Part shown: piece by piece, positions 1 through 35,619 of the stretch
Layout of the letters: the number at the start of each line of letters is the position of its first letter
Numbering within the stretch: the first letter of the stretch is position 1
NCBI GenBank assembly: GCA_026416115.1
Contig: JAOAFU010000054.1
Coordinates: forward strand, 1-35,619
From: Bacteroidales bacterium
GTDB lineage: Bacteria > Bacteroidota > Bacteroidia > Bacteroidales > DTGW01
DNA: 35,619 nucleotides
Direction of reading: 5' to 3'
Program-made: the position numbers and the translations under genes
Notes under the pieces: generated by a model
Database searches by the model: none
Told to the model about the DNA's origin: nothing
Seen by the model: the letters and a program-made list of their open reading frames with translations, nothing else

Positions 1-26
1 AAGAAGGAGGTAAAATGTAAAAGACA

Positions 27-992
27 TTACTTCCAAAGATCGATGTTTATCTGCTGTTCGGGTTGATTATTACCAAAAGCAATACCTACCTGGCGTGCGG
101 CTTCGATACGTTGTTTTTCAAGCTCAACAGCCGAATCGAAAACCTTCATCTGAAAATCCCAGTCGCGTTTCTCTAACTCTAAAATTTTAGTTTTTACTTC
201 TTCAACAAATGCATTCACATCGGGTATACAGGCTGCCTCGGGATCAATACCAGATAAAATTTGAGCTACTTTCTTGGCACCGTCGGAATTGGGTTGTCCT
301 GCCCAAGTAGCCTTAGCAGCATTTAACTTCTCATTACAAGCTTTGTCGGCATATTTCTTATAAATGGGTCCAACAGCGCTTAGGGCATTATGGTAGCAAT
401 CTTTACAAACATCAGGAACCGACATAAGTTCAAACAAGGCTTCTTCGTATCGATTTTGGCTTGCAAGACTTTCGGCCTTTTTAAGAATAAAATCGCATTG
501 CGAATTATAATATTCAATGATTTTACGTTTACCCGTTTCTACCATATTTTTAAGTTCGGGAGCCGTTGGTTTGATGTTTTTTAAGCATTCTATATATGCT
601 TTAGTTTCGTTAGATCCAACGCCTTTTGCCTGAATAGAAGCCGAAGCATATTTAGTTTTAGTTTGAGCATCACCAATAAAAAAAGTAACCTCAAGGGTTA
701 AGGCCGTCATAGGAGGTGCAGTTGCGGTGATGTCTTTGGACAAAACAGTTACATTGGCTGTAATAATAAACCTGGGGTTAACAGCATTTCCTCCTGCCCC
801 TGTCTGGGTAGCAATTTGTTCGAGCTTACTTCGCAGCATATTACGAGCAGCATCGGGCATACCAGAAATTACAGGCACGTAGGCATGCAGGGCAATCCGA
901 GCGTAATCATCTGCCTTCGATTCATAATTTTGGGCTACCAATATCTTATTCGATAGCAGAAAAATACTTAAAAGAAAAAATAATTTTTTCAT
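27..992 (-). CDS. Secreted hypothetical protein (signal peptide, helical C-terminal half)
   Basis: 321-aa ORF with N-terminal signal peptide MKKLFFLLSIFLLSNKILVAQ; no family confidently recognised. Confidence 0.8.
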   Translation of the reverse strand: MKKLFFLLSIFLLSNKILVAQNYESKADDYARIALHAYVPVISGMPDAARNMLRSKLEQIATQTGAGGNAVNPRFIITANVTVLSKDITATAPPMTALTLEVTFFIGDAQTKTKYASASIQAKGVGSNETKAYIECLKNIKPTAPELKNMVETGKRKIIEYYNSQCDFILKKAESLASQNRYEEALFELMSVPDVCKDCYHNALSAVGPIYKKYADKACNEKLNAAKATWAGQPNSDGAKKVAQILSGIDPEAACIPDVNAFVEEVKTKILELEKRDWDFQMKVFDSAVELEKQRIEAARQVGIAFGNNQPEQQINIDLWK

Positions 993-1115
993 ATAATTGA
1001 TTTTTAATTAATTAACTCACCAAAAACATGTATTAAAATTTAATACCTGATGAGTCATTGGAATAAAAGGCCGTTGAATACAACGGCCCTTAGAGTTATC
1101 ATACTTTCCAGCACC

Positions 1116-2069
1116 TTACTTTTCACCGATGACCAAGGTAGCCTGACCAAGCCCCTTAATCATTAGCTTACTGGTGAGATTATAAGGCGGATTTTTCAAA
1201 TAATTTTGCAATCCTCTTAAGAACGATCGGGCATCAACTGCCTTACCATTTGCATCGTAGATAGGAATACGCACCTGTTCGAACAACATGAAGTTGGCCG
1301 TAGCATCGGTGGTATTGAAACGACCCTTTACCGTATTGTTTTGGAACCATTCTTCTATAATTTGTCCAAGTTCTTTTCCATCAAATTCAGTTTCGAAATC
1401 ATCGGGCCAACTATCAAATTTTTTTATACGAACAATAATTTCGCGACCATTGGCAAACATATCGTCGAAATGGGCTTGAAGCTGATTATTAAAATTATCA
1501 ATATGGGCAAGTACAGCTTCTTCGAGCAGTACAGGAAGTTCGGCAGAGAAAGAAGGAGCACCAGTTCCCGAAGCTGAAGCAATTTGTTTACCTGTATAGG
1601 CATCTATACCCTGTAAAACGAAAGTAACCGATCTTTTAGGGCCAGTCGTATTTACCGACCAGGTAATCTGTAAAATAATATCAGCTTTGGCCGATTTGTA
1701 AAGTTTATCGATGGGGCTTTCGGCCACACCGCTACCCGACTTGCTTGTGAGCATTGCGTCCTCGGCACTCTCCTGCGAAAGTTTTTTTAGCTCCTGCTCG
1801 AGAAGTTTACATGGAAACCCTCTGTCGGCCATAAGTTGACTAACTTTTGCAATAACCAAAATAAGATCACTACTCCCCTGTAAAGCTTTTTTATAGTCGG
1901 GCAGTTCTTCAACCGAACCCTGATTGTCGAATTTTAACATAAAACCATTTTGTTTACACCAGTTGTCGCTGGGTACCACCATAAGTGTTGGTTTTTTGGC
2001 TTGACCCCAAACCATGCCTGCGCTAAAAAGAACAGCAGCTAACAATAGAAATATTTTTTTCATCTTCAA
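1116..2069 (-). CDS. DUF6175-like secreted protein
   Basis: 317-aa ORF; signal peptide followed by AKKPTLMVVPSDNWCKQNGF, SAEDAMLTSKSGSG, SASGTGAPSFSAELPVLLEEAVLAHIDNF, which resemble the DUF6175 family from memory. Confidence 0.75.
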   Translation of the reverse strand: MKMKKIFLLLAAVLFSAGMVWGQAKKPTLMVVPSDNWCKQNGFMLKFDNQGSVEELPDYKKALQGSSDLILVIAKVSQLMADRGFPCKLLEQELKKLSQESAEDAMLTSKSGSGVAESPIDKLYKSAKADIILQITWSVNTTGPKRSVTFVLQGIDAYTGKQIASASGTGAPSFSAELPVLLEEAVLAHIDNFNNQLQAHFDDMFANGREIIVRIKKFDSWPDDFETEFDGKELGQIIEEWFQNNTVKGRFNTTDATANFMLFEQVRIPIYDANGKAVDARSFLRGLQNYLKNPPYNLTSKLMIKGLGQATLVIGEK

Positions 2070-2101
2070 TACCTTTTAAAATTTCAAACTTTAAACATAT
2101 T

Positions 2102-2629
2102 TTAAAATCCTGCATCAAGTGCTTTAATAATACCGGCCTTTTCCAGATCTTTTCGCAGCTGATCTTTCATTACCGAGACCACTACCCCAATCTTATATTC
2201 TTTGCCCACTTTTAAACGATCTTCCGAATCTATCGAACCATCGTTCGATAAAGAGACGTATTTCATATAATCGCCCCCGTCGGCAAAAAATTTATCGAAA
2301 AATTCGCTATGCTCGTCTTCTACTTCTGGAGAACTAGCAAGAGGTTTTTGAGAAGTACACCCCCGACCTGCACCAGCAAATCCCTTAAAAATTACACCAT
2401 GAACTGCATTCTTTTTCGACTGCTCAATGGCAACTTTGGGTTTTTTTGAGTAGGTCCAAACTTTTATCAGGTAGGTACCTTCTACACCAATTCCAACACA
2501 CTCAATCTCATAGCGAAATGCTTCCATGTCGCGCATAGCTTTTTTCTTAGCACGTGCCTGCGACCAAAGTGGCGATGCGCTTAAAAATAATATTAATGCG
2601 CTAAATGCGAAGAATAAACTCTTTTTCAT
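2102..2629 (-). CDS. Secreted hypothetical protein
   Basis: 175-aa ORF with signal peptide MKKSLFFAFSALILFLSASPLWSQ, co-oriented and tightly spaced with neighbours. Confidence 0.75.
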   Translation of the reverse strand: MKKSLFFAFSALILFLSASPLWSQARAKKKAMRDMEAFRYEIECVGIGVEGTYLIKVWTYSKKPKVAIEQSKKNAVHGVIFKGFAGAGRGCTSQKPLASSPEVEDEHSEFFDKFFADGGDYMKYVSLSNDGSIDSEDRLKVGKEYKIGVVVSVMKDQLRKDLEKAGIIKALDAGF

Positions 2630-2656
2630 AATTAATTGATTTTAAGTTATTTAATT

Positions 2657-4381
2657 TTAGAATTGAAATCTTAAACCTATCGTTAATTGTCCACTTTTTC
2701 TCTGATCTTTAAACAAATCTAGTTGTTCTTTGGTTAGACTTGGAATTTCATTTTTGCTTTCGAAATCGGTCGATATAATCGGATTTAATGAATAGGTAGC
2801 TAAAAGCTGTATATTGTAACGAAGATTCATTCCCAATCGAGCACCAGCCTCTAAGAAAGTGGATTCGTACTTATCCTTATCCATCCCATCAGCAATATTG
2901 GTATAAGTTTCGACACCATACCCAACAAAAGGTACAAGAACAAAGTTGCGCAAGAAATTAATATCCTTACTAATTCCTCCCGAATATGAGTATATCGAAA
3001 ACTCGGGGTTAGTGGGATCGTTGGGGTTCTGATTAACATCAAGTATAAAAGTACTTGTTGCAAGATTACCCATTACATATATTTTGATGCCCGGAGGATA
3101 AGAATGAGCAACTTTACCAACATACAACGAAGTATTGGCCTCTAACATTACACTAAGCCCCTCGCCAACTACACCAGCAGTTGAACCATAACCAAAAGTT
3201 AGGGCTAAACCCCAGTCGGGACTTTCCTGCATTAACATGCCTTGATAAAGTTTACGTCCAGCAACCTGATAAAATTTAGAGGGTTCGGTTTGACCAGTAG
3301 CTATCCCTCTATTGTCGACAATTTTGTTGGAAGCTCTAACCACGCCTTTTCTTACAGCTTTCTTTTCTCCTTTTGAATTTATTTCAAATTCATAAACAAA
3401 GAAACGTTTATCGACCGATAATCCTTCCTTCAAACCTATCTTTGCCTGAATAGGTTGAGTTGAAAAAACAGGGATTTTAACCTTAAAATCTTCGTTACGC
3501 TGTGCTAACTGAGTATCTGCTTCGTCTACTATCTTCGAGAATAAACGAGCAAAAAGTTGATCATCGGATAAAGAGCCCAGTATATTTCTCGAATGATCTT
3601 TATATTGAGCAGACGAAACATATCCAAATGCATTGCTAACCTTATCGACAAAAACTATAGGAAAAGCTGTTTTGTTAAAAGCTTCAACTCTAGCAGGATC
3701 AAAACTAAAAGAGTCGTTCCAGAGGTTATTGTAAAATACTGCAGCTACCGAATCGGTCCAATCGAGTTTAAATAGGTAGCAGTCGTATAAAGCATAATAT
3801 CCCTCTTCTTCCGAAGGTAAACCCCTAAGTCTAGCGTACTCATCGGCGGTTAAAATTTTCTTAACATCATAAACCAGGATATAACTTCTATCGAGCAAAT
3901 TTTCGCCTGCATCCTGGAGAAGAGCCATTTTACGTTCAGATGCTTTAGCTTTAATAACATCTGCATCGGTGGCATTGTACATCCCTCTATCGGCGATAAG
4001 ATCCATGTTAAATTCGCCTTTATCATTTCGATTAAACCATTTGGCAACAATCTCGCGCGATACTTTCCTACTCAAAAAATCTTTTAATTGGCCTTCTTGT
4101 ATATTTCCTTTTAAATCGTCGACCCTAATTGTTCGTGTGGCAACATTATGATCGTTATATTTTGCGGGAACTGAATATTTTTCGAAAAGCACCTGCATAC
4201 GATCGGCTAATGTACCCCCTCTATTTAAGTAAATAATCGTAAGAGACGGACGCAAATAGCGACGTGATGGATTGTTGTCCCTACTATTAACCTTTGTGCT
4301 CTGAACATCCTGACATATAACAGTGCTTGACATCAGGGTGATAAATGCTGTTAGCATTAAAATTGACTTTCTTTTCATCAT
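2657..4381 (-). CDS. Secreted/outer-membrane hypothetical protein with probable C-terminal beta-barrel
   Basis: ORF 2657..4441; likely start at Met21 (MMKRKSILMLTAFITLMSSTVICQ signal peptide). C-terminal alternating hydrophobic strands ending in ...QLTIGLRFQF, typical of outer-membrane barrels. Confidence 0.7.
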   Translation of the reverse strand: MMKRKSILMLTAFITLMSSTVICQDVQSTKVNSRDNNPSRRYLRPSLTIIYLNRGGTLADRMQVLFEKYSVPAKYNDHNVATRTIRVDDLKGNIQEGQLKDFLSRKVSREIVAKWFNRNDKGEFNMDLIADRGMYNATDADVIKAKASERKMALLQDAGENLLDRSYILVYDVKKILTADEYARLRGLPSEEEGYYALYDCYLFKLDWTDSVAAVFYNNLWNDSFSFDPARVEAFNKTAFPIVFVDKVSNAFGYVSSAQYKDHSRNILGSLSDDQLFARLFSKIVDEADTQLAQRNEDFKVKIPVFSTQPIQAKIGLKEGLSVDKRFFVYEFEINSKGEKKAVRKGVVRASNKIVDNRGIATGQTEPSKFYQVAGRKLYQGMLMQESPDWGLALTFGYGSTAGVVGEGLSVMLEANTSLYVGKVAHSYPPGIKIYVMGNLATSTFILDVNQNPNDPTNPEFSIYSYSGGISKDINFLRNFVLVPFVGYGVETYTNIADGMDKDKYESTFLEAGARLGMNLRYNIQLLATYSLNPIISTDFESKNEIPSLTKEQLDLFKDQRKSGQLTIGLRFQF

Positions 4382-4644
4382 AGTTTGATTTTTGAATTTA
4401 ATTATGCATTTGTAATTTAATATTATAGATACTATTAACAACTGCTATCAATTCAGCTATGTTTATTGTGTTTCTTTTAACAAGCAATGAACATTGATTA
4501 TAATATTTTTAAAAAACTAAAAATTGAGATTTAATACAAGTACACAAATTCCTGGGATATAATTGGTCTACCAGGATTTCATATCACAAGATACGAATTT
4601 AACCATTTTTATTGAGATTCCTGATAAAATTAGTCTCAATTTTA

Positions 4645-5901
4645 TCACCAATTTAAGGTAATTGAATGATGTCGTTGTTTTAAGCGATAAGTCTTTAATG
4701 AGGTGATGATGTCAGAAGCTTCATTTGCTCCACCTTCCATTTTTAGTAAACTATTGCTTGCCCGAAGAAGATGGATTTTAGATAAACCGTTTAAATGAGC
4801 AAAACGAATAAACTGAAGCACTTTTAGTCCGTCGAACCAATAAAAAAATCTTTTTATAAAGGTTTGTTCTTGAGAAGCATTTTGATAAGCTTCCAAAATA
4901 CGAATGTTACCTTGGTGTTTTTTAATAAATTCGTTCAACAAAGGATGAAACGAAGGGATGATTTGAGATTGATAAATATACGAAAGAGAATCAAAAAATT
5001 CTTTAAGAATTTCAAAAATTTGAGGGTTCCATGTATAAGTATAATCGTTTGTTCCAGCTGTAATTTTTTTAATAGCAGCCCCTGTTCCAAAAGGAACTCT
5101 GTCGGAAACACGAGGTGAAGGATAAATAGCAGTCGTATTAAGTTCACCATAGCTTCCCAAAAGCATCATTTTATTGAGAAAATAAAAATCTTCGCCAGCT
5201 TTTCTTTTATTCATTCCACCTTGTTTAATATATGCGTGTGCACGGACCGCAAATGCCGAACCAATAGTATGAAATGCAAAAGGAAAGCCCGCATATCGAA
5301 GACCTTCAATGTAATATCGTAGATATAATTCGTACTGGGCTATAGCATGGTAAATAGCTGTATCATATTCGTCGCCTATTATCGGATGTTCGAAATAAAC
5401 CGAACATGTTGAAATTTGAGGATACTGATTAAAATAATTAAACAACTCAATCAAATAATTTCTCTCGCAACGACAATCGGCATCGAGATTAGCAATTATA
5501 CCGTTGGGTTTGCCAACTTTATTGAAACGAATTACCGCTTCGTCCATTAAAATTTTTCGAGCGAGCCCCACCCCAGCTTCTTTAGTAGGTAAAGCTTTTA
5601 ACATAGGTAAAAAACGTAGAGAAGAACTACTGTTTTTCTCTGCCCATTTCAGAGTTTGTTCATATTGTTCGATATGAAAAGCTTCGTTTTCATCGGCCTG
5701 AGGGTAGTTAAATAAAATAATCACCTCCACAGCAGTAGGAGGAAGCAAACAATTTTTAATACTTTCTAAAGTACTTAATAACTTATCCTCCTTATAGCTG
5801 GGAATTGTGATTATCAAACTTAAATCGGTAGAAGGAGATTCCTTAAGAATGCCCTCCCGATGACTTGAGTAACGATTAAGATAATTGGCGGCAAAGCTCA
5901 C
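4645..5901 (-). CDS. Glycosyltransferase family 2 protein
   Basis: 418 aa; LSLIITIPSYKEDKLLSTLESI N-terminus, NLDADCR (DxD-type) and GEDFYFLNKM motifs typical of GT-A GT2 enzymes. Confidence 0.8.
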   Translation of the reverse strand: MSFAANYLNRYSSHREGILKESPSTDLSLIITIPSYKEDKLLSTLESIKNCLLPPTAVEVIILFNYPQADENEAFHIEQYEQTLKWAEKNSSSSLRFLPMLKALPTKEAGVGLARKILMDEAVIRFNKVGKPNGIIANLDADCRCERNYLIELFNYFNQYPQISTCSVYFEHPIIGDEYDTAIYHAIAQYELYLRYYIEGLRYAGFPFAFHTIGSAFAVRAHAYIKQGGMNKRKAGEDFYFLNKMMLLGSYGELNTTAIYPSPRVSDRVPFGTGAAIKKITAGTNDYTYTWNPQIFEILKEFFDSLSYIYQSQIIPSFHPLLNEFIKKHQGNIRILEAYQNASQEQTFIKRFFYWFDGLKVLQFIRFAHLNGLSKIHLLRASNSLLKMEGGANEASDIITSLKTYRLKQRHHSITLNW

Positions 5902-5903
5902 CG

Positions 5904-6506
5904 CTATTTTTTGCTTTTCCTATATTGTTCATTAAGACCTTTAATAACATCGGCCGTAATATCGAGCGAATCGTTAACATATAGTAAATTTCCACCAAAG
6001 ACATGGCTCATGATGTAAACATACTTACCGTCTTTGTTATATTCTTTTAAAAATTCGACAATATTATTTCCCAATCGGTTGTTCAAAACGCGAGTTTCTT
6101 CGGCTAGTTCATTCTGCATACTTTCGCCTAATCTCAATAAATTCTGCTGATCAACGTATAATTGTTGTTCTATTCGTTGACGTTCGGAAGTTAATAAAAG
6201 TCCTTTTTGAACCTTGTCTTGATAATCCATTACTTTTTTTTCGTACTGCGTTTTTTTGCTGTTAAGTTCACTTTCCATTTTCCTCTGTTTCTCAGCAATT
6301 TGAGCCTTCAAATCGATATATTCGTCATAGTGAGCATAAAGCGTATCCATGTTTACAAAAGCAATACGGATATCTTTTACCGAACCAGCAGACGAAGTAG
6401 AAGCTGCAATATTTTTTATTTCAGATTTTAGTGAAAAAAATAAGAAAAATAAAATTCCTACTGCAATACCCAGTACAATGTTGATTATTAATGAAATGTT
6501 TTTCAT
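5904..6506 (-). CDS. OmpH/Skp-like periplasmic chaperone family protein
   Basis: N-terminal TM; RIAFVNMDTLYAHYDEYIDLKAQIAEKQRKMESELNSKKTQYEKK coiled coil; C-terminal YVYIMSHVFGGNLLYVNDSLDIT. Confidence 0.85.
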   Translation of the reverse strand: MKNISLIINIVLGIAVGILFFLFFSLKSEIKNIAASTSSAGSVKDIRIAFVNMDTLYAHYDEYIDLKAQIAEKQRKMESELNSKKTQYEKKVMDYQDKVQKGLLLTSERQRIEQQLYVDQQNLLRLGESMQNELAEETRVLNNRLGNNIVEFLKEYNKDGKYVYIMSHVFGGNLLYVNDSLDITADVIKGLNEQYRKSKK

Positions 6507-6977
6507 AATTATAATAATATTAAAGCTGGTTTAAATAACTCGTAAGCACGCAAACATAATAGAATTTTTTAAATATACCAACACCAGCAATAGCATTCTA
6601 TATAATTATCTATAAGAAAAAATTTATAATACTGGTCAATAATTTAGTATTTTTAATAGGAATTAATTGCTGTATTGAATAAGAAAACATGCAGTAATAT
6701 ATATAAGTTTGGATCATCTACACTAATAGAAGATGCTTTTTCATGTTTTTTTATGATTCACGGAGGATTAGTAAATCGAGATAACGAAAGTAAACATCTG
6801 TTAATGAACATGCTATTGTTCATAAAAGATTGAAAACAAAATTTAATAAAATTTGTATATAGTATCGAAAAACATGTTTATTTGCAGAAAAATTAACAAA
6901 ATGAAATATAGGGTACCTTGTATTTCTATGAATTTTTCTCGAATTTTTTCATCAGAGAACCAACAAAAGGAGCAAGA

Positions 6978-7526
6978 ATGAAAATATATACAAAAACAGG
7001 CGATCGAGGAGATACTTCACTGATTGGAGGAAGGCGTGTATCTAAGGCTGATATACAAATTGATGCCTATGGTACTGTCGACGAGCTTATAGCTTTTATT
7101 GGATATTTAAGGGATAACATAAAAGATACTTATACAGCCAACTTTCTTCTTAATATTCAGGACAAACTAATGATTATTGCAGCACTTTTATCGAGAGATG
7201 CAAATAATTCCAACATTTTACTTCCAGAATTAAAGGAAAGCGATATAAAAAATTTAGAAACAGAAATCGATAGTATAGAAAAAATTATACCCCCACTTAC
7301 ATCGTTTATTTTACCGGGAGGACATCCTACAATTTCGCTGTGTCACGTGGTACGTACTATTTGTAGAAGAGCCGAACGAGTTGTTATCGCATTGGCATCT
7401 AATTTGCACGTTGAAGAGTTGGTTATTCAATATTTAAACCGTTTGTCGGACTATTTGTTTGTTCTATCTCGCAAATTAGCAAGAGAGATGAACATAAAAG
7501 AAATTGAATGGCACCCCGACTTGTGA
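6978..7526 (+). CDS. Cob(I)yrinic acid a,c-diamide adenosyltransferase (PduO-type)
   Basis: MKIYTKTGDRGDTSLIGGRRVSKADIQIDAYGTVDELIAFIG and RTICRRAERVV signature; start after AAAGGAGCAAGA, 20 codons inside the listed ORF. Confidence 0.93.
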   Translation: MKIYTKTGDRGDTSLIGGRRVSKADIQIDAYGTVDELIAFIGYLRDNIKDTYTANFLLNIQDKLMIIAALLSRDANNSNILLPELKESDIKNLETEIDSIEKIIPPLTSFILPGGHPTISLCHVVRTICRRAERVVIALASNLHVEELVIQYLNRLSDYLFVLSRKLAREMNIKEIEWHPDL

Positions 7527-7590
7527 GTGTGAAAAATTTTAATATTTTTGTGAACTTTTTAAAAAAAGCAAAAATTAAAACCATAAGCAT

Positions 7591-7812
7591 ATGTACTGGA
7601 CATTAGAATTAGCCTCAAAACTCGAAGATGCGCCCTGGCCTGCAACCAAGGAAGAGCTGATTGATTATGCTATTCGTTCAGGCGCACCCCTCGAAGTTAT
7701 CGAGAATCTGCAGGAGATTGAGGACGAGGGAGAAGTATATGAAAGTATTGAAGATATTTGGCCAGACTATCCTAGTAAAGAGGATTTCTTCTTTAACGAA
7801 GATGAATATTAA
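7591..7812 (+). CDS. DUF2795-like small acidic protein
   Basis: 73 aa, WPATKEELIDYAIRSGAPLEVIENLQEI...; followed by an intrinsic terminator. Confidence 0.75.
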   Translation: MYWTLELASKLEDAPWPATKEELIDYAIRSGAPLEVIENLQEIEDEGEVYESIEDIWPDYPSKEDFFFNEDEY

Positions 7813-7840
7813 AAAGTCCCACCCATGCGTGGGATTTTTT
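7811..7840 (+). terminator. Rho-independent terminator after DUF2795-like gene
   Basis: AAAAAG TCCCAC-CCATGC-GTGGGA TTTTTT, 6-bp stem with U tract. Confidence 0.85.
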
Positions 7841-7926
7841 GTTTCTGATTATATTTACTTTGCTAATTTCTTGTGTATTAAATTCTTTTTTGGCAATATA
7901 TTTTAATTCTATTTAGAGCTACTATT

Positions 7927-7958
7927 TTTGCCCATCCTTTCTACAAATTCTATTTTTG
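7927..7958 (+). promoter_or_regulatory. Candidate Bacteroidota promoter for feoAB
   Basis: TTTG (7927-7930), 20-nt spacer, TATTTTTG (7951-7958), matching TTTG/TAnnTTTG; about 100 nt upstream of the ATG. Confidence 0.5.
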
Positions 7959-8056
7959 TAGCTATTGAAAAAACATACATTTACATTTTCATAAAAAATA
8001 CTTGAAAACTTATTTGAAATTAATTTGTTTGATAAAGAGCTAATTTTAGAAAAAAT

Positions 8057-10573
8057 ATGAGACTTTCGGAGTTGAACATGGGGGAATCTGCTGTAGTGGT
8101 GAAAGTATTGGGAACAGGTGCGTTTCGTAAAAGGATAACTGAAATGGGATTTGTAAAAGGAAGAAAAGTAACCCCAATAAAAGCAGCCCCATTGAACGAT
8201 CCAATCGAATATTCTTTGTTAGGATATTCCGTAACTCTAAGACGCAATGAAGCTAATTTTATTGAGGTTCTTAGTCCTAAAGAAATAGATAGCAAATTAT
8301 TAACTCCGGCAGTTAATGGTTTCCATACGTTGGAACAAACCGAGGAAGAGGTTTTAAAACAAACCGCCAAAGAAAAAGGTAAGAATATACAAGTTGCTCT
8401 CATTGGTAATCCTAATTGTGGAAAAACCACTCTTTTTAACTTTGCCAGTAATTCAAGAGAACATGTTGGAAACTATGGAGGTGTAACAGTAGAATCGAAA
8501 ACAGCCGTTTTTCATCATAAAGGATATACTTTTCATTTGACCGATCTACCAGGAACTTATTCTCTTTCGGCATATTCGCCCGAGGAACTGTTTGTACGTA
8601 ATTTTATCTTTGAAAACACCCCCGATATTATAATTAATGTAGTTGATGCTACCAACCTCGAACGAAATTTATATTTGACTACTCAGTTAATCGACCTCGA
8701 TATTAAAATGGTAGTAGCACTTAACATGTACGATGAATTACAAGCAGGCGGGGACAAGCTCGATTATCAATACCTAAGCAAAATGTTAGGTATTCCCTTT
8801 GTGCCTACTATCAGTACTAAAGGCTATGGAATTCGTGAACTATTCGATAAAGTAATCAATGTATATACCGATAAAGATAAGACATACAGACATGTTGATC
8901 TAAACTATGGTAATGAAATCGAACAATCGATATGTAAGTTGCAAAAAGCAATAAAAGCAAATACTGAACTTACTACCTATATCTCATCTCGATTTCTGGC
9001 CATTAAGCTTCTTGAAAAGGACAAACAAGTTCAGACCCTTATCAAAGAATGCGAGAATGCTAAAGAGATTGAATCGATATGTAACTCTGAGATACACCGA
9101 CTCGAATTACTTTTTGCAGAAGATACCGAGACCCTTATCACCGATACAAGATATGGGATAATCTCCGGTGCATTAAAAGAAACCTACGAACCAGGTAACC
9201 TACCCCGACGAAAATTGTCCGATGCTATCGATACAATACTTACAAATAAAGCTCTTGGATTTCCAATATTTTTCATATTTCTCTTTTTAATGTTCCAGGT
9301 AACTTTTAGCCTTGGAGCATATCCTCAGGATTGGATTGAAAGTTTTGTTGGTATTGTTGGCGAAGGAATTCGTCAGCTTATGCCACCAGGACCACTCACC
9401 GACCTTATCGCCGATGGAGTTGTCAACGGTGTAGGTTCGGTTCTAGTGTTTCTTCCAAACATTATACTGCTATTTCTGTTCATTTCATTTATGGAAGATA
9501 CGGGTTATATGGCTCGTGTTGCTTTTATTATGGATAAATTGATGCATAAAATTGGCTTACATGGAAAATCGTTTATTCCACTAATAATGGGATTTGGCTG
9601 TAATGTACCAGCTATCATGTCGACACGAACCATAGAGAACAGAAACAATCGAATCCTTACGATACTAATTACTCCTTTTATGTCGTGCAGTGCAAGATTA
9701 CCTGTTTATATTTTGTTTGTATCGGCTTTTTTCCCAAACTATGCTGGTATTGCACTTTTCATTATATATTTAGTTGGTATTTTACTAGCCATTGGAATGG
9801 CCATGTTGTTCAAAAAAACACTTTTTAAAGCCGACGAATTACCCTTTGTAATGGAGCTTCCTCCCTACCGCATGCCCACATTACGTTCTATTTTCAAACA
9901 TATGTGGTTTAAATCGCAACAATATTTGCGAAAAATGGGCAGTGTTATACTAGTTGCTTCAATCATAATATGGGCTTTAGGGTATTTTCCACGAAAAGTA
10001 GAATATTCTCGCGATTATGCTAAAGAAATACAATTAGTTGAAGAACAATACAATTCATTACTAATAACAGCAAACAATCGTGATGCCTTGCAAGCCGAAA
10101 AGGAGAATAAAATAAATGAGTTAGCACTTGCCCAAAAGAGTGAACACCAGGAGAAATCTTATATTGGTCGCATTGGCAAGTTTATAGAACCAGCCATGTT
10201 ACCTCTGGGTTTTGACTGGAAGCTAAGTGTTAGTCTGCTTAGTGGTATTGCTGCAAAAGAAGTCATTATCAGCACAATGGGTGTAATGTTTCAGGCTTCA
10301 GGAGAGGATGAAGAAAATATTTCATTACAAGAGAAACTTAAACAGCATACCTATAGCGAAGGAACGAAAAAAGGTCAACCTGTATTTACTCCCCTAACGG
10401 TAATTTCGCTCATTGTATTTATACTTATATATTTCCCTTGTGTTGGGGTAATGGCAGCCATTAGCAAAGAAACAGGTAGCTGGAAATGGGCTTTCTTTGT
10501 AATATTTTATACCACTGCACTGGCATGGATATTGTCGTTTGCAGTTTATCAGATTGGTTCATTGTTAATTTAA
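8057..10573 (+). CDS. feoB: Ferrous iron transport protein, FeoA-FeoB fusion
   Basis: N-terminal FeoA-like domain (MRLSELNMGESAVVVKVLGTGAFRKRITEMGFVKGRKV), then G-protein motifs GNPNCGKTTLFN, DLPGTYSL, and the FeoB membrane core (GFGCNVPAIMSTRTIENRNNR, GIAAKEVIISTMGVMF). Confidence 0.96.
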   Translation: MRLSELNMGESAVVVKVLGTGAFRKRITEMGFVKGRKVTPIKAAPLNDPIEYSLLGYSVTLRRNEANFIEVLSPKEIDSKLLTPAVNGFHTLEQTEEEVLKQTAKEKGKNIQVALIGNPNCGKTTLFNFASNSREHVGNYGGVTVESKTAVFHHKGYTFHLTDLPGTYSLSAYSPEELFVRNFIFENTPDIIINVVDATNLERNLYLTTQLIDLDIKMVVALNMYDELQAGGDKLDYQYLSKMLGIPFVPTISTKGYGIRELFDKVINVYTDKDKTYRHVDLNYGNEIEQSICKLQKAIKANTELTTYISSRFLAIKLLEKDKQVQTLIKECENAKEIESICNSEIHRLELLFAEDTETLITDTRYGIISGALKETYEPGNLPRRKLSDAIDTILTNKALGFPIFFIFLFLMFQVTFSLGAYPQDWIESFVGIVGEGIRQLMPPGPLTDLIADGVVNGVGSVLVFLPNIILLFLFISFMEDTGYMARVAFIMDKLMHKIGLHGKSFIPLIMGFGCNVPAIMSTRTIENRNNRILTILITPFMSCSARLPVYILFVSAFFPNYAGIALFIIYLVGILLAIGMAMLFKKTLFKADELPFVMELPPYRMPTLRSIFKHMWFKSQQYLRKMGSVILVASIIIWALGYFPRKVEYSRDYAKEIQLVEEQYNSLLITANNRDALQAEKENKINELALAQKSEHQEKSYIGRIGKFIEPAMLPLGFDWKLSVSLLSGIAAKEVIISTMGVMFQASGEDEENISLQEKLKQHTYSEGTKKGQPVFTPLTVISLIVFILIYFPCVGVMAAISKETGSWKWAFFVIFYTTALAWILSFAVYQIGSLLI

Positions 10574-10586
10574 AAAAAATAATTGT

Positions 10587-10784
10587 ATGAACTGGCAAGA
10601 AATTGGTGTTTATCTGATAATTGCCTTAACAGTAGGATACACCATTTACCACATCGTAAAAGCTTTTCAGCAAAAAGCCTTTAGCCCTGGGTGTGCCCAT
10701 TGCAATGGAAGTTGTGCGGTAAAACCAACAAAACATAACAATTTGCACATACAAAAAATAAAAGAGAGCCATAAGCTCTCTTAG
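10587..10784 (+). CDS. FeoB-associated Cys-rich membrane protein
   Basis: Single TM plus SPGCAHCNGSC, immediately downstream of feoB. Confidence 0.85.
   Translation: MNWQEIGVYLIIALTVGYTIYHIVKAFQQKAFSPGCAHCNGSCAVKPTKHNNLHIQKIKESHKLS
10755..10782 (-). terminator. Rho-independent terminator for the RRM gene, embedded in the convergent CDS
   Basis: Minus strand AAGAGAGC-TTATG-GCTCTCTT followed by TTATTTTTTG; 8-bp stem at 10762-10769/10775-10782. Confidence 0.65.
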
Positions 10785-10814
10785 GTCGGCAAACTTCAAT
10801 GAAGAAGAATATAT

Positions 10815-11069
10815 TTAATCGGTCTGTGTGTTTGCTTTGTTAACCTTGACATTTCTGCCAGCAAGCTCTTTGCCGTTTAAACTCGACATTGCCTCACTTG
10901 CATCTGCTTCATTGTCCATCTCAACAAAACCATAACCCTTTGACCTGCCTGTACGCTTGTCGGTAATAATTTTTACGGAAATCACCTGACCAAACTTACT
11001 AAACGCCTGCTTGAGCTCATCTTCCTTCATTGAGTAAGAGATGTTGCCAACATAAAGTGTTACACTCAT
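10815..11069 (-). CDS. RRM-domain RNA-binding protein
   Basis: 84 aa with RNP2 LYVGNIS and RNP1 SKGYGFVEM. Confidence 0.93.
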   Translation of the reverse strand: MSVTLYVGNISYSMKEDELKQAFSKFGQVISVKIITDKRTGRSKGYGFVEMDNEADASEAMSSLNGKELAGRNVKVNKANTQTD

Positions 11070-11100
11070 AAGAAAAAGTTTTGAAATTAAAGACTATAAA

Positions 11101-11131
11101 CAAAGTTATGCTAATAAAATTGGAAAACAAG
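11101..11131 (-). promoter_or_regulatory. Candidate promoter for the RRM protein gene
   Basis: Minus strand CTTG-N19-TAACTTTG, matching the Bacteroidota -33/-7 consensus. Confidence 0.6.
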
Positions 11132-11196
11132 ATTTTGTTAAAAAAAAATTATACTCATCATAACTTACAGAGCTTCGATATGGCAACGCCCCTCTT

Positions 11197-12195
11197 TTAT
11201 GCAAGTGTGGCAACCATAACTGCTTTTATAGTATGCAGGCGATTCTCAGCTTCATCGAAAACTATAGAATGCTTCGATTCAAAAACCTCCTCGGTTACTT
11301 CAATACCATCCATGCCATATTTTTCGTAAATTTTTTCACCTATTTTAGTTTCCCTGTTGTGATATGCAGGTAAACAGTGCATAAACTTAACCTTTGGATT
11401 TTGGGTAAGCTCAATTACCCGAGCATTCACCTGATAGGGTTTTAACAGACGAATACGTTCGTCCCAAACGGCTTCGGGTTCGCCCATCGACACCCATACA
11501 TCGGTATAAAGAAAATCGACCCCTTTTACAGCTTCTTCAACATTCTCAGTAAGCGAAATTTTTGCACCTGTTTCCTTGGCTATTTCCAAACAAGTTTTGA
11601 CTAAGGCCTCGTTTTGGTGAAATTGTTTGGGGGCAGCTACTCGAAAATCCAAACCCATTTTTGCAGCCCCAACCATCAGGGAATTTCCCATATTGTTACG
11701 GGCATCGCCAAGATAGCAAAAACTTATTCTATTTAAAGGCTTATCGGAGTGCTCTTGCATAGTTAGTAAGTCGGCCAAAACTTGGGTTGGATGAAACTCG
11801 TCGGTTAAACCATTCCAGACAGGTATGCCGGCATAACGAGCCAGCTCTTCAACGATCGATTGGGAAAACCCACGATACTCTATAGCATCGTATAATCGGC
11901 CTAAAACCCTGGCTGTATCTTTTATCGACTCTTTGTGACCCATCTGACTTCCCTCGGGACTCAAATAGGTAACATGAGCACCCTGGTCGTATGCTGCCAC
12001 TTCAAAAGCACATCGAGTTCGAGTAGATGTTTTCTCAAAAATCAGCGCTATGTTCTTGCCTCTCAAACGTTGCTGTTCTGTCCCTGCTCGCTTGGCCGAC
12101 TTTAGTTCTCGCGACAAATCCAGTAAATACTTTATTTCTTCGGGGGTAAAATCAAGCAGTTTTAGAAAACTGCGATTCCTTAAATTAACAGCCAT
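11197..12195 (-). CDS. argF: Ornithine carbamoyltransferase
   Basis: 332 aa with carbamoyl-phosphate motif [44 protein letters not shown] and [13 protein letters not shown]. Confidence 0.92.
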
Positions 12196-12267
12196 AATTA
12201 TTTAGTATTATTATGAAACAAAGGTATAGGAAAATCTTTTCAAAATCATGAAAAACTAATAATATCG

Positions 12268-14064
12268 CTACATTCTTTCAGGCATTTCAATGCCCAACAT
12301 ATTCATCGCATTCTTTAGAACATTGGCAGTATTTTTTGCAAGAACTAATCGAAAAAGTCTACGCTCCTCATCAGGTTCTTTCAAAATTGATAGTTCGTGG
12401 TAAAACTGATTAAATGATTTTGCTAATTCGTAACAATAGTTAGCAATTACTGCAGGGCTAAGTTCTTCAGCAGCCTGTGCTAACACTTGCCTATAATCGT
12501 ATAACAACTGTATTACCTCTCTTTCTTTATTATCGAGAGCTACATTTTTATCGCTCTGCAGGGGACTTAAATTAATACCCATTTCTTTTGCTTTACGTAA
12601 TACCGAATGGATACGTGCATGACTGTACTGAACAAACGGTCCGGTATTTCCATTAAAATCAATTGATTCTTTGGGATCAAAAATCATATTTTTTTTGGGA
12701 TCGACCTTTAAAATAAAATATTTAAGAGCCCCAAGACCGACAATACGGATTATTTCATTTTTTTCATTTTCGGTTAACCCATCGAGTTTTCCCTGTTGTT
12801 CTGAAATCTGTCGCGCAGTAGTCAACATATCGGCCATCAAATCGTCGGCGTCGACAACGGTACCTTCACGCGATTTCATTTTACCTTCAGGGAGTTCGAC
12901 CATACCATACGAGAGATGCACAATTTTGTCGGCCCAGGCGAATCCCATCTTTTTAAGTACTGCTTTGAGAGCCTGAAAGTGGTAATTTTGCTCATTGCCA
13001 ACAACATAGATATGTTCGTCGATGGGATATTCGGTAAAGCGTTGATGTGCTGTACCAATATCCTGGGTCATATAAACCGACGTTCCATCTGCTCGGAGAA
13101 GCACCTTATGGTCGAGACCATAATCGGTTAAATCGGCCCATACCGATCCATCTTCTTTCTGATACAAAATCCCCTTTTTCAAGGCATCCAAAACAAGTGT
13201 TTTGCCCAACATGTATGTTTCCGACTCGTAATAAATACGGTCGAACTGTATACCTAATTGTTGGTAGGTTTCGTCGAAGCCATCGTATACCCAACCATTC
13301 ATCATCTTCCAGAGAGCTATCACCTCAGCATCACCAGCTTCCCATTTTCGAAGCATTTCCTGAGCCTCCAGTAAAATTGGTGCTGATTTTTTAGCTTCTT
13401 CTAAAGGAACGCCTTGCTGCACCAAATCTTCTACTTGTCGTTTATATTCTTGATCGAATCGCACGTAATAATCGCCAACCAAATGATCTCCTTTGATGCC
13501 AGTTGATTCGGGCGTTGCACCATTTCCAAACTTTTGCCATGCAAGCATCGATTTGCAAATGTGAATCCCCCTGTCGTTGACCAAATTTACTTTAGTTATT
13601 TTGTTACCAACGGCTTGTAATATTTGCGAGATAGCATTTCCCAGCAAATTATTTCTAATGTGCCCTAGGTGCAAAGGTTTATTTGTATTTGGCGAAGAAA
13701 ACTCGATCATTATATTTTGTGCGTTATGCACTTTGATACCCTGATGCGCAACTCCCAAATCAAGTTCTCTTAAAAAATTGAACCAATATGAATCGCTCAC
13801 CTCAAGGTTCAGAAAACCTTTAATAACATTGAAAGATTTAATAATTCCACTATTTTTTAACAAATAATCGCCAATATCCTGTGCTATGGTATCAGGTGCT
13901 TTTTTAATCATTTTAGCCAATGGAAAAACTACAAGGGTAATATCTCCCTCAAATTCTTTGCGAGTTTTTTGAAATGTAATCAAATTTTCATCAACATGTT
14001 GCTGAAAAAGCGACGAAAGAGCCTGCTTAACCTCGTAACCCAATTTTTCTTCGAGCATCAACAT
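12268..14064 (-). CDS. argS: Arginine--tRNA ligase
   Basis: MLMLEEKLGYEVKQALSSLF start; HIGH-type HLGHIRNNLLGNAI preceded by IEFSSPNTNKPL; GMVELPEGKMKSREGTVVDADDL; C-terminal anticodon-binding domain. The listed ORF start (14178) would overlap the divergent gene, so an internal Met is preferred. Confidence 0.95.
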   Translation of the reverse strand: MLMLEEKLGYEVKQALSSLFQQHVDENLITFQKTRKEFEGDITLVVFPLAKMIKKAPDTIAQDIGDYLLKNSGIIKSFNVIKGFLNLEVSDSYWFNFLRELDLGVAHQGIKVHNAQNIMIEFSSPNTNKPLHLGHIRNNLLGNAISQILQAVGNKITKVNLVNDRGIHICKSMLAWQKFGNGATPESTGIKGDHLVGDYYVRFDQEYKRQVEDLVQQGVPLEEAKKSAPILLEAQEMLRKWEAGDAEVIALWKMMNGWVYDGFDETYQQLGIQFDRIYYESETYMLGKTLVLDALKKGILYQKEDGSVWADLTDYGLDHKVLLRADGTSVYMTQDIGTAHQRFTEYPIDEHIYVVGNEQNYHFQALKAVLKKMGFAWADKIVHLSYGMVELPEGKMKSREGTVVDADDLMADMLTTARQISEQQGKLDGLTENEKNEIIRIVGLGALKYFILKVDPKKNMIFDPKESIDFNGNTGPFVQYSHARIHSVLRKAKEMGINLSPLQSDKNVALDNKEREVIQLLYDYRQVLAQAAEELSPAVIANYCYELAKSFNQFYHELSILKEPDEERRLFRLVLAKNTANVLKNAMNMLGIEMPERM

Positions 14065-14145
14065 AATAGTTTTTGTATTTTTGTGTGCAAAGATAAAAGA
14101 ATATGATTTTGTTCGTATTTTTGAATTCATGTAAATATTAAACTT

Positions 14146-14769
14146 ATGACAGACGAGATTAAAAAGATTTTGGCTCACGAAGCAAACGCTATACTGAACA
14201 TACCAGTAAATTACTCTTATGAAAAAGCAGTAAATTTAATTTATGAGCATGTACACGAACGTCAGGGGAAGGTAGTAGCGAGTGGAATGGGTAAAGCGGG
14301 GCAGATAGCACTGAATATCGCAACAACGCTTAGTTCAACAGGTACTCCTGCTGTATTCATGCATCCTGCCGAAGCTCAACATGGCGATCTAGGTATGATT
14401 CAGGCAAACGATATACTATTGCTCATTTCGAATTCGGGTAAAACTCGTGAAATTGTCGAATTAATTGGACTTGTTCGTAATTTATACCCACAGATGCCTT
14501 TCATTCTTATTACTGGGAACCCAGAAACAGAGTTAGCTCAAATGGCCAACGTACTGCTTCCTACTGGAAATCCTCAGGAAGTATGTACTCTTGGACTTAC
14601 GCCAACAACCTCAACAACGGTTATGACAGTTATAGGTGATATTCTTGTTGTATTGCTGATGAAAAAAATAAATTTTACACACGAAGATTATGCCAAACGC
14701 CATCATGGCGGGTACCTTGGACACAAGTCGCGATTGCTGGTTGAATCCAAAAGTAATCCAAACGAATAA
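14146..14769 (+). CDS. KpsF/GutQ-type SIS sugar-phosphate isomerase (arabinose-5-phosphate isomerase-like, no CBS domains)
   Basis: 207 aa with VVASGMGKAGQIALNIATTLSSTGTPAVFMHPAEAQHGDLGM, ISNSGKTREIVEL; ends after the SIS domain. Confidence 0.88.
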   Translation: MTDEIKKILAHEANAILNIPVNYSYEKAVNLIYEHVHERQGKVVASGMGKAGQIALNIATTLSSTGTPAVFMHPAEAQHGDLGMIQANDILLLISNSGKTREIVELIGLVRNLYPQMPFILITGNPETELAQMANVLLPTGNPQEVCTLGLTPTTSTTVMTVIGDILVVLLMKKINFTHEDYAKRHHGGYLGHKSRLLVESKSNPNE

Positions 14770-14793
14770 TTAAATTTATCTACTCAATTTACA

Positions 14794-15315
14794 ATGAATA
14801 ACGAACTGCTTCTCATAATATTCAGTGCAATTGTCATCGTAAATACTCTTGCAGTAATTATGCTGGTTCGGATGTTTTTAAAAAGCAACGAGAAAACGAG
14901 GCAGGCAGAAGTTTTACTTAAAAATCATGAGATTATTTTTCCGCTTCGACTCCAAGCATACGAAAGATTGACTTTAATGCTTGAGCGTATCTCGCCCGAA
15001 TCTTTATTAACCCGCCACAATCAAAGTGGTCTTACCTCTGTTCAACTACATACTTTGTTGCTAACTTCGGTTCGAAATGAATTTGAACACAACCTCTCTC
15101 AACAAATATATGTATCACCCAAAGCTTGGGAACTGGTAAAAAACGCAAGGCATCAAATCACCGTACTTATCAATGGTGCTGCGCAGCAAACTAATCCGTC
15201 GGCTCCTTCTATTGAGCTTTGCAAAAAAATTCTCGAGAACGTTGGTGAATACGATAAGCTCCCTACTACTACTGCTATCGAATTTATGAAAAAAGAGGTA
15301 CAGATGTTCTTTTAA
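14794..15315 (+). CDS. Membrane-anchored hypothetical protein (DUF7935-like)
   Basis: 173 aa with N-terminal TM then RLQAYERLTLMLERISPESLLTR and LLTSVRNEFEHNLSQQIYVS; family call from memory. Confidence 0.6.
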   Translation: MNNELLLIIFSAIVIVNTLAVIMLVRMFLKSNEKTRQAEVLLKNHEIIFPLRLQAYERLTLMLERISPESLLTRHNQSGLTSVQLHTLLLTSVRNEFEHNLSQQIYVSPKAWELVKNARHQITVLINGAAQQTNPSAPSIELCKKILENVGEYDKLPTTTAIEFMKKEVQMFF

Positions 15316-15486
15316 AATTCAAGTATTGAGAATTAGAAAAAATATCTCTATCTGAAAACATTTAATCCCATTTTAATAAAGATTATCTTAAGATACCATA
15401 CCTTTGGACAGGTAAAGGTAGAGTGAGCAATTCTAAGCTTTTGATAAAAAACTACACACAACAACTTTTTTCATGGTTCTTCAAGG

Positions 15487-15520
15487 AAAAACAGGAACAC
15501 CAAAAAGTGTTCCTGTTTTT
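15487..15520. terminator. Bidirectional Rho-independent terminator
   Basis: AAAACAGGAACAC-CAAAAA-GTGTTCCTGTTTT, 13-bp perfect stem with A and T tracts, between convergent genes. Confidence 0.9.
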
Positions 15521-15994
15521 TTATCGACTTATTTCGAGGATTTCGAATGAAACTTTTCCGGCCGGAATGCTGACTTCAACCTCGTCATTAACTTTTTTTC
15601 CAAGTAATGCTTTGGCTATAGGGCTATTTACAGAAATTTTACCTTCTTTAAGGTTAGCTTCCGATTCGGGCACCAGGATATATTCGAGAATAGCATTAGT
15701 TTTTTTATTGCGTATCTTGACACGATTCATAACCTGAACTTTCGAGGTATCAATCTTCGACTCATCAATTACACGAGCATTGGCAATAAGCTCCTCAAGT
15801 TTAGCAATTCGCATCTCGAGCATGCCCTGAGCATCTTTGGCAGCATCATACTCAGCATTTTCGGAAAGATCGCCCTTGTCGCGAGCTTCAGCTATTTGCC
15901 GCGAAATTGCTGGACGCTCAACATTTTTTAAATGCTCCAGCTCGGCTTTTAACTTTTGTAAACCTTCCTCAGTTATATAAGATACTTTCGACAT
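15521..15994 (-). CDS. greA: Transcription elongation factor GreA
   Basis: MSKVSYITEEGLQKLKAELEHLKNVERPAISRQIAEARDKGDLSENAEYDAAKDAQGMLE; start 24 codons inside the listed ORF. Confidence 0.96.
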   Translation of the reverse strand: MSKVSYITEEGLQKLKAELEHLKNVERPAISRQIAEARDKGDLSENAEYDAAKDAQGMLEMRIAKLEELIANARVIDESKIDTSKVQVMNRVKIRNKKTNAILEYILVPESEANLKEGKISVNSPIAKALLGKKVNDEVEVSIPAGKVSFEILEISR

Positions 15995-16063
15995 GCTAAT
16001 GTCCTCCTTTTTTGATAGCATAAAAACAAAAAAGAATCCCGACAAACGGAACTCTTTACTCTG

Positions 16064-16096
16064 CAAAGTTAAATATCTTTTTCTTAAAATTGCAAT
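16064..16096 (-). promoter_or_regulatory. Candidate greA promoter
   Basis: Minus strand TAACTTTG -7 box with a TTG-containing -33 element about 20 nt upstream. Confidence 0.5.
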
Positions 16097-16103
16097 GAAA
16101 ATT

Positions 16104-16580
16104 TTAGTACTTACGGTTCAAAATTTCGGAATATATTACTGCTTCACGCAAATTAAAATTAAAATGTTTTGTCTCACCATATTCCTCAGCTATATCCGTT
16201 ATTTCGGTATCCTTAATAAGATCGGCATAAAAAGTTGGTGGCTGTTCAGATATATGGTATGCCTGTTCATGCAGGGCAACATTTGGAGTGGAAAAAACTG
16301 ATACTCCTTCAAACTGGGCATCCATAAATACTGGACCTTCTAATGTTTTCGACTCACTATCTTTTACCGTTTGTTTAATAGTAACCTGAGGTTCGGATTT
16401 ATGCGGTTCTTGCTCTTCTTCCCAGTCCAATAGTTCCTTCCAAACATCACGTGGTTCTTCGGGAAAATCGGTAGGTGTAGGTTGCTTTGGTTTGGCTTTA
16501 TTTTGCAAATAGCTAACAATAAGGCCCACTAAACCTAAAATGATATAAAATAATATGCCACCTTCCCCATCTGCTCTCAT
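16104..16580 (-). CDS. Membrane-anchored hypothetical protein
   Basis: 158 aa; N-terminal TM ILFYIILGLVGLIVSYL, then an acidic region. Confidence 0.65.
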   Translation of the reverse strand: MRADGEGGILFYIILGLVGLIVSYLQNKAKPKQPTPTDFPEEPRDVWKELLDWEEEQEPHKSEPQVTIKQTVKDSESKTLEGPVFMDAQFEGVSVFSTPNVALHEQAYHISEQPPTFYADLIKDTEITDIAEEYGETKHFNFNLREAVIYSEILNRKY

Positions 16581-16927
16581 AAGATTCCTTTACGTTTAAG
16601 ATTAAACATCTGTTTTTTAACCCATTTTACAAATTTACTTTCTTTTTGTTTATTATAATAATCGTTTGTCATTTTTATATCCTTTAATATTCGCATTCTA
16701 GTTTTTTCGTCTTGTAAAGCCAGATGACGAGCCTTTGCCATCTCATACTGTTCTTGAGGAGTTAGAGGTTTAGCGTTAGCATATGATTTTCCAACCGGTA
16801 CTGGGCGTATATTAGTTTTTGACTTTGGTCTAACTACTACCTCATTTTGTGCATTAGACACAAAAAAAGGATAAAAAAACAGTAACACGAACAAAATTTT
16901 TCGATATAATGTATCTTTGACGAGCAT
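16577..16927 (-). CDS. Hypothetical secreted/membrane-anchored protein
   Basis: Overlaps the downstream gene by 4 nt; likely start at internal Met (MLVKDTLYRKILFVLLFFYPFFVSNAQ). Confidence 0.65.
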   Translation of the reverse strand: MLVKDTLYRKILFVLLFFYPFFVSNAQNEVVVRPKSKTNIRPVPVGKSYANAKPLTPQEQYEMAKARHLALQDEKTRMRILKDIKMTNDYYNKQKESKFVKWVKKQMFNLKRKGIL

Positions 16928-16941
16928 TTGAACAAAATAAT

Positions 16942-17463
16942 ATGAAAATATCTCAACCAAATATAATAAAAAATTTTATTATATTATTGATAACCGTAAC
17001 TTTATCATCCTGCAAATCAGACGAATCGACGATTGTACCAGTCGTTACTGTTGAATACGAACTAAGTTTAACAAACGAACTAGCATATCTGGGTGTTGGA
17101 ATGTATGTGACAGTGACCAAATCTCCCAAAAACGAGAATTTTAGTATAGTAGATTATCATAACAGCAAGTTTGCTAATAAAACAATTGCTCAGAAAACAT
17201 ACGGAAATGGAATTATAATATATCGAAAAGATTTTTACGACTACCAGGTTTTTGATTTAACATGCACCTACCGATCTTTTGAAGATTATTGTCAGTTAAA
17301 AATTGATTCGGAAAATAATTATATTTTTGTGTGCCCCTGTTGCAATTCGGAATTTATTGTAACAGCCGATGGGATGCCTACCAATACCAGCAAGGCATTT
17401 AAGCCATTAATGCAGTATTTTGCCCGTGTTGATGGTACTACATTAGTGATTTCGAACGAATAA
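16942..17463 (+). CDS. Rieske-like fold lipoprotein with altered cluster ligands
   Basis: Lipobox-like TVTLSSCKSD; C-terminal VCPCCNSEFIVTADGMPTNTSKAFKPLMQYFARVDGTTLVI resembles Rieske CPCHGSxF...GPAxxPLxxYxVxxDGxxLxI, with His positions substituted. Confidence 0.6.
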   Translation: MKISQPNIIKNFIILLITVTLSSCKSDESTIVPVVTVEYELSLTNELAYLGVGMYVTVTKSPKNENFSIVDYHNSKFANKTIAQKTYGNGIIIYRKDFYDYQVFDLTCTYRSFEDYCQLKIDSENNYIFVCPCCNSEFIVTADGMPTNTSKAFKPLMQYFARVDGTTLVISNE

Positions 17464-17475
17464 AACAAATACGAG

Positions 17476-18642
17476 ATGGCTAATATTTTGGTTGTTGATG
17501 ATGAAAGAAGTATACGAAACACACTAAAAGATGTGCTGGAGTACGAAAAGCATACGGTCGATCTTGCCGAAGACGGCCTTAGTGCATTTCAACTTATTCA
17601 GCAAAAGGACTATGATCTGGTACTTTGCGACATCAAAATGCCCAACATGGACGGCACTGAATTATTGGAGAAAATAATGGAAAACTCACCCGACACTCAG
17701 GTGGTAATGATATCGGGTCATGGGAATATTGAAACAGCAGTTGAGTCGATCAAAAAGGGGGCTTTTGATTTTATTGAAAAACCTCTCGACCTCAATCGTT
17801 TACTTGTAACAATCAAGAATGCACTTGATAAAACACAGCTTCTTTCCAATACAAGAGTACTAAAAAAGAAAGTTAGCAAAGGATACGAGATTGTTGGACA
17901 ATCGGAAGCTATACGAAAGGTACTGGAAATGGCCGATAAGGTTGCACCTACCGATGCCAGAGTATTGATAATGGGCCCAAATGGTTGCGGCAAGGAGTTA
18001 ATAGCCCGTCGTATCCATGATCATAGCAAACGTTCAAATGCTCCATTTGTTGAGGTTAATTGTGCCGCTATACCTTCCGAACTTATTGAAAGCGAACTTT
18101 TTGGACACGAAAAAGGGTCGTTTACCTCCGCAATTAAAGATCGAAAAGGCAAATTTGAACTTGCCAACGGGGGAACTCTTTTCCTCGACGAAATTGGCGA
18201 TATGAGCCTCGATGCACAGGCAAAAGTATTACGTGCACTTCAGGAAAATAAGATTACCAGAGTGGGTAGCGAAAAAGAAATTAAAGTTGATGTTCGTGTT
18301 ATAGCTGCCACAAATAAAAATATGCAGGAAGAAATTAAAGCAAACCGTTTTCGCGAAGATCTTTTTCATCGATTAAGTGTAGTAATTATTAATGTACCCT
18401 CGCTTAACGATAGAAAAGAAGATATTCCCTTATTGGCCCAACACTTTATTGAGTTGTTCTGTAGCGAATATGGTAAACCTTTAAAAAAAATACATCCCGA
18501 TGCAATTGCACAACTTCAGCAAATAAATTGGACAGGTAATATTAGGGAATTCAGAAATGTAATAGAAAGACTTATAATTTTTTGCGACAACGAAATAACT
18601 GCAAAAGATGTTATGACTTATGCACAACCTATTATAAAATAG
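17476..18642 (+). CDS. Response regulator with sigma-54-interaction-type AAA+ domain (NtrC/NtrX-like), no C-terminal Fis HTH
   Basis: Receiver MANILVVDDERSIRNTL...LVLCDIKMPNMDG; AAA+ GPNGCGKELIARRIH, FGHEKGSFTSA, GGTLFLDEIGDMSLDAQAKVLRALQE; ends at ITAKDVMTYAQPIIK. Confidence 0.93.
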   Translation: MANILVVDDERSIRNTLKDVLEYEKHTVDLAEDGLSAFQLIQQKDYDLVLCDIKMPNMDGTELLEKIMENSPDTQVVMISGHGNIETAVESIKKGAFDFIEKPLDLNRLLVTIKNALDKTQLLSNTRVLKKKVSKGYEIVGQSEAIRKVLEMADKVAPTDARVLIMGPNGCGKELIARRIHDHSKRSNAPFVEVNCAAIPSELIESELFGHEKGSFTSAIKDRKGKFELANGGTLFLDEIGDMSLDAQAKVLRALQENKITRVGSEKEIKVDVRVIAATNKNMQEEIKANRFREDLFHRLSVVIINVPSLNDRKEDIPLLAQHFIELFCSEYGKPLKKIHPDAIAQLQQINWTGNIREFRNVIERLIIFCDNEITAKDVMTYAQPIIK

Positions 18643-18745
18643 TTACACCTCCTTATTTTCACTAATAAAAAATCATTTTGCCCTTATTATTACAGGCATT
18701 TTTTCCATTGGGTAATATTCGTATTAAACCAAAAAACCATACCTG

Positions 18746-19339
18746 TTATGAGCTTATAAAACGCTCAAGCTCGGTATATAATTTTTCAACTGGCAGTCCC
18801 ATCACATTAAAATACGAACCGCATATTGATTTTATTCCAACCAATCCAATCCAATCTTGCGCACCATAAGCACCAGCTTTGTCGTAAGGATTGTAATGGG
18901 TAATATAATATTGAATTTCTTCGTCTGATAATTCACGAAAACTTACATCGGTATAATCGCTAAAAGAATGAACACGATCGAAAGTTTTAAAACATACACC
19001 TGTAACTACCCTATGTGAACAACCGCTAAGCTTTTTTAGCATTGTAAAAGCCTCATGAGAATTTTCAGGTTTGTTTAAAATAGAATTATTTAAAATGACA
19101 ATGGTATCGGCCGTGATAGCAATTTCGTCTTCATGATGGAGCTCGACATGATCAGCCTTTTTCTTAGCAAGATAAACAGCCACTTCTTCCAAAGGCATGT
19201 TGGTAGGATAGTGTTCGTCGTTATGCCCCGCAGGGATAATTTCGAAGTGAAAGCCGGCCGCTTTCATGAGTTGGTGACGACGAGGCGATTGAGTGGCTAG
19301 AAGAATGCGGTATTTTTTTAATCGCTCGTGTAAAATCAT
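18746..19339 (-). CDS. Maf-family nucleoside triphosphate pyrophosphatase
   Basis: LLATQSPRRHQLMKAAGFHFEIIP, ITADTIVIL, KAGAYGAQDWIGLVGIKSICGSYFNVMGLPVEKL. Confidence 0.93.
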   Translation of the reverse strand: MILHERLKKYRILLATQSPRRHQLMKAAGFHFEIIPAGHNDEHYPTNMPLEEVAVYLAKKKADHVELHHEDEIAITADTIVILNNSILNKPENSHEAFTMLKKLSGCSHRVVTGVCFKTFDRVHSFSDYTDVSFRELSDEEIQYYITHYNPYDKAGAYGAQDWIGLVGIKSICGSYFNVMGLPVEKLYTELERFISS

Positions 19340-19369
19340 GATTTTTAAAATAAAGAATAATCAACTGAT

Positions 19370-19966
19370 CTATTTTTTATGTCTTTTTTCGAGAATTTTA
19401 ACAACGTCTTCTAAACGGTAGTTCTTAGCCGATAGAAGAACTAGCAAGTGAAAAAGCAAATCGGCAGCTTCATTTAGAAAAAGCGTATCATCGTTATCTT
19501 TAGCCTCGATAACAAGTTCAACAGCCTCTTCGCCGACTTTCTGAGCAATTTTATTTATGCCCGCTTTAAAAAGTTTTGTCGTGTACGATCCTTCGGGTAA
19601 ATCTTTTTTTCGCCCTTCGATAAGATCCTGAAGAAAAACTAAAAAATCGGATGTAGCAACATTGGTTTCGTTGAAACAAGTGTCGGCACCCGTATGACAC
19701 ACTGGGCCTCTTGGAATAGCTTTAATCAATATCGTATCATTATCGCAATCCTCTTTAATATCGATAACATCGAGAAAATTTCCACTTTCTTCCCCCTTAG
19801 TCCATAGCCGCTGACGTGTTCGGCTATAAAATGTAACAAGACGCTCATCGATAGTTTTCTGATAAGCATCCTTATTCATAAAACCAAGCATTAACACTGC
19901 ATGCGTGCGTGCATCCTGAATGATTGCAGGTATAAGGCCATTGTTTTTATCAAAATCGAGTTTCAT
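19370..19966 (-). CDS. hisI: Bifunctional phosphoribosyl-AMP cyclohydrolase / phosphoribosyl-ATP pyrophosphatase
   Basis: VLMLGFMNKDAYQKTIDERLVTFYSRTRQRLWTKGEESGN, CDNDTILIKAIPRGPVCHTGADTCF, then HisE region KVGEEAVELVIEA. Confidence 0.95.
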   Translation of the reverse strand: MKLDFDKNNGLIPAIIQDARTHAVLMLGFMNKDAYQKTIDERLVTFYSRTRQRLWTKGEESGNFLDVIDIKEDCDNDTILIKAIPRGPVCHTGADTCFNETNVATSDFLVFLQDLIEGRKKDLPEGSYTTKLFKAGINKIAQKVGEEAVELVIEAKDNDDTLFLNEAADLLFHLLVLLSAKNYRLEDVVKILEKRHKK

Positions 19967-21141
19967 TTTAATCCTATTTTGTTAAAAATTAAGAACCAAA
20001 TGTTTTTGTTAAATTTTATGGAAACAATATTAGAAGCTATTCTGATTAAAACGACAAAAATCGTAATGTAGGTAAAACTATTAATATCCTGCGTTAGAAA
20101 AAGGGAAAGTATTATAAATCCGCTAATTAAAAATAAAGAGCTGTACAAAACCAATAACTTCTTCTTATATTCGTTAAACCATATCCACAAGAGTAATAGA
20201 GGTGAAAAGAGTCCAGCTACTAGATTTGAATGGAGTTCAGAGTGCGCCGAAATCGAGCTTAATATCAATATAAAAAAACCTAAGAAACCTACTAAAGTAA
20301 AAAATATGTTGTCGAAAAAGGATCTAAATTTCGGCATCCATTCGATGCCAATTGCAACTACTAACAGAAAAAATGCAAACAAAACAGGTGTAAAAAAAGG
20401 GTTATTTACAGAAGAAGGTATAGCAGCATAAAGTTTTTTTTCTCCAATTACGACCGGAACATTTGAAATGGAAGCATACTCGAGAGCTACCTTGAGTTTG
20501 TCGGGTAAAAACATGACATCGTACCCTGCTATTTTATCGGCCATAGGACCTAATAGAAGCTCTATACCATTCAAAATCCAGGGCATTGAATTTAGATATG
20601 GTCGATAAAGTTGTCTAAATGTTTTGCTCGAATCTACTTTCGAAAGATTATTCCAATGAAAACCAGAAATATTTTGAGTTAAAATGTCTCGTACACGAGT
20701 TGCACAATTGTCGGTAAAGAATTTGTAACGATAGTATCTATTTTCGGGTCTATAGTTTTCAATTAAAGCGAAAAGGAGTCCCATTTTTTGTTCTGTCGAA
20801 AGGTTTAATTTTTGTTCAATCAACGTTCTATTTTCGAAACTACACATCTGAAATAAATCCTCAAACCTTTCGACCGAAAGCTGATAATCGAGCCGTCCTA
20901 AAGCAAATTTAAAATAAAACCCTTTTGTTTGGAAGTCGAATGTACCGTAATTAAAAACAAAATCATGACCGTTTTTATAATCGATCAGACGAATAGCAGT
21001 GTGACCAAAAACCGAATATAGTTCTTTACCTGGAGAAATGGTAAGTATAGAAAAATCGAGGCTGTCGGAAAAACTCACCTTTTGAGTAAAACTCGTTATA
21101 CTATTCAAAAAAAACAATATAAAAACAAAGATTTGTCTCAT
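19963..21141 (-). CDS. DUF4105 (Lnb N-terminal-like) periplasmic-domain integral membrane protein
   Basis: ISPGKELYSVFGHTAIRLIDYKNGHDFVFNYGTFDF, NCATRVRDIL, then a multi-TM C-terminus; 4-nt ATGA overlap with hisI. Confidence 0.88.
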   Translation of the reverse strand: MRQIFVFILFFLNSITSFTQKVSFSDSLDFSILTISPGKELYSVFGHTAIRLIDYKNGHDFVFNYGTFDFQTKGFYFKFALGRLDYQLSVERFEDLFQMCSFENRTLIEQKLNLSTEQKMGLLFALIENYRPENRYYRYKFFTDNCATRVRDILTQNISGFHWNNLSKVDSSKTFRQLYRPYLNSMPWILNGIELLLGPMADKIAGYDVMFLPDKLKVALEYASISNVPVVIGEKKLYAAIPSSVNNPFFTPVLFAFFLLVVAIGIEWMPKFRSFFDNIFFTLVGFLGFFILILSSISAHSELHSNLVAGLFSPLLLLWIWFNEYKKKLLVLYSSLFLISGFIILSLFLTQDINSFTYITIFVVLIRIASNIVSIKFNKNIWFLIFNKIGLK

Positions 21142-21159
21142 GTGACAAAAATTGAAAAA

Positions 21160-21912
21160 TTATCTTACGGGGACTCTGTGCTGGCGCAAGAAATCTTTTA
21201 AGTCGGGTATGGTTATTTCGCGAAAGTGAAAAATGCTCGCTGCAAGAGCAGCATCGGCCAGTCCTTTATGGAAAACATCGACAAAATGTTCTTTAGCGCC
21301 TGCACCGCCGGATGCAATGACGGGTATAGAAAGCATTTGACTTAAATGAGCAAGTGCTTCGCAAGCAAATCCTTGTTTAACTCCATCGTGATTCATAGAG
21401 GTAAAAAGAATTTCGCCGCAACCTCTATCCTGTGCTTCTTTTGCCCATGAAAATAGTTCTCTTTCGGTTTTAATGCGACCCCCATTTAAGTAAACGTTCC
21501 ACCGATCGTTTTCGAGTCGGGCATCAATAGCCACCACCACAAATTGACTTCCAAAAGATCGAGCCATCTGGTCAATCAGTTCAGGATTTCGCACAGCTGC
21601 CGAATTGATAGATATTTTATCGGCTCCAGCACTTAAAAGCCTTTCGGCATCGGCCAGTTCGTTAATTCCTCCACCTACTGTAAAAGGAATATTGATATGG
21701 CGGGCAATCCGTTCGACAAGGTCGGCAAAAAGTTTTCTACCTTCGTGCGAGGCTGTAATATCAAGATAAACCAGTTCGTCGGCTCCTTCGCGGCTATATT
21801 GTGCTCCCATTTCTACTGGGTCGCCCACCTCACGAATATTAACAAAATTGACCCCTTTAACAACCTTCCCATCACGAACATCTAAACAAGGTATTATGCG
21901 CTTGGCCAACAT
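21160..21912 (-). CDS. hisF: Imidazole glycerol phosphate synthase subunit HisF
   Basis: [64 protein letters not shown]. Confidence 0.97.
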
Positions 21913-22211
21913 AGTAAAAAATTTGCACGAAAATAGCCAATTTCTTTTTAACCCGAAATAACTTTTTACGAATCTTATGATTTAGGTACTTATGTCTTCA
22001 TAAGCATATTATTGAAACCAATGAATAGTTTGATAATTTATCCGTACTTTAGATAATTCCCTAATAATTTCAATAGATCTGATAATAATATCGGTTAAAA
22101 AATTCCTATAATTTTTTTGGTAAAGTATTAGCTGAAATATTAAATTAACAAAAACAAAATCAGACACTTAACAGAATTCGAAAGGGAAATGGCCTAAAAC
22201 TTATACAAAAA

Positions 22212-22242
22212 ATTGCATAATTCAAATAAAATGTTACTTTTG
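22212..22242 (+). promoter_or_regulatory. Candidate promoter for the EF-G paralog
   Basis: ATTG (22212-22215)-N19-TACTTTTG (22235-22242); about 80-nt leader to the ATG. Confidence 0.6.
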
Positions 22243-22325
22243 CAATGGTACCTTAGTTTTTCTATCCCAACCATTGTAAATACGCACACTCACTACTTTT
22301 TACAAACAATATAAAACGATAAACT

Positions 22326-24482
22326 ATGAAGAACTACACTACAAGTCAAATCAGGAATATTGCACTGGTTGGCAATTCCGGATCGGGGAAAACCACCCTT
22401 GCAGAAGCTATGCTTTTCGAGGGTGGCGTTATAGAACGGCGCGGTTCTGTAGAACAGGGAAATACCGTTTCGGACTATAACGAGATCGAACATCAAAATA
22501 AACTATCGATTTTTTCATCGGTGCTTTATACCGAATGCAATGATGTTAAAATCAACATACTCGATAATCCGGGGATGGACGATTTTGTCGGAGCCACAAT
22601 CACTTCGCTACATGTAGCCGATACAGCTTTGATGCTGTTAAATGCTCAAAATGGAGTTGAAGTTGGAACCGAAATTCAGGCTCGCCATTGCGAACGGCTA
22701 AAGAAACCACTCATACTTTTAGTCAATCAGGTCGATCATGACAAGTCTAACTTTGAACGAACCCTTGAAATGGCTACCGAACGATTAGGCAAAAATGTAA
22801 CCCTTGTTCAATACCCCCTTGCCGAAGGTGCAAACTTTGATGCCATTATCGATGTATTGTTAATGAAAATGTTAAAATACCCTAAAGATGGAGGAAAGCC
22901 AGAGATAATGGATATTCCGGCATCGGAAATGGAAAAAGCCAATGCTTTGCATAATGCATTAGTTGAAAAAGCTGCTGAAAATGATGAAGCACTTATGGAG
23001 CTTTTCTTCGAAAAAGGTACGCTAACGCTCGACGAAATGCGTGATGGAATAAAAGCAGGTATTGTACATCGAAATCTTTTTCCTGTTTTTGTATGTTCAG
23101 CCAAGAAAAATATTGGTGTCAACAGGGTTATGGAATTTATCTGCAGCGTAGCCCCCAATCCTGTCGAGGTTTCAGGTATGCAAACAACACAAGATGAGGA
23201 AATTAAAGTTGATGCTAATGCTCCAACCTCGCTATTTGTTTTTAAAACTACCCTCGAACCCCACATTGGCGAAATTAGTTTTTTTAAAGTTATGACTGGT
23301 AAAGTTACCGAAGGGATGGAACTTACCAACAACAACAACCAGGTAAAGGAACGAATAAACCAATTGTTTGTATCGGCCGGTAAAAATAGGGTAAAAGTTA
23401 GCGAGATGATAGCCGGCGATATTGGATCAACCGTCAAGCTGAAAAACACCAAAACCAACCATACCTTAGCTCTTTCATCGGTTAATTATACCTTCAAACC
23501 CATAAATTATCCCGAACCACGTTACCGAGTAGCCATTAAACCAAAAAACGAAGCCGATGAAGAAAAACTCGGCGATGCTTTAAATAAAGCCCACCAAGAA
23601 GATCCTACGCTTATAGTAGAACATTCGAAAGAACTCAAACAAACTATTATCTCGGCACAGGGCGAATATCAAGTTAATATTCTCAAGTGGCATCTGGATC
23701 ATGTATATAAAATTGAGACAGAGCTTTTCTCCCCCCGGATCCCATATCGCGAAACCATTACCAAAGTTGCTGCTGCTGATTATCGACACAAAAAGCAGTC
23801 GGGCGGTGCAGGACAATTTGGAGAGGTACATCTAGTCATTGAGCCCTATGTAGAGGGTGCACCCGATCCAAGTGGCTTTAAGTTACCAGGTAAAGAAATA
23901 AAGTTAAACATTCGAGATAAGCAGGTTATAGACCTTGCATGGGGTGGAAAACTGGTATTTTACAACTGTATTGTTGGAGGGGCCATCGACGCACGATTTA
24001 TGCCATCAATCCTTAAAGGTATTATGGAAAAAATGGAAGAAGGACCTTTAACAGGTTCGTATGCCCGCGATATACGGGTAGCCGTTTACGATGGCAAAAT
24101 GCACCCGGTCGACTCAAATGATATTTCGTTCCGCCTCGCTGGTCGTAACGCTTTTAAAGAAGCCTTTAAAAATGCCGGACCCAAAATTATGGAACCTATA
24201 TATGAAGTAGAAATATATGTTCCATCCGACCGAATGGGAGATGTAATGAGCGATCTGCAAACCCGACGGGCTATGGTATTAGGTATGAGTAGTGAAAAAG
24301 GTTTTGAAAAAATAACTGCTAAAGTACCACTGGCCGAAATGGATAAATATTCGACCACCTTAAACTCATTGACACAAGGCCGCGGAACATTTACCATGCG
24401 CTTCGCTGAATATGCTCAGGTTCCTGCCGAAATTCAAGCAGAACTGCTTAAAGCATACGAAGAAGCAGAAAAAGAAGAATAA
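22326..24482 (+). CDS. fusA2: Elongation factor G paralog (FusA2/EF-G2-like)
   Basis: 718 aa; EF-G-like domains with non-canonical G1 GNSGSGKTT and G3 DNPGMDDF; domain IV-like QSGGAGQFGEVHLVIEP and C-terminal MFGYxTxLRSxTxGRGxFTM-like GRGTFTMRFAEYAQVP. Confidence 0.92.
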   Translation: MKNYTTSQIRNIALVGNSGSGKTTLAEAMLFEGGVIERRGSVEQGNTVSDYNEIEHQNKLSIFSSVLYTECNDVKINILDNPGMDDFVGATITSLHVADTALMLLNAQNGVEVGTEIQARHCERLKKPLILLVNQVDHDKSNFERTLEMATERLGKNVTLVQYPLAEGANFDAIIDVLLMKMLKYPKDGGKPEIMDIPASEMEKANALHNALVEKAAENDEALMELFFEKGTLTLDEMRDGIKAGIVHRNLFPVFVCSAKKNIGVNRVMEFICSVAPNPVEVSGMQTTQDEEIKVDANAPTSLFVFKTTLEPHIGEISFFKVMTGKVTEGMELTNNNNQVKERINQLFVSAGKNRVKVSEMIAGDIGSTVKLKNTKTNHTLALSSVNYTFKPINYPEPRYRVAIKPKNEADEEKLGDALNKAHQEDPTLIVEHSKELKQTIISAQGEYQVNILKWHLDHVYKIETELFSPRIPYRETITKVAAADYRHKKQSGGAGQFGEVHLVIEPYVEGAPDPSGFKLPGKEIKLNIRDKQVIDLAWGGKLVFYNCIVGGAIDARFMPSILKGIMEKMEEGPLTGSYARDIRVAVYDGKMHPVDSNDISFRLAGRNAFKEAFKNAGPKIMEPIYEVEIYVPSDRMGDVMSDLQTRRAMVLGMSSEKGFEKITAKVPLAEMDKYSTTLNSLTQGRGTFTMRFAEYAQVPAEIQAELLKAYEEAEKEE

Positions 24483-24505
24483 ACTTTTAACTTTTCTTAG
24501 ATCGG

Positions 24506-24537
24506 AACGCTTTGCATCGAGAAGGTGCAAAGCGTTT
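24506..24537 (+). terminator. Hairpin after fusA2 (possible intrinsic terminator or attenuator)
   Basis: AACGCTTTGCA-TCGAGAAGG-TGCAAAGCGTT, 11-bp stem, short TTTATT tail. Confidence 0.6.
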
Positions 24538-24546
24538 ATTAATTTA

Positions 24547-25773
24547 ATGCCTTTATCAATGTCAAAGTTTAAGTTATTACTTTTAATTTATAGTTTAGCC
24601 TTTATGTCAATCTGCTATGGGCAATTTGAAATTCATCCAGGGCTAAAAGTAAAAGCCTACCTAGCAGATAATAAAGTCGATTCAGCGATCTTTCTTCTGA
24701 ATCAACTAATCGAAGCAAAACAAAATTCTGAAAAATGGTTAATGTATAGAGGTGAATATTTTTTAAAGATTGGCTTATACAATGAAGCAATAAAAGATTT
24801 TGTACAAGTAGAAAAAAAACGTCCCTCAATGGCATCATTCCAGCTAGCCAAAGCTTACGCCATGTTGCGCGATTCTATAAATACTATGTTTTATCTCGAA
24901 AAAAACCTTAAATCCTCATATAAAGTAAATAAGAACAAAATATGGAAGGATAAATCTTTTGACTATATAAAAAACACCTACTCGTGGAAAAAATTATGGG
25001 AAAAAGAGTGGTATACACGCTTTGAATACTATGAAGGAGAAATGCGTTATTTATACGAATCGGGTAATTGGACAGAAGTAATTAACATGATGGCCGATAT
25101 TGGAAAAGATTCGAAAAAACTTAGTGCACAAGCATTTTATATGGTTGCCATGTCGTATATGCAATTAGAAAATTATTCAGCTGCCATCACAAATTTTTCA
25201 AAAGCCATATTAAAATCGAAAAAAGAAGCCAGCTATTATGCCAGTAGGGGCGACTGCTATATGCGCATGAAAAACTACTCGAAAGCACTTGACGATTTTT
25301 CGACAGCCATTAATTACGGTCCAGAAGAATTATCCTATTATTTACAGCATACTCAGGCTCTGTTAAATTTAGGCAAATACGATTTAGCATATCATGAGGT
25401 GTTGACATTAACACAATTATTTCCCGAAAATATTCAAAGTTTGTATATACTTTCGCAAGCCGCATACCTCAGTAAACGTTATCTTCATGCCCTTGAGGTA
25501 GGGAATAAACTATTAAATCAAAGTCCTGAAGATACCTCTTACCTGCATTTAAGAGCAAAAACTTATAAGAAAACGGGAATGTTTTCCCAGTCACTTAAGG
25601 ATTATAATTTATTGTTAAAGAATCACCCTTTACAAACTGAATACTTAGTTGAACGGGGATTGTTATATTTTCAGTTGAATGAGAAACGACAGGCATGCCT
25701 TGATTGGAAAAAGTCATCCGAACTCGGAAATGTGAGGGCTTCTCAGCTGTTATGGGAAAACTGTACGAAATAA
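24547..25773 (+). CDS. Secreted TPR-repeat protein
   Basis: Likely start at MPLSMSKFKLLLLIYSLAFMSICYGQ; multiple TPRs such as ASYYASRGDCYMRMKNYSKALDDFSTAINYGPEE. The listed ORF start (24412) lies inside fusA2. Confidence 0.88.
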   Translation: MPLSMSKFKLLLLIYSLAFMSICYGQFEIHPGLKVKAYLADNKVDSAIFLLNQLIEAKQNSEKWLMYRGEYFLKIGLYNEAIKDFVQVEKKRPSMASFQLAKAYAMLRDSINTMFYLEKNLKSSYKVNKNKIWKDKSFDYIKNTYSWKKLWEKEWYTRFEYYEGEMRYLYESGNWTEVINMMADIGKDSKKLSAQAFYMVAMSYMQLENYSAAITNFSKAILKSKKEASYYASRGDCYMRMKNYSKALDDFSTAINYGPEELSYYLQHTQALLNLGKYDLAYHEVLTLTQLFPENIQSLYILSQAAYLSKRYLHALEVGNKLLNQSPEDTSYLHLRAKTYKKTGMFSQSLKDYNLLLKNHPLQTEYLVERGLLYFQLNEKRQACLDWKKSSELGNVRASQLLWENCTK

Positions 25774-25775
25774 AA

Positions 25776-25802
25776 AAGCCGCCATCGGGCGGCCTTTCAT
25801 TT
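25776..25802. terminator. Rho-independent terminator
   Basis: AAAAAA GCCGCC-ATCG-GGCGGC CTTTCATTTTT between convergent genes. Confidence 0.85.
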
Positions 25803-26066
25803 TTACTCAGCTTTTTGTTTTTCTTCTTCAAGAATTTCTAAAGCAACTTTTAATATGGTGTCGTCGTCAAAAGTAACAATTCCCCCATCAGGTCCCTGCT
25901 CAATATGGACGCCCACTGTTTTCCCCTCACCATTGCGATAGTGAGTGCCTCCAAAAAAGTTACGAACGGTATCTTCGTCCAAGTTAAGCCTTTCAGCTAT
26001 CCTGCGCATACTGCCCGATGGAAGACTATCTTTAATCCTCCTTAGCTCGTTAAATGTCATTGCCAT
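25803..26066 (-). CDS. Small conserved protein with HTH-like N-terminus
   Basis: 87 aa; ELRRIKDSLPSGSMRRIAERLNLDEDTVRNFFGG resembles a helix-turn-helix. Confidence 0.7.
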   Translation of the reverse strand: MAMTFNELRRIKDSLPSGSMRRIAERLNLDEDTVRNFFGGTHYRNGEGKTVGVHIEQGPDGGIVTFDDDTILKVALEILEEEKQKAE

Positions 26067-26285
26067 GGCTGTATATTTTTAAGTTAATGTTGAATTGATG
26101 TGAAATTTTCTTGTCGAATGTACAAAAAATTTACTCAAAATTCGAATTTTTTTAAGAAAATTTTCATCCACAACAATCAGATAATCAGAAGACTATAAAT
26201 AACGTTTTTTTTAAAAAATTATTGTGAAGGAATTTTAAGAAAATAGTTAACAAAAGATTATAAACTAATCAATAAAGTAAAAAAG

Positions 26286-26358
26286 AGCGGAAAACGGGAC
26301 TCGAACCCGCGACCCTCAGCTTGGGAAGCTGATGCTCTACCAACTGAGCTACTTCCGC
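26286..26358 (-). tRNA. tRNA-Gly(CCC)
   Basis: Cloverleaf on minus strand: GCGGAAGTAGCTCAGTTGGTAGAGCATCAGCTTCCCAAGCTGAGGGTCGCGGGTTCGAGTCCCGTTTTCCGCT; anticodon loop TTCCCAA. Confidence 0.96.
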
Positions 26359-26367
26359 CTTTGGTTG

Positions 26368-26441
26368 AGCCTCTCAGGGGACTTGAACCCCCGACCTGCG
26401 GTTTACGAAACCGCTGCTCTAACCAACTGAGCTAAAGAGGC
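26368..26441 (-). tRNA. tRNA-Thr(CGT)
   Basis: Cloverleaf on minus strand: GCCTCTTTAGCTCAGTTGGTTAGAGCAGCGGTTTCGTAAACCGCAGGTCGGGGGTTCAAGTCCCCTGAGAGGCT; anticodon loop TTCGTAA. Confidence 0.96.
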
Positions 26442-26499
26442 AATCGCAAAATTTCAGGTTTGCAAAATTATTATTTTTCTCGAAATATCCAAACTTCCT

Positions 26500-27732
26500 T
26501 TACCCAGCATTTCTTAGTGCTTTGATACGTTGCAAAAGTGTTGGGTGGGAATAATGAAAAAACACATATACCGGATGTGGATTTACATTACTTAAGTTCT
26601 TTTCTGATAATTTTTTTAAAGCACTTATCAATGAATCGGCCATCCCAAAGAGCCGCACAAAACCGTCGGCTTGGTATTCGTTGCGACGCGATAACATATT
26701 TCCCAAAAGTCCTAAAACAGTACTAATAGGACTATACAATATACCAAAAACTAACAGACTTACGTGAACAGCCTGAGTTTTCACTCCTAAAGCTTCATTT
26801 AGCTTGGGATAATTAATAAATAACGAAAGGATGTACAAGGTAACACCCATCTGTAATAAAGAAAGTATTAATCCTATATAGTTATGTCGATGACGATAGT
26901 GGCCGATTTCATGAGCAATAACAGCAACAATTTCGTCGGTAGTTAACTGAGAAATTAAAGTATCATAAAGAACAATCCTTTTCTTATTACCCAAACCGGT
27001 AAAATAGGCATTTGATTTAGCACTACGCTTCGAACCATCTATAACATATATGTCTTTTATTTTAAAATCTGCCTTCTCTGCAAGGCGATTAATCGCATCT
27101 CGCAATTCACCATCGGGTAAAGGCGTTTGTTTATTAAATAAGGGTACAATTAATTGTGAATAAAACATGCTGATAAAAATTGAAAAAGCAGCATACAGCA
27201 ACCACAAATACAACCAAAACCATTCACCTACCTTATAGTAAAACCATATAAAGGCTCCCAATAAAAATCCTCCTATTATGGCACCCAACAAATACTCTTT
27301 TAACTTATCGATAACGAATAATCTAGGAGTTAGGCGATTAAAACCAAACTTTTCTTCAATAACAAAATTTGCATAAATTTCGAAAGGAATACCAATAAGA
27401 TCACTTGCAAAACTTAAAATCCCAAAAAATAATAATGCTATAAGCACAGGATTTTCTGTGATACGCCTGCATAATGAATCGACATAGGCAAATCCTTCAA
27501 AATATAACATAAGCAAAATGGTTGCTAATGAAATAAAAGCTGTAATGGAACCTAGCTTTTCGTAATGACGTTTATATTCAACCGACCTTGCGAAGGCAGC
27601 TTCGTCATACACATCTTTAAGCTCGTCGGGCAATACTTGTAATCGTTTACTAGAATTTAGCCACGACAAATATCGATCGAATAAAAAATTGAATATCAGT
27701 ATGAAATATATGATCCAAAGAATAGTATTCAT
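26500..27732 (-). CDS. M48-family (Ste24/CAAX protease-like) membrane metallopeptidase
   Basis: HEXXH motif AVIAHEIGHYRHRH, multiple TMs, SNAYFTGLGNKKRIVLYDTLI, NEYQADGFV. Confidence 0.93.
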   Translation of the reverse strand: MNTILWIIYFILIFNFLFDRYLSWLNSSKRLQVLPDELKDVYDEAAFARSVEYKRHYEKLGSITAFISLATILLMLYFEGFAYVDSLCRRITENPVLIALLFFGILSFASDLIGIPFEIYANFVIEEKFGFNRLTPRLFVIDKLKEYLLGAIIGGFLLGAFIWFYYKVGEWFWLYLWLLYAAFSIFISMFYSQLIVPLFNKQTPLPDGELRDAINRLAEKADFKIKDIYVIDGSKRSAKSNAYFTGLGNKKRIVLYDTLISQLTTDEIVAVIAHEIGHYRHRHNYIGLILSLLQMGVTLYILSLFINYPKLNEALGVKTQAVHVSLLVFGILYSPISTVLGLLGNMLSRRNEYQADGFVRLFGMADSLISALKKLSEKNLSNVNPHPVYVFFHYSHPTLLQRIKALRNAG

Positions 27733-27776
27733 CTTTATTGATATTTTTTTATAGTTTACGACCTATATCGTAATTG

Positions 27777-28748
27777 TCAAGGTTTTTCTAGCCGCTGTTT
27801 TATTTTTTTTCTTTTTTCAAGTAAACGAATGTACTCTTCGACATATTTTTTGTTTTTTATCAAAAAAGATTTGGCAGCCCAATCGAGTGCAGCATCAATA
27901 TTGTCGAAAACTTCAGAGGCAACTGCCATATTATAACAAGCTAAAGCAGCAAGCCGTTGGTTTTTACCATAAGCATATTTACGCCAAATTTCGATAGCCT
28001 CGATCCACTTATTTTGCTGAGCTAACTCCCAAGCCGTGTAAAAGTCCCAATTATTAGGAACCAATAAAAATCGTTGTTCGAGCAACCATAATGGGGCAAT
28101 ACGATCGGCATATTTCATACCGGCATAATAGCACGATTGAACAGCAGCTGTATGTAGACGAGGCATCTGATCGATTATTTCATCTTCCGAATTACCCGCA
28201 GCATCCCAGAACAAAGTATCTTTTTGTAAATAATCGTCTATGAATTTTGCCCTTTCAACATCATAAAACTTCCATAACGAAATGTTCTCGACAGATAATG
28301 TTCCATAATACCCATATTCGGGAGAAAAATGAATTTCAATAGGTTCGTTATATACAACTTGATAGTTTTCTAAAACTATTGCTGCCTCGGCCATACTGCT
28401 TTTTGCTATCGAAATAATAACAGAGGTATCGAGACTCAAAAATCTATCGGAATGAGTTTTATAGACGATTTTAGGTGTATCGGAGACCATCTCGAATTGA
28501 GGGGAAGTATGTACTTTCTGCAAAAGACCGCTAAAATAATTAGCTGTAAGGAGGCTATCGTCGGCACGAATACCAGAAGAATCGGAATTTAATCTTATAG
28601 CATGATTGATTAGCACAATCTTCTTTAACTGAGCAGGTAAATTAATTTGAGGTGGATTGAGTACCTGGATACTTATCGGTTCCATAAGCACACAACCCGA
28701 TAAGGAAAACAAAATCAGAAGAAAGAAAAGTGAGTAGTTTTTTTTCAT
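27777..28748 (-). CDS. Lipoprotein with TPR-like C-terminus (DUF6340-like)
   Basis: Lipobox LFSLSGCVLMEP; repeats near ...IEIWRKYAYGKNQRLAALACYNMAVASEVFDNIDAALDWAAKS; DUF call from memory. Confidence 0.7.
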   Translation of the reverse strand: MKKNYSLFFLLILFSLSGCVLMEPISIQVLNPPQINLPAQLKKIVLINHAIRLNSDSSGIRADDSLLTANYFSGLLQKVHTSPQFEMVSDTPKIVYKTHSDRFLSLDTSVIISIAKSSMAEAAIVLENYQVVYNEPIEIHFSPEYGYYGTLSVENISLWKFYDVERAKFIDDYLQKDTLFWDAAGNSEDEIIDQMPRLHTAAVQSCYYAGMKYADRIAPLWLLEQRFLLVPNNWDFYTAWELAQQNKWIEAIEIWRKYAYGKNQRLAALACYNMAVASEVFDNIDAALDWAAKSFLIKNKKYVEEYIRLLEKRKKIKQRLEKP

Positions 28749-28755
28749 TTTAGCT

Positions 28756-28797
28756 AAAAAGCTGCTGCTCAGAGCAAATAAAACTATGAGCAGCAGT
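28756..28797 (-). terminator. Terminator for fabG
   Basis: Minus strand CTGCTGCTC-N17-GAGCAGCAG followed by CTTTTT. Confidence 0.7.
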
Positions 28798-28815
28798 ATT
28801 GATAAGAAAAAAATA

Positions 28816-29562
28816 TTATGTGTTCATTCCGCCACAAACATTAATTACCTGACCGCTTACATAAGAAGAGAGATCGGACGCCAAGAAAAGAGCAACATTA
28901 GCAACATCGTCAGGAGTACCACCACGACGTAATGGAATATTTTGCAACCATGCGTTACGCTGATCTTCAGGTAATTTGGCAGTCATATCGGTAATAATAA
29001 AACCGGGAGCGATAGCATTGCAACGTATATTACGAGAACCCAATTCCTTGGCTACCGACTTGGTTAATCCAATTAACCCAGCTTTAGATGCCGAATAATT
29101 GGCCTGGCCAGCATTTCCCGATACGCCGACGACCGAACTCATATTGATAATGCTACCTCCTTTCCTTCGAAGCATGGTATTGAGTACAGCTTTTGTGAAA
29201 TTAAAAGCCGACTTTAAATTTACCGTAATTACTGTATCCCACTGTTCTTCTGTCATTCTAAGCAAAAGAGTGTCGCGAGTAATGCCAGCATTGTTAACCA
29301 GAATATCGACCCCTCCGAAGTCGGCAACAATCTGGTCAACAGTCTTTTGTGTTTCGTCAAAAAGTGCAGCATTTGAAGCATAAGCTTTGGCTTTTATTCC
29401 CATAGCATTGAGTTCGGCCTCAAATGCTTTTACATTGTCATCATAAATTAAATCGGTAATAGCCACATGGGCACCCTCAGAGGCAAATTTCAGCGCAATT
29501 GCTTTGCCAATTCCTCTAGCTCCTCCGGTAATAATGGCAACTTTTCCTTCCAGTAACTTCAT
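28816..29562 (-). CDS. fabG: 3-oxoacyl-[acyl-carrier-protein] reductase
   Basis: Rossmann TGGARGIGKAIALKFASEGAHV, NNAGITRDTLLLRM, catalytic S...YSASKAGLIGLTKSVAKELGSRNIRCNAIAPGFI. Confidence 0.95.
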   Translation of the reverse strand: MKLLEGKVAIITGGARGIGKAIALKFASEGAHVAITDLIYDDNVKAFEAELNAMGIKAKAYASNAALFDETQKTVDQIVADFGGVDILVNNAGITRDTLLLRMTEEQWDTVITVNLKSAFNFTKAVLNTMLRRKGGSIINMSSVVGVSGNAGQANYSASKAGLIGLTKSVAKELGSRNIRCNAIAPGFIITDMTAKLPEDQRNAWLQNIPLRRGGTPDDVANVALFLASDLSSYVSGQVINVCGGMNT

Positions 29563-29580
29563 TCGTCATTTGTTTTTTTT

Positions 29581-29666
29581 CAAAGGCTCGATGTACCCAC
29601 ACGTCCCTTTATAACAAAGTAGGGATTTTCACATCGACCTTTGGGTTATACATTATTCATGTGGGT
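29581..29666 (-). ncRNA. Candidate cis-regulatory RNA (H-type pseudoknot) in the fabG 5' leader
   Basis: CAAAGGUCGAUGU pairs with ACAUCGAGCCUUUG (13 bp, one bulged G); ACCCACAUG (29666-29658) pairs with loop-side CGUGUGGGU (29603-29595); internal UCCCU/AGGGA hairpin. Confidence 0.5.
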
Positions 29667-29683
29667 TGTTAAACTTTGACAAG

Positions 29684-29714
29684 CAAAGTAAATAAAACTT
29701 GTTCAAAACGCAAA
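29684..29714 (-). promoter_or_regulatory. Candidate fabG promoter
   Basis: Minus strand TTTG (29714-29711)-N19-TTACTTTG (29691-29684); predicted start just upstream of the pseudoknot. Confidence 0.6.
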
Positions 29715-29789
29715 AAACTCCTTTTGTTATACCTTACATAAAATTTTTGTGTAATTTTAGTCAAAATTTTCGATACAAATTTTTTTCTC

Positions 29790-31790
29790 ATGAAATTAAG
29801 GATTGATTCACTAAAAGCTCTGTTGGAGTCATCTAAAATCTTTTTTACCAAATGCTTCGATCTGCTTCAATTTATTTTTACATTTAAGTGGCGAAATCGC
29901 TTTCTTAAGGGAAAAAGCTTTCGATTTAAGTTCATATTTTATATAACAGCCATAACCGTTATTATTTACCTAACTATAGGTATAGTAATAATTCAGAAGG
30001 TTAGAATGCAAATGTATGAAAATGCGAAGAAAGAAGTCAAACTAAAAAGCGACAAATATGCAAAGCAACTTACTTTCGAAATGTCGTCGTACTTAAACCA
30101 GGCAATTGGCATGGCCAAGGTTTTTGAATCAAACCTCTTAATCGAAAGTAATATTAAAAAGGAAATATATAAAAATACATTACGACAAACCTTATCCACT
30201 TCTCCAAATCTGCTGGCTGCATGGCTGAACGTGCAATTATACACGCTCGACAAACAATGGAAAGCCGATTACGGTCGGTTGCGCTTTACATACTATCGTA
30301 CCGATGGTAGCATAGCTTTTCAACAAGACAAACTCGACACTTTAAACCATAACTATGCAGGTGACTATTATAAAATATGTAAGAAAGGCTACATCGAATT
30401 TTCCCCTCCCTATTTCGATTATTATGGACATGATTCGACACATAAAATTTTAATGACCAGTATATGCGTGCCCCTTTTCGATTCAACAAGTCGTGTATGG
30501 GGTTTAGTGGGCGTCGATATTGGCATGGAAAAGTTTAGTCAATATCTGCCTTCAGAACAAGAACTTCCCGGAAGTCAGACAATGATTGTTGTTGATGATG
30601 GCACAATAGTTGTTCACAGCGACTCATCGAAAACAGGCACTAATTTTTTTTCACTTTGTCCCGATTTAATGAAAAACCCTTCAACATGGGACAGTATCAA
30701 ATCTCAATCGGGTTTAACAGAAATCTTCTCGAAAGTAAACAAAAGGAAAATGCATGGTTTCATTTATCCATTAAGGCTCAATGATAAAAGTAATATATGG
30801 TCGATGGTCATACTTATCCCTCACACGTACCTTTATAGAGAAGCAAATCGTTTTACAATATTTGCAATTATTATTAGTATACTAGGACTGTCGGTACTGG
30901 TCTATTTTGTATATATGTTTACCGATTTTCTATCACGACCGCTGGATGCCAGTATACGTTTTGCTAAGCAGCTTAGTGAAGGAAATTTAACGGCCAATAT
31001 AGAGCTTGATCGAGACGACGAATTGGGTCATCTGGCTATGGCACTTAAACAAATGGCTAAAAATTTAAAAGAAATGGTAAAAGAAGTGGAGGAGGGTTCT
31101 TTGTTACTTGGGAAAACAGCTAAATCCCTGTCATTAAGTTCAAAATCAATGCTCTCAGCCTCTTATCAGCAATTCGATACTACAAAAAAAGTTAACGAGC
31201 ACGTCGGTGAAATTATTGCTTTCATTCAACAAAATAATGCTACTTCGAGCGAAGCTGAAAAAGTAGCTAAGGAAGCAGCTATGAAAATTAGACAAAGTGT
31301 TCGAATGTCGTCCAAAGCCTCAGCAAGTATGCATTTTATTACCGATAAAATTGCAGCAATTAACGAAATTTCGATGCAGACAAACATATTGGCACTTAAT
31401 GCTGCAGTTGAGGCCGCTCGTGCAGGAGAATATGGCAAAGGGTTTGCAGTTGTTGCCGCCGAGGTACGTCGCCTGGCCGAACGCAGTGCTCAAGTCTCGA
31501 CCGAAATAACAGAACTTTTACTCCAGAGTCAATCCGATACCGAAGCTGCTGGGAACATGCTCGACCAAACTATTCCTCAAATCGAAAAAAATACCCTACT
31601 CATTCAAAAAATCATAGAGCAACACCGAAATCAAAACGAGAAACTTAACGAAATTAATATTTCAATGGATAGGCTTAACGATGTTACTAAAACAAACAAC
31701 GATAGTGCTAAGAACATGGCTGTTTTCTCGGAAGAGATTGAAGAACAAGCCGAAAAATTAAGAAAACTACTAGCAAAATTTAAAACTTAA
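29790..31790 (+). CDS. Methyl-accepting chemotaxis protein with periplasmic Cache-like sensor, HAMP and signalling domain
   Basis: Two TMs around a Cache-like domain; HAMP region; conserved tip [42 protein letters not shown]. Confidence 0.94.
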
Positions 31791-31862
31791 TAAGTTCCTA
31801 ATAGTTTTTCCCAAAATATCTCTATACGAAAAGAGAAATAAAAAACTCTAAAACTTAATGGT

Positions 31863-34484
31863 ATGAAAACTGTTCTAACCTGTTCAATGTTTATCTTTTC
31901 GTTTTTATCCATTTTCTCACAAAATCTCGACTATAAGAATCCTTCTCTATCCTTTGAGGAAAGAGCAGAAATTTTAGTACAGCAGATGACCCTAGATGAA
32001 AAAATATCGCAAATGACAGACGTTGCTGCTGCAATTCCCCGACTCGATATTCCTGCATATAACTGGTGGAATGAGGGATTACATGGTGTAGCCAGAGCAG
32101 GAATTGCTACTGTTTTTCCACAAGCCATTGGTTTGGCCGCAACTTTCGACGACTCGCTTATGTTTAAAATTGCTACCATAATTTCCAACGAATTTAGAGC
32201 AAAATATAACGATGCTATATCTAAAGGTAATCGGGCTCGCTATTACGGGCTAACAGTTTGGTCGCCCAATATTAATATCTTTCGTGACCCACGTTGGGGA
32301 AGAGGCCAGGAAACCTATGGCGAAGATCCATACCTGACTAGTCGAATGGGGGTAATGTTTGTAAAAGGGCTTCAGGGAGATCATCCAAAATATTTCAAAA
32401 CTATTGCTACCCCTAAACATTATGTCGTACATAGTGGACCGGAAAAATTGCGACACGTTTTCGATGTGGATGTTAGCGAATACGATTTTCTCGATACCTA
32501 TACACCTGCTTTCAAAGCTTGTGTTGAAGAAGGCAAAGCCTTCTCAGTAATGGGAGCTTATAATCGTTTCAGAGGAAAATCCTGTAGTGCAAGCGATACC
32601 TTACTTAACACTTTACTTCGTAAAAAGTGGGGGTTTCAGGGTTATGTAGTATCCGACTGCGATGCAATTGCCGACATATATCAGACACACAAGATTGTTG
32701 CAACGCCCGAAGAGGCAGCTGCACTCGGAGTACGAAATGGTTGTGACCTTAATTGTGGAGATACATACAAATATCTAAAAAAAGCAGTTGAGCAAAAATT
32801 AATTACTGAAGAAGAAATTAATAGAGCAGTGAAAAGGTTAATGATTGCAAGATTACGCTTGGGAATGTTCGATCCCAAAGGAAGCTGCCCTTACGATACC
32901 TTAACTCTTGCAAGTGTTGACAATACACAAAACAGAGCAATGGCGCTCCTTGCGGCTCAAAAATCGATTGTTTTACTTAAAAATGATAATAAAACCCTAC
33001 CTCTCAATCGAAAATTGATAAAAAAGATTGCAGTTGTTGGTCCAAATGCCAACAATCCCATGGTTATGTTCGGAAACTATAATGGTTTTCCCTCGTATAG
33101 CTATACACCATATCAAGGCATTTCCAAAACAGTTTTTCAAAAAACATCTGTATATTACCATCCACTTAACGGATGGGTTAGTTCAGAACCCGAATATCTC
33201 CCCGTACCCTCCAGTTTATTCGAGTTTGATGGGAAAAAAGGACTAAAAGTAGATGTTTTCAACAATACCCAGCTAAAAGGTGAACCTATTTATAGTGGAG
33301 TCGATACCACAATTATGTATTCGTGGTATGCAACTCCACCCTATCCTAATGTCCCAGCAAACAATGTTTCAGTCCGTTGGACCGGAAAAATTGTACCGCC
33401 TGCCGATGGAACCTATTCTTTTGCATTTACTGGAGACGATGGATATAGAATATGGGTTGACGGAAAAATTGTTGCAGAACAGTGGAAAGATCAAGCACCC
33501 TATACCAGCACTTTTCAACTGAAATTACAAAAAGATAGAAAGCAAGACATTGTGATAGAGTACTATCAATCGCTACATGGAGCAGTAGCCGAATTTAAAT
33601 GGAACCAATATTCGGAGAAAGACATTGATGAAGCTATCAAAAAAGCTGGTGAATGCGATGTGATTGTATATGTTGGAGGGCTCTCCCCTACATTGGAAGG
33701 AGAAGAAATGCCTGTTAATTTAACGGGGTTCGACGGTGGTGACCGAACTCAGATAGAACTACCTGCTATTCAAACCCAAATGCTTAAACGGCTGAAAAAA
33801 ACTGGCAAACCTGTAATTCTTGTACTTATGGCAGGAAGCGCATTATCGATTAACTGGGAAAACGAAAACCTCGATGCCATCGTCATGGCGTGGTATCCGG
33901 GTCAGGAAGGAGGTACAGCAATCGCTAGTGTCCTTTTTGGCGATTATAATCCTGGTGGTCGATTACCTGTTACCTTTTATGCTTCAACCAACCAATTACC
34001 ATCTTTCGACAACTACAGTATGAAAAATCGTACCTATAGGTATTTTACTGGCAAACCGTTATATCCTTTTGGCTATGGTTTAAGTTACACAAACTTTACC
34101 TATTCCGATTTGAAAATCCCATCGACTTCCGATACAAAAGAAAAAATTAAAGTTACGGTAACTGTTCAAAACGCGGGAGGACGAGCAGGCGACGAAGTAG
34201 TGCAACTTTACGTTAAACATCCCACTGCAAATATACCCGTGCCTATCCATGCTCTAAAAGGTTTTAAAAGAGTTTTTCTCAAAGCTGGCGACAAAAAAAC
34301 AGTTACCTTTGAACTTGAGGCTAAAGATCTGGCCATTCTCGACAAGCAGAATCGATGGTTTGTAAAACCCGGAGATATTGATATTTTTGTGGGAGGTCAA
34401 CAACCTAATCCAAAATTGATAAAAGAAGGAAAAATACTTTCAGGAACAATTACCCTTACTGGCGACAATTTTTATTTGGAATAG
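31863..34484 (+). CDS. Glycoside hydrolase family 3 (beta-xylosidase/beta-glucosidase-like) with inserted PA14 domain
   Basis: NWWNEGLHGVARAG, FRDPRWGRGQETYGEDPYL, KHYVVHSGPE, GYVVSDCDAI; PA14-like VRWTGKIVPPADGTYSFAFTGDDGYRIWVDGK; C-terminal Fn3-like. Confidence 0.93.
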   Translation: MKTVLTCSMFIFSFLSIFSQNLDYKNPSLSFEERAEILVQQMTLDEKISQMTDVAAAIPRLDIPAYNWWNEGLHGVARAGIATVFPQAIGLAATFDDSLMFKIATIISNEFRAKYNDAISKGNRARYYGLTVWSPNINIFRDPRWGRGQETYGEDPYLTSRMGVMFVKGLQGDHPKYFKTIATPKHYVVHSGPEKLRHVFDVDVSEYDFLDTYTPAFKACVEEGKAFSVMGAYNRFRGKSCSASDTLLNTLLRKKWGFQGYVVSDCDAIADIYQTHKIVATPEEAAALGVRNGCDLNCGDTYKYLKKAVEQKLITEEEINRAVKRLMIARLRLGMFDPKGSCPYDTLTLASVDNTQNRAMALLAAQKSIVLLKNDNKTLPLNRKLIKKIAVVGPNANNPMVMFGNYNGFPSYSYTPYQGISKTVFQKTSVYYHPLNGWVSSEPEYLPVPSSLFEFDGKKGLKVDVFNNTQLKGEPIYSGVDTTIMYSWYATPPYPNVPANNVSVRWTGKIVPPADGTYSFAFTGDDGYRIWVDGKIVAEQWKDQAPYTSTFQLKLQKDRKQDIVIEYYQSLHGAVAEFKWNQYSEKDIDEAIKKAGECDVIVYVGGLSPTLEGEEMPVNLTGFDGGDRTQIELPAIQTQMLKRLKKTGKPVILVLMAGSALSINWENENLDAIVMAWYPGQEGGTAIASVLFGDYNPGGRLPVTFYASTNQLPSFDNYSMKNRTYRYFTGKPLYPFGYGLSYTNFTYSDLKIPSTSDTKEKIKVTVTVQNAGGRAGDEVVQLYVKHPTANIPVPIHALKGFKRVFLKAGDKKTVTFELEAKDLAILDKQNRWFVKPGDIDIFVGGQQPNPKLIKEGKILSGTITLTGDNFYLE

Positions 34485-34538
34485 GATAAGATTTGGTATT
34501 AGGAATAGTTATTCGATAACTTGTTAGCAACCAGTAAA

Positions 34539-34582
34539 ATACATGCAAAGAGACGCTTCATAGAGCGTCTCTTTGCATGTAT
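34539..34582. repeat. Perfect 19-bp inverted repeat/hairpin
   Basis: ATACATGCAAAGAGACGCT-TCATAG-AGCGTCTCTTTGCATGTAT. Confidence 0.8.
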
Positions 34583-34869
34583 AGATAGACAGATACACCA
34601 CTTTTTAACTAAGATACTTAGAAAAATAGAAAGTCCCATTTTTAAGAATATATTATTTGAGACAGTAAATAAGAGATATACAAGTTTCAAAATAATTAGA
34701 GAAACGAAAACCATACCCCATTTTTACACAATTTTTCCCCATAGGTTGTGAAAGAATTAAATAGTTTTGTAAATGAAACTTTTGTTTAGAAAATTAAGTA
34801 AAAGTTTTGATAGAATTTTTCGAAAATAGTCGTAAACTTCACTAGAGAATATAACTAAAAAAAGATAAA

Positions 34870-35619
34870 ATGAGGCGTTATACATTAATTTTCACAGGAT
34901 TTCTGCTATTACTTTTAACAGCTTGTGAGAAAAAAGCAGAAATGAAAATTGCGTTGATGTTTCCATACACAACATCGGCACGAATGCAGTTTGAAGAAAA
35001 GTATTTCAAAGCAAAAGCAGCCGAACTGAACTGCGAAGCTATAATTGCCGATGCGAAAAACGATGAAGTTCTACAACGCCAACAAGCAATAGAGTTGCTT
35101 AATCAAGGAGTAAAAGTACTTGTGGTAATGGCTGTAAATGCCTACACAGCAGCTGAAATTGTACGAGAAGCCCATAATAAAGGGGCTTATGTAATTGGAT
35201 ACGACCGACTTATTTTTAATTCGGATCTTGATTTTTACATATCCCACAACAATTACAATGTAGGCAAATTGATGGCTGAATATGCACTAAAATACAAACC
35301 TAACGGGAAGTATCTCCTTTTAGGGGGTGACAAAAGTGACCGAAATGCTATTTTTGTTAAAACCGGTCAGCTCGATGCCTTAAGAAATGCTGTAAATGCA
35401 GGAAATGTAAAAATTATACTCGACGTATATGTCGATGAATGGTTACCAATTAACGCCTATCATATTATGAAAGAATATCTGCAACTTTCATCCTATGATG
35501 TACCGGATGTTGTCTTAACATCCTACGATGGTTTAGCCTATGCTGCACGTCAAGCCATCGATGAGGCAGGTATAACACAAGAGGTTATTATAACCGGGCA
35601 AGATGCCGAACCTCAGGCA
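34870..35619 (+). CDS. Periplasmic sugar-binding lipoprotein, XylF/type-1 PBP-like (partial, runs off window)
   Basis: Open for 250 codons to the window end: MRRYTLIFTGFLLLLLTACEKKAEMKIALMFPYTTSARMQFEEKYFKAKAAELNCEAIIADAKNDEVLQRQQAIELLNQGVKVLVVMAVNAYTAAEIVREAHNKGAYVIGYDRLIFNSDLDFYISHNNYNVGKLMAEYAL; lipobox LLLTAC; absent from the ORF track because no stop is reached. Confidence 0.88.
   Translation, partial: MRRYTLIFTGFLLLLLTACEKKAEMKIALMFPYTTSARMQFEEKYFKAKAAELNCEAIIADAKNDEVLQRQQAIELLNQGVKVLVVMAVNAYTAAEIVREAHNKGAYVIGYDRLIFNSDLDFYISHNNYNVGKLMAEYALKYKPNGKYLLLGGDKSDRNAIFVKTGQLDALRNAVNAGNVKIILDVYVDEWLPINAYHIMKEYLQLSSYDVPDVVLTSYDGLAYAARQAIDEAGITQEVIITGQDAEPQA

Follow-up and report, generated by a model that had tools for sequence, protein, structure and literature searches.

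The pseudoknotted fabG leader of a Bacteroidales genome as a probable old copy of a small repeat that inserts at start codons

The stretch of DNA analysed here, referred to as the window, is a contig of 35,619 nucleotides from a Bacteroidales bacterium (JAOAFU010000054.1; genome G000). It carries on its minus strand the fabG gene, whose ATG is located at 29562-29560, preceded by a leader and a promoter-like sequence (Table 1). Between promoter and fabG lie two interleaved helices, P1 (9 bp including one U-G) and P2 (13 bp with a single bulged G), which together make up a pseudoknot, and a hairpin, P3, is located in the loop, with GAAAA between the 5' strand of P2 and this hairpin on the minus strand. 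The initial annotation, made from the sequence alone, had described an H-type pseudoknot with a nested hairpin; all its strands were found at the positions it had given, on the minus strand, and the topology is borne out by the sequence and by the comparative evidence presented below. The three models used in this work (R1-R3) match the window at 29577-29668. The promoter core is identical in G001, which belongs to the same genus, and in G002, from another genus, and the fabG transcript therefore likely starts upstream of P1. An out-of-frame ATG found 7 nt upstream of the fabG ATG (ATGACGAATG, 29569-29560) opens a short frame overlapping fabG and is kept in G001.

Table 1. Features of the fabG leader in the window.
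Feature	Position	Strand	Remark
Promoter-like TTTG-N19-TTACTTTG	29684..29714	-	core TATTTACTTTGC common to fabG of G001 and G002
Whole element (pseudoknot and A-rich 3' tail to the fabG ATG)	29563..29667	-	ends approximate
P1, 5' strand ACCCACATG	29658..29666	-	
Loop L1 AATAATGTATAACC, with conserved UAAC(C/A)CAAA block	29644..29657	-	alignments A5 and A6
P2, 5' strand CAAAGGTCGATGT	29631..29643	-	
P3, 5' strand TCCCT, hairpin nested in the loop	29621..29625	-	variable; missing in L038 and L044
P3, 3' strand AGGGA	29604..29608	-	
P1, 3' strand CGTGTGGGT	29595..29603	-	abuts the 3' strand of P2
P2, 3' strand ACATCGAGCCTTTG	29581..29594	-	with the bulged G
Unpaired A-rich initiation region AAAAAAAACAAATGACGA	29563..29580	-	
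fabG, 3-oxoacyl-ACP reductase	28816..29562	-	TIGR01830, 337 bits

Taken alone, the leader is not statistically exceptional. An interleaved helix pair of equal or greater strength was present in 39 of 3000 and 47 of 2000 dinucleotide shuffles (1.3-2.4%, two scoring schemes), and a scan over the 35.6 kb detected a pair at least that strong in 35 of 1110 segments; the nested fold of the leader gave z = -2.3. The statement in the initial annotation that the complementarity is hard to attribute to chance was too strong, since 1-3% of shuffles or segments match it, and the structure is made secure only by comparative evidence.

In G001, whose FabG is 96% identical, the fabG leader is orthologous and shares the promoter core. 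Compared with the window, a U-A pair is replaced by C-G in P2 and by G-C in P3, and the U-G of P1 by U-A; no alignment of the hairpin loop is possible. In G002 (FabG 86% identical) the element is absent, and the ATG directly follows this promoter core; inspection by eye of the fabG leaders of 28 further genomes revealed no such element. Two other genomes, G091 and G194, have kept the element in place in orthologous leaders before the genes of an FKBP peptidyl-prolyl isomerase (PPIase), an OmpH protein and an S46 peptidase, and in one of these leader pairs P2 changes from GGATG/CATCC to TGGGT/ACCCA. In the orthologous pairs of G000/G001 and of G091/G194 the structure is retained while the loops diverge.

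More distant relatives were found with models of increasing breadth. R1 was derived from a single sequence, that of the window, in which P2 and P3 were treated as paired and P1 as plain sequence, and was searched against 394 genomes of the order; it matched G001 and a leader in another family, flanked by a SusD-like gene and a 3-keto-disaccharide hydrolase gene, in which P1 is wholly recoded yet still pairs. R2, built from three sequences, added eight more convincing leaders, and others came from scanning 85,000 species genomes with a pattern, all of them in Bacteroidota apart from the metagenome-assembled genome CSMAG_1401, which is labelled Chlorobiota. R3 then led to the final set of 26 leaders from many Bacteroidota families. 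In their alignment 84% of cells pair, both sides change in 19 of 27 pairs, and the covariation score reaches 0.278, compared with 0.076 at most when the partners are slid; a version with 16 sequences gave 14 of 27 pairs and 0.244 against at most 0.066. P1, which was never modelled as a helix, still has four pairs in which both sides change (ACCCACAUG/CGUGUGGGU in the window, CCUGCAUG/CAUGCAGG in L034, CUCACAU/AUGUGAG in L074). P3 is free in sequence and is sometimes missing. The check proposed in the initial annotation, a search for covariation of both helices among relatives, therefore revealed compensatory changes in G001 as well as in the 26 leaders, and did not refute the structure; these comparisons support a conserved leader RNA with a pseudoknot. 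Matches in G251 (L035), G241 (L041) and G257 (L042) were rejected, their P1 or P2 pairing being unconvincing, and pattern matches in Oscillospiraceae, Chloroflexota, Acidobacteria, Endozoicomonas, Gpa_37 and a viral contig were considered chance hits, as the leader architecture is absent from them.

Among 384 genomes of the order, R3 had a match in 10, which belong to 8 families by the table, and over 278 genomes drawn from the whole phylum it matched only the window's own; these figures are a lower bound because this model misses the GA-type copies described below (G002 scores none). R2 in a class-wide search also matched only the window's genome, and a search of phages, plasmids and viral contigs for type I copies gave no match.

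The genes behind the leaders are unrelated: fabG, H+-PPase, OmpH, FKBP, nrfA (cytochrome c552), a GYD protein, S46 peptidase, a sugar hydrolase, a porin or porin-like protein, a carboxypeptidase-regulatory-like secreted protein and unknown secreted proteins. In all 26 leaders the distance from the end of the model to the gene ATG is 9-18 nt and the orientation is sense. A TAnnTTYG box (Bacteroidetes-type -7) occurs within 50 nt upstream in 9 of the 26, against 1.8 in shuffled sequences. OmpH/Skp-like genes from two lineages and FKBP PPIase genes from two families carry the leader (L074, L082, L049; L038, L073, L097), which might hint at an envelope theme. A conserved upstream reading frame (ATG AAA CCC ACA TG.) was considered and rejected: it is present in 7 of 17 leaders, with differing stops, and is better read as the old start codon.

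A sensitive R3 search of 18 genomes detected repeated copies in G001, G002 and G772. A count of the right-end pattern GRGTTCCATCCGACC gave 120 occurrences in G001 (one for the reversed control), 14 times in G002 (control 0), five times in G772, three times in G004 and once in G000; a comparison of the window DNA with its own genome likewise gave one copy. Many copies of G001 are no more than about 200 bp away from a contig end (C5, C11, C24, C42, C47, C49, C51, C61, C76, C79); the repeat thus interrupts the assembly, and 120 is an undercount. Copies are about 134-142 bp long in G001 and 91 bp in G002, where five are 97% alike; they begin after an ATG with AAACGAGCATG and end with TTTTCGG followed by ATG. 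In tandem arrays the ATG that closes one copy is also where the following copy begins, and nearly every junction has an ATG, usually followed by AA. The subfamily of G001 and G002 holds a GA/GA step in P1 and has a shorter P2. The right end contains a CATCCG...CGGATG hairpin, and the two ends are asymmetric.

The terminal ATG, the last of an array, opens a reading frame of at least 60 aa in 29 of 46 cases in G001 and in 8 of 10 in G002, so that 37 of 56 terminal ATGs are gene starts. Enolase, formyltransferase, cytidylyltransferase, signal peptidase II and nucleotidyltransferase domains start at such an ATG, as does the N-terminus of NadD. In the window, ATGAAA outside coding regions is a start codon in only 8 of 23 cases, which means that gene starts are over-represented among the sites of the element, although avoidance of coding sequence combined with an ATGAA target could explain much of this excess. 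Some copies of G001 are not at genes and some are 5'-truncated. At several loci of this genome (L145, L150, L152, L179 and others) the right half is intact and the left half missing or diverged, recalling 5' truncation or selection on the initiation region only. A second repeat type in G001, of about 125 bp (ATGAAACCTTCATGATTGTGCTCAAGCACAAACAC...TTTTATTCGG followed by ATG; L136, L139, L145, L149, L151, L155, L165, L181, L183-L185), is inserted in the same manner and is often the last of an array before the gene start. A third dispersed repeat at ATG was seen there too (ATGAATATAAAAACGCAAAGTGCGCTAAGTTTTTG...CTTTGCGTG...TTCGGATG; L155, L181, L184).

The whole window is syntenic with contig 65 of G001, at about 75% identity over a stretch of 37 kb, and occupied and empty sites can be compared directly. 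G001 has copies at the starts of the genes for a chemotaxis receptor (MCP; window 29790), a GH3 protein (31863) and a lipoprotein (about 34870), where the window has none; two more intergenic copies on contig 65, one of them upstream of DUF6340, are also missing in the window. The family has thus spread in G001 since the split of the two species or been lost in the window. The fabG copy is old: it predates the split, is common to both species and is structurally maintained. It has lost the ATGAAA on its left side, and the case for its having inserted at a start codon draws on its homology to the family and on the comparison with G002.

With its covarying structure, dispersal, position at start codons and pairs of occupied and empty sites, the fabG leader is probably an old copy of a mini-element that inserts at start codons and acts as a portable pseudoknotted 5'UTR. 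The element is non-coding, about 70-140 bp long and dispersed in genomes of the order. Its left end consists of (ATG)AAAC, the first strand of P1 and CATG, and its right part of the second strands of P1 and P2, an A/T-rich tail and CGG directly before ATG. Insertion would take place at ATG triplets, most visibly start codons; the host gene would be read on from the right-hand ATG of the element, which would turn into the 5'UTR. The transcript would then fold into the P1/P2 pseudoknot, with P3 optional, leaving a short A/U-rich stretch before the AUG, so that the leader might be packed away while the A-rich initiation region stays open, and the 5' end of the mRNA is probably protected by the fold. 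Initiation in Bacteroidetes does not use Shine-Dalgarno pairing and relies on unpaired A-rich sequence before the AUG (PMC6847099, PMC3155529); hence the insertion of a pseudoknot that leaves such a stretch may be tolerable, perhaps even favourable. The element may insulate initiation or stabilise the mRNA, and could in this way affect the translation of fabG or the stability of its transcript. As for its movement, asymmetric ends and a fixed ATG target are reminiscent of HUH/IS200-IS605 chemistry. A broader proposal, to which we give about even chances, is that this is a new kind of mobile element that targets the start codon, restores an ATG with its right end and provides the gene with a covarying, pseudoknotted 5'UTR, old copies such as that of fabG being kept as working regulatory leaders.

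Other explanations were weighed against this one. Chance complementarity in an AT-rich leader, for which the weak single-sequence statistics might speak, is refuted by the covariation across 26 sequences and the model matches in other families, and its probability is negligible. The initial annotation had favoured a regulatory RNA, possibly a riboswitch sensing a ligand of fatty-acid synthesis before fabG, and the compact pseudoknot immediately 5' of the initiation region, together with its conserved loop nucleotides, would suit such a function. However, the downstream genes share no pathway, the structure is missing from the fabG leaders of most relatives, and the related copies are mobile-like, high-copy repeats at ATG. 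In Rfam 15, by gathering score and E-value, no family (riboswitches, ribozymes, Bacteroidales-1 and others) was found in the leader or in ten related loci. Its regulatory-RNA reading therefore stands as far as a conserved pseudoknotted leader RNA is concerned, but finds no support for a fabG-specific riboswitch or fatty-acid control; such a riboswitch is highly improbable.

A trans-acting factor might instead recognise the pseudoknot, be it an RNA-binding protein, an sRNA or an envelope-stress factor, and control mostly envelope and secreted proteins. The OmpH/Skp-like, FKBP-type, S46 peptidase, porin-like and other exported proteins behind the leaders would fit, as would the conserved loop block UUUAACACAAA, but the leader also precedes fabG, H+-PPase and a GYD protein, the copies of G001 and G002 lie before enolase, NadD, purine and other genes with no theme, most genomes have few copies, and no binding partner is known; such control seems unlikely. 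A purely selfish element, rather unlikely in our view, would use the pseudoknot as a single-stranded DNA (or RNA) fold for a transposase or mobilising enzyme, for instance in an HUH/IS200-IS605-type insertion 3' of (G)ATG, and the fabG copy would be a functionless relic. The asymmetric ends, the fixed target, the right end in GATG with its hairpin, and the tandem insertions all agree with it, and Y1 transposases were detected in 10 of 11 genomes. P1 and P2 would pair equally well in single-stranded DNA: G-U pairs outnumber A-C mismatches 16 to 7 (p = 0.09, not significant), and with so weak an excess selection on RNA rather than on single-stranded DNA is not proven. Against a selfish relic speak the maintenance of structure despite diverging loops in the fabG leaders of G000/G001 and in the three leader pairs of G091/G194, the constant AUG spacing in 26 of 26 leaders, and the fact that no copy adjoins a Y1 transposase; nor were ends of the element found around any of 29 Y1_Tnp loci.

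If the start-codon element is real, an unannotated repeat family is able to exchange, in a single step, the 5' leaders of genes that have nothing in common, with the proteins left intact, which would be a direct route from mobile DNA to structured leaders, and its spread would rewire translation starts genome-wide without breaking genes. It also calls for caution, as covariation in a pseudoknotted leader does not by itself make it a riboswitch. The contrast between a genome with 120 copies and a sister with about two would make a natural experiment on leader structure and translation without Shine-Dalgarno pairing.

Among known structures, interleaved helices with a hairpin in the loop are found in H-type pseudoknot riboswitches (SAM-II, preQ1-II) and in HDV-like ribozymes. 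The leader shares this arrangement, its order P1-P2-P3-P1'-P2' being similar to that of HDV without P4, but differs in having no Rfam match and no common pathway downstream. HDV-like ribozymes have a J4/2 with the catalytic C between P1' and P2' and a P1 of about 7 bp starting with G. In all leaders but L045, P1' either touches P2' or is separated from it by 1-2 nt, leaving no place for such a J4/2, and the P1 of the leader starts with A, so a ribozyme of this type was rejected. In L045 (221-347; G126) an extra hairpin GTCCC...GGGAC between P1' and P2' completes an HDV-like strand order. An integron attC site was also rejected: GTTTAAC is present in loop L1, but its GTTRRRY partner is missing.

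IS200/IS605-derived elements and REP-RAYT systems have asymmetric ends, a subterminal hairpin and insertion 3' of a short fixed sequence. The element resembles them in all three respects, and the same genomes hold Y1 transposases; it differs in that no transposase gene adjoins any copy and no ends are shared with a Y1-bearing element. To our knowledge, neither a start-codon ATG as the target nor long-range P1/P2 pairing has been described for them. Like MITEs and the small dispersed repeats ERIC, Correia and REP/BIME (PMC10969869), the element is short, lacks a reading frame, occurs in many dispersed and tandem copies, mostly in noncoding DNA, and folds as a single strand. Unlike them, it has no terminal inverted repeats, as its ends AAACGAGC.. 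and ..TTTTCGGATG are not inverted, and no target-site duplication was found: the flanks share only ATG, the right one varying after it and the left one remaining AAAC. It also has a conserved interleaved pseudoknot, sits at the start ATG and brings a new one. Rickettsia palindromic elements are repeats of about 100-150 bp that enter genes without destroying them (PMC10969869). The element is of similar size and equally harmless to its genes, but those repeats lie within reading frames and are translated, whereas it sits at the start codon and would become a 5'UTR. A start-codon-inserting pseudoknotted repeat was not described in the literature searched or in Rfam. As a kind, therefore, the element belongs among the small dispersed mobile repeats, with a target and a structural core that are new.
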